Source of the DNA: Haloterrigena alkaliphila
Lineage (GTDB): Archaea > Halobacteriota > Halobacteria > Halobacteriales > Natrialbaceae
Reading direction: 5' to 3'
Length of the DNA stretch: 64,000 bases
Assembly (NCBI RefSeq): GCF_017352155.2
Contig: NZ_CP071462.1
Span: 2,232,001 to 2,296,000, forward strand
In this document: positions 1 through 64,000 of the stretch, one piece after another
How positions within the stretch are numbered: the first letter of the stretch is position 1
How the letters are laid out: every line of letters starts with the position of its first letter
The notes under the pieces: model-generated
What the model was told of the DNA's origin: nothing
Seen by the model: the letters and a program-made list of their open reading frames with translations, nothing else
The model's database searches: none
Program-made: the position numbers and the translations under genes

Positions 1-59
1 CGTCGGAAAACGAAATGATACCCGAATTTGGTTCGTTAGAGCGAGATTCCTCGATGCGC

Positions 60-66
60 TTTTATA
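60..66 (+). promoter_or_regulatory. TATA-like box for the HalOD1 gene
   Basis: The run tttata sits about 25 bp before the GTG at 89. This is the spacing expected for an archaeal promoter of a leaderless transcript, and it supports the GTG as the true start. Confidence 0.5.
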
Positions 67-88
67 CACGGGTCTGTTGAGGTAGGAC

Positions 89-424
89 GTGAATAACTCA
101 CTCATCGGTTCGACTGATAGCGGATTCGACGGGGATGTCAGCATCGCCGTCGTCACTGCGATCGCCGCCAAACGTGACGTCGAACCGACCGAACTGCCGC
201 CCCTCTACGAGTCGATCGATCCCGACGCGCTCGACGCGCTCTTCGCGCCGACGAGGCCGGGCGGCCCGCGCCGCGGCCGACTCGAGTTCACCTACGACGG
301 GCATCAAGTCCTCGTCGAGTGCGGTTCCGACCTCGAGATCACGATCGACGACACGCCGATGGCGGCCGAGCCGATTGCCGTGGGTAACCGCGACTCGTCC
401 ACCGAATTCCGTCCCAACGCCTGA
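89..424 (+). CDS. HalOD1 output domain protein
   Basis: A 111-residue soluble protein starting with GTG. The central part has the pattern of the haloarchaeal HalOD1 output domain: a helix with VVTAIAAKRDVEPTELPPL (residues about 21-39), then YESIDPDALDALF, then a beta region with EFTYDGHQVLVE. HalOD1 is usually found at the C-terminus of haloarchaeal sensor or regulator proteins or alone, as here, and its biochemical role is not established. The TATA-like box 25 bp upstream suggests a leaderless mRNA. The protein stands alone with no clear operon partner, so I assign no specific signal. Confidence 0.75.
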   Translation: MNNSLIGSTDSGFDGDVSIAVVTAIAAKRDVEPTELPPLYESIDPDALDALFAPTRPGGPRRGRLEFTYDGHQVLVECGSDLEITIDDTPMAAEPIAVGNRDSSTEFRPNA

Positions 425-728
425 AGCGGTCGTCGACGGCTGGTGTCGGCGACGACCGCGCGTCAGTCGACCGCTCGAATTTTGCTGTTTTACCGCCGAT
501 ACGTATTACCGATGACAGTACGCAGAGAAGACCGGTTGTAATCACGTCTCACTGAGGACGGGGATTCCGAGAGCCGGCTGACTCGAAACGGCCCGCCACC
601 GGTACCACCGGAAGGGATTATCCCGCTCGACCACCGAGAGCCCGTATGCAGTGGTGCGACCAGCCAACGAGAGCATCCGGGATCGAGGGTGTGAGGCCCC
701 CAAATCGAAGCCCGGAGGGGGACGTGGC
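425..728. other. Intergenic region before RNase HI
   Basis: About 300 bp with no convincing gene. It holds an AT-rich stretch near 612-622 (ggattatc) that could serve as TATA box for a transcript starting near 640-650, where a GTG GTG pair (651, 654) lies in frame with the RNase HI gene. Residues encoded between 651 and 728 are not protein-like, so I treat this stretch as leader. Confidence 0.4.
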
Positions 729-1382
729 GTGACCGACGACCCCCTCCCGGCCGAACACCTCTCGCCGCTCGCCGCGCTCGTCGACGAGGTCCTCGCAGCT
801 GTCGGCTACGAGGTGGCGGCCGCTACCGACGCCATCGACGACGCCGTCCCCGGCTACGGCGGGCTCTTCGCTCCCGAGACCACCCCGGCCGAGTTGCGTC
901 GCGCGCTCGAGCGCCTGCTCGAGTCGGGACTCAGCCGGCCGCCCGTTCCCGAGGCGACGAGCGACGCGTTCGTCCTCTACGTCGACGGCAGTTCGCGCGG
1001 CAACCCCGGCCCCGCGGGTGCGGGTGCCGTCATCGTGGACGCTGCGGAGGACCAACTCGCCCGTCTCGGCCGCCCCGTCGGCTCCTGGACGGGGAACAAC
1101 ACCGCCGAGTACGTCGCCCTCCAGCTCGGACTCGCCGAACTGCTGGCTCGCTACGAGCCGCGCAGACTGGAGGTGCGGATCGACTCGATGACGGTCATCC
1201 GAGACGTCTGGGGTGGCGACGACCCGACGGAATCGGGCGTCGAGACGTACAGCGAAGCCATCACGGCGGCGCTGTCGAGCATCCCGGACCACCGGTACAC
1301 GCATCTGGCCGACAGCGACCCGAACCCCGCCGACGTGCTGGCGACGGTGGGAGCCGATATCGCGGCTTTCGGACCCGGATAG
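729..1382 (+). CDS. rnhA: Ribonuclease HI family protein
   Basis: An endonuclease that cuts the RNA strand of RNA-DNA hybrids. The RNase H fold occupies roughly the last 140 residues. All four acidic residues of the DEDD centre are visible: D in LYVDGSSRGNPGPAGAG, E in NNTAEYVALQLGL, D in RIDSMTVIRD and D in DSDPNPADVLA. A ~75-residue N-terminal helical extension (PLPAEHLSPLAALVDEVL onward) is typical of haloarchaeal homologues. I chose GTG 729 because the extension becomes protein-like there and a G-rich stretch precedes it; GTG 651 in the same frame is the alternative. An RNase HII gene lies at 20209, so the genome has both types. Confidence 0.85.
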   Translation: MTDDPLPAEHLSPLAALVDEVLAAVGYEVAAATDAIDDAVPGYGGLFAPETTPAELRRALERLLESGLSRPPVPEATSDAFVLYVDGSSRGNPGPAGAGAVIVDAAEDQLARLGRPVGSWTGNNTAEYVALQLGLAELLARYEPRRLEVRIDSMTVIRDVWGGDDPTESGVETYSEAITAALSSIPDHRYTHLADSDPNPADVLATVGADIAAFGPG

Positions 1383-1422
1383 GAGCGTGACGCCGCGCCG
1401 CGGACCGCTCGAGGGTGCCCCG

Positions 1423-2898
1423 TCAGTCGCGGGTGAGATCGATGAGATCGACGCCAGCAGGGACGCGCTCGAGGACGGCCGCGGGCCAGCCGCGGTGGCC
1501 GAGGGTGAGGTCGGCGTCCGGGTTCACGTCGGCGAGTCGCGCGACGCCGTCGGCCGCGGCTTCGAGCGCCGCGCGGTCGGTCCGTTCGGGTACCTCGGCG
1601 GTGAGCGGGTACGACCTCGAGAGCGCCCGCGGGAAGGGGCCGAAGGGGGGTTCGACCCGCCACGAGTCGTCGAACTCGTCGCTCCGTGCCGGCTGGCCTT
1701 CGGTGAGAAACAGCGATTCGGGAACGGAGAGGCGCTCGAGGCGCTGGTGGTGGCGGACGACTTCGGGTCGGCGCGCGCTCTCGTGAGAGGTGTAGAAGAA
1801 TGCGCCCTTCGAGACGGGGTCGGAGCGCTCGAGTTGGGCGGCGTGGTCGAGGAGCGTCCGGTAGCCGTCGAGCATCGTCGGGTGCGACCGGGCGCGTTGC
1901 TCGACGAGTTCCAGCAGGGTGCCGGCGCGGACGGCCTGCTTGATCCGGCGGATCTCCTCGAAGGTGACGTGGAGGTTGTGGACGGCCAGTTCCGACTCGC
2001 GCTCGCGGTCGTCGAGCGCGCGCAGCTCGTCGGACGAGTACTCGGTGCAGATCGGACACGAACACGGGAAGTAGTCGATGTCGGCGAGATTCCGCGTGCC
2101 GCGAACCGTCAGATAGCGGTCGTCGCGGGCGTAGAGCGCGTACGCGGCGGAGTCGAACAGGTCACAGCCCATCGCCACGCCGAGGGCGAACATCATGGGG
2201 TGGCCCGCGCCGAAGAGGTGGACCGGCGCGTCGGCGCCCAGTCCGCGCTTGGCGGCGGCGACGGCGTCGACCATGTCGTCGTAGCGGTAGTCGTTCAGCA
2301 GCGGGACGACCGCGCCGACGGGGAAGACGTCGAGGTCGGTGGCGTCGGCGTTCCGGCCCGCCTTCTCCCGGAGGTCCGAATACGTCGACCCTTGAACGGG
2401 CGCCGTCACGAGCATGTCGCCCGTGTCGGCGCCCTCGGCGATCTCGAGGCGTTCTTGGGTCGTCTCGAGTTCGGCTTCCGCGCGCTCGCGGGGGACGTCC
2501 GGCGGGGTGGGGATGTCGACGGGCGTCGCGATGTCGGAGCCGATCGCGCGCTGGAACTCGAGGATCTCCTCGGTCGTGACGTCGATATCGCCGTATTCGG
2601 AGAGCTGGAAGGAGCCCGAATCGGTCATGATCGCCCCCGGGAAGTCCAGCAGGTCGTGCAGCCCCTCCTCGAGGGCCCGTTCGCGGACGTCGTCGGTCCC
2701 GTGGATGATGTAGGAGTTCGTGATGAGGATCTCGGCGCCGAACTCGTCGGCGAGGCGCCGCGGGGCGATCGTGTCCAGATTCGGATTGATCACCGGGAGC
2801 AGCGCCGGCGTTTCGACCGTGACGTCGGCGCGGGGAACGGTGAGTTCGCCGATCCGTCCGCCGGCGTCGGTGTCCCGGATTTCGAAGCACTCGCGCAT
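1423..2898 (-). CDS. tgtA: tRNA-guanine(15) transglycosylase, archaeosine pathway
   Basis: Exchanges guanine-15 in the D-loop of tRNA for preQ0, the first tRNA step to archaeosine. The 491-residue protein begins [19 protein letters not shown]. The N-terminal TIM barrel carries [17 protein letters not shown] and HLFGAGHP, characteristic of TGT enzymes; a zinc site CSCPIC followed by a His about 25 residues later is present. The C-terminal ~150 residues form the archaeal extension. The in-frame upstream stretch (to 3039) is not protein-like, so ATG at 2898 is preferred. The gene is transcribed convergently to the RNase HI gene with a 40-bp gap. Confidence 0.93.
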
Positions 2899-3250
2899 CG
2901 ATCGCCCGTTAGCGCGTCCGACGTAAGTCAGTGAAGGTTTGCGACCGGTAGCTGCTCGAACGCCTGAAACTCGGTCGGCCGAACAGGACGTAAATTGCCG
3001 GTAAACCTCCCGTTCCGTCCCGTTTGCTATAACCCGCAATCGTCTGCAAGCACAACTCCGATTTCACTTCGCGTGGTGACATGATCAGGCCGATTCCCCC
3101 GCCGAATCTCGGCACTGATGACCGTCATCGGTCTCGACAGATGAACGCGAGGTTAGGGACCGTTGCACGATTCCAACACTGGTTTTCTCCGAGATAATCT
3201 CGAAACAGTCGCTTCGTTTTAGCCGCAATCGGACGGTATAATCGAGCGCA
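2899..3250. other. Divergent promoter region between tgtA and the first surface-protein gene
   Basis: About 350 bp without a gene. The tgtA-proximal half shows no clear structure beyond a likely promoter. The distal part, about 3196-3226, carries the promoter element shared with the second paralogue (see the regulatory entry at 3200). Confidence 0.45.
3200..3226 (+). promoter_or_regulatory. Promoter element of the first surface-protein paralogue
   Basis: The stretch contains aacagtcgcttcgttttagc followed by cgc, with a TATA-like core gttttag about 30 bp before the ATG at 3251. Nearly the same sequence precedes the paralogue at 5034, at nearly the same distance, while the rest of the two upstream regions differ. 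This conservation marks it as the functional promoter. Confidence 0.6.
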
Positions 3251-4756
3251 ATGGCTTCACGACCACAGAAACTCGGCGTCCTGTTCGTCGCGCTGATGGT
3301 TGCGCTGTCCGGGGGTCCTGCCCTGGCCGGCGCGTCATCCGCGCAGAGCGACGACGCCGGAGACATGAGCGACGACGCAGGTGCGAGTGCGACACTCGAG
3401 AACGTACAGGTCGGCACACTGGAACTCGACAACGTCACCGTCGAGAACGCGACGATCGAGGAACTGAACGTCGAGGAGTTCGACGCCAACGTGACGGCCC
3501 TCCAGGAGGAACTGGACGCCAACGAGAGCGCTAACGCGACCGAAGACAACGCGACGGCCGCCAACGAGAGCGGCAATGTGACGCTCACGAACGTTCAGTT
3601 CGAGCAACTCGAGCTCGAAGACGTCGAACTCGAGGAGTTCGAGCAGATGAACGAGTCGGCGAACGCGACCGACAACGCGACTAACGAGACTAACGACACC
3701 GAAGACGACGAGACGGAACTCGAAATCGAGGACGAGAACGAGACGGAGACCGGCGCCGCGATCCAAGAGGACGAAGACGACGGCATCGGTCTCGAGGACG
3801 ACAACGAGACGGAGATGGGCAACGAGACGGCGATGGACAACGAGTCCGCCGGTCAGAGCCTGATCAACGAGAGCACCGAGAACGTCACGGTCCAGAACCT
3901 CACCATCGAGACGATGGACGTCGAGACGCTGACCGTAGAAGAGCTGACCGTCGGTGAGGAGGACTCCGCGATGGAGACCGACAACGCGACCAACGAGACC
4001 GAAGACGACGAGACGGAGCTCGAAATCGAAGACGACGAGAACGAGACCGAGACTGGCGCTGCGATCCAGGAAGACGAAGACGACGAGATCGAAATCGAGG
4101 AGGAGAACGAAACCGAAGACAACGCGACCGCGATGGACAACGAGACGGCGATGGACTCCGAGGAGAACGCGACCCAGGAGTTCCAGAACCTCACGATCCA
4201 GCACTTCGACGTCGAAGAGATCACGATCGAGTCGATGAACGCCGAGTCGGTCGAAGAGGGTAACACCACCGACGCCGCGATGGCGTCCGAAGAGAACGCC
4301 ACCGAGAACGAATCCGAAGACGACGGTCTCGGCATCCTCGACGACGACGAGAACGAGACCGAGACTGGCGCTGCGATCCAGGAAGACGAAGACGACGAGA
4401 TCGAAATCGAGGAGGAGAACGAAACCGAAGACAACGCGACCGCGATGGACAACGAGACGGCGATGAACAACACGACTGAAGGCCAGACCATCGCCAACCT
4501 CTCCGCATCCTCGATCACGATCGGTAACGCGAGCGTCGACACGCTGACGTTCGGCAACGCGAGCGAACTGCAGAACATCGAGAGCAACGACTCCGAGACG
4601 GCGACGACGGAGATCGTTAGCGACAACGAGACGGAGACCGAAGACAACGAGACGACGATGGACGACAACGAGTCGGACAACGCGAGCGAAGACAGCGAGT
4701 CGGACAACGAGAGCGGCGACGACGACGGCGGACTGTTCGGCGGACTGTTCAACTGA
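3251..4756 (+). CDS. Secreted, acidic, Asn/Thr-rich repeat protein (surface-protein paralogue 1)
   Basis: 501 residues. Residues 1-27 are a Sec-type signal peptide (LFVALMVALSGGPALAGA, likely cut after ALA). The mature protein alternates five short blocks with alternating hydrophobic residues (for example NVTVENATIEELNV, NLTIETMDVETLTV, NLTIQHFDVEEITI, SSITIGNASVDTLTF) and very acidic linkers. I count more than 40 N-x-S/T triplets, so heavy N-glycosylation is possible. The C-terminus is GGLFGGLFN. No transmembrane anchor, lipobox Cys or PGF-CTERM signal is visible. Two linkers are exact DNA copies of each other. The function is unknown; an extracellular, possibly cell-surface or matrix, role is inferred. 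The next gene is a collinear paralogue. Confidence 0.75.
   Translation: MASRPQKLGVLFVALMVALSGGPALAGASSAQSDDAGDMSDDAGASATLENVQVGTLELDNVTVENATIEELNVEEFDANVTALQEELDANESANATEDNATAANESGNVTLTNVQFEQLELEDVELEEFEQMNESANATDNATNETNDTEDDETELEIEDENETETGAAIQEDEDDGIGLEDDNETEMGNETAMDNESAGQSLINESTENVTVQNLTIETMDVETLTVEELTVGEEDSAMETDNATNETEDDETELEIEDDENETETGAAIQEDEDDEIEIEEENETEDNATAMDNETAMDSEENATQEFQNLTIQHFDVEEITIESMNAESVEEGNTTDAAMASEENATENESEDDGLGILDDDENETETGAAIQEDEDDEIEIEEENETEDNATAMDNETAMNNTTEGQTIANLSASSITIGNASVDTLTFGNASELQNIESNDSETATTEIVSDNETETEDNETTMDDNESDNASEDSESDNESGDDDGGLFGGLFN
4031..4153 (+). repeat. Direct repeat, copy 1 (123 bp)
   Basis: This 123-bp segment is identical, as read base by base, to 4343-4465, in the same frame of the same gene. 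It encodes the acidic linker DDENETETGAAIQEDEDD and what follows, up to AMDNETAM. A third, diverged copy begins near 3731. The perfect identity indicates a recent intragenic duplication or gene conversion. Confidence 0.9.
4343..4465 (+). repeat. Direct repeat, copy 2 (123 bp)
   Basis: Second exact copy of the linker-coding unit at 4031-4153, offset by 312 bp (104 codons), so recombination between copies would keep the reading frame and remove one beta-like block together with its linker. Confidence 0.9.
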
Positions 4757-4777
4757 TCGGCGCGGACGCCACGCGAT

Positions 4778-4819
4778 CGGTCGGTATCGAACCGACCGCT
4801 CCGCGGTTGCGAACTTTTT
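4778..4819 (+). terminator. Putative terminator after surface-protein paralogue 1
   Basis: A 7-bp perfect stem (cggtcgg, 4778-4784, with ccgaccg, 4792-4798, loop of 7) is followed by a T5 run at 4815-4819. Archaeal termination depends mainly on T-runs; the position 20-60 bp after the stop codon fits. Confidence 0.45.
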
Positions 4820-4977
4820 CGGACCGCCTCCAATTCACCGGTAGCGGCCGCTCAGTCGCCGATCTCGAATCGCCGGTATCGATCGGCCGATTCGATCGGC
4901 GAAACCACCGTCCGACGTCGTGGTGAACGCGGGATTAGGGTGCTCAGGGCGGTCGCAAACGGTGCCTTTCCCAGAGA

Positions 4978-5010
4978 TAACTCTGTAACAGTCGACTCGT
5001 TTTAGCCGCG
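4978..5010 (+). promoter_or_regulatory. Promoter element of the second surface-protein paralogue
   Basis: Contains gtaacagtcgactcgtttta followed by gccgc, matching the element at 3200-3226 at nearly the same distance from the start codon. The TATA-like core is gttttag at 4999-5005. Confidence 0.6.
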
Positions 5011-5033
5011 AACGACCGGTAGCACCGATCGCA

Positions 5034-6065
5034 ATGGATTCACGACCGCAGACGCTCGGTGCGGTGTTCGTCGCGCTGCTGGTCGCACTCTCGGGGGGTC
5101 CTGCCCTCGCGGGCGCGGCGACAGGGGCGAACGCCGACACCGGAGACGTGAGCACCGACAGCGACGTGAGCACCCACGCGGGCGCGACGCTCGAGAACGT
5201 ACAGGTCGAGACGCTCGAACTCGAGAACGCTACCGTCGAGAACGCGACGATCGAGGAGTTGAACGTCCAACGGCTCGACGCCGCCCAGGAGGACCTCGAG
5301 CAACTCAACGAATCCGTCGAGGCGAGCGGCAACGAGAGCGGGGCGAACGACAGCGCCGGTAACGAGAGCGGGGACGCCGGGATAACGATCTCCGGCGTCG
5401 CGATCGAACAGCTCGCGCTCGAGAACGTCACGATGGAAGCACTCGAACTCGACGGGCAGCCGGTCGGGAGCGCCGCGAACGACACCGAAGCGATGCCGGC
5501 CGACGGCGCAAACGAGACCGCGAGCGGCAACCAGACCGTGATCAGCAACGATACCGACCAGCTCGCCGTCCAGAACCTCACCATCGAGACGATGGACGTC
5601 CAGCGGATGTCGATCGACTCCCTCGAGGTCGAAGAGGGCGGCGGAATTCTCGGGGGGATCAGCGACTTCATCGGCGGACTCTTCGGCGGTGACGACGGCG
5701 GGGAAAGCGAGAGCGCTGGCAACGAGAGCGCAGCGTCCGCCGAAGAGATCGAGGCGCTCACGATCGAACAGTTCGACGTCGACGAGCTGTCGGTCGACTC
5801 GATGACGATCCAGTCCGTCGAAGAAGGTGACGTCGGCGCCGAGGAGAACGCGACCGCCGAGGAAAACGCGACTGCGGATGAGAACGCCACTGAGGAGAAC
5901 GCCACCGAGACCGGCGAGACGGTCTCCGAAGCCGCCGCGTCGTCGATCTCGATCGAGACGCTGGACGCCAACACCGTCACCCTTCAGGACGCGACCGAAC
6001 TCCAGGCGGTCACCGAAACGAGTGACGGAGAGAACGCCACCGAGACGGGGAACGAGAGCGAGTAA
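5034..6065 (+). CDS. Secreted, acidic, Asn/Thr-rich repeat protein (surface-protein paralogue 2)
   Basis: 343 residues, paralogue of the product of 3251-4756. The signal peptide is nearly the same (LFVALLVALSGGPALAGA). The beta-like blocks recur in the same order: TLENVQVETLELENATVENA near residue 45, VAIEQLALENVTMEALEL, NLTIETMDVQRMSIDSLEV, LTIEQFDVDELSVDSMTI and SISIETLDANTVTLQDATEL near the C-terminus. The linkers differ: they are shorter, and one is the Gly-rich GGILGGISDFIGGLFGGDDG (about residues 203-222), which resembles the GGLFGG end of paralogue 1. Many N-x-S/T sites are present. The function is unknown; export is well supported. Confidence 0.75.
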   Translation: MDSRPQTLGAVFVALLVALSGGPALAGAATGANADTGDVSTDSDVSTHAGATLENVQVETLELENATVENATIEELNVQRLDAAQEDLEQLNESVEASGNESGANDSAGNESGDAGITISGVAIEQLALENVTMEALELDGQPVGSAANDTEAMPADGANETASGNQTVISNDTDQLAVQNLTIETMDVQRMSIDSLEVEEGGGILGGISDFIGGLFGGDDGGESESAGNESAASAEEIEALTIEQFDVDELSVDSMTIQSVEEGDVGAEENATAEENATADENATEENATETGETVSEAAASSISIETLDANTVTLQDATELQAVTETSDGENATETGNESE

Positions 6066-6129
6066 GCGAACGAAACGGCCAACGAGTCGTAGTCGACCGT
6101 CGGTTCGATCCGATCGGGACGGGCGGATT

Positions 6130-6175
6130 CGATCGGTCGACCGATCGCCGATGGGTCCCCGTGCGATCGATTTTT
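6130..6175 (+). terminator. Palindrome and T-run after surface-protein paralogue 2
   Basis: An 18-bp perfect palindrome (cgatcggtcgaccgatcg, 6130-6147) is followed by a T5 run at 6171-6175, between this gene and the convergent Nudix gene. It could end either transcript; the T-run fits the plus strand. Confidence 0.4.
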
Positions 6176-6250
6176 ACAGTCGAGACACCGCCCCGGCCAG
6201 TCGTGACGCTCCGCCGGAACGCGGAAGGCGACGTCGGCGTAGTCTCGCGG

Positions 6251-6805
6251 TTACGCGTCGGCTTCGAACAACTGGTAGTACGACAGCGCGAGAACGGTCC
6301 GGCCGTCGCGGATCTCGCCGTCGCGGACGGCCTCGAGGAGGTCCGCGAACGAGCGCCGAGTCACGCGAATGCTCTCGTTGTGGTCGAGTCGCTGCTCGGC
6401 GGTCGCGCGACAGCCGCGGGCGACGAAGAAGTGCAGGACGGCGTCCGCGATGCCGTTGGCCGGCTCGACGGTCACCAGGGGCTCGAGCCGATCGGCCTCG
6501 TGGCCGGTCTCCTCGGCGAGTTCGCGGCGGGCGGCGGCCTCGAGGTCGTCGTCCTCGGGTTCGGTGCCGCCGACGGGGAGCCCGCGGTTCACGCGGTCGA
6601 CGGCCTGGCGCCACTCCTCGATGCAGACGACGTCGCCGTCGGGGGTGAACGGGAGCACGCAGACGCTCGGCGACTCGGAGAGGTAGTCGAACTCGGTTTC
6701 GGTGCCGTCGGGGAGCCGAACGCTCTCGTTAACCACGTCGAAGCCCGGACAACTGTAGGCTATTCGCCTGTCCATCGTCTCCCAGACGAGCGGATCAGTG
6801 GACAT
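6251..6805 (-). CDS. Nudix hydrolase, ADP-ribose pyrophosphatase type
   Basis: 184-residue soluble enzyme expected to hydrolyse a nucleoside diphosphate linked to another moiety, most likely ADP-ribose or a related sugar nucleotide. The Nudix box lies at residues about 80-102: GGTEPEDDDLEAAARRELAE followed by ETGHE, giving the G-x5-E-x7-RE-x2-EE-x-G arrangement. The beta-strand entry VCVLPFTPDGDVVCIEEWRQ just before it resembles ADP-ribose pyrophosphatases. The start at 6805 (MSTDPLVWETMDRR) is chosen because the preceding in-frame residues are not protein-like; MDRRIAY ten residues later is the alternative. The substrate cannot be read from sequence. Confidence 0.85.
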   Translation of the reverse strand: MSTDPLVWETMDRRIAYSCPGFDVVNESVRLPDGTETEFDYLSESPSVCVLPFTPDGDVVCIEEWRQAVDRVNRGLPVGGTEPEDDDLEAAARRELAEETGHEADRLEPLVTVEPANGIADAVLHFFVARGCRATAEQRLDHNESIRVTRRSFADLLEAVRDGEIRDGRTVLALSYYQLFEADA

Positions 6806-6970
6806 AGCGACCTGTACGGCGGTGGTCGCCAAAAGCGCCCCGTCACGGCACAGAGTCGAAACCGGCGTCCGGTGGACGCTCATTACCCACCCACTGTATT
6901 GCGTTTCCGGGCGGTTTAGCACACGTATTTGCTCTATAACAAAGTCACAGATAGGTGAACGTCGTCACTC

Positions 6971-6980
6971 AGAGGGTGAT
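6971..6980 (+). promoter_or_regulatory. Ribosome binding site for the PadR gene
   Basis: gagggtgatc, just before the ATG at 6983, is nearly the full complement of the 16S rRNA 3' end. A TATA-like ctctataac lies about 40 bp further upstream, so this gene, unlike most around it, appears to have a short leader with a Shine-Dalgarno site. Confidence 0.55.
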
Positions 6981-6982
6981 CC

Positions 6983-7258
6983 ATGGATCAGCTAACCGGA
7001 TTCCAACGCGACTTGCTGTACGTGATCGCAGGTAAAGACCGTCCGTCAGGGCAGGAGATCCTCGACGACATCAACGACTACATCGATCAGCCGGTCACGC
7101 ACGGCCGGCTGTATCCCAATCTCGACACGCTGGTCGAGAAGGAACTGGTCGAGAAGGGGGAACTCGACCGACGGACGAACTACTACGCACTGACGCCGAA
7201 AGGCCGACGCGCGCTGCAGCGCCGTCAGGAGTGGGTCGAACAGTACGTCGACGTCTAA
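6983..7258 (+). CDS. PadR family transcriptional regulator
   Basis: 91 residues forming a single winged helix-turn-helix: LTGFQRDLLYVIAGKDRPSG, QEILDDINDYIDQPVTHGRL, YPNLDTLVEKELVEKGEL, then the wing DRRTNYYALTPKGRRALQRR. This matches the short haloarchaeal PadR-like proteins that lack the C-terminal dimerisation helices of bacterial PadR. The TPKG motif before the last helix is typical. It probably binds DNA as a dimer. The target is unknown; it is divergent from the Nudix gene, whose promoter is adjacent. Confidence 0.88.
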   Translation: MDQLTGFQRDLLYVIAGKDRPSGQEILDDINDYIDQPVTHGRLYPNLDTLVEKELVEKGELDRRTNYYALTPKGRRALQRRQEWVEQYVDV

Positions 7259-7444
7259 CACTCCTGCGCGACCGCTGTGGCCTTCTCGAGGACCGAGATC
7301 GCATAGCGCCCCGCTCGACGGCGTCCGGCCGCTGATGGGCCCACGGAACGGCAAACGAGCGGGTCGATGATGTCGTCGACGACCGTCAGGGGTGTCAGCG
7401 GAGACCGAGTACTCGGGGCGGGCGGCTGAGGCACCGGTCTGCGA

Positions 7445-8548
7445 TCAGTCGTCGGCCGTTGTCGGTTCTGCGTGGTGCCCGTCGCTGGACCCGTTTCGGT
7501 CGCCCGTTTCGTTTCCGGACTCGTCGTCATCGTCACCGGCCTCGAGTTCGTCGTCTCCCTCGTCGTCCTCGCGATCGTCCCCTTGCGCTCGTTCCGTCGT
7601 CCCGTCGAGGGCGAGGTACACGTCGAACGATCGGTCGTCCTCGGCGTCGTCGCGGGAGTCATCGTCGCTGTCGTCCGTCTCGGCGTCGATTTCGACTCCC
7701 TCCTCGCCCTCGAGGTAGCCGATGGCGTAGGCCGTGTACGCTTGGCCCGCTTCGAGGTCGAGTTCGACCGTCACGACCGGGTCGGACTGCGAGATCACTT
7801 CGTCGTCATCCAGTTCGTCGCCGGACGGGTCGTTCGCCGGGAAGAATCCGAGCGCTTCGGCCTCGGGATCGACCGGGGCGTATCCCGACGGTTCGGTAAA
7901 CGCGACGTCTTCGAAGAGTATCGTGTCGTTCTCCGACTCGGCGATGTCGACGGTCGGCGTGTCCGGTGACGCGTGGACCACTCGGACGAGTGCAGTCCCC
8001 TCCTGGACGTCGTCCGGGCCGCGGTCGGCGAGGACGAGGAACTGGAGACCCCCCGTCTCGGAGTCGCTCCCGTCGCCGAGCGACGGGTCAGCGCCGTCGC
8101 TCGCGGTCTCGTTGGTGGCGTTCGTCTCTGCGGTCTCGTTCGCGGCGTCGACGCCGTCCCCGGAGTCGTCGCCCGTCTCGTCGCCCTCGAGTTCGCCGAT
8201 CGCCGCGACCGTGTAGTACCCCGTATCGACGGGGACGGTCTCCTCGAGGACGGGCTCCGCTTCGCCGGCGGGCGTGATCGAAACCGTGTACGTTCCCGGT
8301 TCGATGCCGAGATACGGCGAGAGAACGCCGTAACTGACGTCCGTGAGGATCTGTTGATCGTCGACGTAGACGTCCACGTTCGGCGCGTCGGGTGCGAAGT
8401 GACCGACCCGGATCGAACCAACTTCGTCGGCCGATGGCTCCTGTCCGCTGTCCTGGTGTTCGTTGACGGCCAGTGCCGTGCCGGTGAGCGCCGATCCGGC
8501 ACCGACGACACCGATCGTCCTGATCGTCGAACGTCGTGATAGTGTCAT
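7445..8548 (-). CDS. DUF4397 domain-containing exported protein
   Basis: 367 residues. The N-terminus has a twin-arginine pattern (SRRSTIRTIGVVGAGSALTG) and a hydrophobic stretch ending in ALA, so Tat export is likely. Two DUF4397-type units follow: the first with IRVGHFAPDAPNVDVYVDDQ and PGTYTVSITPAG (about residues 45-115), the second with ALVRVVHASPDTPTVDIAES and AYTAYAIGYLEG (about 200-290). The units are separated by an acidic Thr/Asn-rich linker and followed by an acidic low-complexity tail. DUF4397 proteins are cell-surface or extracellular with no defined activity. No membrane anchor is seen at the C-terminus. Confidence 0.85.
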   Translation of the reverse strand: MTLSRRSTIRTIGVVGAGSALTGTALAVNEHQDSGQEPSADEVGSIRVGHFAPDAPNVDVYVDDQQILTDVSYGVLSPYLGIEPGTYTVSITPAGEAEPVLEETVPVDTGYYTVAAIGELEGDETGDDSGDGVDAANETAETNATNETASDGADPSLGDGSDSETGGLQFLVLADRGPDDVQEGTALVRVVHASPDTPTVDIAESENDTILFEDVAFTEPSGYAPVDPEAEALGFFPANDPSGDELDDDEVISQSDPVVTVELDLEAGQAYTAYAIGYLEGEEGVEIDAETDDSDDDSRDDAEDDRSFDVYLALDGTTERAQGDDREDDEGDDELEAGDDDDESGNETGDRNGSSDGHHAEPTTADD

Positions 8549-8698
8549 GCTACGTTCGGAAGGGGGGCGTGAAATCGAGAAAAACCGCTCAGTCAGTTCC
8601 CCTGATTGTCGTCTCGTTTACTCGACGGGTCGAAGTGTAGAACGACCATACTGATCGAAACGAGGGCCTACTGGGGTCTGGTCGCCGCTCGAGCCTCG

Positions 8699-9430
8699 TT
8701 ACGCGCCGTCGCCGAGAGACACGTGTGAGAGGTCCGCCTCGAGGTCGTCGACGTGCTCGTTGAACGCGTCGACGAACGCGCCCACGTCCTCCGCGAGCCG
8801 ACGCACCTCGGCGGCGGACGGCGGGCCGTACTGCGAGAGGAGGTAGGTCCCGTCGGAGCCGCCGACGCGCAGGTAGGCGGCCACGTCGCCGTCCCACTTG
8901 AGTTCCCAGCGCGTGCCGGACACCGTCGTCGCGTAGGTGCCGTACTCCCCCTCGAAGCGGTGGAGTTCGCTCGCCATCGCGTTTCCGACCTCGCGGATTC
9001 GCTCGAGGATCCGGTCGCGTTCGGCGACCAGTTCGGCCGTCGACTCGATCTCGGGGAACTCGTCGGGGACGTCCGCGAGGATCCCGTCGAACGAGCGCAC
9101 GTAGGCGTTGTAGGCCGCGACGAACGCCCCGTAGTCGGTCATCGCCGTCTCGAGCGCCTCGGGTTCGGGCGGCTGTTTGCTCGAGACGACGTAGATCTCC
9201 GACCCCGACTTCGGATCGAATCGGAGGTACTGGACGTCGCCGGCCTCGTACTTGAGCGTCCAGGCGCCCGCGTCCGTCGTGAACTCCTGCTGGCCGTAGT
9301 CGCCGCCCTGCAGGACGGCGAGTTCGCGCGCGATCTCTCCCGCGTGCGTTCGCACCCGCGCCGCCAGTTCGTCGCGCCGCTCCGCGATTTCGTCCATCTC
9401 CTCGACGTCCGTCTCGAGTCCCTCGGTCAT
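8699..9430 (-). CDS. Conserved haloarchaeal protein with internal duplication
   Basis: 243 residues, no recognised family. Two halves share a pattern. Half one: helix with AARVRTHAGEIARELAVLQG, then GDYGQQEFTTDAGAWTLKYE, YLRFDPKSGSEIYVVSS, PPEPEALETA and YGAFVAAYNAYVRSFDGIL. Half two: helix with ILERIREVGNAMASELHRFE, then GEYGTYATTVSGTRWELKWD, YLRVGGSDGTYLLSQYGPPS and VGAFVDAFNEHVDDLEADL. Each is a helix, a four-strand sheet and a C-terminal helix. The protein is soluble and acidic, without metal-binding motifs. The start at 9430 (MTEGLETDVEEM) is preferred because upstream codons look non-coding. It lies downstream of the phosphatase/sulfatase-superfamily gene on the same strand with a 150-bp gap. 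Confidence 0.7.
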   Translation of the reverse strand: MTEGLETDVEEMDEIAERRDELAARVRTHAGEIARELAVLQGGDYGQQEFTTDAGAWTLKYEAGDVQYLRFDPKSGSEIYVVSSKQPPEPEALETAMTDYGAFVAAYNAYVRSFDGILADVPDEFPEIESTAELVAERDRILERIREVGNAMASELHRFEGEYGTYATTVSGTRWELKWDGDVAAYLRVGGSDGTYLLSQYGPPSAAEVRRLAEDVGAFVDAFNEHVDDLEADLSHVSLGDGA

Positions 9431-9583
9431 CACTCGAGGGAGGGGCTGCGGACCGATACCCCTTGCGCCTCGGCACTCACTCGCTTCGCGTACCACCCGA
9501 CGCACCGGGGCGATCGTCCTCGCCTCGCTCGGTCGTCGTCCGGTTCCGTGGCGCCGGTTCCGTGGCGCGGGGCCGACCGCCGG

Positions 9584-10831
9584 CTACAGCGCCGCCTCGC
9601 TCGCCAGCGCGTCGGCCGCGTCCAGAACGCGACCGCGTTCCCGTTCGGCCTCGACCCGATTCTCGAGCAGGTCCCGGCCGAGGGACTCGAGTTCCGGAAC
9701 CGAGGCTGCCTCCCACTCGCCGTCCTCGCGGACGAGGACTCGCTCCTCGTCGGGTCGCCACTCGAAGCGCCAGTCCCGCCCGCGGATCGCGACGGCCGGA
9801 TCGTAGTTGCGGGCCCACGCGGTCGGCTCGAGCAGGTCCTCGAAGTCGTCGCCGGTCGCGAGCCGCGGGAGCAGTTCCGGCAGTCCTCGGAGCGAAAACG
9901 GGTGGTCGACGGTTCCCTCGGGCCCGTTCGCGACGACGAACGGGACGTGGAGCATCTCCTCGGAGACCGCCGGACCGTGGCCGTAGATGCCGTTCTCGCC
10001 GAAGGCCTCGCCGTGGTCGCCGGTGACCGCGAGCAGGGGGTCGCCGTCGACGTCCGCGAGGAACCGGCGAACGAACTCGTCGGTGTAGCGGATCGTGTCG
10101 TCGTAGGAGTCGACCAGCACGTCGTGGAACACCGACTCGAACGGCAGGTCGTACTGCCCGGCGAACAGCGACATGTTCGCGGGATAGCTCAGGAACCGCG
10201 ACCGCGAGCGGTAGTCGCCGGGCGGGAGGTAGGGCATGTGGACGTCGACGAGAAAGAGCCACAGGAAGTACGGCGAGTCGGCCGACTCCGTCCACGCCAG
10301 CACGTCGTCGGCGAACGACTCCCAGTCCATGAACATGTCCTGCCCCTGGACCCAGTTGAGCAACTGGGCGGCGGCGTCGCCGACGAACCCGCGCTGATCG
10401 CCCCCTTGCGCGACGAGGCCGTCGGCGAGGCTCTCGTCCATGAAGTCCTCGAAGTGATTGAAGTCCCCGTCGAAGCCGAAGTACCGCGACGTCCACGGGT
10501 TGGCCGTAAACGCCGCCGTCTCGTATCCCAGTTCGTCGAACCGGTGGGGGAGGGTTCGCCGGGCCCGCATGTGCTGGCGGATCCGGTCGGTGTACCCGCC
10601 TCCGTCGGACTCGAGGTCGGGATTCATGTACTGGCCGGTGAGCATCGCCGAGACGGAGCTGTTGGTCTCCGGCGCCGGTGCGATGGCGTTCGTGAAGGTG
10701 AGTCCGTCCTCGGCCAGCGAGTCGAGCGTCGGCGTGACGTCCCGATCGTACCCCATGAACCCGCAGTGGTCGGCGCGCAGGCTGTCGACCGTCACCAGCA
10801 CGATGTCTTCGAGTCGATCCTCGTCACTCAT
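9584..10831 (-). CDS. Sulfatase/alkaline phosphatase superfamily hydrolase
   Basis: 415 residues. The metal-binding motif VTVDSLRADHCGFMGYDRDV is at residues about 12-31, with TPTLDSLAEDGLTF following. The C-terminal metal site is TGDHGEAFGENGIYGHG. At the nucleophile position the sequence is APETNSSVSAMLTG, so aligning on LTG gives Thr where arylsulfatases have the formylglycine-forming Cys. A Thr nucleophile is used by phosphoryl-transfer members of the superfamily, so a phosphodiesterase or phosphotransferase role is as likely as sulfatase. No signal peptide is visible, so it acts in the cytoplasm or substrates are handled at the inner face. A divergent ribbon-helix-helix-like gene shares its promoter region. 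Confidence 0.8.
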   Translation of the reverse strand: MSDEDRLEDIVLVTVDSLRADHCGFMGYDRDVTPTLDSLAEDGLTFTNAIAPAPETNSSVSAMLTGQYMNPDLESDGGGYTDRIRQHMRARRTLPHRFDELGYETAAFTANPWTSRYFGFDGDFNHFEDFMDESLADGLVAQGGDQRGFVGDAAAQLLNWVQGQDMFMDWESFADDVLAWTESADSPYFLWLFLVDVHMPYLPPGDYRSRSRFLSYPANMSLFAGQYDLPFESVFHDVLVDSYDDTIRYTDEFVRRFLADVDGDPLLAVTGDHGEAFGENGIYGHGPAVSEEMLHVPFVVANGPEGTVDHPFSLRGLPELLPRLATGDDFEDLLEPTAWARNYDPAVAIRGRDWRFEWRPDEERVLVREDGEWEAASVPELESLGRDLLENRVEAERERGRVLDAADALASEAAL

Positions 10832-11005
10832 CATCGGTCGAATCGGATGACACTCACTTTGTAATGGATGGAGTTCCAACTACTCCGTCGGAAGCCGCGC
10901 CAGTGAGCGCGTCGAAGCGAGAACGTATCGGGCCGTTTCTTCATGAATACAATAGGTAACACTCACATAACAATAGTCGTCGATGACGTTCGCGGAGACA
11001 AGACC

Positions 11006-11254
11006 ATGGCTGCGGAAAACGACCTGAGTACCCCCGAGAACCGAGCGAGGACGACCATCTCCGTTCCCGCAAGCGTCTACGAACGCGTCGAGCGTCGCCT
11101 CGAGCGAAGCGAGTTCGAGACCGCGGACGAGTACGCGACGTTCGTCCTCGAGGAAGTCCTCGCTCGCGTCGAGGACGAGACCGACGAGGCGGCCTCGAGC
11201 GTCGATCAGGAGGAGGTCGAGACGCGACTCGAGGCGCTGGGCTACCTCGAGTGA
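11006..11254 (+). CDS. Small ribbon-helix-helix-like protein with sulfatase-type C-terminal tail
   Basis: 82 residues. The segment RARTTISVPASVYERVERRL followed by ERSEFETADEYATFVLEEVL has the strand-helix-helix pattern of CopG/ribbon-helix-helix DNA-binding proteins. The C-terminus EEVETRLEALGYLE resembles the last residues of haloarchaeal sulfatase-superfamily enzymes (the enzyme encoded at 42419 ends VESRLEALGYR). The gene is divergent from the hydrolase at 9584, which lacks this tail. The start at 11006 is chosen because the in-frame codons back to 10943 are poor; a TATA-like region near 10940 would give a short leader. A regulator or accessory subunit of the neighbour is an inference. 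Confidence 0.65.
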   Translation: MAAENDLSTPENRARTTISVPASVYERVERRLERSEFETADEYATFVLEEVLARVEDETDEAASSVDQEEVETRLEALGYLE

Positions 11255-11323
11255 GGGTGTCGGAGCGAGGACGGAAGCGAGCGATCCGGTCAACGCCTCG
11301 TCCGGGCGATTGCGGCCGTCGTG

Positions 11324-11683
11324 TCAGCCCGATCCGTCGCCGTTACCTGCGCTCGCGTTGTCACTGTCGTCGGTAGCTCCAGCGTCCTCGCCGCCGCTCT
11401 CGTCGACTCCCGCATCGCCGCTGCTGTCGTTTTCGGCGCCTGCGCCCGCCTCCTCCTCGCTCTCCGACTCGTTCCCGTTGCCGTCGACGAGCCCCCCGTC
11501 TTCGTCGGCGTCCTGTCCGTTCCCCGTCCCCTCCTCGGCGCTGGGTTCGCCGTTCCCGCTCTCGTTTTCCTCCTCCTGACCGGGTCCGCCGCAGCCGGCG
11601 AGCAGCGCCGTCGCCACCGCAGCACCCGATACCTGTAACAGCCGCCGTCGCGTCCGTCGGTTCCGTGTCACATCGATAGCCAT
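11324..11683 (-). CDS. Tat-exported lipoprotein with acidic low-complexity tail
   Basis: 119 residues. The N-terminus NRRTRRRLLQVSGAAVATAL, then LAGCGG, gives a twin-arginine signal and a lipobox with Cys at residue 30, as in haloarchaeal lipoproteins. Everything after the Cys is Gly, Glu, Asp, Asn, Ser and Ala, with no folded domain. It may be a surface charge-bearing peptide, or the remainder of a longer lipoprotein that lost its domain; no frameshifted remainder is evident beyond the stop. The gene ends 70 bp from the convergent ribbon-helix-helix gene. Confidence 0.65.
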   Translation of the reverse strand: MAIDVTRNRRTRRRLLQVSGAAVATALLAGCGGPGQEEENESGNGEPSAEEGTGNGQDADEDGGLVDGNGNESESEEEAGAGAENDSSGDAGVDESGGEDAGATDDSDNASAGNGDGSG

Positions 11684-11795
11684 TCGGTCGAGGCCGATAA
11701 GCCGTTAGCCGACACTCGCCGGTCCGAGCGCAGTCAGTTCCGGGTGTTCGCTCGAGGCGTCGATGCTGGAACCGATCGCGACCGACCCGTTCGAC

Positions 11796-12074
11796 TCACC
11801 AGGAGCGACGCCGCGGCGCGTTGGCGCCGTCCTCGAAGCGTTCGACCCGCGGGCCGGGCTCGAAGAAGTCGCCGCGTTCGTCGTAGGTGACCCAGTCGTC
11901 GACGGTCATCGTCTCCAGAACGTCCCGCACGAGCCCCGGATCGTAGCCCTCGATTTCCCGGGGCCGCAGCGGGAGCCCCCGGAACAGCATCCACTCGAGG
12001 ACTTCGTCCCAGATCGCGTCGCGCTCGGGATTGCGCGCGTACATGTCTAGCTGCGGATACCCGACGAGAACCAT
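11796..12074 (-). CDS. Conserved haloarchaeal hypothetical protein
   Basis: About 92 residues, starting MVLVGYPQLDMYARNPERDA. Notable features are WDEVLEWMLFRGLPLRPREI, VRDVLETMTVDDWVTYDERG and a C-terminus rich in Pro and Arg. The helical pattern suggests a small winged-helix-like or adaptor fold but I recognise no family. Codon use fits the region. It is divergent from the PPOX gene with about 100 bp between starts; the in-frame stretch upstream of 12074 overlaps that promoter and is not protein-like. Confidence 0.55.
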   Translation of the reverse strand: MVLVGYPQLDMYARNPERDAIWDEVLEWMLFRGLPLRPREIEGYDPGLVRDVLETMTVDDWVTYDERGDFFEPGPRVERFEDGANAPRRRSW

Positions 12075-12172
12075 GAATCTTCTGCCCGTTACGACGCCGC
12101 TCGCCGTCGCGGGGGTCGCCGGCTTCTCAATGTAGGCATCAAGCAGAAGCCGACCGTCGGAGAACGCCACCT

Positions 12173-12580
12173 ATGGCTTCCATTCCCGAGGAGTTCCACG
12201 ACCTGTTCGAGAAGGCAACGTTCGCCCACGTCGCGACGCTGACCGACGAGGGGCTCCCCCACGTCACGCCGGTCTGGGTCGATTACGACGCCGACGACGA
12301 GCGGCTGCTGGTCAACACCGAACGCCACCGCCAGAAGGCCCAGAACGTGGAACGAAACTCCGGGGTCGGCGTCAGCATGACCGACCCCGACAACCCGTAC
12401 CGACGGCTGTCGATCATCGGCGAGGTCGACGAGGTGACGACCGACGGCGCGCGAGAACACATCGACGAACTCGCCCGGCGCTATACGGACGCCGACGAGT
12501 ACCAGACTCCCATCGAGACCGAACGCGTGATTCTGCGGATTCGAGTCGATCGGGTCGTCGACGCGAGCGACAGCAGCTGA
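12173..12580 (+). CDS. PPOX-class split-barrel flavin/F420-binding protein
   Basis: 135 residues of the pyridoxamine 5'-phosphate oxidase-like split barrel, of the kind often called F420-dependent. Diagnostic segments are FAHVATLTDEGLPHVTPVWV (residues about 17-36), RLLVNTERHRQKAQNVERN and VGVSMTDPDNPYRRLSIIGE. The family binds FMN or F420 and carries out two-electron reductions in homodimers. The exact substrate is unknown. It stands alone ahead of the ThDP-enzyme gene. Confidence 0.82.
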   Translation: MASIPEEFHDLFEKATFAHVATLTDEGLPHVTPVWVDYDADDERLLVNTERHRQKAQNVERNSGVGVSMTDPDNPYRRLSIIGEVDEVTTDGAREHIDELARRYTDADEYQTPIETERVILRIRVDRVVDASDSS

Positions 12581-12656
12581 GGCGCTCGAGGACGATTCGA
12601 CCGTTCTGGGGCTTGCAGGGCGGACGATTAATGACGGCGGTGTGGACCGGACGACC

Positions 12657-14240
12657 ATGCCGTCCACAGCCGACGTACTCGTCGATTGTCTCGAGGCCGA
12701 AGGCGTCGAGCGCGTCTTCGGAGTGCCGGGCGAAGAGATCGAGGACCTGCTGTTCGCGCTGCGGGACTCGCCGATCCGCTTCGTTCCGACGCGCCACGAA
12801 CAGGGGGCCGCGTTCATGGCGGACGTCCACGGCCGGTTGACCGGCGCGGCGGGCGTCTGCTGCTCGACGCTCGGTCCCGGCGCGACGAACCTCATGACCG
12901 GCGTCGCCGACGCCCACCTCGACAAGAGCCCGGTCGTCGCCATCACCGGCCAGGGCGGTCGCGAGCGCCTGCACAAGGAGAGCCACCAGGCCCTGAACGT
13001 GGTCGACCTCTTCGAACCCATCGTCGAGTGGAACACCCAGATCGCCGAGCCCGAGATCGCACCCGAGTCGGTCCGAAAGGCGTTCAAACTCGCCGAGTAC
13101 GAGAAGCCGGGCGCGACCCACCTCGAGTTCCCCGAGGACGTCGCCGCTTCGGAGATCGACGCGGACCCGATCGAGGTCCGCGATCCGGTTCGACGGCCGG
13201 ACCCGGACGACGAATCGGCCGAGCGCGCGGCGCGGTTGCTCGCCGACGCCGAGCGGCCGCTCATCCTCGCGGGCAACGGCGCGGTGCGAACCCGCGCGTC
13301 GGAGTACATCCGCGATCTCGTCGAGCGCGTGGGGATCCCCGTCGTCGGGACGTACATGGGCAAGGGGGCGATTTCGGACCGCGAACCCGCCTCGCTGATG
13401 ACCCTCGATTCGGGGCCGGGGGAGGAGGCCGCGCGGGCGATCGAGCGCGCGGACTGCGTCGCCGCGGTCGGCTACGACATCGCCGAACACGACCCCGAGG
13501 GGTGGAACCCCGACCTCGAGAAGACCATCGTCCACGTCGACTCCGAACCCGCGGAGGTCTACCGCCACTACAACCCGGACGTGGAGATCGTCGCCGACGT
13601 CGGCGCGGCGCTGTCGGCCATCGACGACCGCCTGCCCGACGAGGCCTGCTCCCTGTGGTGTGACGACCTCCACGATCGGCTGCTCGAGGCGGCGACGGCG
13701 CCGCCTGCTGACGACGACCCGATCACCGTCCGGAACGCCCTGCCGCTGTTGCGCGAGGCCATGGCCGACTCCGACGTGCTCGTCTCGGACGTCGGCAGCC
13801 ACAAGATGGCCATCGCCCAGTCGTTCCCGACGTACGAGCCCAATACCTGCGTGATCTCGAACGGGCTGGCCAGCATGGGAATCGCCGTTCCCGGCGCACT
13901 CGCGGCCGATCTGGCGGTCGATTCGAACGTGGTCGCCGGGACCGGGGACGGCGGATTCCTGATGAACGCGGCGGAACTCGAGACCGCCTCGAGGCTGGAC
14001 TGTGGCTTTACGACCGTGGTGTTCAACGACGACGACTACGGCCTGATCTCCGAGAAGCAGGAGGGTCACCGGGGTGAACACACCGGAACCGAGCTAACGA
14101 ATCCGGATCTGGTGACGTTCGCGGAGAGCTTCGGTATTGACGCGTATCGGCCCGAGGGGTGGGACGAGGTGGCGGCGGCGTTCGAGGAGGCCGTGCCTTC
14201 GGACGAGTTGGCGTTGATCGAGGTTCGGCTCGAGAGTTGA
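12657..14240 (+). CDS. Thiamine diphosphate enzyme, acetolactate synthase large-subunit-like
   Basis: 527 residues with the three domains of the acetohydroxyacid synthase/pyruvate oxidase family. N-terminal Pyr domain: VFGVPGEEIEDLLFALRD and HEQGAAFMADVHGRLTGAAG, including the catalytic Glu of HEQGA; then STLGPGATNLMTGVADAHLD. The middle domain (about residues 195-325) contains LILAGNGAV and VVGTYMGKGA. C-terminal PP domain: VVAGTGDGGFLMNAAELETA and the Mg/ThDP site VVFNDDDYGLI. No small subunit is nearby, so a catabolic acetolactate synthase or another 2-oxoacid decarboxylating enzyme is possible. GTG 12642 in frame is an alternative start. Confidence 0.82.
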   Translation: MPSTADVLVDCLEAEGVERVFGVPGEEIEDLLFALRDSPIRFVPTRHEQGAAFMADVHGRLTGAAGVCCSTLGPGATNLMTGVADAHLDKSPVVAITGQGGRERLHKESHQALNVVDLFEPIVEWNTQIAEPEIAPESVRKAFKLAEYEKPGATHLEFPEDVAASEIDADPIEVRDPVRRPDPDDESAERAARLLADAERPLILAGNGAVRTRASEYIRDLVERVGIPVVGTYMGKGAISDREPASLMTLDSGPGEEAARAIERADCVAAVGYDIAEHDPEGWNPDLEKTIVHVDSEPAEVYRHYNPDVEIVADVGAALSAIDDRLPDEACSLWCDDLHDRLLEAATAPPADDDPITVRNALPLLREAMADSDVLVSDVGSHKMAIAQSFPTYEPNTCVISNGLASMGIAVPGALAADLAVDSNVVAGTGDGGFLMNAAELETASRLDCGFTTVVFNDDDYGLISEKQEGHRGEHTGTELTNPDLVTFAESFGIDAYRPEGWDEVAAAFEEAVPSDELALIEVRLES

Positions 14241-14290
14241 GTGGGGTTTTCGGGAGTTCTCGAGATGAGGACTCACAGACGCAGCGAGTT

Positions 14291-14443
14291 TCAGCGGCGT
14301 CCGCGAACGTCGCGAACTGCGTCGACGGCGTCGGTTTCGACGTCGATGGATAGTTCCTCGAGGGCATCACCGAGAGGAACGTCCTCGTCGTCCGACGGAT
14401 CGCGGGCCACGAACTCAGCGAGGTCGTCAGCAGCGAGTACCAT
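14291..14443 (-). CDS. Possible small acidic protein
   Basis: A 50-codon reading frame starting MVLAADDLAEFVARDPSDDE and ending DAVRDVRGRR. It has haloarchaeal acidic composition, but no family or motif is recognised and no clear ribosome site or TATA box is seen. A T-rich stretch lies just before it on the same strand. It could be a small antitoxin-like protein or chance. It lies between the ThDP-enzyme gene and the tRNA-Pro/att-like repeat. Confidence 0.35.
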   Translation of the reverse strand: MVLAADDLAEFVARDPSDDEDVPLGDALEELSIDVETDAVDAVRDVRGRR

Positions 14444-14526
14444 AGGTGAGGTTACAGGTTTGGGTGAAAAAAGCCTGCTGGTGACGATGAATGAGATATC
14501 GCTATGGCGTGGTTCGTCGGAAGAAC

Positions 14527-14547
14527 TGGGCCGGCGCAGATTCGAAC
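14527..14547 (-). repeat. Partial copy of the tRNA-Pro 3' end (att-like)
   Basis: 21 bases (tgggccggcgcagattcgaa followed by c) are identical to the 3' end of the tRNA-Pro gene at 14650-14670, in the same orientation, 123 bp away. Integrases of archaeal mobile elements recombine at tRNA 3' ends and leave such a partial copy at the far boundary. Only about 100 bp separate the two copies and no integrase is present, so this is at most a scar or a minimal remnant. Confidence 0.6.
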
Positions 14548-14585
14548 CACGGTCGGAGCAAAGCTCCTCCCTGATTCGAATCTGC
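14536..14585. repeat. Inverted repeat built on tRNA T-arm sequence
   Basis: Arms gcagattcgaa (14536-14546) and ttcgaatctgc (14575-14585) are perfect complements of 11 bp. Inside is a second hairpin, ggagc-aaa-gctcc (14555-14567). The left arm is part of the tRNA-like copy, so the region contains a T-arm sequence in both orientations. Confidence 0.6.
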
Positions 14586-14649
14586 TTGGTTTCCATTCTC
14601 CGCAACGCAGACCGCTCGCTACGCTCGCGGATTTGCGTTGCGGGAGAAG

Positions 14650-14722
14650 TGGGCCGGCGCAGATTCGAACTGCGGTTACGGCCACCCGAAGGCCGAAGGA
14701 TACCAAGCTACCCCACCGGCCC
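14650..14722 (-). tRNA. tRNA-Pro (anticodon CGG)
   Basis: A 73-nt cloverleaf without intron and without encoded CCA. Acceptor stem GGGCCGG/CCGGCCC with discriminator A; D-arm around UAGCUUGGUA with G18-G19; anticodon stem CGGCC/GGCCG with loop UUCGGGU, which reads anticodon CGG (codon CCG); T-arm CGCAG-UUCGAAU-CUGCG. All stems pair fully apart from weak D-stem ends. A 21-nt copy of its 3' end lies just downstream. Confidence 0.93.
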
Positions 14723-14813
14723 GCATCTGAACTGTGAGCGTCCGTTTGTTTAACGCTTCCGAAAGCGCGTGTCGGGTCGCCCGCTATCGATTCGCACGCT
14801 CGAGCCCCCGCTC

Positions 14814-15416
14814 CTAAAACCGCTCGTACCCTTCAGTGTCGAGATAGTGATGCGCGACCGTGATCGCCTGATCGGCGTGCAACAACTCGGGACCGAGCCG
14901 CACCCGCCGATCGACGACGTCCTCGAGCACCGCCTCCTCCGCGTCGGTGAAATCCCGGTGATCGGAGAGCACGAACACCGGATCCGCAAGTCCGTCCGCG
15001 CCGACGTCCACCACGGCGTCGCCGTCCTCGTGCAACTGTACGACGGTCCCGGAGTCGGCGACCGCCTCGAGCGTCGCCTCGAACCCCCTCCGGTACACCT
15101 CGATGCCGGGACTGGGCTCCGCGGGCAGCGCGCCGATGGCTTCGTCGCGGTGCTCGAGGGCCTTGCGCACCAGCGCGGCGGTGCTGCGCTCGTCGGGGTT
15201 GAGCCCCCGAAGCTCGCTCCCGTCGAAGGTGATCGTGAGCTCGTCCTGCGCGACGAGGTGGGTGCGGACGTCCTCGCGGATGCCGTGGGAGGTGACGAAC
15301 GAGGCGGTGATCGACCGACAGAGCGCGTCGAGGCGGCCGGCCCCGCCCGCGAGGTCCTCGAGCGAGAAGTCGGGCTCGGTCGGCACGTCGTGACCGATCA
15401 GTACGAACTGGCGCAT
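14814..15416 (-). CDS. trmY: tRNA (pseudouridine(54)-N1)-methyltransferase
   Basis: 200-residue SPOUT-fold enzyme that methylates N1 of pseudouridine-54 in the T-loop of tRNA. It begins MRQFVLIGHDVPTEPDFSLE, the typical TrmY start, followed by LEDLAGGAGRLDALCRSITA. The knotted cofactor site is near VFVLSDHRDFTDAEEAVLED. The substrate pseudouridine-54 is made by Pus10, whose gene lies at 18108. A start at 15416 is well supported by this family N-terminus; the in-frame codons before it are not conserved-looking. Confidence 0.93.
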   Translation of the reverse strand: MRQFVLIGHDVPTEPDFSLEDLAGGAGRLDALCRSITASFVTSHGIREDVRTHLVAQDELTITFDGSELRGLNPDERSTAALVRKALEHRDEAIGALPAEPSPGIEVYRRGFEATLEAVADSGTVVQLHEDGDAVVDVGADGLADPVFVLSDHRDFTDAEEAVLEDVVDRRVRLGPELLHADQAITVAHHYLDTEGYERF

Positions 15417-15621
15417 AGGGACCACGACGGCGACCCGTGGGATAGCCGCCACGGTTTCGAGACTCGACGGGGACCGGCGGTAGCGAGCGCGTATCGCACC
15501 CGCGGGCAGGCTGCCCCGTCGTTGCCCCGCCGTCAGGGACTTCTGTCCCTCCCCGTCGGACTCGTCGACGCTGCATAGGCATGGCCAACGATTTCACCGC
15601 TCTCGGGTATGGGATACCTAT

Positions 15622-15807
15622 ATGGCGAAATCAGAGTCGTCGGCGACGGACGGCGAAGATCGGCAGTTGCTCGCGGTTCTCGAGGGCCGACCGTGTCCGT
15701 ACTGTTCCGAGGGCGAACTCGAGCGGGGCGTCTACAAGGACAAGCGGGCGGCGGTCTGCGACAGCTGTGACACGCCGCACGCGCAGCTCTGGCAGCCGAG
15801 CGACTAG
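15622..15807 (+). CDS. Small zinc-finger protein (HVO_A0556-like)
   Basis: 61 residues: QLLAVLEGRPCPYCSEGELE, then GVYKDKRAAVCDSCDTPHAQ. Two C-x2-C pairs (residues about 25-28 and 46-49) form one zinc site. The arrangement matches the haloarchaeal HVO_A0556-type family; I name it from memory. The function of these micro-proteins is mostly unknown, with a regulatory or RNA/protein-binding role proposed for some. The last four bases overlap the convergent gene at 15804. Confidence 0.8.
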   Translation: MAKSESSATDGEDRQLLAVLEGRPCPYCSEGELERGVYKDKRAAVCDSCDTPHAQLWQPSD

Positions 15808-15962
15808 CGCTCGACGGCACCGATCCAGGCGTCGGCGCCGTGGACCGCACACCAATCCTCGTGGGCCTCGTAACAGCCTGGATCCATCGGTTGACCGCAC
15901 TCACACCACTGTTGGATCGTACGCGGGACGGGTCGAGTACAGAGCGGACAGCGAGCCTTCAT
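15804..15962 (-). CDS. 52-residue zinc-finger micro-protein
   Basis: Too short for usual gene-calling cut-offs. Reads MKARCPLCTRPVPRTIQQWC followed by ECGQPMDPGCYEAHEDWCAV, then HGADAWIGAVER. It has C5-x2-C8, C20-x-C22, and later Cys30 and Cys38 with His35 and His41, enough for one or two zinc sites. The codons follow the high third-position GC of the region. It is convergent with, and overlaps by 4 bp, the zinc-finger gene at 15622. I do not know a named family for it. Confidence 0.65.
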   Translation of the reverse strand: MKARCPLCTRPVPRTIQQWCECGQPMDPGCYEAHEDWCAVHGADAWIGAVER

Positions 15963-16127
15963 GCGAACGGCTCACACGATCAGCCGTAAATCGCTTTCAC
16001 GGTTTTCACCGGAACGACGTCGAACGAAAACAGCGGGGGCCCGTCACGGTCGCTGCGGGCGGCTCCGGGGAGGACACGCGGGGACCGGGAACCGCGGCGG
16101 CGCCGTCCGTTGGCGTCCCGGCCACGG

Positions 16128-16316
16128 TCACGACGCGCGCGACCCGGGGTAGCTGTGGCCGACGACCAGCGCGAGGGCGTGGACGGCGAGGAGTCCGACG
16201 ACCAGCGACAGCGACTGGACCGAGTCGATCCCCGAGAGGAAGACGGGGAGGTACGCGACCGGCAACAGCGTGCCGAGCCAGAACCCGGCGGCGGTGAGGG
16301 AGTGTCCGACGTGCAT
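16128..16316 (-). CDS. Small membrane protein (62 residues)
   Basis: Two predicted transmembrane helices: LTAAGFWLGTLLPVAYLPVF (residues about 7-26) and LSLVVGLLAVHALALVVGHS (36-55), joined by a short loop. The N-terminus is MHVGHS. It starts 9 bp after the stop of the gene at 16326-16517 on the same strand, so the two form an operon. The function is unknown. Confidence 0.65.
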   Translation of the reverse strand: MHVGHSLTAAGFWLGTLLPVAYLPVFLSGIDSVQSLSLVVGLLAVHALALVVGHSYPGSRAS

Positions 16317-16325
16317 GGTCCTCTC

Positions 16326-16517
16326 TCAGCGCATCGACTCGAGCGAGACGAACCCGTCGTCGTGGGCGACGATCCAGGCGGTTTGCAGTTCGTCTTCGCT
16401 CGCCTCCCGCGGGAAGATCGCACACTCGTCGGGAGCGTCTTCGTTCTCGACCGTGACCGCATCGAGGTCGATCGGCGATTCGTCGGTTGGGGTGGGGCTG
16501 TCGGCGTTCAGGGTCAT
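16326..16517 (-). CDS. DUF7511-like small haloarchaeal protein
   Basis: 63 residues. The core ENEDAPDECAIFPREASEDE followed by LQTAWIVAHDDGFVSLESMR is typical of a short haloarchaeal family I know as DUF7511, with the W-I and S-MR residues near the C-terminus. It has no known function. The start at 16517 (MTLNADSPTPTDES) is preferred, with the TATA-like gataaca on the minus strand near 16570. It is the first gene of a two-gene operon with the small membrane protein. Confidence 0.65.
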   Translation of the reverse strand: MTLNADSPTPTDESPIDLDAVTVENEDAPDECAIFPREASEDELQTAWIVAHDDGFVSLESMR

Positions 16518-16805
16518 GCGTGACGGGCGATGGGTGATCGCTCCGCTCGGGTCTACCGGCGATTCACCTATTGTTATCGGCCGTCTACCCCGTGAACGGT
16601 GCCGTTCGCGTCCGATTTCGTCCCAGTTCACCGGGATCGTTCACAAACTCGAGAACGAAATCGATTCTAACCTGTTTGGCGAGATTACGTACCTCCTAGA
16701 CGACCCGTACCCGTCGTATAATGTGTGCTTTAGAACGGTTTTTCTCGGTTCGAGCGGGAAAACGAGGCCCCGCGATACCGGCGGTACACCGTCGCTACAC
16801 CCGCG

Positions 16806-17909
16806 CTACGGACGGGGACGGGCGCCGAGTGTCATCGAGACGGTGGTCTCGCGACCGTCGCGCCAGCATTCGATCTCGATCGGCTCGCCGGGGCGTTTCT
16901 GGAGGCCGAGATACGTCGAGAGCGCGTGGCCGTCCGGGATCGGTTCGCCGTCGATCGCGACGATCACGTCGCCCCCGACGGGCCGGGAGTCGCGACGGCG
17001 CGGCGAGGCGGGTTCGAGAACGCCGTCCGCCGGGCCACCCGGCTGGACGTCCGTGATGATGATGCCGGTCGCCTCGTCGAGGTCGTTCGCCTCCGCGATG
17101 TATCGGTCGACGGTCGCGTACCTGATTCCCATGAAGGGGTGCTCGTACCGCCCGGTCTCGATGAGCGCGGGGACGACGCGACTCGCCAGCGCCGCCGGAA
17201 TCGCGAAGCCGATGTTGTCGCCGCCGCCGGCGTTGATGACGCCGAGCACGTTGCCCGCGAGATCGACGAGCGGCCCTCCGCTGTTGCCGGGGTTGACCGC
17301 GGCGTCGGTCTGGATCGCGTTCGAGAACGCGAACGCCCGGTCCGGCATCTGGAGCCGGCGATTGACGCCGCTGACGATCCCCTTGGTCATCGATCCCTCG
17401 AAACCGTAGGGGTTGCCGATCGCGAGGACCTCCTGGCCCACGACCGGGTGTTCGTCGGCCAGCGACAGCGCCGCGGCGTCGTCGGGGACGTGATCGACCT
17501 CGAGGACGGCCAGGTCGCTGTAGAAGTCGGTGCCGACGACGGTGGTGTCCGTCCAGTCGCCGTTGATGTACTGGAGGTCGACGTCGTCGGCGCCGGCGAC
17601 CACGTGTTCGTTCGTGACGACGTGGGTCTCGTCGACGAGAAAGCCCGACCCCTGTCCGCGGCCCTTCTGCCCGGTCGCCGGATCGGTGACGCCGAGGGCC
17701 CGAATTTGCGGAACGGCGTCGATGACCGCCTCGTAGACGTCGGTGTACGTCGATCCCTCGGCGACGTTGCCCGGATCGATCGTGTGCGACGAGGTCCCTT
17801 CCATCGAACTCTCCGCTCCTCGAGGCTCCGAACAGCCGGCGACGGCACCGACGAGGCCGGCGCCGGCGAGTCCGAGCAGCTCGCGCCGGTCCAGTCGGAA
17901 ATCGTTCAT
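16806..17909 (-). CDS. HtrA/DegP-like serine protease with PDZ domain, Tat lipoprotein
   Basis: 367 residues. The signal is twin-arginine with lipobox (LDRRELLGLAGAGLVGAVAG then C26), placing the protein on the outer face of the membrane. The trypsin-like domain has the full triad: His102 in VVTNEHVVAG, Asp132 in FYSDLAVLEV and Ser210 in NPGNSGGPLV. A C-terminal PDZ domain (about residues 275-365) includes GIIITDVQPGGPADGVL and GGDVIVAIDGEPI. A role in quality control of exported proteins is inferred from the family. The gene is divergent from pus10, with 198 bp between starts. Confidence 0.92.
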   Translation of the reverse strand: MNDFRLDRRELLGLAGAGLVGAVAGCSEPRGAESSMEGTSSHTIDPGNVAEGSTYTDVYEAVIDAVPQIRALGVTDPATGQKGRGQGSGFLVDETHVVTNEHVVAGADDVDLQYINGDWTDTTVVGTDFYSDLAVLEVDHVPDDAAALSLADEHPVVGQEVLAIGNPYGFEGSMTKGIVSGVNRRLQMPDRAFAFSNAIQTDAAVNPGNSGGPLVDLAGNVLGVINAGGGDNIGFAIPAALASRVVPALIETGRYEHPFMGIRYATVDRYIAEANDLDEATGIIITDVQPGGPADGVLEPASPRRRDSRPVGGDVIVAIDGEPIPDGHALSTYLGLQKRPGEPIEIECWRDGRETTVSMTLGARPRP

Positions 17910-18107
17910 ATTCGTGGGATGGAACCCGACCCATTTGAACCCCCGGGTCCCGGGTAGCGAATGCAAGCACGGATGGGGACGCAAGCACGGACGGTGGTCA
18001 ACAGGTGGCGAGTGCGGGAGCGGACGGCCACTGTGCGACTGCGTCGCGGCCGACAGGCGCCCGGCGAAGGGAAAACGTGTTACCCGCGGCCGCCCGATTC
18101 CCGAGAC

Positions 18108-19460
18108 ATGATCACGGAAGACGCCCGCGCGCTGCTCGAGACGGGGCCCGTCTGCGACTCCTGTCTCGGCCGCCCCTTCGCCGAGCGGAGTTTCGGACTG
18201 ACCAACGCCGAGCGCGGCCGGGCGCTGCGGACGACGATCGCGATGGCAGACGACGCCGACTTCGAGCCCGACGACCCCGCCGACTGCTGGGTCTGCGAGG
18301 GCTACTCGGAAACCGTCGACGCGATCGCCGAGACCATCGTCGACGCACTCGAGGGCGTCGACTTCGACGACTATCAGGTCGGGAGCCGCGTCCCGCCGCT
18401 GGTCGAGGAGAACGACCTGCTCTTCCGGGAGGATGCCGACCTCGGCCCCGACGCCGGCGAGTCGCTCAAGCGCGAGGTCAACCGCGAGGTCGGCCGGCGC
18501 GTCGGCGCGGCGACGGGCACCGACGTCGACTTCGACCGCCCGGACGTCCTCGCGATCGTCGACCTCGAGGCGTTCGACCCGCTCGAGGCCCTCGAGGCCG
18601 ACTCGGTCACGAGCCACGCGGTCGACGTCCAGATCAACCCCGCCTTCGTCTACGGCCGCTACCGAAAACTCGAGCGAGACATTCCCCAGACGGAGTGGCC
18701 CTGCCGGGAGTGTGGCGGCAGCGGGACCCAGTTGAGCGACGACGGCGAGGAGCCCTGCGACTACTGCGGGGGATCGGGCTACCTGTACGACACGAGCGTC
18801 GAACAAGTCGTCCGCCCGCACGTCGTCGAGGCCATGGACGGTGACGAGGGGACGTTCCACGGCGCGGGCCGCGAGGACGTCGACGCCCGAATGCTCGAGG
18901 AGGGACGCCCCTTCGTCCTCGAGGTCAAACGCCCCAAGACCCGCGATCCGGACGTGGAGTCCCTCGAGCGGGAGATCAACGCGGCCGCCGAGGGGGCCGT
19001 CGAAGTCGACGGGCTCCGGCGCGCGACCTACGAGATGGTCGAACGCGTCAAGGAACACGACGCGAGCAAACGGTACCGCGCCGACGTCGAATTCGCCGAC
19101 CCCGTCGACGAGGCGGCGTTCGAAGCCGCCCTCGAGGAACTGTCCGGGACGACGGTCCGGCAGAACACGCCCCAGCGCGTCGACCACCGGCGGGCCGACC
19201 TCACGCGTGAGCGAATCGTCTACGACATCGACGGCGAGTTGCAGTCGTCCACCGAGGGGGAGGTCCGGATCCACGGCGAAGGTGGGCTCTACGTGAAGGA
19301 ACTGATCAGCAGCGACGACGGTCGCACGGAGCCGAGCCTCGCGGGGCTACTCGAGACCGACGCCGAGGTGACGGCGTTGGACGTGCTCAGCGTGGAGGGT
19401 GAAGACGAACCGTTCGAACGCGAGGAGTACTTCCTCGACGAGCCGCGTTCGGCGGCGTAG
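18108..19460 (+). CDS. pus10: tRNA pseudouridine(54/55) synthase Pus10
   Basis: 450 residues. Archaeal Pus10 makes pseudouridine at tRNA positions 54 and 55. N-terminal zinc site CDSCLG...CWVCEG (C16, C19 and a later C-x2-C) lies in the THUMP-containing half. The catalytic Asp is in GAGREDVDARMLEEGRPFV (about residues 248-266). An extra Cys-rich DnaJ-like insert, CRECGGSG...CDYCGGSG (about residues 203-225), is present as in other haloarchaeal forms. Upstream in-frame codons to 17961 look non-coding; ATG 18108 starts MITEDARALLETGPVCDSCL. It supplies the substrate for TrmY (14814). Confidence 0.93.
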   Translation: MITEDARALLETGPVCDSCLGRPFAERSFGLTNAERGRALRTTIAMADDADFEPDDPADCWVCEGYSETVDAIAETIVDALEGVDFDDYQVGSRVPPLVEENDLLFREDADLGPDAGESLKREVNREVGRRVGAATGTDVDFDRPDVLAIVDLEAFDPLEALEADSVTSHAVDVQINPAFVYGRYRKLERDIPQTEWPCRECGGSGTQLSDDGEEPCDYCGGSGYLYDTSVEQVVRPHVVEAMDGDEGTFHGAGREDVDARMLEEGRPFVLEVKRPKTRDPDVESLEREINAAAEGAVEVDGLRRATYEMVERVKEHDASKRYRADVEFADPVDEAAFEAALEELSGTTVRQNTPQRVDHRRADLTRERIVYDIDGELQSSTEGEVRIHGEGGLYVKELISSDDGRTEPSLAGLLETDAEVTALDVLSVEGEDEPFEREEYFLDEPRSAA

Positions 19461-19615
19461 CGCGATCGAAGCGGCGGCTGATCCGGACGAGTTCGGTCTC
19501 GGGTCGAACGGTGGCGGTCTGAGACGGAAACGCCGACGCCCCTGCTCGAGACGACCAGTTTCCGATGGCAAGATGCTGACAGTACCGTTTTGTATTCGTC
19601 CCTCGCAGTAGCGCT

Positions 19616-20164
19616 ATGCCACGCGATGACGCGCGCATTCCGCTGTTGACGCGAGAGGAGCTTCCGGACGACTACCAGTACCTCTTCGACGAGGAGGTCC
19701 TCGGCGAACTGCATCTCTTCCAGTCGATCGCGCACGTTCCGCGGGCGATGCGGGCGTACATGCGCTACGGCACCGCGCTGTGGAACGCCGGCGATCTCTC
19801 GGCGCGCGAACGGGAGCTGGCGATCCTGGCGGTCGCCCGCACCGTCCGAGCGCGCTACGAGTGGCACCAGCACGTCGAACTGGGGCGAGACGCGGGCATC
19901 ACGACCGACGAACTGGAAGCGATCGCCCGCGACGACGACTGTTCGTTTCCGGAACGGGAGCAGGCGATCGTGCGGTACGCCAGCGCCGTCGCAGCGGGCG
20001 CCGTCACCGACCCGCTCTTCGAGGCGGCCGCCGCGGTCACCGACACCGAGACCGTCGTCGGACTGACGATGCTGGCCAGTTACTACCTGATGACAGCGCG
20101 CGTCCTCGACGCCCTGTCGGTTCCGATCGACGGCGGCGAGTTCGTCGGCTGGATCCCGGAGTGA
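19616..20164 (+). CDS. Carboxymuconolactone decarboxylase family protein
   Basis: 182 residues, all-helical AhpD-like fold. The family signature is visible as LSARERELAILAVARTVRAR followed by YEWHQHVELGRDAGITTDEL. The AhpD C-x2-C pair is absent (positions read EWHQH), so it is not a peroxidase reductase of the AhpD type; it resembles the single-domain CMD proteins of unknown substrate. It lies 45 bp ahead of rnhB on the same strand. Confidence 0.85.
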   Translation: MPRDDARIPLLTREELPDDYQYLFDEEVLGELHLFQSIAHVPRAMRAYMRYGTALWNAGDLSARERELAILAVARTVRARYEWHQHVELGRDAGITTDELEAIARDDDCSFPEREQAIVRYASAVAAGAVTDPLFEAAAAVTDTETVVGLTMLASYYLMTARVLDALSVPIDGGEFVGWIPE

Positions 20165-20208
20165 CCGATAGCGCAACGGTTTAGCGGTCGGCGACGAATC
20201 CCGGGAAC

Positions 20209-20901
20209 ATGCCATTCGGCGTCGACGAGGCGGGCAAGGGGCCGGCGCTCGGGTCGATGTTCGCCGCGGCCGTCCACTGCGAGGACCCCGCCGACCTCCC
20301 GGCGGGTATCGCCGACTCGAAGCGACTCGAGCCCGAGCGCCGCGAGGAACTGGCCGCGGCGATCCGCGGCGACGATCGCATCCGGGTCGGCGTCGCCGAA
20401 ATCCCGCCGGCCCGCATCGACGATCCGGAGACGGACATGAACTCGCTGGCCGTCGCGGCCCACGCCGAGGCGATCGAGGGCGCCCTCGAGGGACTCGACC
20501 CCGACGCACTCGAGGGTGACGCGGTGTCCGGCCTCTGTGACGCCTGCGACACCGACGCAGAACGCTTCGCGCGGCGAGTGAGCGACCGCTGTGCGGATTC
20601 GGTCCCGTCGTCGCTCGAGGGTCGAATCGAGATCGAGGCCCGCCACGGCGCCGACGACGAGTCGCCGCTGGTCGGCGCGGCCAGCATCGTCGCCAAGGTC
20701 GAGCGCGACGCCCACGTCGCCGCCATCGCCGACGAGTACGGCCCCGTCGGCAGCGGCTACCCGAGCGATCCGAATACCCGCGAATTCCTCGCGTCCTACG
20801 TCGACGAGCACGGCGACCTCCCGCCGTTCGCGCGAGCGTCGTGGTCGACCTGCGAGGACCTGCTCGCTGAGGCCCAGCAAACCGGGCTCGAGCAGTTCTG
20901 A
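20209..20901 (+). CDS. rnhB: Ribonuclease HII
   Basis: 230 residues. Cuts the RNA strand of hybrids and removes single ribonucleotides. Motifs: MPFGVDEAGKGPALGSMFAA with the D-E of the active site, IADSKRLEPERREEL, and GAASIVAKVERDAHVAAI with a further catalytic Asp. GSGYPSDPNTREFL is the conserved C-terminal motif. The length and start are normal for archaeal RNase HII. A likely second gene of a unit with the CMD protein. Confidence 0.94.
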   Translation: MPFGVDEAGKGPALGSMFAAAVHCEDPADLPAGIADSKRLEPERREELAAAIRGDDRIRVGVAEIPPARIDDPETDMNSLAVAAHAEAIEGALEGLDPDALEGDAVSGLCDACDTDAERFARRVSDRCADSVPSSLEGRIEIEARHGADDESPLVGAASIVAKVERDAHVAAIADEYGPVGSGYPSDPNTREFLASYVDEHGDLPPFARASWSTCEDLLAEAQQTGLEQF

Positions 20902-20989
20902 CGGCCGGTCGGCCGTTCGCAAGGAGCGAACCCGCTCCGGAGACGCCGTGTCGACCGTTTTATCCATCCGCTCGAGTCACGATTTACGT

Positions 20990-22003
20990 ATGCTCGACGT
21001 GGTCGCGCTCCTCGCGCTCGCGGCGGTCGGCACGGCCGTCGTCTGGAAGGGAAGCACGTGGCTCGAGACGTCCGCGAACAGCCTCGCGGCGGGCTACGGC
21101 GTGCCGGCGGTCGTTCAGGGGGCGATCATCGCCGCCGCGGGCTCGAGTATGCCCGAACTGGTGAGCGTGCTCGTCGCGACGCTGCTCCACGGCGAGTTCG
21201 AGGTCGGAATCGGGACGATCGTCGGCTCGGCAGTGTTCAACCTGCTGGTAATCCCGGCCGTGTCGGTCCTCGCCGCAGACGGCGGCGCGATGGAGACCGG
21301 CCGGGAACTGGTCTACAAGGAGGCGCTGTTCTACATGCTCGCGGTCGCCTCCCTCCTGTTGACGTTCTCGCTGGCGGTGATCTACTACCCCGCCGACGGG
21401 ACGGCCCTCCAGGGGGACGTCACCCGGCCGCTCGCGCTGTTCCCGCTGGTGCTGTACGGACTCTACGTCTTCACCCAGTACCTCGACACCGCCGAGGACG
21501 AGACGGAAGCGGACACCGACGTCGACCGCGGACGGGCCTGGCTGTGGTTCGTCCTCGGGCTGGCGCTGATCGTCGTCGGCGTCGAAGGGCTGGTCCGGGC
21601 GGCGATCAGTCTCGGCGACGCCTTCGGCACCCCCGCGTTCCTCTGGGGGATGACGGTCGTCGCCGCGGGCTCGAGCATCCCCGACGCGTTCGTCAGCGTC
21701 ACCGCCGCGCGGTCGGGCCGTTCGGCGGTCAGCCTCGCGAACGTGCTAGGGAGTAACATCTTCGACCTGCTCGTCGCGGTGCCGGCCGGCGTGCTGGTCG
21801 CCGGTACCCTGTCGATCACATTCCCCCACATCGTTCCGATGATGGGCTTTCTGATCGTCGCGACGATCGTCTTCTTCACCATCGTCAGGACCGATATGCT
21901 GCTGACCGAGCGGGAGGCCCGGCTGCTGCTCGTCCTCTACAGCCTGTTCGTCGGCTGGTTGCTCCTCGAGAGCGTCGGCGTGTCGACCGTCGTACCGGCC
22001 TGA
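20990..22003 (+). CDS. Sodium/calcium exchanger family (CaCA) antiporter
   Basis: 337 residues, about ten transmembrane helices in two inverted halves. Alpha-repeat 1 is IIAAAGSSMPELVSVLVATL with GSAVFNLLVIP; alpha-repeat 2 is VVAAGSSIPDAFVSVTAARS with GSNIFDLLVAVP. The central acidic loop DTAEDETEADTDVD is cytoplasmic. The E/D of the alpha repeats bind the cation. It resembles archaeal NCX-type exchangers, but Ca2+ as substrate is inferred. The upstream TATA-like gttttatcc supports ATG 20990. Confidence 0.9.
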   Translation: MLDVVALLALAAVGTAVVWKGSTWLETSANSLAAGYGVPAVVQGAIIAAAGSSMPELVSVLVATLLHGEFEVGIGTIVGSAVFNLLVIPAVSVLAADGGAMETGRELVYKEALFYMLAVASLLLTFSLAVIYYPADGTALQGDVTRPLALFPLVLYGLYVFTQYLDTAEDETEADTDVDRGRAWLWFVLGLALIVVGVEGLVRAAISLGDAFGTPAFLWGMTVVAAGSSIPDAFVSVTAARSGRSAVSLANVLGSNIFDLLVAVPAGVLVAGTLSITFPHIVPMMGFLIVATIVFFTIVRTDMLLTEREARLLLVLYSLFVGWLLLESVGVSTVVPA

Positions 22004-22111
22004 GCTGCGGATCGAGCTAAGTGCCGATAGGTCCCACGCGTCCACGAGCCGCCGCTGCAGCTGCAGGCTGCCCGCTCTTTGCGATCACGGCGATCAGATA
22101 CGGTGTTCGCA

Positions 22112-22216
22112 ATGCCTGTCTGTACGAACTGTAACAACCCCGTTTCTCTCAAATTCGAACGCGTCCACGGAGACGACGGCACCGTCGACTGGTGTCCGCG
22201 GTGTCGGGAGCGATAG
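22112..22216 (+). CDS. 34-residue zinc-ribbon micro-protein
   Basis: Complete reading frame MPVCTNCNNPVSLKFERVHG followed by DDGTVDWCPRCRER. Two C-x2-C knuckles (residues 4-7 and 28-31) form a classical zinc ribbon, and the second reads CPRC like the CPxCG micro-proteins common in haloarchaea. It is preceded by gtgttcgca and no strong ribosome site, so it is possibly leaderless. The 14-bp tandem repeat starts right after its stop codon. Confidence 0.65.
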   Translation: MPVCTNCNNPVSLKFERVHGDDGTVDWCPRCRER

Positions 22217-22218
22217 GC

Positions 22219-22288
22219 GAGAGATGAGAGACGAGAATCGAATAGCGAGAACCGAATAGCGAGAATCGAGAGACGAGAGTCGCTACCG
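22219..22288. repeat. 14-bp imperfect tandem repeat
   Basis: Units gagaatcgaatagc (22233-22246), gagaaccgaatagc (22247-22260) and gagaatcgagagac (22261-22274) are head to tail, with decayed units on both sides. The repeat fills most of the gap between the zinc micro-protein gene and the end of secD. The strand composition is purine-rich (GA). Confidence 0.7.
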
Positions 22289-22313
22289 AAACGCTGTCGG
22301 TCGGACTACTCGA

Positions 22314-23915
22314 CTACTTATCGGTCAGCAGCCGCTGCAGGATGTCGCCGTAGGCCGGCCGCGTGACGAGCACCCCGACGAGCACGCCGAGGATGGTGAT
22401 GATGGCGAACCCGCGTAGGTCGCCGAGGCTCAGGACGGCCAGCGGCGACATGGCGATGATCGTCGTCGCCGCGGCGGCGCCGATGACCCAGAACGCCTTG
22501 CGGAAGCGGGACTCGAACACCCGCCGTGAGCTGACGTCGCCCTGATCCATCACCTCGTCGGCGATGATGAGGAGGTCGTCGACGCCGGTCCCGACGACCG
22601 CGATGAAGCCGGCGATGTGGGAGAGATCCAGCGGCATTCGTATCAGCGCGGCGAAGCCCAGCAGGATGACCACCTCCGTCATCGCGGTGAGGATCATCGG
22701 CGCGGCGACCCGGGCGTCCCGGTAGCGCAGGAAGACGACCCCGCTGACGGTCACCACCGACAGCGCGCCGATCAGCAGCGAGTAGAGCTTGAACTGGTCC
22801 GCCAGCGCCGGCGACAGCGAGTAGGTCTGCTGCTCGCTGAAGTCCAGCGGCGCCGGAAGTTGGCCTGACTGGAGGTTCACCGAGAGGCGCTGGGCCTGTT
22901 CTCTGTTCTGCGTGCCCATTACGAACGTCGGATCGTTCTCCCAGGTTTCCTCGCGCATCGGCACGGCGAGATCACCCATCGAGTGCGCGTCGAGGACCTC
23001 GCCGTCGACGACCGTGAGCAGGCAGTACTGGTCCCGGCTGTACTCCTGCTGGAAGTTGACGGTCTCGCCGTCGCGAGTGAGGTCACACCGTCCGACCCCC
23101 TCGTCGGTGAAGCCGAGTTCGTTCAGCCGGTCCTGGAAGTCCCCCGCCGCGTTACTGTCGACCTGCACCGAGACCCGGTGTTCGCTGTCCGGCGGATCGA
23201 CCGCCGCGATCTCTCGGCCGGTCAACACCGTCTCGTTCGTGTGGTTGCCGTCCCCGGTCGGGTAGTAGGCCTGCACTTCGACGAGTCCGCGCTCGGCGAG
23301 CAGTTCTCGCAGTTCGTCGGCCCCCATGCTCGGGGCCTCGGTGACGATGTAGTACTGGCCGTTGAGGCGGGACGACTCGTAGACGGAGCCGCCGGAGAGT
23401 CCGGCCGCGTTGATCCGCGACTGGATGGTGTCGATCATCCGCTGGCGCGTCTGGGCGGTGACGCCGTCGCGGATGTCGTCGGGATCGACGTCGACGCCGG
23501 CCTCGCCGAGCGCGGCGGCGAACTCCTCCTCGCTCACGTCTCTCGTGAACAGTTCCGCGTGGGTGTTTCCGTCGTCGTCGACGCTGACGCTGACGTTCCC
23601 CGTCTCGAGGTCGAGTTCATCGTAGAGCGTGTTCTCGATCTCGGTGAGCCGTTCCCGGTCGACGCTGCCGTCGTCGCTGACGGCGCCGGCGTCGATGTCC
23701 TCGGCGGTCATGCCGATGACCGGAGCGCTGATTCGCGTCCCGCCGTCGAGTCCGAGCCCGTACTCGAGGTTCGTCGGGTTGTCGTTTTGCTGTTCGACGT
23801 AGCTGTTGTCCCCCATGACGCCGCCGGGGACGAACAGGGAGACGAGCGAGCCGGTCACGAACAGGACCAGCAGGATCAGTCGCCAGTACTCCTTGACGAA
23901 GCTGATCGGCCCCAT
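22314..23915 (-). CDS. secD: Protein-export membrane protein SecD
   Basis: 533 residues. With SecF it aids Sec-dependent export using the ion gradient. N-terminal helix WRLILLVLFVTGSLVSLFVP, then a large external domain starting LGLDGGTRISAPVIG (about residues 50-350), then five transmembrane helices with IAGFIAVVGTGVDDLLIIAD in helix TM4 region. The external domain is long and acidic. The ATG overlaps the secF stop by one base (taatg), so translation is coupled. In-frame codons upstream belong to secF in another frame. Confidence 0.95.
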   Translation of the reverse strand: MGPISFVKEYWRLILLVLFVTGSLVSLFVPGGVMGDNSYVEQQNDNPTNLEYGLGLDGGTRISAPVIGMTAEDIDAGAVSDDGSVDRERLTEIENTLYDELDLETGNVSVSVDDDGNTHAELFTRDVSEEEFAAALGEAGVDVDPDDIRDGVTAQTRQRMIDTIQSRINAAGLSGGSVYESSRLNGQYYIVTEAPSMGADELRELLAERGLVEVQAYYPTGDGNHTNETVLTGREIAAVDPPDSEHRVSVQVDSNAAGDFQDRLNELGFTDEGVGRCDLTRDGETVNFQQEYSRDQYCLLTVVDGEVLDAHSMGDLAVPMREETWENDPTFVMGTQNREQAQRLSVNLQSGQLPAPLDFSEQQTYSLSPALADQFKLYSLLIGALSVVTVSGVVFLRYRDARVAAPMILTAMTEVVILLGFAALIRMPLDLSHIAGFIAVVGTGVDDLLIIADEVMDQGDVSSRRVFESRFRKAFWVIGAAAATTIIAMSPLAVLSLGDLRGFAIITILGVLVGVLVTRPAYGDILQRLLTDK

Positions 23916-24799
23916 TACGATCGCACCCCCTCGAACTTGTACCAGCGAAGGAGACTCAGGTTGAGCAGGTACGTGTTCATCAGGTCGGCCGCGAGGCCGA
24001 CGAAGAGGATGATTCCGATCGACGCCAGCAGTTCGACGCCGAACAGCCACGCGGCGACGCCCATGACGAGCATCGCCGCCATCGACGTCACCGTCATCGT
24101 GATCCCGGTCTGCATCGCGCGCCGGGTGCTCTCGTAGAAGTCACCCTGCCGGCGCAACACGTGGTTGTTCAACAGGATGTCCGAGTCGACCGAGTAACCG
24201 ATCAGCATCAGCAGGGCGGCGACGGTCCCCAGCGAGAGTGAGATGCCGGCGACCGTCATGAACGCCAGCGGGATCACCAGATCCGAAAACGCCGAGATGA
24301 CGATGGCGATCGACGGCACGAACGTCCGAAAGAGCAGGAACGCGATGGCGCTCATTCCGACGAACGCGACCGCCAGTCCCAGCAGCGCCGTCTGCTGGGT
24401 CTGTGCGCCGAAGCTCTCCGAGACCGTCGACTCGAGTTGGACGATATCGGCGTCGCCGTCCTGCTCCAAGTTCTGCTGGGCCTGCTGGCTCAGCGACTCG
24501 AGGTCGGTCGAGGCGAACTGGACGACGTACTGGTTCCGGGAGTCGGGCGCCGAGACCGCCTGTATCGACTCCGGTTCCTCGTCGAACGCCGCCGCGATCT
24601 CCGCCTCGGAGGAGGTCGTCTGGATCGTCAGTTCCGAACCGCCCGAGAAGTCCATCCCCAGCGGAACCGGCGTTCCCGTCGCGAGGAACGAGCCGGTGAG
24701 GACGAGCAATGCGACCGCGAGTACCGCGAGTGGTACCGCCGCGAGTTGGCGGTTACTGTACCGGGTGTAGTCGAACTCCGGTACGTCGAAGGACGCCAT
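23915..24799 (-). CDS. secF: Protein-export membrane protein SecF
   Basis: 294 residues, six transmembrane helices. After the first helix comes PVPLGMDFSGGSELTIQTTS, the family signature; SFGAQTQQTALLGLAVAFVG and LLMLIGYSVDSDILLNNHVL follow. The order secF before secD is usual in haloarchaea. The ATG at 24799 (MASFDVPEFDYTRYSNRQL) is preferred over an in-frame ATG 12 bp earlier because a TATA-like box lies about 35-45 bp upstream. Confidence 0.95.
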   Translation of the reverse strand: MASFDVPEFDYTRYSNRQLAAVPLAVLAVALLVLTGSFLATGTPVPLGMDFSGGSELTIQTTSSEAEIAAAFDEEPESIQAVSAPDSRNQYVVQFASTDLESLSQQAQQNLEQDGDADIVQLESTVSESFGAQTQQTALLGLAVAFVGMSAIAFLLFRTFVPSIAIVISAFSDLVIPLAFMTVAGISLSLGTVAALLMLIGYSVDSDILLNNHVLRRQGDFYESTRRAMQTGITMTVTSMAAMLVMGVAAWLFGVELLASIGIILFVGLAADLMNTYLLNLSLLRWYKFEGVRS

Positions 24800-24997
24800 A
24801 TGTCCGACCACTGGGGGGCGGCTGAAGTAAGCCTTCTCAATTTCTACAACGCGCTCCCCGCGGAACGTTAGCGGAACGAGCGCGGTAGGACGCCTCTCGA
24901 GGCAGTTTGGGAATTGTGACCGGATAGAAAGGACGGAATACCGGACGGCCGGTGAGTCGATCGATTCGTCGGCGAAACCGATTCCCGCGCCGACAGG

Positions 24998-25471
24998 TCA
25001 ATCGGGAAGGTACCGGACGCTCAACACCCCGTCGTCCGCCGAGCGGCGGACCTCGACGCGAACCGCCTCGAGTCGGGCCGCCCTCGCGATGGTCTCCTCG
25101 TCCTCGAGGACGTCCTGCGCTGCGGTCTCGACCTCACCCTCGGGAGCGCGGAAGACGTGGATCTCGCCAGTTCCCGCCCGCTCTCGCTGGATCAGGTCGC
25201 CGACGTCGGCGTCCGCGGCGACCGCCTTCGACTCCTGGGTCGGCTCGAGGTCGCTGTCGACCAGGTCGATCGAGCGCCGATCCTCGACGTCGATCACCTG
25301 CCAGGTGACCTCGAGGGGCGGTTCCGGGGCCACGGTCGCCTCGAGGACGTCGCGGACCTCGAGGCCGGGGTTCGACGCGAGCGTGTGGACCTGTGCGGTC
25401 TCGACGTCACGGACGACGGCCGAGTCGCTCTCGGCGTGGGTGACGACGAACGTACCCGTCGTTTCGGTCAT
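24998..25471 (-). CDS. DUF5812 family protein
   Basis: 157 residues. Begins MTETTGTFVVTHAESDSAVV, then QVHTLASNPGLEVRDVLEAT, APEPPLEVTWQVIDVEDRR, and ends VRRSADDGVLSVRYLPD. This matches my memory of the haloarchaeal DUF5812 family. It has a small OB-like beta-rich N-terminal half and a helical C-terminal half with RAARLEAVRVEV. The function is unknown; a nucleic-acid-binding role is only a guess from the beta-rich start. Confidence 0.78.
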   Translation of the reverse strand: MTETTGTFVVTHAESDSAVVRDVETAQVHTLASNPGLEVRDVLEATVAPEPPLEVTWQVIDVEDRRSIDLVDSDLEPTQESKAVAADADVGDLIQRERAGTGEIHVFRAPEGEVETAAQDVLEDEETIARAARLEAVRVEVRRSADDGVLSVRYLPD

Positions 25472-25645
25472 AGCCGGGCGTACGGAGCGAGTCGGTTTCC
25501 GGGTTTCGTCTTCCGGTCGGATCGGCGGCCGCTCGGCGGTCGATCGCTCGCGGCGCGCGGCGTCGTTCACTCAGTTATTCAAAACCCAGCTCAGCGTGAA
25601 AATGCGGCGGAATAAACAGCATCCGTGTCCAAGACGCACGCGTTT

Positions 25646-25951
25646 ATGGCAGATATACAGGACGACGTATTCGACGCTCTGTCAAACGAACAGCGCCGGC
25701 AGCTCCTGTTCACGCTCGTCGAGTACGAAGAGTCGATTGATATCGACTCGCCGCCGGACGGGTTCGACGGCGGACAGGGTGCGATCGTCGAGCGATACCA
25801 CGTCCACCTTCCCAAACTGGCGGACTACGGGTTTATCGAGTGGGACCCGCAGACGAACGTCGTCGAAGAAGGGCCTCGGTTCGAGACCATCAGATCGGTC
25901 CTGCGGTTGTTGCTCGAGAATCGAGAAACGCTTCCCGCCACGCTGGCGTAA
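25646..25951 (+). CDS. DUF7344-type winged-helix protein
   Basis: 101 residues from ATG 25646 (MADIQDDVFDALSNEQRRQL). The helix pair DVFDALSNEQRRQLLFTLVE is followed by YHVHLPKLADYGFIEWDPQT, a winged helix-turn-helix with recognition helix and wing. It closely resembles the haloarchaeal DUF7344 regulators. The GTG at 25625 in frame is an alternative; an AT-rich ggaataaac about 30 bp before 25646 fits a leaderless start there. The receiver protein gene follows 47 bp downstream, so they may act together. Confidence 0.72.
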   Translation: MADIQDDVFDALSNEQRRQLLFTLVEYEESIDIDSPPDGFDGGQGAIVERYHVHLPKLADYGFIEWDPQTNVVEEGPRFETIRSVLRLLLENRETLPATLA

Positions 25952-25998
25952 GATCTCGCTACCGGCAGCAAACACGCGCGTACATCCATACAGCCTAC

Positions 25999-26466
25999 AT
26001 GCCCGCATTCTCTCAGCGACCGGCAGTCGAATCGATCGACGTCCTCCTCGTCGAAGATAGCCCGCACGACGTCCGCCTGCTTCGAGAGGCGTTCGAGATG
26101 ACTGAGACGAACGGCGAAACGAACCTGCACGTCGTGACCAGCGGAAGCGAGGCACTGGCGTTTCTGGGGCGCTCGGCCGAATCCGACGCTGATTCGCCAC
26201 CGAATCTCGTCCTCCTGGATCTGAACTTGCCGGACCACGACGGCCTCGAGGTCCTCGAGACGATCAACGCCGAGCCGACGTTACGGCGGCTTCCGACCGT
26301 CGTCCTCACCAGTTCGGACGCCACCGACGATATCGCGCGGTGCTACGACGCCAACGCCAGCGCCTATCTGACGAAGCCGACCGATCTGGACGGGTTCGTC
26401 TCGCTCGTCGAGTCGATCGAGCGGTTCTGGCTCACGCAGGTACAACTGCCCCCGATGTCGGCGTAG
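25999..26466 (+). CDS. Single-domain response regulator receiver
   Basis: 155 residues containing only a CheY-like receiver. Acidic pocket in VLLVEDSPHD; phosphorylatable Asp74 in LVLLDLNLPDHDG; Thr/Ser in VVLTSSDATDD; Lys126 in AYLTKPTDLDG. No output domain follows. Such stand-alone receivers (Rcp1-like) relay phosphate from histidine kinases, none of which is nearby. The winged-helix gene just upstream may be a partner, by position only. Confidence 0.9.
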   Translation: MPAFSQRPAVESIDVLLVEDSPHDVRLLREAFEMTETNGETNLHVVTSGSEALAFLGRSAESDADSPPNLVLLDLNLPDHDGLEVLETINAEPTLRRLPTVVLTSSDATDDIARCYDANASAYLTKPTDLDGFVSLVESIERFWLTQVQLPPMSA

Positions 26467-26789
26467 TTCTCGGTCCGTCACGGCCTCGAGTCGCGTGCGG
26501 CGCAGCGGGTTTTGCGGTCGGGTCGTCGTAGTCAGCGATCGACGCAAATAATTATCGTAGTTCCGTCATGTGAAGAAGGCAGGCCCCATAGTGGTTGGGC
26601 CAGATGGAACCCGCCATCGATACCTACCGACCGCGCCCCCAAGTAGCTTGTGTGATAATTCGAGTGAATGAAGCATTCTCGAGTGCTCACGCCGGAAAGA
26701 AACGATTTCGACTCGGTTGTGAACGCGAATTCTTTTCCATCCCCGCGCCCTATACAGCGTGTTCGGATTTCCGAATTCGTGGTTGGGCC
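26467..26789. other. Intergenic region before the TrmB-like gene
   Basis: About 320 bp without a convincing gene. It has AT-rich stretches near 26545-26560 and 26650-26665, and a TATA-like ctatacag near 26750-26757 that fits a start at 26790. The 12-mer gtggttgggcca occurs twice, at 26591-26602 and 26779-26790; the second copy covers the start of the TrmB-like gene and could be an operator. Confidence 0.4.
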
Positions 26790-27605
26790 ATGTCACAAGA
26801 TCAAATAACGACGGAGGCGATCAGCCTGTTGCAGGACCTCGGGCTACAGGAGTACGAAGCGCGCTGCTTCATGGCGCTGAACAAACTTCCCAACGGGACC
26901 GCAAAGGAGATTCACGAGATTTCCGAAGTGCCGAGGACGCGGGTGTACGACGCGATTCGGGTGCTCGAGTCACAGGGCCTGGTGGAAGTTCAGCACTCGA
27001 GTCCGCAGCGGTACCGCGCCGTCGGGATCAACGAGGCGACCGATATTCTCCGCCAGAAGTACACCGATCGGATCGACACGCTCGAGACGTACCTCGAGAA
27101 CACGGACGTTCAGGACCCCGAGGAGGACGACCACATCCAGGAGATCTGGTCGCTGAACGGCCACGAGGCGATCGAGTCGCGGACGCTCGAACTGATCGGC
27201 AACGCCGAGTCTGAGATCGCGTTCCTCGTCGTCGACGAGTCGGTCCTCTCCGAGGCGCTGTTCGACGGCGTCCAGCAGGCGATCGAACGAGACCTCACCG
27301 TCTTACTGGGCGGGCAAACGCCGGAGACGGCGGCGACGCTGGAGGGGCGACTGCCCGAGACGCACGTGTTCCAGACCGGTCTCGACTGGCTCACCGGAAG
27401 CGAGGCGGACGCGGAGGTCGCGATCAGTCGAATACTGCTCGTCGACCGGGAGACGCTCCTGATCGGGACCTACTACCCCGACGCCAGCAACGGCGAGTGG
27501 AAGGAGCAGGCCGTCTTCGCCAAGGGGCTCCAGAACGGGGTCGTCGTGCTCCTGCGGCGGCTCGTGACGGAAGGGCTCGCCGCCATCGAGGATCCGGGGA
27601 AGTAA
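26790..27605 (+). CDS. TrmB family transcriptional regulator
   Basis: 271 residues. The N-terminal winged helix reads ISLLQDLGLQEYEARCFMAL, NGTAKEIHEISEVPRTRVYD and AIRVLESQGLVEVQHSSPQR, the TrmB DNA-binding signature. A helical linker with IDTLETYLENTDV follows, and the C-terminal part (about residues 115-265) resembles the phospholipase-D-like/TrmB effector region, with EIWSLNGHEAIESRTLELIG. TrmB proteins in haloarchaea control sugar metabolism; the next gene is phosphoglucose isomerase, so control of pgi is a reasonable inference. Confidence 0.85.
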   Translation: MSQDQITTEAISLLQDLGLQEYEARCFMALNKLPNGTAKEIHEISEVPRTRVYDAIRVLESQGLVEVQHSSPQRYRAVGINEATDILRQKYTDRIDTLETYLENTDVQDPEEDDHIQEIWSLNGHEAIESRTLELIGNAESEIAFLVVDESVLSEALFDGVQQAIERDLTVLLGGQTPETAATLEGRLPETHVFQTGLDWLTGSEADAEVAISRILLVDRETLLIGTYYPDASNGEWKEQAVFAKGLQNGVVVLLRRLVTEGLAAIEDPGK

Positions 27606-27668
27606 CCCCCTCGTCGGTCCTCACCCCGTGACGGAACGCCTTTACCGCAGGCGGTCGCCGTCTCTCGT

Positions 27669-28970
27669 ATGCACGTCGACATCGGTAACGCGCTCGCGTC
27701 CGAGGTTTCGCCGGGCGTCTCGCGGGCGGCCCTCGAGCGCCTGGACGACCAGGTCGCGGACGCCCACGAGCGCATCGAGCGGGGGATGGCGAACGCCGAA
27801 CACGGCTACGAAGCGCTGAATCTCCCGGAGCGAACCGATCCGGACGAGATCAGCGCGGCGGTCGAACCGGTCGCCGACAGCGAGGCCCTGATCACCGTCG
27901 GCATCGGCGGCAGCGCGCTGGGTGCGGCGACGATCACGGACGCGCTCGCGGCCGAGAGCGACACTGAGGCTGTCTACCTCGACAACGTCGACCCCGAGTG
28001 GGTGTCGAACCACCTCGAGGGACTCCCCCTCGAGGAGACGGCGATCAACGTCGTCTCGCGGTCGGGGACCACGGCGGAGACGCTGGCGAACTTTCTGGTC
28101 GTGCGCGACGCCTTCGAGTCCGCGGGCGTCGACTGGACCGAGCGAACGATCGTCACGACGGGCGAGTCCGGACCGCTCCGCGACCTCGCGAACCGCCACG
28201 ATCTGCCCTCGCTGAAGGTGCCCGACGGCGTCCCGGGCCGCTTCTCCGCCCTCTCCGCAGTGGGGATGGTCGCCGCGGCCGTCTGCGGACACGACCTCGA
28301 GGCGCTGCTCGCAGGCGCCGCCGCCGAGCGCGAGACGCTGACCGGTTCGCTGTTCGACTGTCCGGCCTACGCCTACGGCGCGACCGCCTACGCGCTCGAC
28401 CAGCGCGGCGCCGGAATCAACGCGATGGTCCCCTACGCGGAGTCCCTCGAGACCTTCGCCGAGTGGTTCGCCCAGCTCTGGGCCGAGAGTTTGGGGAAGG
28501 ACGACCTCGGCCAGACGCCCGTGCGCGCCCTCGGCGTGACCGACCAGCACTCCCAGTTGCAGCTCTATCGCGCGGGCCCGCGCGACAAACTCGTGACGTT
28601 CGTCTCGCCGGGCGAGACCGACGACCGGCCGATCCCCGACACCGACGTCGAGGACCTGGCCTACCTCGGCGACGCGACGCTCGGCGAGTTGCTCGAGGCG
28701 GAGTTCGAGGCCACCGAGGCCAGCCTCGCCGCTGCGGGGCGGCCGAACGTCCGGCTCGAACTCGAGGCCGTCGACGAGTACGAACTCGGCGGCCTGCTGT
28801 ACGGCATGGAGGCGGCCTGCGTGCTCGCGGGCGAACTGTACGGCGTCAACACGTTCGAACAGCCGGCCGTCGAGTGGGCGAAGAAGGCGACTCGCGGCCT
28901 GCTCGGCGGCGGAGACTTCGAGGAAGCCGACGCCGTCGCCGAGAAGACCGAGCTACGGGTCGAACGGTAG
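27669..28970 (+). CDS. pgi: Glucose-6-phosphate isomerase
   Basis: 433 residues, SIS-fold enzyme that interconverts glucose-6-phosphate and fructose-6-phosphate, used mainly for gluconeogenesis and storage sugar in haloarchaea. Motifs: ALITVGIGGSALGAATITDA, NVVSRSGTTAETLANFLVVR (phosphate-binding SIS loop), GRFSALSAVGMVAAAVCG and a C-terminal GVNTFEQPAVEWAKKAT with the catalytic-Lys region. Length and start are typical. It is 63 bp after the TrmB-type regulator. Confidence 0.94.
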   Translation: MHVDIGNALASEVSPGVSRAALERLDDQVADAHERIERGMANAEHGYEALNLPERTDPDEISAAVEPVADSEALITVGIGGSALGAATITDALAAESDTEAVYLDNVDPEWVSNHLEGLPLEETAINVVSRSGTTAETLANFLVVRDAFESAGVDWTERTIVTTGESGPLRDLANRHDLPSLKVPDGVPGRFSALSAVGMVAAAVCGHDLEALLAGAAAERETLTGSLFDCPAYAYGATAYALDQRGAGINAMVPYAESLETFAEWFAQLWAESLGKDDLGQTPVRALGVTDQHSQLQLYRAGPRDKLVTFVSPGETDDRPIPDTDVEDLAYLGDATLGELLEAEFEATEASLAAAGRPNVRLELEAVDEYELGGLLYGMEAACVLAGELYGVNTFEQPAVEWAKKATRGLLGGGDFEEADAVAEKTELRVER

Positions 28971-29045
28971 TACCGACTTCGCCGCCGCCGAACTCCGGCC
29001 GCACTATTGCGGTGCGCCTATGGGTTCGCGCTCGAAGCATCACGT

Positions 29046-30176
29046 ATGAGCGATATCGCGCGGACCGCCGACGCCGACGGCGACGGTGACGCCGGCCCGG
29101 CCCCGTCCGCCGTCGTCCCGACCGTCGGCACCGTCCTCTCCGGCGTGATCCTCGCCGCGATCGTGCTCCCGGTTCGCCGCGGCGTCGACGACCCCGCGGT
29201 CTGGGTCGCGGGGGTCGCCGCCCTCGTCGCCACGGTCGCCTTCGTCGGGCGTCGCCACGGTCTCCTCGAGCGCGCCGTCGCCGGCCCGATCGCGGCCGGC
29301 GGGAGCCTCCTCGTGGTCGTCTGCACGGGCTACGCGATCACGCAGGGGGTCCTCGGCTCGGTCGCCCTCCCCGGCCTCGAGGGATCGGTGTCGGCGCTGT
29401 TCGTCGCGTTTTTCGTCGGGATGGCCGCCGTCGGCGTCGGCGTCGCCGATCGCGCCGGCATCGCGGGGCGGGGGTTGCTCAGCCGACTCACGCGGACGGT
29501 CGAGGTGGGAGTCGTCGCCCTCGTCGGCCTCCTCAGCATCTCGATCGCGGCGCTGTTCCTCTCGTTGCCGGTGACCGTCTTCGTCGGCGAACCCACGGAA
29601 CTCCAGGCGACGCTGATCCAGTATCCCGCCTACGCGCTCGGGCTCGGCGGGGTCGCCGCGGGCTATCTCGCCTACCGCGGGCACGATCGGTCGTTCATCG
29701 ACCTCGAGGCGCCGACGCCGCGGACCGTCGGCTGGATCGTCGGCGGCCTGATCCTGATCGTCGCCGCGAACGTGGGGATCGCGGAACTCATGGCCGCGCT
29801 CGGGATCGAGTCCTCCGAGCACACGACGACCCAGCGGGTGGCCGAGAACCCAGACCTGCTGGTGATCATCGTTCCGTCGATGATCCTGTTCGTCGGGCCG
29901 TTCGAGGAACTGCTCTACCGGAACGTCATCCAGAAGTCCCTCTACGAACGGTTCTCGCGGGCGGGTGCGGTCGCCGTCGGGAGCGTCGTGTTCACGCTCG
30001 TCCACGTCACCGCGTACGCGACCGCCGGGCCGGGCGAGTTGCTCGCGAGCCTCTCGCTGCTGTTCGTCCTCGCGTTGATCCTCGGAGCGATCTACGAACG
30101 GACGGAGAATTTGCTCGTGCCGGCGCTCGTCCACGGCTGTTACAACGCCCTGATCTTCGTCGATATGTTCCTGTGA
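29046..30176 (+). CDS. CPBP family intramembrane metalloprotease
   Basis: 376 residues with about eight transmembrane helices. The three CAAX-protease motifs are in order: FEELLYRNVIQKSLYERF (E-E-x3-R), FTLVHVTAYATAG (F-x3-H) and VHGCYNALIFVDMFL (H-x3-N). The first ~35 residues are acidic and cytoplasmic. The family includes CAAX endoproteases and bacteriocin-processing proteins; the archaeal substrate is unknown. ATG 29046 (MSDIARTADADGDG) is preferred over an ATG 39 bp upstream. Confidence 0.88.
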   Translation: MSDIARTADADGDGDAGPAPSAVVPTVGTVLSGVILAAIVLPVRRGVDDPAVWVAGVAALVATVAFVGRRHGLLERAVAGPIAAGGSLLVVVCTGYAITQGVLGSVALPGLEGSVSALFVAFFVGMAAVGVGVADRAGIAGRGLLSRLTRTVEVGVVALVGLLSISIAALFLSLPVTVFVGEPTELQATLIQYPAYALGLGGVAAGYLAYRGHDRSFIDLEAPTPRTVGWIVGGLILIVAANVGIAELMAALGIESSEHTTTQRVAENPDLLVIIVPSMILFVGPFEELLYRNVIQKSLYERFSRAGAVAVGSVVFTLVHVTAYATAGPGELLASLSLLFVLALILGAIYERTENLLVPALVHGCYNALIFVDMFL

Positions 30177-30209
30177 GGAGAAGTCGGTCGGCGCTCCCTC
30201 AGACGGGGC

Positions 30210-30668
30210 TCACGAGGGGTTTTTCCGGGCCAATTCCGACCCGCAGATCGGACAGCGGTCCTTCTGCTCGTCGAACTCCCGGCCACAGCCCTGACACTGG
30301 TAGTGCCAGTGGCGCTGTTCGTCGATCCCCTCGCGGGCGATCACTTCCACGTCGACGTTGAGTTTCTCCGCGACGTTTTGCATCGCGTAGTCGTCGGTCA
30401 CCAGGCTGGCGTCGAGTTCGAAGCTCGCTGCGACGAGGCGAACGTCCGTCTCGGAGAGGACGTCGAGGTCGCCCGACTCGCGGGCCGCGCGCTGAACCTT
30501 CTCGGTGGTGTCCTCGTTGGGAATGTGGATGTGCATCCCGGAGCCTTCCATCGCGTCGTAGCGATAGGCGCTCTCGTCTTCCAGTTCCTCGCGGACGAGC
30601 GGGATGGTCGCAGTCTGTTCTGACGTGTGAAAATCGTGAATAAACGCCGAGGAGTCGAGAACGTACAT
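30210..30668 (-). CDS. nob1: Nob1-type endonuclease (PIN domain + zinc ribbon)
   Basis: 152 residues. PIN domain: MYVLDSSAFIHDF with metal Asp5, then VREELEDESA, SETDVRLVAASFELDASLVT and DDYAMQNVAEKLN. The C-terminal zinc ribbon is CQGCGREFDEQKDRCPICGS. Nob1 trims the 3' end of 16S rRNA in late 30S maturation. The gene starts 4 bp after the PRC-barrel gene stop, so the two are co-transcribed; this pairing next to infB is common in haloarchaea. Confidence 0.9.
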   Translation of the reverse strand: MYVLDSSAFIHDFHTSEQTATIPLVREELEDESAYRYDAMEGSGMHIHIPNEDTTEKVQRAARESGDLDVLSETDVRLVAASFELDASLVTDDYAMQNVAEKLNVDVEVIAREGIDEQRHWHYQCQGCGREFDEQKDRCPICGSELARKNPS

Positions 30669-30672
30669 ACCG

Positions 30673-30918
30673 TTAGCGCTGGACGACGATGTAGTCTTTG
30701 ACCGCCTGAACGCGAGTGACGGGGACGAGGAAGCGACCGGTGTCATCGCGATCGAAGTCGACCTTCCGGGCGGGCAGGTCTTCGTCGGGTTCGATGACGA
30801 GATCGTGCAGTTTGCCGGATTTGAGATCCATAGTGATGTTGTAGAGCAGTCCGAGCTCGGTGCCGTCCGACCCCATGACGGACTTCCCCGAGAGATTTTC
30901 AGCGAGTATATCGCTCAT
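30673..30918 (-). CDS. PRC-barrel domain protein
   Basis: 81 residues forming a single PRC-barrel: MSDILAENLSGKSVMGSDGT, ELGLLYNITMDLKSGKLHDL, VIEPDEDLPARKVDF and LVPVTRVQAVKDYIVVQR. Archaeal PRC-barrel proteins of this size bind ribosomal or RNA-processing partners, as RimM does in bacteria. The first gene of the unit with nob1, divergent from infB. A TATA-like box (tttaatacc on the minus strand near 30940) precedes it. Confidence 0.88.
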   Translation of the reverse strand: MSDILAENLSGKSVMGSDGTELGLLYNITMDLKSGKLHDLVIEPDEDLPARKVDFDRDDTGRFLVPVTRVQAVKDYIVVQR

Positions 30919-31087
30919 GCATATCCGTATTTACTAATCGGTATTAAAAACAACGGGGTCCGTGCGAACGCGTGTCGGACCGACGCCGGTCGCGGTCGAT
31001 CGCGGCCGGCCCAGCCACCGTCGATGACGATGGGTTTAACTACCGCTCGACCGACGCTTTAGACAAGACCTTCTCGGGTGGTTCACC

Positions 31088-32887
31088 ATGTCGAATACGG
31101 ATACTCGCGACCCCACATCTCTCAGAACACCGATCGTCGCCGTCCTCGGACACGTCGATCACGGCAAGACCAGTCTCCTGGACAAAATACGCGGCTCCGC
31201 GGTCATCGAGGGCGAGGCGGGCGCGATCACCCAGCACATCGGGGCGACCGCCGTCCCGCTGGACATCATCTCCACGATCGCGGGCGACCTCGTCGACCCC
31301 GACGACTTCGACCTGCCCGGCCTGCTGTTCATCGACACGCCGGGTCACCACTCCTTCACGACGCTTCGCTCACGGGGCGGCGCACTCGCTGACATCGCCA
31401 TCCTCGTCGTCGACGTCAACGACGGTTTCCAGCCCCAGACGCTCGAGGCCCTGGACATCCTCAAGCGCTCGGAAACGCCGTTTATCGTCGCCGCGAACAA
31501 GATCGACACCGTTCCGGGCTGGTCGGTCAACGAGGACTCGCCGATCAACGACACGTACGAGTCCCAGTCCGACCGCGTGCGCCAGCGCTTAGACGAGAGC
31601 CTCTACGAGATCATCGGCAACCTCTCCGACAACGGGTTCTCCGCCGACCTCTACTGGCGCGTCCAGAACTTCCAGCGCAACGTCGGCGTCGTCCCCGTCT
31701 CGGCGATGACCGGCGAGGGGATCCCCGACCTGCTGACCGTGATGATGGGGCTCTCTCAGCGCTACATGAAAGAGGAGATGGAGATCGACGTCACCGGCCC
31801 CGGCGTCGGCACCGTCCTCGAGGTCAAAGAGGAGAAGGGGTTCGGGAAGACGGTCGACATCGTCCTCTACGACGGGACGATCAGGGCCGACGACGAGATC
31901 GTCGTCGGCGGCCAGAACGATCCGATCGTCACCGAGGTGCGCGCGCTGCTCCAGCCCCGGCCGCTCGCGGAGATCCGCACCGAGAGCCGGTTCGAAAAGG
32001 TCGACGAGGTCTCGGCCGCGGCCGGGATCAAGGTCGCCGCGCCGGACCTCGCGGACGCGATGGCCGGCGCGCCGGTCCGCGTCATCCGGGATCGCAACCG
32101 CGACGAGGTGATCGGCGAGGTCGAGGCCGAACTCGCCGACATCGCGGTCGACACCGCCGAGGAGGGCGTCGTCGTCAAGGCCGACACGCTCGGTAGCCTC
32201 GAGGCGATGGCCGACGCGCTCGGCGAGGCGGAGGTGCCGATCGTCCGCGCGGAGGTCGGCGACATCGCGCCGCGGGACGTCTCCGTCGCGTCGACGGCCG
32301 ACGACCCGAAGCAGCAGGTCATCCTCGGCTTCAACGTCGACGCGCTGGACGACGCCGAGTCCCGCGCGGAGGTCGACGACGTGGACCTCTTCACCGACGA
32401 GGTCATCTATCAGCTCGTTGAGGGGTACGAGGAGTACGTCGAGGGGATCGAGCAGGCCCAGCAGGACACCATCCTCGAGAACATCACCCGGCCCGCTCGC
32501 TTCCGCATCCTGCCGGATCACACCTTCCGCCAGAACGATCCGGCGGTCGTCGGCGTCGAGGTGAACGCCGGGACGATCCAGAACAACGCGAACGTCGTGA
32601 AGTTCGACGGCAACGAACCCGAGCGCGTCGGGCAGGTCAAAGGCATTCAGGAACAGGGCGAGGACGTCGACGAGGCCCGCGCGGGCAACCGCGTCTCGGT
32701 GGCCATCGACGGCCCCACCGTCGGCCGCCAGATCGAGGAGGACGACGAACTCTGGACGGAGATTCCCGAGAAGCACGCCAAGATCCTCGAGCAGGAACTG
32801 ACCGGCGAGATTCCCGGCGACGAACTCGAGGCGCTGAACATGTACCTCGACAAGCAGCGCAATCGGGACCCGTTCTGGGGGAAGTGA
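31088..32887 (+). CDS. infB: Translation initiation factor IF-2 (aIF5B)
   Basis: 599-residue GTPase that joins ribosomal subunits during initiation. G1 IVAVLGHVDHGKTSLLDKIR near residue 18; switch II FIDTPGHHSF; G4 AANKID. The domain II/III/IV region extends with TLGSLEAMADALGEAEVPIV and ends GDELEALNMYLDKQRNRDPF. No intein interrupts it, although archaeal infB genes sometimes carry one. It faces away from the nob1 unit. Confidence 0.96.
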   Translation: MSNTDTRDPTSLRTPIVAVLGHVDHGKTSLLDKIRGSAVIEGEAGAITQHIGATAVPLDIISTIAGDLVDPDDFDLPGLLFIDTPGHHSFTTLRSRGGALADIAILVVDVNDGFQPQTLEALDILKRSETPFIVAANKIDTVPGWSVNEDSPINDTYESQSDRVRQRLDESLYEIIGNLSDNGFSADLYWRVQNFQRNVGVVPVSAMTGEGIPDLLTVMMGLSQRYMKEEMEIDVTGPGVGTVLEVKEEKGFGKTVDIVLYDGTIRADDEIVVGGQNDPIVTEVRALLQPRPLAEIRTESRFEKVDEVSAAAGIKVAAPDLADAMAGAPVRVIRDRNRDEVIGEVEAELADIAVDTAEEGVVVKADTLGSLEAMADALGEAEVPIVRAEVGDIAPRDVSVASTADDPKQQVILGFNVDALDDAESRAEVDDVDLFTDEVIYQLVEGYEEYVEGIEQAQQDTILENITRPARFRILPDHTFRQNDPAVVGVEVNAGTIQNNANVVKFDGNEPERVGQVKGIQEQGEDVDEARAGNRVSVAIDGPTVGRQIEEDDELWTEIPEKHAKILEQELTGEIPGDELEALNMYLDKQRNRDPFWGK

Positions 32888-32937
32888 GTCCGTTCAGGAC
32901 CGCCGGCGGCGTCTCGTTCTTGACTACCCACTTGGCG

Positions 32938-33014
32938 TGCGGTGGCGCGCGCTGATCCGCGGTGAGTCACTGACGAACCGCGGTGCAACGCCGTGCGAGG
33001 GATGAGCGAGCGAC
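32938..33014. repeat. Dispersed intergenic repeat, copy A
   Basis: The stretch tgcggtggcgcgcgctgatc near 32938 and gtgcgagggatgagcgagcg at 32993-33012 recur with few changes at 50374-50395 and 50495-50514, in the same order and orientation. Neither copy lies in a gene. The spacing between the two motifs differs (about 40 versus 100 bp), so this may be a decayed mobile repeat. Confidence 0.5.
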
Positions 33015-33161
33015 TTCGGAGCGAGCGAATCGGCTGGGGAGGGCGTGGCTACTCCATGTTGCCACGCTAGCAAAAACGGTCTTCTTCATTCTGCTCTGTC
33101 TCGAGTATCCCTTGGGTTCCCGTCTCCATACGTCGGAGGTAAACGCCGACTGTGATCGCCG

Positions 33162-33539
33162 TCATTGTCGGTCGTTTTCGAGTCGAACCCGCGCCTCACC
33201 ATCCAACTCATCGAGCGGCTCCGTATCAGTAACCCGCCCGACGACGGTCACGGGCGCGGCGGCCCGCGGCTCGCCGTCCTCGCTGGCCGGCGTCGGACCC
33301 CAGAACAGACACAGTTTCCCGCCGGCCGGCCAGTAGGCGATCGCACCCTCGGGCACCGCTTCCCGTGCGTTCTCGAGCGGCGCATCTAGTTCGAGATCGA
33401 AGTAGAGTTCGTCGCCCCAGCGTGTCGCCTCGCCCGCGACGGGTAGCGCCGCCTCGAGGGCGGCCCTCGTCTCGGGTGCGTCGTCGGTCCACTCGGCCTC
33501 GAGGTCGCGGTCGGCGACGGTAACGCGGAGGTCGCTCAT
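33162..33539 (-). CDS. Cyclophilin-like fold protein (TM1367 type)
   Basis: 125 residues. Begins MSDLRVTVADRDLEAEWTDD; then LPVAGEATRWGDELYFDLEL, VPEGAIAYWPAGGKLCLFWG and PVTVVGRVTDTEPLDELDG. The AYWP-G-x-LCLFWGPTP pattern is characteristic of the cyclophilin-like DUF369 family. It lacks the prolyl isomerase residues of true cyclophilins; the role is unknown. The gene is convergent with infB across a repeat-bearing gap. Confidence 0.82.
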   Translation of the reverse strand: MSDLRVTVADRDLEAEWTDDAPETRAALEAALPVAGEATRWGDELYFDLELDAPLENAREAVPEGAIAYWPAGGKLCLFWGPTPASEDGEPRAAAPVTVVGRVTDTEPLDELDGEARVRLENDRQ

Positions 33540-33595
33540 ACGAACACGTCACGAAGCAGGGGTACTTCTCTGTGGCGACCGACTCGAGTCGCGTC

Positions 33596-34516
33596 TCAAT
33601 CCGCGGCCTCGACGGCCCTCGAGTCACGACGGTCGGCCCGGCCGCGAGCGCGCTCGAGCGCCTCGAGCACTGCTTCGGCGTCGTCGATCGCCGAGCGGTC
33701 ACAGCGGAGGTCGAACAGGCTACTGTCGAGGCCGAAGCGCCGCCGTTCGACGACGAGTTCGTCGTCGGTCAGGCGGACGCCGTCGATCGTCTCCCACGGG
33801 ACGAACTCGTTCCAGAACGATCGGTCGACGACGAGGCCGGCCTCGTGGGCGCGGATCTCCGGCGGGTTCCAGTGGTCGGTCTCGTCGAGATCGTACCAGC
33901 CGTACCGCCGCGAGAGGATCATGACGACGCCGTAGACGATCCAGAACGGACCGAGGTACCACTCCCCCTGCCAGACGCTGACGACGCCGGCGAGGATCAT
34001 AACCGCCATAATCACGGCGTAAGCCGGTTCGCCGTTCCACCCGCCGCTTCGCTGCCACGTCCACGTCGCGGCGGGTTCGTCGGCCGTGAGCGCGTCGACG
34101 TACCGGTTTTTCGCCATCCGATCGAGGCCGAAGCCCGAGACGCCGGCCAGAACGGCCGCGGCGACGGTCAGGACGACGAACCGGCCGGTGGCCTCGACCG
34201 GCGTGATCCCGGCGGTGAGGAGGACTGCGGTAAACGCCCCCGCCGGGGCGTAACAGCCGAGACGACGCCATCGGCTCCGGCCGATGCGCTCGGGGAGTCC
34301 CCGTGCTCCCCTGGCGTAGATGTGACCGACGATGGCGACGACGGTCACCGTACTCGGCAGGACGCCCAGCAGCGTCGCCGTCCCTACGTCGGCGAGTAGC
34401 CCCACGATCGTCGCGACGCCGGCCGCGACGAGGCCGAGGTAGAACCCGAAGCCGGCCTGAAAGCCGATATCGGGCTCGCCGATCTCGAGGGTCGGGCGGC
34501 GTTCGTGAGATGTCAC
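33596..34516 (-). CDS. Multi-spanning membrane protein with C-terminal soluble domain
   Basis: 306 residues from GTG 34516 (read as MTSHERRPTLEIGEPDIG). Transmembrane helices include FGFYLGLVAAGVATIVGLLA, LLGVLPSTVTVVAIVGHIYA, GRFVVLTVAAAVLAGVSGFG and AYAVIMAVMILAGVVSVW, about six in all. The last ~100 residues (FWNEFVPWETIDGVRLTDDE, LVVERRRFGLDSSLFDLRCD) look like a PH-like beta domain on the cytoplasmic side. The TATA-like box at about 34540-34548 on the minus strand lies 27 bp from GTG 34516, which decides the start. The function is unknown. Confidence 0.7.
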   Translation of the reverse strand: MTSHERRPTLEIGEPDIGFQAGFGFYLGLVAAGVATIVGLLADVGTATLLGVLPSTVTVVAIVGHIYARGARGLPERIGRSRWRRLGCYAPAGAFTAVLLTAGITPVEATGRFVVLTVAAAVLAGVSGFGLDRMAKNRYVDALTADEPAATWTWQRSGGWNGEPAYAVIMAVMILAGVVSVWQGEWYLGPFWIVYGVVMILSRRYGWYDLDETDHWNPPEIRAHEAGLVVDRSFWNEFVPWETIDGVRLTDDELVVERRRFGLDSSLFDLRCDRSAIDDAEAVLEALERARGRADRRDSRAVEAAD

Positions 34517-34537
34517 TGTGCTCAGGGGTTCGTGCTC

Positions 34538-34550
34538 CTCGTATAAAATA
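34538..34550 (-). promoter_or_regulatory. TATA-like box of the membrane-protein gene
   Basis: tttattttata on the minus strand is an unusually clear TATA element. Its spacing to the GTG at 34516 shows that the upstream in-frame codons, which would read through it, are not translated. Confidence 0.6.
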
Positions 34551-34632
34551 AACACGGACGTGACGGATCACCAATCGGTCGGGTGCGTATGCCGCGCCAA
34601 GGATTAACACACCGTTCGTGATGGGTAGCGGT

Positions 34633-34986
34633 ATGCTCGTACAGCTCCGCCAGTACAAACACGAGGAGGTGCAGTTCGACGACAATCGGACGACCGGCGA
34701 GTCCCAGACCGAGGACGCGGTCAACCCCGACGCGGAAGACTACTTCGGGAAGGACATGGACGAACTCGACGCGGAGACGTGGGACACCGTCGAGTACGAG
34801 GGCGACCCGATCCAGCGCCGGTCCCTCACGGTCGAGGGAGTCACGGCCGTTTCCGTCCCGCAGGACTCGAGCGACGGCGGCGATCCGGGCCTCCCCGGGC
34901 GGACGGTGCAACTCCGTATGGAAGGCGGCATGGAGTCCCTCGAGCACGCCGAGATCGTCGAAGTGCAGGATGAGAACCCCGAGTAG
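34633..34986 (+). CDS. Conserved acidic haloarchaeal protein of unknown function
   Basis: 117 residues. Begins MLVQLRQYKHEEVQFDDNRT; then DAVNPDAEDYFGKDMDELDA, VEYEGDPIQRRSLTVEGVTA and LRMEGGMESLEHAEIVEVQD. The pattern is beta-rich and acidic, without Cys or transmembrane segments. GTG 34618 and ATG 34621 are in-frame alternatives; a TATA-like aaggattaac about 30 bp before 34633 favours 34633. It precedes pyrG by 126 bp; no link is evident. Confidence 0.6.
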   Translation: MLVQLRQYKHEEVQFDDNRTTGESQTEDAVNPDAEDYFGKDMDELDAETWDTVEYEGDPIQRRSLTVEGVTAVSVPQDSSDGGDPGLPGRTVQLRMEGGMESLEHAEIVEVQDENPE

Positions 34987-35112
34987 CACGCGCTCGAGTC
35001 ACCGATCTCGGGAGCGTGACGCCCGGCGGGGCCCGCCGATGAGGAGTGACAACGCCTGTCGGTGGCGGCGCGGTCCCGAAATCGTTTTCAACCGGTCGCG
35101 CGGACACTCGGT

Positions 35113-36810
35113 ATGCCGACGGAACCGGACACTCATTATGACCCCTCACTGGGGAACAAGTTCATCTTCGTCACCGGCGGCGTGATGTCGGGACTCGGCA
35201 AGGGGATCACGGCCGCGAGCACCGGCCGTCTCCTCAAGAACGCCGGCTTCGACGTCACCGCGGTCAAGATCGACCCGTATCTCAACGTCGACGCGGGGAC
35301 GATGAACCCGTACCAGCACGGGGAGGTGTACGTCTTGGAGGACGGCGGCGAGGTCGACCTCGATCTGGGGAACTACGAGCGGTTCCTCGACATCGACATG
35401 ACCTCGGATCACAACATCACCACGGGGAAGACCTACCAGCACGTCATCGAGCAGGAGCGTGCGGGCGACTACCTCGGGAAGACCGTCCAGATCATCCCCC
35501 ACATCACCGACGACATCAAGCGACGCATTCGGGAGGCCGCCGAAGGCACCGACGTCTGTATCATCGAGGTCGGCGGCACCGTCGGGGACATCGAAGGGAT
35601 GCCCTACCTCGAGGCCTTACGCCAGTTCGCCCACGAGGAACCCGAGGAGAACGTCCTCTTCACCCACGTCACGCTCGTCCCGTACTCGAAGAACGGCGAG
35701 CAGAAGACCAAACCGACCCAGCACTCGGTCAAGGAGGTGCGCTCGATCGGTCTCCAGCCCGACATCATCGTCGGCCGCTGCGAGGACCGCCTCGAGCGAA
35801 AGACCAAGGAGAAGATCGCGCTGTTCTGTGACATCCCCACCGAGGCGGTATTCTCGAATCCCGACGTCGAGGACGTCTACCACGTCCCGCTGATGGTCGA
35901 GGAGGAGGGGCTGGATCAGTACGTCCTCGAGCACTTCGGGCTGGCCGAGGCGGCCCTGCCGGAGGGGGAACGCGCAAACGAGTGGCGCGAGATCGTCACG
36001 ACGGAGAAGGAGGGGACGGTCGACATCGCGCTCGTGGGCAAGTACGACCTCGAGGACGCGTACATGTCGATCCACGAGTCGCTGAAACACGCCGGCTTCG
36101 AGGTCGGCGTCGACGTCGAGCGCCACTGGGTGGCTGCGGACGAACTGAGCGAGGGTCACGACGGGCAACTCGAGGGGATGGACGGGATCATCGTCCCCGG
36201 CGGCTTCGGCATGCGCGGCTCCGAGGGGAAGATCGAGGCCGTCCGCTACGCCCGCGAGAACGACGTGCCCTTTTTGGGGCTGTGCTTGGGCTTCCAGATG
36301 GCCGTCGTCGAGTACGCCCGGAACGTGCTGGGACTGGAGGGCGCCCACTCCGCGGAGATGGTCGAGGACACGCCCCATCCCGTCATCGACATCCTGCCCG
36401 AGCAGTACGAGGTCGAGGACATGGGCGGGACGATGCGACTCGGCGAGCACACGACCGTCATCGAGCCGCAGACGCTGGCGTACGACCTGTACGACGACAC
36501 GTCCTGTACGGAGCGCCACCGCCACCGCTACGAGGTCAACCCCGAGTACTTCGACGCCTTCGAGGACGAACCGCTGACGTTCTCGGGCACCGCGGGCAAT
36601 CGGATGGAGATCCTCGAACTCGAGGACCACCCCTACTTCCTCGGGACGCAGTTCCACCCCGAGTACACGTCCCGCCCCGGCCAGCCGAGCCCGCCGTTCC
36701 TGGGACTCGTCGAGGCCATCCTCGAGGAGTCCGACGCGGGTGCGGGGAGCGAGACCGAAGCCGCTGACGCCGACACCGACGCCGACGCGGAAACGGAGGT
36801 AACCCACTGA
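35113..36810 (+). CDS. pyrG: CTP synthase
   Basis: 565 residues. Makes CTP from UTP, ATP and glutamine, the last step of pyrimidine nucleotide synthesis. Synthetase domain: [60 protein letters not shown]. Glutaminase domain: [29 protein letters not shown] with the catalytic Cys, and [16 protein letters not shown] with His-Glu of the triad. A ~25-residue acidic tail ([19 protein letters not shown]) extends past the family core. The stop overlaps the start of guaA by one base. Confidence 0.97.
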
Positions 36811-37727
36811 TGGTAGACACCGAGACGTTCGTTCCGGACGCAGTCGCAGAGATCGAGACCGAAATCGGCGACGCGAACGCCGTCATCGCCCTCTCGGGCG
36901 GCGTCGACTCCTCGGTCGCCGCCGCCCTCGCCTACGAGGCCATCGGCGACCGGCTGACGCCGGTCTACGTCGACACCGGCCTGATGCGGAAAGGTGAGAC
37001 CGACCAGATCCGCGAGACTTTCGACTACATGGAGTCGCTGCGGATCGTCGACGCCGAGGATCGGTTCCTCGAGGCCCTCTCGGGCGTCACCGACCCCGAA
37101 GAGAAGCGCGAGGTCATCGGCGAGCAGTTCATCCGCGAGTTCGAGCGCGAAGCGAAAGACGCGGACGCCGACTACCTCGTCCAGGGGACGATCTACCCCG
37201 ACCGAATCGAGAGCGAGGGCGGGATCAAGTCCCACCACAACGTCGGCGGCCTGCCGGAGGTCGTCGACTTCGAGGGGATCGTCGAACCGGTCCGGGACCT
37301 CTACAAGGACGAAGTGCGGGAGGTCGCCCGCCACCTCGGCTTGGACGAGATCGTCGCCGAACGGATGCCGTTCCCCGGCCCGGGTCTCGCGGTGCGCGTC
37401 ATCGGTGAGGTCACCGACGAGAAACTCGAGGTCGCGCGCCACGCCTGTCACGTCGTCGAGGAGGAACTCGAGGAGTACGAACCGTGGCAGGCGCTGGCGG
37501 CCGTCATCGGCAAGGCGACGGGCGTGAAAGGCGACAACCGCGTCCACGGCTGGGTCGTCTCCGTTCGATCCGTGGAATCCCGCGACGGGATGACCGCCCG
37601 CGCACAGGAGATCGACTGGGAGACACTCCAGCGGATCCAGTCCCGGATCACCGGCGGCCACGAGAACGTCGCCCGCGTCGTCTACGACGTGACCCACAAA
37701 CCGCCGGCGACCATCGAGTACGAATGA
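36810..37727 (+). CDS. guaAb: GMP synthase subunit B (ATP-PPase)
   Basis: 305 residues. Adenylates XMP and aminates it with ammonia supplied by a separate glutaminase subunit, as in archaea where GuaA is split. PP-loop: [20 protein letters not shown]. Further motifs: [42 protein letters not shown] and the C-terminal dimerisation end [16 protein letters not shown]. Overlaps pyrG by one base and DUF7126 by ATGA, forming a coupled operon. The glutaminase subunit is not in this window. Confidence 0.95.
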
Positions 37728-38050
37728 GCACGGACGCCATCGTCGCCGGCCCCGACGAGGACGAGATCGGCGCGGCGCTCGAGGCGGAAGGCGCCAGCGT
37801 CGCCCGCCTCACGGGCGTGGTTTCGCGGCCCGCCCTCGAGGAGGCAGGGATCGTCGACGCCGACCTGTACGTGCTGACCGACATCGGGCAGGCGACGACG
37901 ATTCCGATCGTCTGCGATCTCTCTGAGGACGTTCGCACCGTCGTCTACGCCCGCGACACCGTCCCGGAGTTCGTCAAGGGGCAGCTCGATCTCGCGATCG
38001 ATCCGCAGCTGATGACCGCTGCGATCGTCGCGGACGAGTTGACCAGTTGA
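37724..38050 (+). CDS. DUF7126-like protein, third gene of the pyrG-guaA operon
   Basis: 108 residues: [80 protein letters not shown] and [20 protein letters not shown]. This looks like a small Rossmann-like or CTP/CBS-adapted alpha/beta protein; I recall the family as DUF7126, commonly next to guaA. The ATG overlaps the guaA stop (atga). Position suggests a link to purine nucleotide synthesis, but the activity is unknown. Confidence 0.72.
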
Positions 38051-38556
38051 ACGACCCCGCTGGCGGCGGTAGCGGCCTCGAGTGCGCGTTTCGCCTGGCT
38101 CCCGCGTGCTCTTCATCCAGTTTCCGCGCACTTTTCGCCCGGCTTCCACCCGCTTTTCGTCCGGCGCTCGAGGTCACGATCGGTTCCGACCGCGTCTGTC
38201 ACCCGAAAAACAGTCAGTTACGCTGATATCCGGCGGATAAACGTTCTCGTGCCCGTATTCGTCCGAGTAAATGCGAGTTGAAATCGGCGGAATCCGGCGT
38301 AAGCCACTGATACCGTCGCCCCCGTTGAAGTGGCAGGCGGTACTCCACTCGGATGGAGGTCGACGGGCAGACCCCACGAGGCACCCGCTGCCTGCACCCG
38401 TGACTTCCAGCAACCCCACCCACAGCACCCTTCCCCCACTGCCAGACCGTACCGATTCCCCGGTACCAACACAGGTCCGCTGCACCCGCCTGTGTGTCCA
38501 CCCTGCGGTTGGCACTCGAGGCGCCGCCCTTTTGCGGCGCCTCGTCGGGATTCCAC
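38051..38556. other. Structured gene-free region, possible non-coding RNA
   Basis: About 500 bp with no protein-like frame although several frames are open. On the minus strand strong hairpins follow each other: gaggcgccgc/gcggcgcctc (10 bp, 38518-38543), acacagg/cctgtgt and ggtaccg/cggtacc-like near 38455-38500, then aggca/tgcct near 38385-38400. A T5 run on the minus strand near 38205 could end a transcript. One helix (aagtcac with gtggctt, followed by gcttacgcc) is reminiscent of RNase P RNA helix P4, but other conserved RNase P nucleotides were not found, so I leave it unnamed. Confidence 0.35.
38517..38544 (-). terminator. Strong 11-bp hairpin after the cyclo-ligase gene
   Basis: cgaggcgccgc / gcggcgcctcg with a 6-base loop cctttt (plus strand), 13-40 bp downstream of the stop of the gene at 38557-39357. 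On the minus strand the loop reads aaaagg and no T-run follows directly, so it may stabilise the mRNA end or belong to a structured RNA rather than act as a terminator. Confidence 0.4.
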
Positions 38557-39357
38557 TCACTCCTCGCGAGCGCTGAGTCGTTCCAGTACCGGTATCTCCG
38601 CGAGTCGCTCCTCCTCGAGCAGTTCCCAGTCGATCCCCGCCGGTTGCTCGCGGCCGTCGGGACGAATCGTCCGCTCGGGCGTCACGATCAGGTCCATCGA
38701 GACGTCGTGGTCGTCGATCGGGACGGGGTCGTCGATCACCTGTCGCTCGTGGACCGTCGTCGCGACGGTCGTCGATTCGTCGACGAGGCCGAGTCCTCGC
38801 AGAATCGCGTACTCGAGATCGCTGTAGCCCTCCCCCTTCCCGATTCGACCGCCGTCAGCGGTCACGCCGACGCTCCCCGAGACGATCAGATCGATCTCCG
38901 CGACCGCGTCGGGGCCGACCTGCTCGCCGTGCTCCGAGGATCCCGAAACGGTCGTCGCCGCGTCGTAGTCCTCGAGAACCGCGGGATCCAGTTTCAGGAA
39001 GCAGTCCTCGTCCGCGAGCCGCGGGACGGCCGTGTAGACCGTCTTCCCCTCGCGCAGCGCCCGGCGGCGGACGGGCAGTTGCGGCGCGTCGGGGTTGGCC
39101 TTGATCGTCGTCGCCGCCTTCCACTCGGGCTGCTCCGCGAGCCGGTCCGCGGCCTCGTCCGCGCCCGCAAAGTTCGGAATCCGACCGTGGGGCGGAAAGG
39201 GGAATCGCGCCTCGCCGCTCTCCTCGAGGTCGTCCCAGACGCGCTGACGGATCGTCTCCTTCTCGACGGTGTCGGCGTCCTCGCGGGCGGAGCGTTCGGT
39301 GTCGTTCATCTCATTCGCTTCCGTGTCATCCATTTCGCTCGCCTCCGTGTCGTCCAT
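38557..39357 (-). CDS. 5-formyltetrahydrofolate cyclo-ligase family protein
   Basis: 266 residues. Converts 5-formyl-THF to 5,10-methenyl-THF at the expense of ATP. Motifs: ETIRQRVWDDLEESGEARFP, FPPHGRIPNFAGADEAADRL, DFCFLK-like DEDCFLKLDP, and RIGKGEGYSDLEYAILRGLG, the family signature near the C-terminus. The N-terminus is an imperfect triple repeat MDDTEASE-MDDTEANE-MNDTERSA, giving three possible ATG starts at 39357, 39333 and 39309. With the first, the gene begins one base after the moaB stop. Haloarchaeal folate metabolism makes the function plausible. Confidence 0.85.
   Translation of the reverse strand: MDDTEASEMDDTEANEMNDTERSAREDADTVEKETIRQRVWDDLEESGEARFPFPPHGRIPNFAGADEAADRLAEQPEWKAATTIKANPDAPQLPVRRRALREGKTVYTAVPRLADEDCFLKLDPAVLEDYDAATTVSGSSEHGEQVGPDAVAEIDLIVSGSVGVTADGGRIGKGEGYSDLEYAILRGLGLVDESTTVATTVHERQVIDDPVPIDDHDVSMDLIVTPERTIRPDGREQPAGIDWELLEEERLAEIPVLERLSAREE
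39286..39357 (-). repeat. Triplicated 24-bp start region
   Basis: Three head-to-tail 24-bp units each begin with ATG and encode MDDTEASE, MDDTEANE and MNDTERSA. They provide three in-frame starts for the cyclo-ligase. The first is one base from the upstream stop codon, the others 25 and 49 bases away. Confidence 0.75.
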
Positions 39358-39358
39358 C

Positions 39359-40093
39359 TCACTCGTCCCCGCCGTCGTCCGTCTCGGTGGCGGTTTCGGC
39401 TTCCTCGTCGGTTTCGGTCGCGGCGTCGTCGCTACTCGCCTCGAGATCGGTTTCGGCCTCGTCCTCACCCTCGGATTCGTCGACGGCCCACCTGTCCTGG
39501 GCGATGTCCTCCCGGGCGAGGCTGACCAGATTGTGGATTTCCGGGAGGATGATCTCCTCGAGGCCGAGTCGCGCCGCGTCCCCGTTCCCGGAGAGACAGA
39601 ACACCGGCGTCCCGTCGGTGACGCCGGCGATCGTTCGGGCCGCGATCGCGTTCGTCCCGACCGCCTCGTAGGCCATCGTCGTGAACAGTTCGCTGAAGGA
39701 CGTCAGTCGCTTGTCGAGCAGCGGTTCGACGGCCTCGATGGTGACGTCGCTGGGTTCGACGCCAGTCGACCCGCCGGTGAGGACGAGGTCGACGTCGTCG
39801 CGGTCGAGCATCCGCGAGACGATCGACTGGATCCGGTCGTGATCGCTCCCGATGTGTTCCCGCGTGACCACCTCGTGGTCGGCCTTCTTGAGAAGCGTGA
39901 CGATCGCCTTGCCGGCGGGATCCGACTCGAGCGAGCGGTCCGTCGCGATCGTGACGACGCCGGTGCCGAGGGTGCGGCCGTCCACGTCGTCCCTCTCGTC
40001 GGCCGAATCGTCGTCCGCGCCGCGCTCCTCGTCCGCAGTCGCCCCGTCGTGGTCCCCCTGTCTCCGGTCCTCGCTCGAGTCCGTTTCGGTCAT
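39359..40093 (-). CDS. MoaB/MogA-type molybdenum cofactor protein
   Basis: 244 residues. The conserved ~165-residue core binds molybdopterin and adenylates it: GTGVVTIATDRSLESDPAGK, SDHDRIQSIVSRMLDRDDVD, LVLTGGSTGVEPSDVTIEAV, LFTTMAYEAVGTNAIAARTI and GTPVFCLSGNGDAARLGLEE. Acidic low-complexity extensions at both ends (about 40 residues each) are unusual in length. TGGTG of the family reads TGGSTG here. It is the first gene of a unit with the cyclo-ligase. Confidence 0.88.
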   Translation of the reverse strand: MTETDSSEDRRQGDHDGATADEERGADDDSADERDDVDGRTLGTGVVTIATDRSLESDPAGKAIVTLLKKADHEVVTREHIGSDHDRIQSIVSRMLDRDDVDLVLTGGSTGVEPSDVTIEAVEPLLDKRLTSFSELFTTMAYEAVGTNAIAARTIAGVTDGTPVFCLSGNGDAARLGLEEIILPEIHNLVSLAREDIAQDRWAVDESEGEDEAETDLEASSDDAATETDEEAETATETDDGGDE

Positions 40094-40252
40094 ATCCCGT
40101 CGTTCGAGAGCCGGCGGGTAAAACGCTGTCCACCCGTGGTCTCCTCCGACGAGGTCCTGCCTCCCGTGCGGTCGCGCCGATGATTGCGACGGCCACCGAC
40201 GGAGTGCTGGTAGCCCAACTGTTATGGACGGAGTTTCCGTTGACTCGCGTGT

Positions 40253-41278
40253 ATGCAGGCAGTCAAAATCACCGAGCACGGCGACACGGACGTCATCGAG
40301 TACGGGGAGTATCCGGATCCGGAAGTCGGGCGCGACGAGGTACTGGTCGACGTCAAGGCGGCGGCGCTGAACCACCTCGACATCTGGACGCGCCGGGGGA
40401 TGCCGGGGATCGACCTCGAGATGCCCCACGTTCCGGGCAGCGACGCCGCCGGCGTCGTCGAGGAGGTCGGCGAGGACGTCACCCGGTTCGAGGCGGGCGA
40501 CCGCGTCGCGGTCACGGCCGGGGTCGGCGACCTGCGGATGGACGATCCGACGCTGGACCCCCGCTTCCACATCATCGGCGAGCACGTCCAGGGCGTTCAC
40601 TCCGAGTACGCTGCGGTCCCCGAGGACAATCTGATCCCCGTCCCGGAGGGCGTCGACTGGGCGGTCGCCGGCTCCAGTTGCCTCGTGTTCCAGACCGCCT
40701 GGCGGATGCTGATCGAGCGCGCCGACCTCGAGGCCGGCGAGAAAGTCCTCGTGCTGGGCGCCAGCGGCGGCGTCGGCCACGCGGCCCTCCAGATCGCCGA
40801 CTACGCGGGCGCGGAGGTGTACGCGACGGGCAGCACCGAGGAGAAACTCGACTACGCCGAGGAGCACGGCGCGGACCACGTCTGTAACTACGAGGAGGAG
40901 GACTTCGCGGACTGGATCCTCGAGGAGACCGGCGGTCGCGGAGTCGACGTCGTCGTCGAACACGTCGGCGCGCCCACCTGGCGGGATTCGCTGAAGAGCC
41001 TCACTAAGGGCGGCCGGCTCGTGACCTGCGGCGGCACCGGCGGGGGCAACCCCGAGACGGATATTCCGCGGATCTTCTGGGAACAGCTCACGATCATCGG
41101 CTCGACGATGGCGACGCCCGATCAGGTCGACGACGTGATGGAACTCGTCTGGGACGGCACGTTCGAACCCGCGATCCGCGAGGAGCTACCGATGAGCGAG
41201 ACGCCCCGCGCCCACGAGATCATCCAGAACCGCGAAGGGTTCGGGAAGGTCGTCGTGCGCCCCGATAGCGAATTATAG
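40253..41278 (+). CDS. Quinone oxidoreductase-like dehydrogenase (MDR superfamily)
   Basis: 341 residues of the medium-chain dehydrogenase/reductase fold. N-terminal part: VKAAALNHLDIWTRRGMPGI, MPHVPGSDAAGVVEEVGEDV. NAD(P)-binding Rossmann motif: VLVLGASGGVGHAALQIADY. The Cys and His ligands of a catalytic zinc (as in GHE and C-x-D motifs of alcohol dehydrogenases) are not evident, so an NADPH:quinone-reductase-like activity fits better than alcohol dehydrogenase. The four structural-zinc Cys are also missing. It lies alone; the substrate is unknown. Confidence 0.88.
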   Translation: MQAVKITEHGDTDVIEYGEYPDPEVGRDEVLVDVKAAALNHLDIWTRRGMPGIDLEMPHVPGSDAAGVVEEVGEDVTRFEAGDRVAVTAGVGDLRMDDPTLDPRFHIIGEHVQGVHSEYAAVPEDNLIPVPEGVDWAVAGSSCLVFQTAWRMLIERADLEAGEKVLVLGASGGVGHAALQIADYAGAEVYATGSTEEKLDYAEEHGADHVCNYEEEDFADWILEETGGRGVDVVVEHVGAPTWRDSLKSLTKGGRLVTCGGTGGGNPETDIPRIFWEQLTIIGSTMATPDQVDDVMELVWDGTFEPAIREELPMSETPRAHEIIQNREGFGKVVVRPDSEL

Positions 41279-41453
41279 TCGGCGCTCCGATTGCCCGTTC
41301 TTTCTTCGAGAGGCGGTGCGAATACCCCGTTCAGTTGCAGTCTCGAACGTGCTCCGAATACTCACTCGAGTCTCGCGCCGAATCGATTCGGTCCCCTCGC
41401 GAAATCCCTCCGGAACCGGGAGGGCTATCACCACGGCCCCGCAAGACCCGTGC

Positions 41454-41756
41454 GTGACCTCGAGCGACGACGGCGGCTACGTCCACGACCCCTCGACGTT
41501 CGACGAGGGCGGGGAGCGAACGGAGTCCGCGGGTGAACCGACCACCGAACCGCCCCATCCCGAGACGGCCGACCGGGAGTTCGACTGGCGAGGCTGGGTC
41601 GTCGTCGGCATGATCGTCGTCGCCTTCATCGTCGCGCCGGTGGCGATCCTCCTCTGGCCGCCGGACGTCGGCTACCGCTTCGCGCTGTTGAGCCTCCCGC
41701 TGTTCCCGGCCGCACTCCTCGCGCTGGCGGCCGTCTGGGGAACGACGCGTCCCTAA
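41454..41756 (+). CDS. Small haloarchaeal membrane protein
   Basis: 100 residues from GTG 41454 (MTSSDDGGYVHDPSTFDEGG). The N-terminal half is acidic and hydrophilic, ending ADREFDWRGWVVVG. Two transmembrane helices follow: VVGMIVVAFIVAPVAILLW and ALLSLPLFPAALLALAAVW, ending GTTRP. The GTG matches the typical start of this conserved haloarchaeal group, though I cannot name it. Upstream in-frame codons are not protein-like. Confidence 0.68.
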   Translation: MTSSDDGGYVHDPSTFDEGGERTESAGEPTTEPPHPETADREFDWRGWVVVGMIVVAFIVAPVAILLWPPDVGYRFALLSLPLFPAALLALAAVWGTTRP

Positions 41757-41875
41757 CCGGCGGGCAACGACGCGTCCGTAATCTGCCGGGGAACACCGTC
41801 CGTCGCTCGTCGAAATCGAAAACCAGTATCGCTCGTTTTTTCGTCGCCGGTTCCGTTCGCGTCGAAGCGCCGTCG

Positions 41876-42199
41876 TTACGCAGTTTCGGGCGACTCGAGG
41901 CGGTCCTCGAGTCGGTCGACGACGCTCGATCCGTGGACGACGTCCCGCTCGGGCGTCTCCTCCCGGTCGACGTACGTCGCCATCGCGTCGAAGAGCTGCT
42001 GGGCCTGATAGCCGGTGAGTACGTCCGTCTCGTTCCGGTCCTCGATTTCCTCGAGCAGTTCGACCGCCCACGTCGGGGGGGTCTCGTCCTCGTCGAGGGC
42101 CTCGTCGATGGCGTCCGCGAGAACGTGGTGGGCGACCCATTGCTCGTCTCTGGAGAGCGTAACTTCGTACGTCTCGGTTTCCGGTGGTGGGGAACTCAT
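41876..42199 (-). CDS. Conserved haloarchaeal hypothetical protein
   Basis: 107 residues, acidic and helical: YEVTLSRDEQWVAHHVLADA, IDEALDEDETPPTWAVELLE, EIEDRNETDVLTGYQAQQLF, DAMATYVDREETPERDVVHG. The pattern L-T-x-Y-Q-A-x-L near the centre is typical of small haloarchaeal helical proteins without known role. A TATA-like box (ttataatag on the minus strand, about 42248-42257) precedes it. The gene is divergent from the hydrolase at 42419. Confidence 0.62.
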   Translation of the reverse strand: MSSPPPETETYEVTLSRDEQWVAHHVLADAIDEALDEDETPPTWAVELLEEIEDRNETDVLTGYQAQQLFDAMATYVDREETPERDVVHGSSVVDRLEDRLESPETA

Positions 42200-42418
42200 T
42201 TCGTCACACGGACCGGTTGTGTCGGTCCTCGGTCGAGGCTACGAACTGCCCTATTATAAGCCTTGTTACCGTGTGGCATATTTCTGTTTCCGGAGGTAAT
42301 TCGACCCGGCACCCCTGCCTCGGGGGCGTCGCGACCGGTCGTCGGGGCGACCGGTTCGTTCGCCGATCAAAAGCTACTAACAGAACGGTATCCAGCCAGT
42401 ATACAGGAGCCGACGCCG

Positions 42419-43528
42419 ATGGATTTCGCGACGTTATCCGAGCGAATCGCGACCGGCCGTATCGGACGGACGCTCTCGCGCCTCGTTCCCGCGACGGCGA
42501 TCTGGGAGCGCGAGTGGGACGTCTGCTGCGTCCTCGACGGCTGTCGCCTCGATCTCATGTGCGAGACGGCCGCGGCGGGTCACGAGGCGCTGCCCGGGCC
42601 CGAGGCCGTGGACTCGCTGTGGTCGGTCGGATCGCAGTCCGCCGAGTGGATGGACCGGACCTTCGCGCCCGCCTACCGCGAGGAGATGGCCCGGACCGCC
42701 TACGTGACCGGCAACCCCTTCTCCTCGCAGTCCTGTGAACACATCCTCGTCACCTCCGACGACGTCCTGCCGCTGACGGACGCCGACTTCGGCGTCTTCC
42801 ACGAGGCCTGGCGCGACGACTGGGTCGACGACGACATCTCGACGATCCCGCCCGATTCCCTCACCGACGCCGCGATCGCGATCTGGCGGCGCCGCGAGGA
42901 ACTCGGGATCGACCGCGTGCTCGTCCACTACATGCAGCCCCACGCACCCTTCCGGTCGGAGCCGGGGTGGTTCTTCGGCGCGGCCGACATCGAACACTGG
43001 GGACAGATCGACGCGGGGGACGAGGACGCGGTCGACGCGTCGGCGGAGGAGGAACTCGACCTCGAGGACCTCACGCCCGAGGAGCGCGAGGCGCTCGAGG
43101 CCTTCGCCGAGGCCGACGACGATGACGACTCGATGAACGATCCGTGGCTGCGGGTCCGCGACGGCGACCTCCCCTTCGAGGCCGTCTGGGCGGCCTACCG
43201 GGACAACCTCGAGTGGGTACTGGACGACGTCGCGCGCCTGCTCGAGAACTGCGACGGCCGGGTCGCGATGACCAGCGACCACGGCAACGCGCTCGGGGAG
43301 TACGGCGTCTGGTCCCACCCGCCCGGGACGCCGGTGCCCGCCCTGCGGCGGGTTCCGTGGGTCGTCCGCGAGGGCGCGGATCGCGGGACCTGCGAGCCCG
43401 CCCTGCCCGACGCGATCCGCGAGGGCGGTGGGACCGACGACGCGGACGCCAGCACCGGACGAGGCGGTGATGAACCAGAGGAGGACGACGACGTGGAATC
43501 GCGCCTCGAGGCGCTGGGGTACCGGTGA
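42419..43528 (+). CDS. Sulfatase/alkaline phosphatase superfamily hydrolase
   Basis: 369 residues. Metal-binding segment VCCVLDGCRLDLMCETAAAG; nucleophile region SLWSVGSQSAEWMDRTF, where Ser stands in place of the sulfatase Cys; later VLVHYMQPHAPFRSEPGWFF and TSDHGNALGEYGVWSHPPG with the second metal site. An acidic insertion (AEEELDLEDLTPEEREALEA) is typical of halophilic adaptation. The C-terminus VESRLEALGYR is the tail shared with many haloarchaeal members. The stop overlaps the methyltransferase start (GTGA), so the two are coupled. A role with surface sulfated or phosphorylated glycans is inferred. Confidence 0.8.
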   Translation: MDFATLSERIATGRIGRTLSRLVPATAIWEREWDVCCVLDGCRLDLMCETAAAGHEALPGPEAVDSLWSVGSQSAEWMDRTFAPAYREEMARTAYVTGNPFSSQSCEHILVTSDDVLPLTDADFGVFHEAWRDDWVDDDISTIPPDSLTDAAIAIWRRREELGIDRVLVHYMQPHAPFRSEPGWFFGAADIEHWGQIDAGDEDAVDASAEEELDLEDLTPEEREALEAFAEADDDDDSMNDPWLRVRDGDLPFEAVWAAYRDNLEWVLDDVARLLENCDGRVAMTSDHGNALGEYGVWSHPPGTPVPALRRVPWVVREGADRGTCEPALPDAIREGGGTDDADASTGRGGDEPEEDDDVESRLEALGYR

Positions 43529-44283
43529 CGAGGGGTCCGCTGTCCGGCCGCCTGCGAGACGCCGTTTACGCCCTCCGGAAGGCCCGACTGGGCCTCGAGC
43601 GCCGTCGCCTCGACTACGGCGAGGAGACCGAGGAGCGGGCCGAGCGGCTGGCACGCGTGCTCCCGGCCACCGCCGAGGAACTCCGCGCGTACGAGCGCGA
43701 GTACGAGTCCCTCGAGTGGTTCCACGACAGCTACGCCGACCGCGTGGCGGAGATCCACGACGCCGGCGTGGCGACCGACACCACCCACTGGCGCGACGGG
43801 GTGACGCTGTACGTCGTCTGTCGCGCCCTCGAGGTCGAGACGGCCGTCGAGACGGGCGTCCTGTACGGCTCGTTCGACGCGCACGTGCTGGCGGCGATGG
43901 AAGAGAACGGCGGCGGGACGCTGCACTCCGTGGACCTGCCCGACGGGCCGCCGGGCCCCTTCGAGTACGGCCACCTGATTCCGGATCGCTGTCGCGATCG
44001 GTGGGAACTGCATCGGGGCGACGCGCGGGAGGTTTTGCCGACGTTGCTCGAGCGCGTCGGCTCCGTCGACCTGTTCCTGCACGATTCGGATCACCGGCTA
44101 CCCCACATGCGCTTCGAGTACGAGACGGCCCTCTCCCACCTCGCAGCGGGCGGCGTGCTCGCCAGTCACGACGTGCGCCTCTCGAGGCTGTTCGACCGGT
44201 TCACCTGTACGAACGACTTGCGCGCGTGCGTGGTCTGCGATACGGGAATCGCCCGGATTCCGTCGTCCGGGAGGACGGAGTGA
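43525..44283 (+). CDS. SAM-dependent methyltransferase, class I
   Basis: 252 residues starting with GTG that overlaps the previous stop by 4 bases. After a helical N-terminus (RRLDYGEETEERAERLARVL) the methyltransferase core begins TAVETGVLYGSFDAHVLAAM, with LHSVDLPDGPPGPFEYGHLI and VDLFLHDSDHRLPHMRFEYE. This resembles the Methyltransf_24 group, which often acts on sugars or cell-surface glycans. Its coupling to the hydrolase at 42419 suggests a shared substrate. Confidence 0.82.
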   Translation: MTRGPLSGRLRDAVYALRKARLGLERRRLDYGEETEERAERLARVLPATAEELRAYEREYESLEWFHDSYADRVAEIHDAGVATDTTHWRDGVTLYVVCRALEVETAVETGVLYGSFDAHVLAAMEENGGGTLHSVDLPDGPPGPFEYGHLIPDRCRDRWELHRGDAREVLPTLLERVGSVDLFLHDSDHRLPHMRFEYETALSHLAAGGVLASHDVRLSRLFDRFTCTNDLRACVVCDTGIARIPSSGRTE

Positions 44284-44381
44284 GCGAACGCGTCCGTAGC
44301 CACAGCGAGCGACGCGCCTCCGACTCGCCGCTTGAATAACGCGCGCAGCGACCTTTTCAGTGCGTTCGTTCTAGGGGACCC

Positions 44382-44516
44382 GTGGTTCGACTCTCCACTA
44401 TCGTCATACTCGTCGGGCTCGTGCGGCTCACGCCGCTCCCGCCGCCGTTGGGGATCGTTTTCGGAGCGACGCTGATACTCGCCGGGGGCGTACTCAGAGT
44501 GTTCACGGACAAATAA
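44382..44516 (+). CDS. 44-residue membrane micro-protein
   Basis: Reads MVRLSTIVILVGLVRLTPLP followed by PPLGIVFGATLILAGGVLRV then FTDK, from a GTG start. Two hydrophobic helices separated by a Pro-rich turn make it a small membrane hairpin. The codons are consistent with haloarchaeal genes. It is 100 bp downstream of the methyltransferase; the function is unknown. No ribosome site is visible; a ttttcag stretch 25 bp upstream could be a TATA-like element. Confidence 0.55.
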   Translation: MVRLSTIVILVGLVRLTPLPPPLGIVFGATLILAGGVLRVFTDK

Positions 44517-44570
44517 CGCGTCCGCGCCGAACGATCCCGTCTCGGCTCGAGGAGCGTCGCCGATCCGATC

Positions 44571-45626
44571 TCACTCCGGCTGCGGGTCGGTAAATAGATC
44601 TGCCGCGGAAGAGAGCCCCGAGAGCGCGTCCGCGGCCAGCACCGCGGCCGCGCCGGTCCACGTGGGGCGTTCGCCGGGCCAGAACTCCCCGTCCTCGAAC
44701 TGGTAGCCCGTCCAGAAGACGCCCTCGTCGTCGGTCCACTGGAAGAGCCACTCGTAGATCTCGCGGGCGCGTTCCGTCCGGCCGACCGCGGCCAGCGAGA
44801 GCACGAGTTCGCAGGACTCGGCGACGGTCACCCACGGCTCGTCTGCGACGCAGCGACAGCCCAGTTCCGTCTCGAGAAAGCGGTCTTCCCCGGCCTCGAG
44901 CCGTCGCCGTGCCGGATCGCCGGTCACGACCCCACAGAGGACGGGGTAAAACCAGTCCATCGCGTACCGGGACTTGCTCTCCCAGGTGCGGTCGAACCGG
45001 TCTGGCCGCTCCCGTATCGCCTCGCCGAGGTCGGCGCGGGCCTCGAGCCAGCGGTCGCGGGCCTCGGTGTGGCCGATGACGTCCGCGACGGCCGCGCCGC
45101 AGGCGAGGCTCTTGTAGATCGAGGCGCAGCCGGCGACCAGCGCGTCCTCGTAGACCTCGCCGTCGGGACCGACGGTCCAGTAGATCTCGCCGGTCGGGGC
45201 CTGGTGGGCGCAGGCGAACGCGAGGGCGTCGCGAACGGTCGGCCACATCGTCTCGAGAAACGCGCGATCGTCGGTACACAGGTAGTGGTGCCAGACGCCG
45301 ACGGCGACGTAGCAACTCCGGTGGGTCTCCTTGCGCGGTTCGTCGCCCTCGTGGGCGCCGTCGCCGTCCTCGCTGTCGCCGTAGGTCGCCCACAGCGCCC
45401 CGTCGTCGTGCTGGACGTCGGCGACCCAGCGGTAGGCCCGCCGGGCCGCCGCGTCCCGGCCGGCGACCGACAGCGCCATCGCGCTCTCGACGTGGTCCCA
45501 CGGATCCGCGGGGCCGTCGGGATACCAGAGCACGAGACCGTCCTCGCGCTGGGTGCGCTCGACGTAGTCGACCGCGGGTTCGAGCCCCCAGTCGGCGAGC
45601 GACCGTCGGCCGGACGCGTCGCTCAC
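44571..45626 (-). CDS. Six-hairpin glycosidase-like/terpenoid-cyclase-fold protein
   Basis: 351 residues from GTG 45626. Repeating helix pairs of the (alpha/alpha)6 barrel are seen: LADWGLEPAVDYVERTQRED, WDHVESAMALSVAGRDAAAR, THRSCYVAVGVWHHYLCTDD, WESKSRYAMDWFYPVLCGVV and EREIYEWLFQWTDDEGVFWT-like segments. Acidic and Trp-rich surfaces suggest binding of sugar. Database names for this group vary (prenyltransferase/squalene oxidase-like or glycosyl hydrolase-like); the sequence does not decide catalysis. It overlaps the upstream methyltransferase by 4 bases, the last gene of a three-gene operon. Confidence 0.75.
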   Translation of the reverse strand: MSDASGRRSLADWGLEPAVDYVERTQREDGLVLWYPDGPADPWDHVESAMALSVAGRDAAARRAYRWVADVQHDDGALWATYGDSEDGDGAHEGDEPRKETHRSCYVAVGVWHHYLCTDDRAFLETMWPTVRDALAFACAHQAPTGEIYWTVGPDGEVYEDALVAGCASIYKSLACGAAVADVIGHTEARDRWLEARADLGEAIRERPDRFDRTWESKSRYAMDWFYPVLCGVVTGDPARRRLEAGEDRFLETELGCRCVADEPWVTVAESCELVLSLAAVGRTERAREIYEWLFQWTDDEGVFWTGYQFEDGEFWPGERPTWTGAAAVLAADALSGLSSAADLFTDPQPE

Positions 45627-46345
45627 GCCGCTCCCTCCAGTTCGAAGTAGTAGACGACGCTCTTGCCCACGACGGGGTCGAGCGCCCGCTCGAGCAGCCG
45701 CACCGGCCGGGGCGACTCGAGGACGTCCCACTCGAGGAACCGGTCGTAGGCCCGCAGCGGCAGCGGCGCCTCGTCGCGCTGATCGCGGTCCCACCAGAGG
45801 CACTTCAACCACCAGTAGGGGGCGTGCAGCGCGTGGGCGAAGTGGCCGTCGGTGCGCCGAAAGCCGCGCCGTTCGATCGCCTCGCGCAGTTCCTCGCGGT
45901 CGAAGATGCGGACGTGGCCGCCCTCGACCTGGTGGTACTCGTCGGACAGCGCCCAGCAGACCCGTTCGGGCCCCTCGCGGGGAACGCTGACCGCGAGCGT
46001 GCCGCCCGGCTTACAGACCCGGCGAAGTTCGTCGAGCGCCGCCTCGTAGTCGGGGATGTGCTCGAGGACTTCGGTACAGCAGACGACGTCGAAGGCGCCG
46101 TCCTCGAATGGCAGTCGGAGCGCGTCACCCGTCGCGAACGTGACCGGGACGTCCGTCTCGGGGGCGATGTACTCCTCGTAGTCCTCGCGGGCGGCGGTCA
46201 GGTTCGAGCGCTCGAGGTCGACGCCGACGACCTCCCGGACGTTCTCGAGGGCGGCGGCGTTGACGTGGCGGCCCTCGCCGCAGCCGACGTCGAGGACGCG
46301 CATTCCCGGGGTCAGCGTGAGTCTGTCGAAGTCGATCGTCTCCAT
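45623..46345 (-). CDS. SAM-dependent methyltransferase (Methyltransf_11-like)
   Basis: 240 residues. SAM-binding motif I: GMRVLDVGCGEGRHVNAAAL; motif II/III: ATGDALRLPFEDGAFDVVCC and TEVLEHIPDYEAALDELRRV, LKPGG-like CKPGGTLAVSVPREGPE. The C-terminal region contains ALHAPYWWLKCLWWDRDQRD, aromatic and probably a substrate lid. Operon middle gene: starts 2 bp after the GT4 stop and overlaps the next gene by GTGA. By context it methylates a glycan or a lipid-linked sugar. Confidence 0.85.
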   Translation of the reverse strand: METIDFDRLTLTPGMRVLDVGCGEGRHVNAAALENVREVVGVDLERSNLTAAREDYEEYIAPETDVPVTFATGDALRLPFEDGAFDVVCCTEVLEHIPDYEAALDELRRVCKPGGTLAVSVPREGPERVCWALSDEYHQVEGGHVRIFDREELREAIERRGFRRTDGHFAHALHAPYWWLKCLWWDRDQRDEAPLPLRAYDRFLEWDVLESPRPVRLLERALDPVVGKSVVYYFELEGAA

Positions 46346-46347
46346 GG

Positions 46348-47721
46348 TCAGGCCTCCCGCGTCGCTCGGGCCTCGATCGCGGTTCGATACGTGCGAACTG
46401 TTTCGCGAGCGGCGCGCTCCCAGTCGAACTCCTCGACGATCCGGTCGCGGGCCCGCTCGCCCAGCCGTCGGCGCCGGTCGTCGTCCGCGAGCAGGTCGCG
46501 GATCGCGTCGGCCATCTCGCCGGCGTCGCCCGGCTTGACGAGGACGCCCGCGTCCCCGACCACCTCGGGGAGCGCACCGCCGGTCGTCGCGACGACCGGA
46601 ACGCCACAGGCCATCGCCTCGCCCGCGGGGAGGCCGAAGCCCTCGTATAACGACGGGACCACGGCGACGTCCGCGGTGCCGTAGAGGTCGATCATCCGGT
46701 CGTAACTGATCTCGCTGTGGGTCTCGACGGCGTCCGCGATTCCCAGTTCCGAGAGCAGCCGGTCGCAGTCGCCACCCTCGTCGAACTCGCCGACGACGAC
46801 GAGTTCCGCGTCGACGTCCTCGCGAACCTCGGCGAAGGCCTCGAGCAGGTAGCGCGCCCCCTTCAGGGGCACGTCGGCGCTGACGGTCGTCATCACCCGC
46901 GGACGGTCGACGCTCTGATCGACGGGTTCGAACAGGTCGGTGTCGATGCCGTTGTGGACGACGCGGATCGACTCGGGGTCGGCGCTGAAGTCCGAAACGG
47001 TGCGACGCTTGGCCGACTCCGAGACCGTCAGGACGTGGGGGAGCTCCCGGACGACCTCGCGTTGCATCCGGAGGAACCGGTACCAGCGGCGGATGAGGAG
47101 ACGCTCGCCCCAGCCGTCGGCCGCGGCGAGGGCGGCGTCCCGGTCGACGGTGATCGGGTGGTGGACCGTCGCCACGACGGGGTGACCCCGCTCGCGCAGC
47201 GTCTGCAGGCCGTAACACAGCGACTGGTTGTCGTGGATCACGTCGTAGTCGGGGTCGCGCTCCTCGAAGTAGTCGACGACGCGGCGGCCGAAGGCGTAGG
47301 GGTCCGGAAACCCGCCGGTGAGGGCGCTCAGCCACTCGTACATCGCGAGCGGATCCGTCAGGTACGACGGCTCGAACTGGCCGAGGCGGTCGAGTTCGTC
47401 GACGACGTTCTCGCCGGGTAACTTGATCAGGCCGACGTCGTCGTCGAGTTCGGGGTAGGGCTCGCCCGAAATCACGTCGACGGAGTGGCCGAGGTCGGTC
47501 AGCGCCCGGCTCAGGTACTTCACGTAGACGCCCTGCCCGCCGGAGTAGGGGTTCGATCGGTAGCTCAACAGACAGATATCCAGCGGCTCGCCCTCGAGCC
47601 GCGCCGTCCCGGGTGACGGGCCCGCCTCCGTCGTGGCGCTCGCGGCGGTCGACCCCCCTGCCGACGCCGACGAGGTGATGATACTGCCCCGGAGGAGACG
47701 CCTGAACGTATCACTGACCAT
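46348..47721 (-). CDS. Glycosyltransferase family 4 protein
   Basis: 457 residues, GT-B fold. N-terminal half: DICLLSYRSNPYSGGQGVYV, LSRALTDLGHSVDVISGEPY. C-terminal nucleotide-sugar site: VMTTVSADVPLKGARYLLEA, AVETHSEISYDRMIDLYGTA, VAVVPSLYEGFGLPAGEAMA with the E-x7-E motif. The first ~45 residues are Ser/Thr/Gly-rich and lack a family match. It begins the GT4-methyltransferase-glycosidase operon. The promoter tttatta lies about 33 bp before the ATG at 47721. The acceptor is unknown. Confidence 0.88.
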   Translation of the reverse strand: MVSDTFRRLLRGSIITSSASAGGSTAASATTEAGPSPGTARLEGEPLDICLLSYRSNPYSGGQGVYVKYLSRALTDLGHSVDVISGEPYPELDDDVGLIKLPGENVVDELDRLGQFEPSYLTDPLAMYEWLSALTGGFPDPYAFGRRVVDYFEERDPDYDVIHDNQSLCYGLQTLRERGHPVVATVHHPITVDRDAALAAADGWGERLLIRRWYRFLRMQREVVRELPHVLTVSESAKRRTVSDFSADPESIRVVHNGIDTDLFEPVDQSVDRPRVMTTVSADVPLKGARYLLEAFAEVREDVDAELVVVGEFDEGGDCDRLLSELGIADAVETHSEISYDRMIDLYGTADVAVVPSLYEGFGLPAGEAMACGVPVVATTGGALPEVVGDAGVLVKPGDAGEMADAIRDLLADDDRRRRLGERARDRIVEEFDWERAARETVRTYRTAIEARATREA

Positions 47722-47955
47722 CGCAGTCTATCCTTCATGTGTGGGCACTCACTAATAAACCTCCCGCTCGTGTACTGTTTCTAGACGGTGTTCGATTCCG
47801 AGACGCGGCCGCCATCGCTGCCGATCGGCGAGTACCCAAAACGGCCGTCTGGGGCTCGAGCGGCCGGAATTGAGAACGCCCACTCCTGAGGGGAACCGGG
47901 TTTCCAGTCAGGTGAGTCGGGCGAGGTATACGGTTCTAGACACGCTCGAGCGCGG

Positions 47956-48522
47956 CTACTCGACGTCGCGGCGCATCGCGATCTCGAACCACGGGCAGAG
48001 CCGGAGCTGGCGGTACCACTCCGGATTCTCGTGGAGTCGTTCGTAGGGGACCCACAGCAGGCCCGCGACCTCCTCCTCGTCGGGATCGAGGCTGCGATCC
48101 TCCAGCGTCAGTTTCAGGACGGCACAGACCTCGTGCTCGACGCCCGCGTTCTCGAAGTAGCGCTTGTACTCGAAGCGATCGGTCAGCCGCAGGTCGCCGT
48201 ACTGGTCGGGCGTGATCCCCAGTTCCTCCTCGAGTCGCTGGCGGGTCGCCTCCTCCTGGCTCTGGCCCTCGACGGGGTGGGAGGCGACGGTGCCGTCCCA
48301 GTAGGTTCCCCAGAGGCGCTTGCCGGGCGCTCGCTGGGCCAGCAACACGTTCCCCTCGCCGTCGAAGACCAGCGAGGTGAACGCGCGGTGGCGGATCCCG
48401 TCGCCGGTGTGGGCCTCGAGTCGGTTGACCAGTTCGAGTTCGTTGTCGTCGGCGTCGACGGCGATCACGTCCTGTTCGGCGTTCTTGTGCTCCGCGTCGT
48501 GGCGTTCCTGAGGCGTAGTCAT
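47956..48522 (-). CDS. Isopentenyl-diphosphate delta-isomerase type I homologue
   Basis: 188 residues, Nudix-related fold. Matches type I IDI: RLEAHTGDGIRHRAFTSLVF, LAQRAPGKRLWGTYWDGTVA with SHP following, EEATRQRLEEELGI and GVEHEVCAVLKL with the E-x-E metal pair. In bacterial type I enzymes the second catalytic residue is Cys in the VCGHP segment; here the aligned residue is Ala80 (TVASHP). If this alignment is right, the enzyme lacks that Cys, so it may be a Nudix hydrolase or use another residue. Haloarchaea often also have type II IDI. Confidence 0.8.
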   Translation of the reverse strand: MTTPQERHDAEHKNAEQDVIAVDADDNELELVNRLEAHTGDGIRHRAFTSLVFDGEGNVLLAQRAPGKRLWGTYWDGTVASHPVEGQSQEEATRQRLEEELGITPDQYGDLRLTDRFEYKRYFENAGVEHEVCAVLKLTLEDRSLDPDEEEVAGLLWVPYERLHENPEWYRQLRLCPWFEIAMRRDVE

Positions 48523-48612
48523 ACCCTGATAATTACGACGGTTCTTGAAACCAGTATCGTCTTCCGTCGGCGTCTGACCCCGTCGGGATGGTCGTCTCCC
48601 CTCGTTCGGACG

Positions 48613-49563
48613 TCACGTCTCGAAGGGCCAGTGCGGCCCGTCCGCGTCGGGATCCGGCTCGTAGGCGTCGCCGACGGCGATCTCGAGCGCGCTCGCGTTC
48701 GTTTCGAGGTGGAGGTGTTCGGTCTCGAGCATCTCGCCGTCCAGGCTGTACTCGACGGCGTCCCGGCGGCTCTCGATCTCGAGCGCCGGCGTCCGCCGCG
48801 TGACGATGCAGTCGCTGTCGCCGTCGAACAGCCGCTCGCGGGCCGCGCCGCCGAGCAGCTCCATGGCTGCGGTGTCCTCGACGATCGTGACCTCGAGCAG
48901 GCCGTCCTCGACGTCGGCCTGTGCGGTGCGCGCGCCGGTGAACCGTCGACAGTTCCCGATGAGGACGAACAGCGCGTCGCCCTCCCAGGCTTGCGTCCGT
49001 TCCCCGTTCGGCCTCGCGGCGGTCTTCACCCGCAGCGGGAGCGATTCGAACGAGCCGACCGTCTCGATCGTGTTCTTCACGTACGCGAGCACGCCCAGTG
49101 ACTCCTTGCTCTCCGGCGACGTCTCGCTGCTCGCCTCGGCGGTGACGCCGCCGACGCAGGAGTTGACGAAGATCCGGTCGTTCGCCGTCCCGATGTCGAT
49201 CGATCGACGTCGCCCCTCCTCGATCACCGTGAACGCGTGCTCGATGCTCCGAATCCCGACGTTCGCCGCGAAGTTGTTTCCCGTCCCCGCCGGGACGACC
49301 GCGACGCCGGTCGTCGCGAGAGCGTCGGCAGCGGCGATGCCGTTGACGACCGCATTGAGCGTTCCGTCGCCCCCGGCCGCGGCGACGAGGTCGGCGTCGG
49401 GTGCGGTCTCGCGGGCGATGCGCTTGGCGTCGCCACCCTCCTCGGTCTGTCGAACCGCGAATCCGTGCTCGGCCGCCAGTTCGGCGACCTCGTCGACGTG
49501 ATCCCCGCTCCCGCTGACGGGATTGAGAACGAGAACGCGATCGCTCGCAGCGTCGGAGCCCAT
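48613..49563 (-). CDS. Diacylglycerol kinase family lipid kinase
   Basis: 316 residues. The catalytic domain has LVAAAGGDGTLNAVVNGIAA and VVPAGTGNNFAANVGI, the signature of DagK/YegS-type lipid kinases. N-terminal VLVLNPVSGSGDHVDEVAEL and the C-terminal beta-sandwich with ALFVLIGNCRRFTGARTAQA, DGLLEVTIVED and VEYSLDGEMLETEHLHLETN complete the fold. Phosphorylates a lipid or sphingoid-like alcohol, possibly an archaeal lipid intermediate. Divergent from the PHP gene, with about 50 bp between starts. Confidence 0.88.
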   Translation of the reverse strand: MGSDAASDRVLVLNPVSGSGDHVDEVAELAAEHGFAVRQTEEGGDAKRIARETAPDADLVAAAGGDGTLNAVVNGIAAADALATTGVAVVPAGTGNNFAANVGIRSIEHAFTVIEEGRRRSIDIGTANDRIFVNSCVGGVTAEASSETSPESKESLGVLAYVKNTIETVGSFESLPLRVKTAARPNGERTQAWEGDALFVLIGNCRRFTGARTAQADVEDGLLEVTIVEDTAAMELLGGAARERLFDGDSDCIVTRRTPALEIESRRDAVEYSLDGEMLETEHLHLETNASALEIAVGDAYEPDPDADGPHWPFET

Positions 49564-49617
49564 ACTGCAGGAGATGCCGGCCGCAGGCAAAAGAGTCTGC
49601 CCGGCGTCTGCTCTACC

Positions 49618-50325
49618 ATGTATACGGTCGACCTCCACGCGCACACGAGATTCTTCCACGGTCGCCGGGCCCTCGGCGATCGGTTCGACCCGCTGGGCGC
49701 CCGCCTGCTCGCGCGGGCCGCGGGTCGCCGCGGCCTCGAGGGCGTCGCGACGACCAACCACGACTACTACACGCCGCTGGACCCGCCAGGGGGCGCCCAG
49801 ACGATTCCCGGGATCGAGATCACGACCGATCAGGGCCACGTCCTCGTCGTGGGACCGGACCCACCGTCGGCGACGAAACCCGGCGCGCTCTCGCCGGCGG
49901 AAGCGGTCGCGCTGGCTCACGACCGGGACTGCGCCGCCATCGTCGCCCACCCGTTTCGCAACAGCTCCGTACGGGAACTCGAGGAGGTCCCCTTCGACGC
50001 GATCGAGGTCAACGGCAAACACCCGCGCTCGCGGCCGCTCGTGGAGGAACTGGCCGCGGAACGCGACCTCCCGCTGGTCGGCGGGAGCGACGCCCACTAC
50101 CCCTTCGAGGTGGGGCGGGCGTACACGGTCGTCGAGGCCGACCGATTCACCCCCGAGGCGGTCGTGGACGCGATCCGCGACGGCCGGGTGAGCGCTCGCG
50201 TCGCCGATTCGCCGCTCGATCGGCTCCTGCGCCGGGCGTACCGGGTGATTCACCGGCACAAACACGTGATCGACGCGATCGAACGGCCGACGCCGGGTGT
50301 CGGGACCCCGCCGGGCGAGGACTGA
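49618..50325 (+). CDS. PHP-domain phosphoesterase-like protein
   Basis: 235 residues. Metal ligands are in MYTVDLHAHTRFFHG (H-x-H), TTNHDYYTPLDPPGGAQTIP, GIEITTDQGHVLVVGP, IVAHPFRNSS and GGSDAHYPFEVGRAYTVVEA. This is a PHP trinuclear-metal phosphoesterase of the small archaeal type. The C-terminus is basic (RRAYRVIHRHKHV). The substrate is unknown. It is divergent from the lipid kinase gene. Confidence 0.85.
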   Translation: MYTVDLHAHTRFFHGRRALGDRFDPLGARLLARAAGRRGLEGVATTNHDYYTPLDPPGGAQTIPGIEITTDQGHVLVVGPDPPSATKPGALSPAEAVALAHDRDCAAIVAHPFRNSSVRELEEVPFDAIEVNGKHPRSRPLVEELAAERDLPLVGGSDAHYPFEVGRAYTVVEADRFTPEAVVDAIRDGRVSARVADSPLDRLLRRAYRVIHRHKHVIDAIERPTPGVGTPPGED

Positions 50326-50373
50326 CCGTGCTGTGACGAGGACCGCACGCTGTCAGTGTGACGAGGAGGGGAC

Positions 50374-50516
50374 TGCGGTGGCGCGTGCTGAATCGCGGCG
50401 AGCGAAGCGAGGGCTGAACGAAGTGGCGGACTCGGAAACGCGAGCGGCGACCACCGGGAGCCGTGAGCGATCAGCGAGGCGCGATTCGAAATCACGCGAG
50501 GGATGAGTGAGCGAGA
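50374..50516. repeat. Dispersed intergenic repeat, copy B
   Basis: Shares tgcggtggcgcg(t/c)gctgaatcgcgg-type and gcgagggatgagtgagcgag-type motifs, in this order and orientation, with 32938-33014. Between them is a longer purine-rich spacer. It leads directly into the hairpin array. Confidence 0.5.
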
Positions 50517-50517
50517 G

Positions 50518-50784
50518 CGCGGCGCTACGCGCCGCGAACGCGAACGGCGTAGTCGTTCGAAACGCCGACGGCGTTTCGTGACTGAGCGGAACGGAGTTCC
50601 GCGAGGTCCGCGAAATCTTCGATTTCGCTTGATGACGAGAGAGCGAACCTCTCTCGAACCACCGTTCGCTCCTTGCGTCGCTCACTCATCCACTGGAAGA
50701 CGCTTTACGTCTTCCAAGCTGTCGCTCGCTTCGTCTTCGCGCGGCGTTGCCGCGCGAACGGCTCGCGGGACCGAGGGTCCCGCG
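50518..50784. repeat. Array of nine perfect short hairpins
   Basis: Perfect inverted repeats with short loops follow one another: 50518-50536 (8 bp, loop tac), 50541-50559 (6 bp, loop of 7), 50558-50578 (9 bp, loop gac), 50586-50602 (7 bp, loop gga), 50610-50628 (8 bp, loop ttc), 50636-50656 (8 bp, loop cgaac), 50694-50716 (9 bp, loop cttta), 50736-50758 (10 bp, loop gtt), 50764-50784 (9 bp, loop gag). Stems differ in sequence, so this is not a simple tandem repeat. Loops are of odd length (3, 5 or 7). Confidence 0.85.
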
Positions 50785-50904
50785 CTGCTCACGACGACCT
50801 CGCACGGCGTCATCGGCCGCCCTCGCTATCACTCGGTCGGCCGACAGCGCGCGCCACCGCAAACGCTCCTCCTAGTCCGAAAGCACGCCACGATGACGCA
50901 AAGC

Positions 50905-50934
50905 TTTTGTACATATGAGTACGTCGATGTACAA
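50905..50934 (+). promoter_or_regulatory. trpCBA promoter with two TRP-box-like sites
   Basis: A TATA-like cttttgt near 50904-50910 is followed by a perfect dyad: ttgtacat (50907-50914), 12 bases, atgtacaa (50927-50934). Each arm contains TGTACA, the core of the TRP box bound by the TrpY repressor in Methanothermobacter. The second box covers the expected transcription start, a few bases before the ATG at 50937, so binding should block initiation. Confidence 0.65.
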
Positions 50935-50936
50935 TA

Positions 50937-51728
50937 ATGAACCCCGACACGGACCTCGCGCCCGCGGTCGAGTCGATCCTCGAGGCTGCACGGGAGCGCA
51001 CCGGCGGCGACGAGGTCGTCGACGTCGACGCGCGGTCGCTGCCCGACGCGATCGCGCAGGCCGAGGCCGACGACCGCGTTCCGGTGATCGCCGAGGTGAA
51101 ACCCACGAGCCCCACGTCCGACGGGACCCGCGACGACGACCCCGTCGAACTCGCCGAGGCGATGGTCGCGGGCGGCGCGACGGCGATTTCGGTGCTCACC
51201 GAACCGAGCCACTTCGGCGGGTCGCCGGAAGCGCTGACCCGGATCCGCGAGGCCGTCGACGTCCCCGTTCTCCGGAAAGACTTCGTCCTCCGCGAGAAAC
51301 AATTGGATACCGTCGAGGCCGACCTACTCCTGCTGATCGTCCGCTTCCTCGAGACCGACGCGCTCGAGGAACTCATCGGCGCCGCGCGCGAGCGCGGGTT
51401 CCAGCCGCTCGTCGAGGTTCACGACCGATCGGAACTCGAGGCCGCCCTCGAGGTCGGTGCCGACATCATCGGCGTCAACAACCGTGATCTGGCGCGACTC
51501 GAGGTCGACCTCGAAACCTTCGAGTCCGTGGCACCCCACGCTCCGGACGAGGTAACGCTGATCGCCGAGAGCGGCGTCTCGTCGCCGGCCGACGTCCGAC
51601 GGATGCGCGAGGCGGGGGCCGACGCCTTGCTCGTCGGCAGCGCCATCATGGACCACGGTGCGGCCGACAGCGACGTGACCGAGAACACCCGGCGATTGGT
51701 TTCCGCGGAGACCGAGGACGAGACATGA
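50937..51728 (+). CDS. trpC: Indole-3-glycerol-phosphate synthase
   Basis: 263-residue TIM barrel that closes the indole ring from CdRP. Catalytic Lys in [54 protein letters not shown] with a second Lys, [50 protein letters not shown] and ALLVGSAIM. The gene appears leaderless behind the TRP-box promoter. Its stop overlaps a 15-codon mini-ORF that leads into trpB. trpD/E/F/G are not in this window. Confidence 0.95.
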
Positions 51729-51768
51729 GCACGAGCGACCACGCACACGACGGAGACGAGACAGAGAA

Positions 51769-51772
<4 letters not shown>
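51725..51772 (+). CDS. 15-residue mini-ORF bridging trpC and trpB
   Basis: Reads [15 protein letters not shown] and ends with TGA. Its ATG overlaps the trpC stop (atga) and its TGA overlaps the trpB ATG (atga). The first residues copy the TrpB N-terminus [15 protein letters not shown], and the first 14 bases and most of the next 14 are identical in DNA, so it arose by duplication of the trpB start. It allows ribosomes to pass from trpC to trpB by two successive termination-restart events. Whether the peptide itself has a role is unknown. Confidence 0.55.
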
Positions 51773-53084
<1,312 letters not shown>

Positions 53085-53088
<4 letters not shown>

Positions 53089-53951
53089 CCGCCGATTCGA
53101 CGGGGACGGAGTACGACAGCGACGTCGAAGCCGCCATCCGCGAGAAGCACCCCGCGCTGATTACCTACCTCACCGCGGGCGATCCCTCCCTCGAGGACAC
53201 CAAGGCGTACGTCGAGGCCCTCGATCGCGGCGGATCGGACCTGATCGAACTCGGCCTGCCGTTCTCGGAACCGATCGCGGAGGGACCGACGATCCAGGCC
53301 GCGATCAACCGCGCGCTCGAGGCCGGGACGACCCCCGAGGGCTTCTTCGAACTGGTCGACGACCTCGAGACGGAGGCGCCGCTGCTGGTGATGACCTACT
53401 ACAACATGATTCTCCAATATGGAGACGAGCCCGACGTTCGGCCGTTCGTCGAACGCGCGGCCGAGGCCGGCCTCGCGGGGATCATCGTCCCCGACCTGCC
53501 CGCCGAGGAGGCCGATCCCCTCCGCGAGGCCTGCGACGACCACGGCCTCGATCTCGTCTTCATCGTCGCGCCGACGACGGAAGGCGAGCGCCTCGAGACC
53601 ATCATGTCGCAGGTCTCGGGCTTCACCTACGTGCAGGCCCGCCTCGGAACGACCGGCGCGCGCGCGGACGTCTCGACGGCCACCCATGAGAGTCTCGAGC
53701 GTCTGTCGGCGTTCGACGTGCCCAAGGCGGTCGGCTTCGGCGTCAGCGAGGGCGACCACGCGGCCGAGATCGTCGAGGCCGGCGCCGACGGCGTCATCGT
53801 CGGCAGCGCGCTGGTGGATATCGTCGCCTCGAGCGACGAGCCGGCGGTCGATCTCGAGGCGAAGGCCCGCGAACTCAAACGCGGCGCCCGGCGCGGCGCG
53901 GACAGTATCACGGTCGATCCGGAAGATACACCGGAACCAGAACAGCCATAA
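53085..53951 (+). CDS. trpA: Tryptophan synthase alpha subunit
   Basis: 288-residue TIM barrel that splits indole-glycerol phosphate to indole and G3P. Motifs: [82 protein letters not shown] and [20 protein letters not shown]. By counting, catalytic Glu49 of E. coli matches Glu55, whereas Asp60 matches Glu66 (FSEPIAEG instead of FSDPLADG), a conservative change. Overlaps trpB by four bases. Confidence 0.95.
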
Positions 53952-53953
53952 CT

Positions 53954-53963
53954 GCAAGCTTGC
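53954..53963. promoter_or_regulatory. Palindrome between trpA and ADH synthase
   Basis: gcaagcttgc is a perfect 10-bp palindrome in the 24-bp gap between trpA and the next gene. It may be an operator or a small mRNA structure; the gap has no obvious TATA box of its own apart from sequence inside trpA. Confidence 0.3.
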
Positions 53964-53975
53964 TACAAACTCGCA

Positions 53976-54773
53976 ATGACTACCACAGGCATCGACGCGC
54001 GACTCGACCGAATCGGCACGGACGGCTCCTACGTGATCGTCCCGATGGATCACGGGGTCACGATGGGCGCCGTCCAGGGGCTCAAGGACATCGAATCGAC
54101 CATCGACGGCGTGACCCGCGGCGGCGCCGACGCGGTCCTCACGCAGAAGGGGATCGCGCCCCGCGTCCACGAGCACAAGAACGGCAAGGGGTACATCGTC
54201 CACCTCAACGGCTCGACGACGATCGGGCCCGACGAGAACGATAAGCGTCCGACCGGCACCGTCGAAGAGGCCGTCCGCGTCGGCGCCGACGCCGTCTCCT
54301 TCCACATCAACGTCGGCTCCGACCACGAGCCCGACCAACTCTCCCAGCTCTCGGAGGTCACCGCGGAAGCGGACCGCCTCGGCATGCCGGTGCTCGCGAT
54401 GGCCTACGCCCGCGGTCCGGGGGTCGACCCCGAGGACCCCGAGGCGCTCGGCCACGCCGTCCGGATCGCCGAGGAATTGGGCGCCGATATCGTCAAGACG
54501 GGCTACAGCGGCGACGCCGAGAGCTTCCAGCACGTCGTCGAGTCGACCCGGCTCCCGGTCGTCATCGCCGGTGGCTCGAAGGGCACCGACCGCGAGACGA
54601 TCGAGATGGTCCGCGGCGTGATGGACGCCGGCGGCGCCGGCGTCTCGATGGGGCGGTCGATCTTCCAGCACGAGGACCCCGAGGCCATCGCGACCGCCGT
54701 CGCCGCGGTCGTCCACGACGACTGCTCGGCCGAGGAGGCACTGACGAAGGCCGGACTGGCCCTCGAGGCCTGA
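53976..54773 (+). CDS. aroA': 2-amino-3,7-dideoxy-D-threo-hept-6-ulosonate (ADH) synthase
   Basis: 265-residue class I aldolase that makes ADH in the archaeal start of the shikimate pathway, using aspartate semialdehyde and a keto-sugar phosphate. Motifs: YVIVPMDHGVTMGAVQGLKD, KNGKGYIVHLNGSTTIGPDE, SFHINVGSDHEPDQLSQLSE, VLAMAYARGPGVDPEDPEAL, ADIVKTGYSGDAESFQHVVE with the Schiff-base Lys, and VVIAGGSKGTDRETIEMVRG. It is 24 bp downstream of trpA, so probably co-transcribed. Its product feeds DHQ synthase II at 60344. Confidence 0.93.
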   Translation: MTTTGIDARLDRIGTDGSYVIVPMDHGVTMGAVQGLKDIESTIDGVTRGGADAVLTQKGIAPRVHEHKNGKGYIVHLNGSTTIGPDENDKRPTGTVEEAVRVGADAVSFHINVGSDHEPDQLSQLSEVTAEADRLGMPVLAMAYARGPGVDPEDPEALGHAVRIAEELGADIVKTGYSGDAESFQHVVESTRLPVVIAGGSKGTDRETIEMVRGVMDAGGAGVSMGRSIFQHEDPEAIATAVAAVVHDDCSAEEALTKAGLALEA

Positions 54774-55108
54774 GCGCCGGTCCCGTCTCGAGTCCCGCTT
54801 TTCTCACTTGATCGGTCGCTTGCCCGCAGACGCGACTGTCGCAACCGACCGCTCCGTCTCGCACCCTCGGTTGGCGACTTCTCGGTGTACCACCGGCGGT
54901 ACTCGGTTCCCGACGAGCGGTCTCGTGGACCGGCTGTTCGGCTACTTACCATTCCTGCGCGTTGTATTTGCAAGTTAGTTATCCGTCAGTGGCCGATGCA
55001 AGCCGAACCCACTCCCCTATCTTGGCGTAGTGGTGTGTATGGAACTACGATCCGCCACGGTCACCCGCAAACTCATACGCGTCACCCGATGGTCGGAGGT
55101 GGTCGTCG
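54774..55108. other. Intergenic region before the Nramp-like gene
   Basis: About 335 bp. No gene or strong repeat is seen. An AT-rich stretch ttgtatttgcaagttagtta at about 54964-54983 may hold a promoter, giving a long leader for the gene at 55109. Confidence 0.35.
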
Positions 55109-56350
55109 ATGGCGAGTGAGACATATCAAGTCGGCGGCGTGCAGGCGAAGCTCGCCGATCTCCTGGAAGCGTACGGTCTCGGCGTACTGTTCGCGGCGAA
55201 CGTCTTCGGCGCGGGATCGGTCTACATTCTGGCGGACACCGGCGCGAACTTCGCGTTCGCGCTCCTGTGGGTGCTCCCGCTGGCGTTCCTCATCGATATC
55301 GCACTCCACGACATGTCGGCCCGGCTGGCGGTCTCCCGCGAACCGCTGACCGACTACCTGGTCGATCGCCTGCCCGGTCCCAGCGGGCGAGCGCTCATCG
55401 TTTTGATGGCCGCGATGAGTTCCCTCTGGTCGATCTCGAACTACGCGATCGCCGGCGCGGCGCTGGCGTGGCTGGTTCCGGGACTGGACAACGTCCTCAT
55501 CGGCATCCTGCTGGCGAGCGGCGTCGGGATCGCGCTGGTCGAGTTGCGGGTCTACGAACGCATCGAGGGTGCGATCGCCGCGATGGTGATCGCCGTCTTC
55601 GCCTCCTACGGGCTCCTGCTCGTGGGGCTCGACATCCCGATCGGTGACGTCGCCGCGGGACTCGTTCCGGCGCTGACCAGCGATATCGGCTACCTCACGG
55701 CGATCATCGCGCTGCTCGGGACGACCGTCTACTGGCCCAATTTCTTCATCCAGTCGAGCATGGGCCCGACCAAGGAGTGGTCCGACGTCAACAGCTACCG
55801 GCGCGACAACGCCGCCGGGATCATGACCACGCTCACCATCGGCGCGTTCGTGATGATCGTCTCGGCGGTCACGCTCACCGAAGGGACGATGACGCTCACC
55901 GGACCCGGCGAACCGCTGGCGGAAAGCCTCGGTCAGGGCGCGCTCTACGTCTTCCTGATCGCGGCGCTGCTCGCCAGCTTCAGCTCGGCGACCGGGACGC
56001 TGTTCGGCGCCGGCTACATGGTCCCGCAGGCGCTGGGCCACCACACCGAGTTCGGCGACGCGCGGTTCCGGGCGACCGTCGTCGGCCTCATCGCCCTCTC
56101 GGCGCTGTCCGCGTTCTGGCTGCTGGCCAACACCGGCCTCACGCCCGTTCGGATGGCGATCATCATGCCCGCGATCAACGGCCTGATCGCCCTGCCGGTC
56201 ACCGTCCTCGGACTGATCGGCGCCGTCAACCGGTACGGCGATATATCGAAAAAAGAGAACGTCGCCTTCGCGCTCGTCGCGCTCGTCCTGCTCATCGGCA
56301 GCGCCATGACGGCCGAGTCGCTCGCGACGACGCTCGCTGGCTGGCTCTAG
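55109..56350 (+). CDS. Nramp-like transporter with non-canonical metal site
   Basis: 413 residues, about eleven transmembrane helices in the LeuT fold. TM1 region: GAGSVYILADTGANFAFALL, in place of the Nramp DPGN motif. TM6 region: TTVYWPNFFIQSSMGPTKEW, in place of MPHNLFLHS; the metal-binding Met and His are therefore missing. The overall topology and length fit the family. Loss of the Met is known in Nramp relatives that do not select for transition metals, so the substrate may be Mg2+ or something else. The gene is alone. Confidence 0.78.
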   Translation: MASETYQVGGVQAKLADLLEAYGLGVLFAANVFGAGSVYILADTGANFAFALLWVLPLAFLIDIALHDMSARLAVSREPLTDYLVDRLPGPSGRALIVLMAAMSSLWSISNYAIAGAALAWLVPGLDNVLIGILLASGVGIALVELRVYERIEGAIAAMVIAVFASYGLLLVGLDIPIGDVAAGLVPALTSDIGYLTAIIALLGTTVYWPNFFIQSSMGPTKEWSDVNSYRRDNAAGIMTTLTIGAFVMIVSAVTLTEGTMTLTGPGEPLAESLGQGALYVFLIAALLASFSSATGTLFGAGYMVPQALGHHTEFGDARFRATVVGLIALSALSAFWLLANTGLTPVRMAIIMPAINGLIALPVTVLGLIGAVNRYGDISKKENVAFALVALVLLIGSAMTAESLATTLAGWL

Positions 56351-56409
56351 TCCTCGATCCGGCGGGCGCCAGGACGGGTATTTTTCCGATCGATCGCGTA
56401 TTCGGCTCC

Positions 56410-57006
56410 GTGACTCGAGCGACGTTTCGGAGCCACCGGCTCGAGGAGACCGACACCGGACACTACACCGAGCTGTTGTACGACGACGGGACGAACGACG
56501 AGGTGCTGGTCTGTGCCGCCCACGGCGGGCAGGTCGAACCCTGGACCGCCGAGCAGGCGATCGACCTGACCGCCCGGCTCCCGAACGCCAGTTGCTGGGC
56601 GTGTCTGGGGTACGACGACGAGCGGAACTCGTTCGAACTGTGGCACCCGCCCTCGAGCGACGTTTCTCCCGACGAGTACCCGCTGCTCGGCGAGATCGCC
56701 GACCGGGGGTTCGAGACGGTCGTCAGCTTCCACGGCCTCGGCGACGATCGGGTGCTCGTCGGCGGCGCCACCGACCGCGAGACGAAACGCCGCGTCAGCC
56801 GTCGTCTTTCGAGGTGCCTCTCGGCGCCCGTCGAACCGGTTTCGTCGGGCCCCTGCGCCGGCGTCAGCCCGGACAACTTCGTTAACTGGCTCGCACGGGA
56901 CGGCGCGGGCGGTTTGCAGCTCGAGCAGAGCCGCGCCGTCCGCGACGACGAGCGCGAGGCGGTCGTCGCCGCGCTCGCGGACCTCCGGACCGCCGGCGTA
57001 CTCTAA
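56410..57006 (+). CDS. Poly-gamma-glutamate hydrolase-like protein
   Basis: 198 residues from GTG 56410. The zinc motif VCAAHGGQVEPWTAEQAIDL and the later VVSFHGLGDDRVLVGGATDR match the PghP/DUF867 family, which hydrolyses poly-gamma-glutamate in phages and Bacillus. The middle contains ASCWACLGYDDERNSFELWH. No signal peptide is present. Some Natrialba species make extracellular poly-gamma-glutamate, so a link is conceivable but not shown here. The preceding in-frame codons overlap the transporter and are not used. Confidence 0.78.
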   Translation: MTRATFRSHRLEETDTGHYTELLYDDGTNDEVLVCAAHGGQVEPWTAEQAIDLTARLPNASCWACLGYDDERNSFELWHPPSSDVSPDEYPLLGEIADRGFETVVSFHGLGDDRVLVGGATDRETKRRVSRRLSRCLSAPVEPVSSGPCAGVSPDNFVNWLARDGAGGLQLEQSRAVRDDEREAVVAALADLRTAGVL

Positions 57007-57025
57007 CTCCCTCGAGGTCGAGCAA

Positions 57026-58009
57026 TCAGGCGGAACGATCCGTACCGATCCCGAGTGGGTCAGCCTCGATCAGGGCTTCGACGATTGCGCTCCCGACGCG
57101 GGCCGCGTTGTCGATCGCCAGCGCCAGACTCGCGGGATCGCCGTCGAAGCTCTCCGCGACGGACTCGCCGGGCGCCGGCCGGTCGTAGTTGGAGACGGCG
57201 CGCACGCTCAGGTACCGGTCGCGGAGACCGAACCGCTCGAGGGCGGTCGCCGTCGCGGCGTCTTCCATCTGGGTCGTCACGTAGGGCCCGACGCCGTAGG
57301 CCTCGCAGAGCCACGCGACCTCCCGCGCGTAGCGGGGGCCGTGCCAGAACTCGTCGCCGCAGACGGTCGTCCCGCGTTCGATGGTCGGCCCCGTCTGGGG
57401 CGCGGCGGGATACTCGCGCTGGTACTCGAGCGCGTCGTCGTCCTCGAGCGGGTCGACGTCGCCGGCGGCCGCGAGCGCACGGTCGACGACCGATTCCTCG
57501 AGTCGGTGAACGTAGTCCCGCGGGCGGTAGGCCAGGAGGTCGATGGGACGCTCGTCAGCCGTCCCAATGTCGTCCCCAGGCGCGCTCGAGTCGCTCCCGC
57601 TCGACCCGTGATCCCACCGGTGTTTCCGATCCCAGTCGACGACCGCGTCCGCGACCGCGACCGATCCCAGCGCGGCGGTGTCGGGCGACGACCCCGCGAT
57701 GCCACACGAGACGACGTAGGCCGACTCGAGGTCGAGCCCCGGCGCCGCGAGCAGGGCGGTGACGGTCGTCGCCGCGTCGCTCTTGCCGATCCCGGTGGTC
57801 GTGACGGCGATCCCCTCCTCGGTCAGGTAGATCGGGGTGTCGGCGCCCGGAACCTCGAGCGCGCCGGCGATCTCGTCTCGCTCGAGCCACGGCCGACGCT
57901 CGTCGAGCGGCGCCTCGAACGCCGCGGTGAGGACCAGCGCGGCGGGGCAGACGGGCGCGTCCGGATCGGGCGTCCGCGGCGTCGGCAGCGCGTCGTCGCT
58001 GTCACTCAT
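57026..58009 (-). CDS. Purine nucleoside permease/phosphorylase-like protein
   Basis: 327 residues: VCPAALVLTAAFEAPLDERR, YLTEEGIAVTTTGIGKSDAA, YVVSCGIAGSSPDTAALGSV, VCGDEFWHGPRYAREVAWLC, YVTTQMEDAATATALERFGL and YLSVRAVSNYDRPAPGESV. The MEDAATA and SNYDRP segments are typical of the NUP family, related to nucleoside phosphorylases. There are no transmembrane helices, so the name permease is historical. A phosphorylase-like function is inferred. It is convergent with the PGA-hydrolase-like gene, 20 bp apart. Confidence 0.75.
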   Translation of the reverse strand: MSDSDDALPTPRTPDPDAPVCPAALVLTAAFEAPLDERRPWLERDEIAGALEVPGADTPIYLTEEGIAVTTTGIGKSDAATTVTALLAAPGLDLESAYVVSCGIAGSSPDTAALGSVAVADAVVDWDRKHRWDHGSSGSDSSAPGDDIGTADERPIDLLAYRPRDYVHRLEESVVDRALAAAGDVDPLEDDDALEYQREYPAAPQTGPTIERGTTVCGDEFWHGPRYAREVAWLCEAYGVGPYVTTQMEDAATATALERFGLRDRYLSVRAVSNYDRPAPGESVAESFDGDPASLALAIDNAARVGSAIVEALIEADPLGIGTDRSA

Positions 58010-58095
58010 AGCGGTGGCCAGGGCGCCGTCGCGCAAAGGCCCACCGGATTCGTCAGACCGGAAGAGTTTCTATCACCGCCTGCGTTCCCCGGCCC

Positions 58096-58671
58096 GTGAT
58101 CGACGAGGACGCCGACCTCACGGTCGACGACGAACTCCTCGCCCGGGCGCGGATCCACGCCCGCGAGGTCCTCGAGGAGTACGACTTCGCCGTCGACCGC
58201 GACGCCCTCGAGTGGGACGTCTCGACCCGCGCCCGTCGGCGCGCGGGAGCGTGTCGCTGGAACGCCGACCGCGAGGTGGCGACCATCGTGCTCACGCGGC
58301 GAGCCTACCGGCGCTACGACTGGGAGACGTTCGCGGGCGTCGTGAGACACGAACTCGTCCACGCCTGGGAGTTCCAGCGGTTCGGCGAGTCCGGCCACGG
58401 ACCGCGGTTTCGCGAGAAGGCGGCCGAACTCGAGGCGCCGCGGCACTGCGAGTCGTTCTCCGAGCCCCGCTACGTCCTGCGCTGTCTGACGGCCGACTGC
58501 GACTGGACGGCAAACCGTCACCGAGCGTCGAAGCCGGTGAAGTCGCCCGATCAGTACCGCTGTGGCGTCTGCGGCGGAGCTTACGAAGTCGAACACGCCG
58601 AGAGCGGCCGGACGTGGACGACAGCCAGCGGATTCGGCGGGGCGAAGGCGGCCCTCGAGGACGAGTGGTGA
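58096..58671 (+). CDS. SprT-like zinc metalloprotease domain protein
   Basis: 191 residues from GTG 58096. Zinc-protease motif HELVHAWEFQRFGESGHG (H-E-x2-H and the third His about 13 residues on) lies near residues 90-108. The C-terminus has a zinc ribbon: VLRCLTADCDWTANRHRASK, then YRCGVCGGAYEVEH. SprT/Spartan proteins cleave DNA-protein crosslinks; the same role here is inferred from the fold. An acidic tail KAALEDEW ends it. The start is at GTG; no ATG is close. Confidence 0.86.
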   Translation: MIDEDADLTVDDELLARARIHAREVLEEYDFAVDRDALEWDVSTRARRRAGACRWNADREVATIVLTRRAYRRYDWETFAGVVRHELVHAWEFQRFGESGHGPRFREKAAELEAPRHCESFSEPRYVLRCLTADCDWTANRHRASKPVKSPDQYRCGVCGGAYEVEHAESGRTWTTASGFGGAKAALEDEW

Positions 58672-58830
58672 TGGCGACGACGAGCGGTGACGGCGACGGC
58701 GACGAGTGGTGACGACGACGGCAGCGAGCGATGACGGCGACGAGCGAGCGACCGACCGCGATTCGGCCGCTCGCCCGTGTGATCGGTCGAGCGCGGAACA
58801 CTTATTCACCTGCCGCTATCCTGTTCAGCT

Positions 58831-59367
58831 ATGGGTATACTCGAGCTAATGCTGGGCGACTCCGGCCCCGGCAAACAGGGGATCGAGGGGAAGTCGTTCA
58901 AACTACCGCAGGAGACCCACGACTTCGTCTATCCGGTCGCCGTGCGGCGCGCGGAACTGGACGCCTTCGACGAGTTGCTCGAGACCGAATCCGACGCGCC
59001 GCCCGTCGAGGGCGACGCCGACGGGCTGCAGGAGGCGTTCGACGAGGTCCTCGCCGACGTCGAAATCGACGCCGAGCAACTGGCCGCGAAACAGCAACAG
59101 CCGCGACTCGAGACCGAGGCGATCCTCGAGCGCTGGGACGAACAGGTGACCGACGACATCGGCGTCGTCTACGCCCGCGTCGACACCTACCCGACGCTGC
59201 TCACCTACGTCAACCGCTGCAAGCGCCGCGACGAGGACGGCGACGACCCGTTCGAACTGCCCGAGAGCTTCGGACGGGGAACGGCGCTGCTCAAACGACT
59301 CGACGAAGCCACGGAGAATCAGTACCGCGCGCTGGTTCACGAGGACCTGCTGCCGGAGCAGCAGTAG
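58831..59367 (+). CDS. Conserved haloarchaeal hypothetical protein
   Basis: 178 residues: MGILELMLGDSGPGKQGIEG, KSFKLPQETHDFVYPVAVRR, LETEAILERWDEQVTDDIGV, VYARVDTYPTLLTYVNRCKR and LPESFGRGTALLKRLDEATE. Largely helical, soluble, acidic. I recognise no family. The N-terminal GDSGPGKQG is Gly-rich but not a Walker A motif. The ATG follows a TATA-like cttattcacc 31 bp upstream, giving a short leader. Confidence 0.6.
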   Translation: MGILELMLGDSGPGKQGIEGKSFKLPQETHDFVYPVAVRRAELDAFDELLETESDAPPVEGDADGLQEAFDEVLADVEIDAEQLAAKQQQPRLETEAILERWDEQVTDDIGVVYARVDTYPTLLTYVNRCKRRDEDGDDPFELPESFGRGTALLKRLDEATENQYRALVHEDLLPEQQ

Positions 59368-59431
59368 CCGGTTTCACGCCGGAACGGACCGCCCGTTCGA
59401 CCGTTTCCTCCCGCTCGACACTCGATCCGGA

Positions 59432-60109
59432 CTAGACGATCGTTTCGAACGCTTCGAGCGACGCGAGTTCGTAGGTCGGTTCGTGGTCGACGCCGTCGAG
59501 CCCCTCGTGGCCGGTGTCGATCCAGGCCGAGTCGATTCCCATCGCGTTCGCACCCGCGATATCGGCGTGCAGCGAGTCGCCGACGTGAATCGCCGTCTCG
59601 GGGGTCGCCTCGAGCCCCGCGAGCGCGCGTTCGAAGGGAGCCGCGTCGGGTTTCGGGTGGATTCCCTTCCCCGGATCGGTGAACACGCGGACGTCGAACG
59701 CGTCGGCGATGCCCAGCGCCTCGAGCTTTTTCGTCTGTGTCGGCCGCCCGCCGTTGGTGATCAGGCCGACCTGTGCGCGGTCGCGGGCGTGCTCGAGGGC
59801 CGCCTCCGCCCCGGGTCGAAACCGGACGGCGGTCGGGTCCTGCAGGTCGAGATAGTGGTCCGCGAGCGTCGGCGCGAGGGCCGGATCGGCGCCGGCGCGG
59901 CGGGCGACTTCGACGAACAACTGGTCGAAGAACTCGCGATCCGTTTCGGCGGTCGGCAGCGCGGGAATCGCGGCCCGCAGGTCCGTCGGCGTGCAGAACG
60001 GCTCGCAGTCGGCCCGCTCGAACGTCGCCTCGAGCAGCGTCGCGGGGTCCCGCGTGGGCTCGCAGAGGGTACTGTCGAGATCGAAACAGATCGCATCGTA
60101 CGCGGCCAT
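59432..60109 (-). CDS. HAD family hydrolase
   Basis: 225 residues. Motif I: ICFDLDSTLCEPTRD with nucleophile Asp; cap domain of helices with FCTPTDLRAAIPALPTAETD; motif II/III: VGLITNGGRPTQTKKLEALG with Thr/Asn-Gly and Lys; motif IV: AIHVGDSLHADIAGANAMGI. A phosphatase of the subfamily-IA HAD type, possibly for a sugar phosphate or phosphoglycolate-like substrate. It is convergent with the hypothetical at 58831. Confidence 0.9.
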   Translation of the reverse strand: MAAYDAICFDLDSTLCEPTRDPATLLEATFERADCEPFCTPTDLRAAIPALPTAETDREFFDQLFVEVARRAGADPALAPTLADHYLDLQDPTAVRFRPGAEAALEHARDRAQVGLITNGGRPTQTKKLEALGIADAFDVRVFTDPGKGIHPKPDAAPFERALAGLEATPETAIHVGDSLHADIAGANAMGIDSAWIDTGHEGLDGVDHEPTYELASLEAFETIV

Positions 60110-60343
60110 CGCCTCGAGAGAGGAGGGCTGGCGGTCTTAACGTTTCGATCGTGGCAGGATACCGCACGGTCGAGCGGTGGACGCGACCAGAGTATTGAAC
60201 GCGTCCTCCGGTTACGGACGCCCTCGTTCGGTCACCGGCCGGGGTCAGCGACCGACGGGGCGATGTGGTCGCGAATCGGCGGTCGGTCGTCGCGACCTGC
60301 GGCATTCGCCACGTTCAAGCCGGTTCCCTTCGAGGGTCGAGAT

Positions 60344-61573
60344 ATGACGCGATCTGTCTGGGTCAAAGCCGACGACGCCGTCGGCGATTGGGACGACCGC
60401 CGGGCGCGGATCACCGCCGCGCTCGAGGCGGGCGCCGACTGGGTACTGGTCGACGAAGACGACGTCGAACGCGTGCGCGAACTCGGCGACATCGGCGTCG
60501 CGGCGTTCCGGACCGACGGCGACGTGACGCTGGTCGACGAGGTCGACACCGTCGACGATATCGACGACATCGACGAGGCCGAAGCCGACGGCGACGGCGA
60601 CGGGACGACCGTCCGGCCCGACGCCGTCGTCGTCGGCAAGGAGGGCGAGGGCGACGCGACGATCGACCTCCCCGAGGACTTCTCCGGGTCGGCGGACCTC
60701 TCGACGCTTCGCCGCCGCGACGGCGACCTCGCCCGCGGCGCCTACGTCCGCATCCTCGGTAAGGAGTACGAGCGGTTCGCCGAGACCGCCGCCGACGAGG
60801 CCGACTACACCATCGTCGTCGGCGAGGACTGGACGATCATCCCCCTCGAGAACCTGATCGCCCGCATCGGCGAGGAGACCACGCTCGTCGCGGGCGTCTC
60901 CAGCGCCGAGGAGGCTAAAACGGCGTTCGAGACCCTCGAGATCGGCGCCGACGCCGTCCTGCTCGACTCGGACGACCCCGACGAGATCCGCGAGACCGTC
61001 GAGGTCCGCGACGAGGCCGAACGCGAGTCGCTCGACCTCGAGTACGCCGAGGTGCTCGACGTCGAGCGCGTCGGCAGCGCCGACCGGGTCTGCGTGGACA
61101 CCGGAAATCTGATGGAACACGACGAGGGGATGCTCGTCGGCTCGATGTCCCGGGGCCTCGTGTTCGTCCACGCCGAGACCGCCGAGTCGCCCTACGTCGC
61201 CTCCCGGCCCTTCCGAGTCAACGCGGGCGCCGTCCACGCCTACGTCCGCACGCCCGACGGCGGCACGAGGTACCTCTCGGAACTCCAGAGCGGCGACGAG
61301 GTGCAGGTCGTCGACACCGCGGGCAACACCCGCGAGGCCATCGTCGGGCGGGTCAAGATCGAGCAGCGACCGATGTTCCGGGTCGCCCTCGAGACCGAGT
61401 CGGGCGATCGGGTCGAGACCCTCCTCCAGAACGCCGAGACGATAAAAGTCCCCACTCGCGATGGACGGACGGCGGTGACGGACCTCGAGGCCGGCGACGA
61501 ACTCCTCCTCTACTACGAGGACACGGCGCGCCACTTCGGCGAAGCCGTCGAGGAGAGCATCATCGAGAAGTAG
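60344..61573 (+). CDS. aroB': 3-dehydroquinate synthase II
   Basis: 409 residues. Converts ADH to 3-dehydroquinate by oxidative deamination and cyclisation with NAD, in the archaeal shikimate pathway. Begins MTRSVWVKADDAVGDWDDRR; then TIVVGEDWTIIPLENLIARI, VCVDTGNLMEHDEGMLVGSM, FRVNAGAVHAYVRTPDGGTR, YLSELQSGDEVQVVDTAGNT and VGRVKIEQRPMFRVALETES. An acidic insertion (EADGDGDGTT) is present in the first third. The start at 60344 is set by this N-terminus; the upstream in-frame codons lie antisense to the HAD gene. Confidence 0.95.
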   Translation: MTRSVWVKADDAVGDWDDRRARITAALEAGADWVLVDEDDVERVRELGDIGVAAFRTDGDVTLVDEVDTVDDIDDIDEAEADGDGDGTTVRPDAVVVGKEGEGDATIDLPEDFSGSADLSTLRRRDGDLARGAYVRILGKEYERFAETAADEADYTIVVGEDWTIIPLENLIARIGEETTLVAGVSSAEEAKTAFETLEIGADAVLLDSDDPDEIRETVEVRDEAERESLDLEYAEVLDVERVGSADRVCVDTGNLMEHDEGMLVGSMSRGLVFVHAETAESPYVASRPFRVNAGAVHAYVRTPDGGTRYLSELQSGDEVQVVDTAGNTREAIVGRVKIEQRPMFRVALETESGDRVETLLQNAETIKVPTRDGRTAVTDLEAGDELLLYYEDTARHFGEAVEESIIEK

Positions 61574-61618
61574 TCGGCCGGAACTTCGGCGCGCGATCGA
61601 ACGGGCTGTAGATCAGAT

Positions 61619-62068
61619 TCACGACCGTGCCGTCTCTTCCGCTTCGGCCTCGTCGGTCTCGGCGGTCATCGGCTCGAGCCGAGTCGTACACCAGTGACAG
61701 AACTCGAGGTCGGCGTCGACTTCTTTGCCACACTCGGGACAGGTCGGACCGTCGCTCGAGGCGTTCGCAGTCGGCGGGAACCCGAACGCGCGGAGGATCG
61801 CGTCGAACGTCGCGATCGCGACCACGAGCATGATCGTCATCTGGGCCATCGGATCGACGTTCGCGGCGACGTCCATCGACTCGGACATCATCTCGGACAG
61901 CGAGCCGCCGTCGGTGGCGAGATCCTGAACCGGGTAGAAGAACCAGATCGCCACGAAGTAGAGCCCGGCGAACAGCAGGGCGCGGAGCCAATCCCGAAGG
62001 AGAGCGTGGCCGGCGCCGGGGAGCAACAGCGAGAGGACACCGGCGGCGACCGCGCGAAGCCATGTCAT
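61619..62068 (-). CDS. Membrane protein with C-terminal zinc ribbon (DUF7575-like)
   Basis: 149 residues. Transmembrane helices: AAGVLSLLLPGAGHALLRDW, LLFAGLYFVAIWFFYPV and MTIMLVVAIATFDAILRAFG. The zinc ribbon CPECGKEVDADLEFCHWC follows near residues 109-126, then an acidic tail. The layout, TM segments followed by a cytoplasmic ribbon, fits the DUF7575 group as I recall it. The LPGAGH motif near the start is shared with DUF6677/TM2-like membrane proteins. The function is unknown. Confidence 0.75.
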   Translation of the reverse strand: MTWLRAVAAGVLSLLLPGAGHALLRDWLRALLFAGLYFVAIWFFYPVQDLATDGGSLSEMMSESMDVAANVDPMAQMTIMLVVAIATFDAILRAFGFPPTANASSDGPTCPECGKEVDADLEFCHWCTTRLEPMTAETDEAEAEETARS

Positions 62069-62125
62069 CGTACGTGGTGCTAGGGCACCCCTGCCCTTAA
62101 CATTCCGATTTCTCTTCGGCGCTGA

Positions 62126-62821
62126 CTAGTCGCGAACGCCCAGTCGGGTCAGCAGGTCCGACAGCGTCTCGAGGTCGTACTGGCCGGGAGCGGTCGCCTC
62201 ATCGGGGTCGACGGGGGCGTAGCCGATCTTCGACCCGTAGATCGGCGCCACCGCGCGCGTGTGGCTCCCCACCTCGCCCATCGCCATCGTCGCGACGGTA
62301 TCGCCGTGGTACTCCAGTTGCTCGGTCGCCGAGAGCAGGGCGATGGTGTCGGCTTTCGACTCGGCCGTCACGGCCAGTTTCGCGACGTCGCCGTACTTGC
62401 TCGCCTCGGTCAGCGTCGAGACCAGTTCGCCCCGCGGCGGCGTCCCCTCGAAGTCGTGGGCCGAGACCACTACTGAAACGTCGCGCTCACGTGCGGTTTC
62501 GAGGACTGCGTCGGTGTCGAGCTCGTCGTCCAGAATCGCCTCGAGCTCCACGTCGATCGCCTCCACGGCCTCGAACGCGGTCGTCTCTGCCAGTACCTCG
62601 AGTCGCTCCGCATCGTCCTCGTCCCACTCGCCGCCCTCCCATGCGGCCCGGTTGGTCGCGAGGATCGGCAGATCGCCGTCGGAGGCTTCGAGTGCGTCGA
62701 GGTGGTCGTCGGCGAGATCCATCCGGAACTCGATCGCGTCCGCGTGCTCGCGAGCGGCCGGTTCCGCGAAGAGATCGGCGGTCGCAGCAGCGAGAACGAA
62801 CGAATCGAAGTCGAGACTCAT
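62126..62821 (-). CDS. aroD: 3-dehydroquinate dehydratase, type I
   Basis: 231-residue TIM barrel. Dehydrates 3-dehydroquinate through a Schiff base. Motifs: EFRMDLADDHLDALEASDGD, VSVVVSAHDFEGTPPRGELV with the catalytic His, KYGDVAKLAVTAESKADTIA with the Schiff-base Lys, ATMAMGEVGSHTRAVAPIYG and KIGYAPVDPDEATAPGQYDL. The third shikimate-pathway gene in this window, on the opposite strand to aroB'. Confidence 0.94.
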   Translation of the reverse strand: MSLDFDSFVLAAATADLFAEPAAREHADAIEFRMDLADDHLDALEASDGDLPILATNRAAWEGGEWDEDDAERLEVLAETTAFEAVEAIDVELEAILDDELDTDAVLETARERDVSVVVSAHDFEGTPPRGELVSTLTEASKYGDVAKLAVTAESKADTIALLSATEQLEYHGDTVATMAMGEVGSHTRAVAPIYGSKIGYAPVDPDEATAPGQYDLETLSDLLTRLGVRD

Positions 62822-62891
62822 ACCTAGCCTCTCGAACGAGCGCGAGAAAAACGGTGTCGTTCCGGCGAGTTACGCCACCCGTCGCGCGGTC

Positions 62892-63878
62892 TCAGGCCAG
62901 CCCCAGCGTCTCCTCGGCCTCGAGGAGTTCGTGGTACCGGTTTCGAATCGTCACTTCGGAGATGTCCGCGACGTCGCTGACGGCGGCCTGCGTGGTCTTC
63001 TCGTTGGTCAGGAGCGCGGCGGCGTAGACGGCGGCGGCCGCGAGACCGACCGGCGACTTGCCGCTGTGGACGCCCTTCTCCTTGGCGTTCTGGAGGAGCC
63101 CGCGGGCGCGGTGTTCGGCCTCGTCGGAGAGCTCCAGTCCGGAGGCGAAGCGGGGAACGTAGCTCTCGGGGTCGGCCGGCTGGACCTCGAGTCCGAGTTC
63201 GCGGACGACGTAACGGTAGGTCCGAGCGATCTCGTTCTTCTCGACGCGGGAGACGTCCGCGATCTCGTCGAGGCTCCGGGGGACGCCGGCCTGTCGGGCC
63301 GCCGCGTAGACGCAGGCCGTCGAAACGCCCTCGATGGAGCGACCGGGCAGCAGGTCCTCCTCGAGCGCGCGCCGGTAGATGACCGAGGCGGTCTCGCGGA
63401 CGTTCGTCGGCAGGCCCAGCGCGGAGGCCATCCGGTCGATCTCGCCCAGCGCCTGCTTCAGGTTGCGCTCCTTGGAGTCGCGGGTTCGGAAGCGCTCGTT
63501 CCACTTGCGCAGGCGCTGCATCTTCTCCCGCTGCCGGGATCCCAGGGAGTTGCCGTAGGCGTCCTTGTTGCGCCAGTCGATGTTCGTCGAGAGCCCCTTG
63601 TCGTGCATCGTGTTCGTCGTGGGCGCGCCCACGCGGGACTTCTCGTTCTTTTCGGCGGCGTCGAACGCGCGCCACTCGGGGCCGCGGTCGACCGAGTCCT
63701 CCTCGACGACGAGGCCGCAATCCTCACAGACCGTCTCGCCGTGTTCGTCGTCGACGACGAGGTTGCCCGTACACTCGGGGCAGGCGAGGTCGCTTTGCTC
63801 GCTCTCGGTTTCGCTCGTCGATTCGTCCGTTTCCCGCTCGGTACGTCGTACTCTGGTGTTCGATGGAGTGTTGGTCAT
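62892..63878 (-). CDS. tfb: Transcription initiation factor TFB
   Basis: 328 residues. N-terminal zinc ribbon CPECTGNLVVDDEHGETVCE followed by DCG, linker B-reader/loop EWRAFDAAEKNEKSRVGAPT with TTNTMHDKGLSTNIDWRNKD, then two cyclin repeats: ALGEIDRMASALGLPTNVRE to YRYVVRELGLEVQPADPESY, and RGLLQNAKEKGVHSGKSPVG to NEKTTQAAVSDVADISEVTI with the BRE-contacting helix-turn-helix. Haloarchaea have several TFBs with different promoter preference; which one this is cannot be read here. ATG 63878 fits the family N-terminus. Confidence 0.95.
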   Translation of the reverse strand: MTNTPSNTRVRRTERETDESTSETESEQSDLACPECTGNLVVDDEHGETVCEDCGLVVEEDSVDRGPEWRAFDAAEKNEKSRVGAPTTNTMHDKGLSTNIDWRNKDAYGNSLGSRQREKMQRLRKWNERFRTRDSKERNLKQALGEIDRMASALGLPTNVRETASVIYRRALEEDLLPGRSIEGVSTACVYAAARQAGVPRSLDEIADVSRVEKNEIARTYRYVVRELGLEVQPADPESYVPRFASGLELSDEAEHRARGLLQNAKEKGVHSGKSPVGLAAAAVYAAALLTNEKTTQAAVSDVADISEVTIRNRYHELLEAEETLGLA

Positions 63879-64000
63879 ACGATGGCGAATGCTGACCGGC
63901 CGAACTGGCTGCAAAAGCCCGGACGGATTCGTTACCTACGTGGTTCTGACACTCGATGGTTAAGGGTTTCGAAATCGCGACCCGACACCTCTCGAAAGCG

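Follow-up and report, generated by a model that had tools for sequence, protein, structure and literature searches.

The closest described counterparts of the repeats reported here come from Haloquadratum walsbyi, in which PATEs are short elements with near-terminal palindromes that make no target duplication, and in which SMR-A elements of ~110 bp, with inverted ends and likewise without target duplication, are inserted in the near-terminal palindromes of PATEs and of IS605-type elements (Dyall-Smith et al. 2011, PMC3119063). The three SMR-A families HqIRS42, HqIRS43 and HqIRS55 have no sequence similarity to each other, and the mobilisation of SMR-A was called enigmatic, by unknown means (PMC3119063). 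The genome papers on Natrinema J7-2 and Natrialba magadii make no mention of such repeats; of these three papers, that on Haloquadratum alone describes the classes. Among bacterial repeats, the REP/BIME and ERIC families are intergenic, hairpin-forming and high in copy number, and often occur as inverted pairs.

We analysed a 64-kb window (the whole stretch of DNA under study, C1:2232001–2296000 of a Natrialbaceae genome), in which the original prediction had placed nine perfect hairpins at positions 50518–50784, ahead of the trp operon. All nine are present there; hairpins 2 and 3 have two bases in common, so that eight are strictly non-overlapping. We consider it probable that the array was assembled from haloarchaeal repeats that carry no transposase, namely two facing half-units of a ~150-bp element with a nested small repeat and hairpin modules, that it lies at the junction of an inversion, and that its arms are upheld by template switching. 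The small repeat and its four triloop hairpins interrupt one hairpin of the unit; on the other side, additional hairpin modules have been inserted. The features are as follows, with matches given for two covariance models, R1 for the ~150-bp unit and R2 for the small repeat:

50374–50514, plus strand: L-end half of the first unit, with L end TGCGGTGGCGCG, an expanded P1a stem and the GCGAGGGATGAGTGAGCGA foot of P2 (R1 match at 50374–50568, 28.7 bits, and repeat matches)
50518–50536, plus strand: hairpin 1, stem 8, loop 3, CGCGGCGC-tac-GCGCCGCG
50540–50547, plus strand: left host-hairpin arm GCGAACGG, the uninterrupted form being GCGAACGGCGAAGCCGTGAGC in L038
50541–50559: hairpin 2, stem 6, loop 7
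50553–50661, plus strand: small mobile repeat of 109 bp, TCGTTCGA...TCGAACCA, holding hairpins 3–6 (50558–50656), four of triloop type (R2 match at 50553–50662, 122 bits)
50558–50578: hairpin 3, stem 9, loop 3
50586–50602: hairpin 4, stem 7, loop 3
50610–50628: hairpin 5, stem 8, loop 3
50636–50656: hairpin 6, stem 8, loop 5, sequence CGAGAGAGCgaaCCTCTCTCG
50662–50669, plus strand: right host-hairpin arm CCGTTCGC; in uninverted copies the left half continues CCGTGAGC
50694–50716, minus strand: hairpin 7, stem 9, loop 5, the TGGAAGACG module beside GTGGATGAG
50736–50758, minus strand: hairpin 8, stem 10, loop 3, in the P1–P2 linker of the right half-unit
50764–50784, minus strand: hairpin 9, stem 9, loop 3, in the same linker
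50765–50861, minus strand: L-end half of the second unit, facing the first (R1 match, 48.2 bits)
32938–33065, plus strand: complete canonical unit, for comparison (R1, 124.5 bits; one of the 41 model-building sequences, a match by construction)

As the original prediction held, the hairpins are not tandem copies of a single unit, but their stems are not the unrelated one-offs it took them for, being members of dispersed repeat families with ~150 related places in the genome. The stem of hairpin 1 recurs at 12 loci in the 864 kb of genome scanned, and its module also occupies P2 loops in other expanded units (L016, L017, L019, L022, L038 and L011). The module of hairpin 7 sits between P1 and P2 in other expanded units, in variants with a T-A or C-G outer pair and differing loops, and the CGCGGGACC stem from the region of hairpins 8 and 9 (50736–50784) occurs at four loci with four different loops. 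Hairpin 2 straddles the left host arm and the start of the small-repeat insert; with one G-T pair, 50541–50559 can be extended to an 8-bp stem around GTA. In a 95%-identical copy elsewhere in the genome, the counterpart of hairpin 6 is CGAGAGAGCgaaGCTCTCTCG. Over the 864 kb, the excess of perfect hairpins is concentrated in loops of three bases (50 seen vs 12 expected for stems of 9, and 18 vs 5 for stems of 10). The 5- and 7-base loops of the array are decayed triloops in which one pair has been lost or changed. In 267 bp, dinucleotide-preserving shuffles of 50300–50936 (n = 2000) contained 1.4 hairpins on average and 5 at most, compared with the 8 observed in a perfect-stem search that misses the hairpins with tandem G-A mismatches present in the same stretch, and second-order Markov copies of the whole 64-kb window (n = 20) reached maxima of 4–6 hairpins anywhere per copy.

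Within its own genome, the region 50300–50936 has 59 matches, the boundaries of which recur, and there are many in relatives too. Collection of the match ends revealed a unit of ~150 bp, which runs from the L end TGCGGTGGCGCGCGCTG through a variable stem, P1a, and GCGAGGGATGAGCGA... to the P2 hairpin and the R end GAATCGGCTGGGGAGGGCGTGG...GTTGCCACGATAGCAG. The L–R spacing is 88–98 bp in the commonest form and reaches 278 bp in expanded forms, because P1a, the stretch between P1 and P2, or the P2 loop has taken up hairpin modules. The two ends are unrelated in sequence (no inverted terminal repeats), and the ~150 bp have no coding capacity. In the consensus fold of 41 canonical copies, 18 of 32 pairs are doubly changed; 95.8% of stem cells are paired vs 83.1% with shuffled partners, and 160 vs 48 are doubly changed, with none of 500 shuffles reaching either value. 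Four GA dinucleotides that face each other in P2 are conserved in 40–41 of the 41 copies. The non-Watson-Crick cells on the unit strand comprise 166 G·T vs 6 A·C, a ratio somewhat inflated by the preference of the RNAalifold fold for G·U pairs; P1a and P2, which are stems supported by Watson-Crick covariation, show the same bias (63 to 4). This asymmetry, together with the covarying stems, indicates that the structure of the unit matters on one strand, and the simplest reading, drawn from the asymmetry only, would be a constraint as RNA, a constraint as single-stranded DNA recognised by a transposase being less likely. At the site of the complete unit in the window (32886–33180, compared with L189–L193), all five congeners have a small gene, the product of which is probably a membrane protein (MNRIVWLLATSYVALG...), so that unit and gene replace each other; with this gene in place of a clean empty site, the comparison at the 32938 unit does not yield the element ends.

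The small repeat recurs in several genera. Its ends, TCGTTCGA and TCGAACCA, are constant and form imperfect inverted repeats; full copies measure 109–112 bp, and shorter 58-bp forms exist. The linkers are conserved (TGACTGA, GAGGTCC, TTGATGA and AACCA/AACCAC), and the stems differ on both arms. Copies are found in three kinds of setting, namely the TnpB right-end palindrome, the unit hairpin and positions after stop codons. At TnpB right ends (L264, L269, L277, L286 and copies in G018), the filled form GCCTCGGGG-insert-CTTGACCCCGAGGC is seen in L277, downstream of a Cas12f1-like/TnpB gene, and the empty form, an uninterrupted GCCTCGGGGCTTGACCCCGAGGC, in L237, on contig 2 of this genome, where it follows a TnpB gene. 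In the unit hairpin, the filled GCGAACGGCGAAG-insert-CCGTGAGC stands against the empty GCGAACGGCGAAGCCGTGAGC. Comparison of filled with empty forms revealed no target duplication in either host. In the third setting, the small repeat lies ~20 nt after stop codons between TTTTGC...GCAAAA, like a 3'-UTR element, as at L030 10100–10320 (thermosome gene) and at L249, L250, L259, L262, L263 and L266. Over all small-repeat copies, the flanks did not re-form a hairpin on removal of the insert above the null, because many copies sit after stop codons; a clear hairpin is restored only in the TnpB-end and unit-hairpin hosts, and for these two alone is insertion at hairpin tips shown by the filled and empty sequences. 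A C/D-box RNA or TnpB guide RNA was considered for the small repeat and rejected, as the uninterrupted TnpB right end (L237) marks it as an insert. Separately, a short hairpin-array element at L028 9850–10080 lies beside a likely tRNA 3' end, which (TTCAAATCTGCCCCAACCC) is repeated on the far side; it looks like a tRNA-site insertion carrying the same hairpin modules.

The two L ends in the window face each other (50374, plus strand; 50861, minus strand), and both R ends are missing. The left half-unit came with the PHP gene on its left: G002 and G003 both have a homologous L end downstream of that gene. The right half-unit came with trpC, ahead of which a unit stands in the same place and orientation in G001, G002, G004 and G009. 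In five congeners, wherever a single contig carries both the PHP-domain gene and trpC, the two are ~80 kb apart and point in opposite directions. Between the PHP gene and an Lrp-like gene (named from its own sequence only), G002 and G003 have inverted unit pairs, G001 has one unit, and G004 and G005 lack units. Between a conserved minus-strand gene and trpC, G001, G002 and G004 have a unit with the orientation seen in the window, that of G003 is degenerate, and G005 has nothing. In the present genome, the Lrp-like gene now has the conserved minus-strand gene as its neighbour (L012 6652–7602, C1:2.337 Mb), 54 kb away, and an L...R unit separates the two. This second junction is located where it was predicted; the element there is not an exact reciprocal, so that later changes have to be assumed. 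With the flanking genes apart and opposed in the congeners and the second junction found, the array is, on this comparison of gene order, the junction of a ~54-kb inversion specific to this lineage, and comparison with L011 suggests that the joint lies in or near the right host arm (50662–50669).

The position ahead of the trp operon, which the original prediction had noted, is incidental: in several relatives nothing occupies the site, whereas the trp promoter and putative operator are conserved. By this comparison, the array plays no special part in trp regulation. Haloterrigena salina has the closest trpC found (87%). Over the trpC promoter (window 50907–50934) lies a TTGTACA-n14-TGTACAA inverted repeat, nearly the same sequence being present ahead of trpC in the relatives read, and it looks like a candidate trp operator.

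We propose that small palindromic repeats would insert at the tips of existing hairpins without target duplication, giving nested arrays, that a polymerase switching template between arms in replication or repair would make the arms identical again and sometimes flip the loop, and that the same hairpin arms would supply the short inverted homology for the inversion. In yeast, polymerase template switching between inverted-repeat arms results in arm homogenisation and spacer inversion, including gaa/ttc (PMC8604942). The yeast system is alike in its perfect arms of ~10 bp, short spacers and gaa/ttc spacer inversions; it is unlike in that its events occur in coding genes of closely related strains, whereas here they are inferred from diverged archaeal repeat copies. 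In 16 copies of the small repeat, 95.1% of cells are paired vs 84.6% when shuffled, and 69 vs 25 are doubly changed; G·T and A·C mismatches stand at 23:14 (p = 0.19), i.e. without significant strand bias, and GAA and TTC loops are about equal (19 vs 17). Hairpins with the same stem and position had loops that were exact reverse complements in 12 pairs, against a null mean of 3.6; with copies treated as unrelated, a count this high came up in 3 of 2000 simulations. The arm-matched changes, the lack of strand bias and the reverse-complement loops support a palindrome-making mechanism for the array hairpins, the stems of which apparently stay perfect through copying errors in which one arm is used for the repair of its partner. 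Of selection and palindrome making, between which the original prediction had left the choice, template switching is thus favoured for the array hairpins, and the host unit is separately under one-strand structural constraint. We put forward tentatively, as a possibility, that the unit is a structured element of haloarchaea, restricted to the chromosome and so far undescribed (~150 copies per genome, with one-strand covariation, tandem sheared G-A pairs and triloops), the loops of which would be landing sites for a family of hairpin-inserting small repeats, with template switching keeping their arms perfect.

If selection alone were at work, the array would be a functional structured RNA (leader, terminator or sRNA) with stems upheld by compensatory point mutations, which would suit the strong covariation and one-strand bias of the host unit as well as the small-repeat copies that immediately follow the stop codons of conserved genes, among them the thermosome gene. 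We regard this as unlikely, keeping in mind that the array hairpins are not biased to one strand (23:14) and have GAA as well as TTC loops, that the site is empty or differently filled in relatives, and that units occur in every orientation to genes (in tandem gaps 13 in the same and 14 in the opposite direction, with 12 in divergent gaps). A terminator or leader was also rejected for the unit itself, its orientation being random to genes and some units lying between divergent genes.

The placement of the unit bears on a REP/BIME-type role in DNA architecture, in which cruciforms or protein-binding hairpins would organise the chromosome. At E ≤ 0.001, R1 finds 147 copies, all (147/147) on the chromosome and none on the 447 kb of other contigs (P about 1e-7 if copies are proportional to length), in contrast to the TnpB matches, 4 of 11 of which are on contig 2. 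Three congeners have 62–97 copies, and among the matches listed all those of G004 and G005 lie on contig 1. Direct reading covered about a fifth of the genome, most tiles having been picked for holding matches and genes being called by a simple codon-usage method; in the 864 kb sampled, units are intergenic in 62 of 65 cases. They are mildly in excess between convergent genes, and close pairs (e.g. C1:950634/950878 and C1:2897719/2897882) are tail-to-tail in 26 of 29 cases, the other inverted way in 3 of 29 and never in the same orientation. While intergenic, chromosome-only placement, the paired arrangement and the convergent excess all speak for architecture, a one-strand structural constraint is unexpected for a double-stranded binding site, and the unit is patchy beyond the genus, going from none to ~150 copies between genera of one family; we judge this reading to be decidedly improbable. 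Nothing clear emerged from the strand bias of units along the chromosome, considered for a role in replication. That short palindromes clustered here by chance in GC-rich intergenic DNA, their background being raised in a genome of 67% GC, is already refuted by the null models, none of the 2000 shuffles reaching the observed count, and the same modules recur across the genome and in other species, so that the array is non-random as originally claimed.

The composite reading, with repeats that carry no transposase, was also set against possible mobilising partners. Near the 11 TnpB and 2 Y1 genes of this genome there were no unit matches, the two Y1 loci had no unit ends within 1.5 kb, the orphan ends in the 864 kb included no autonomous L...ORF...R element, and no enzyme for the unit or the small repeat was found in this genome. 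A plasmid collection yielded only six records, mostly partial matches, and neither the unit nor the small repeat matched Rfam at the gathering threshold.

Cumulatively, the filled and empty hairpins, the fixed insert ends and the arm and loop signatures make hairpin-tip insertion and palindrome upkeep by template switching directly testable. A hairpin-repeat array is also seen to lie at a rearrangement breakpoint. R1 and R2 could be used to annotate these Rfam-absent repeats across haloarchaea, and in readings of haloarchaeal promoters such hairpin strings should be taken as repeats, not as operon-specific leaders.

Likened by description, the small repeat is similar to SMR-A in its size of ~110 bp, inverted ends, non-coding nature and lack of visible target duplication, and in part also in its insertion in near-terminal palindromes of IS605-type elements, here the TnpB right ends. 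It is unlike SMR-A in coming from another genus, with a probably different sequence, in lying also inside the non-IS605 unit and after stop codons, and in the array of triloop hairpins in its interior, the two arms of which change together. The ~150-bp unit resembles PATEs in being short, non-coding, heterogeneous, hairpin-rich, dispersed and without inverted terminal repeats, but it does not match the ends of TnpB or Y1 elements of this genome, is chromosome-only and has strong one-strand covariation; we do not file it as a PATE, since in this genome it lacks the defining link to IS605-type ends. With REP/BIME and ERIC repeats, the unit has in common that it is intergenic, hairpin-forming, present in many copies and often in inverted pairs, and it differs from them in having no linked RAYT-type partner and in being larger, archaeal and built from tandem G-A hairpins.
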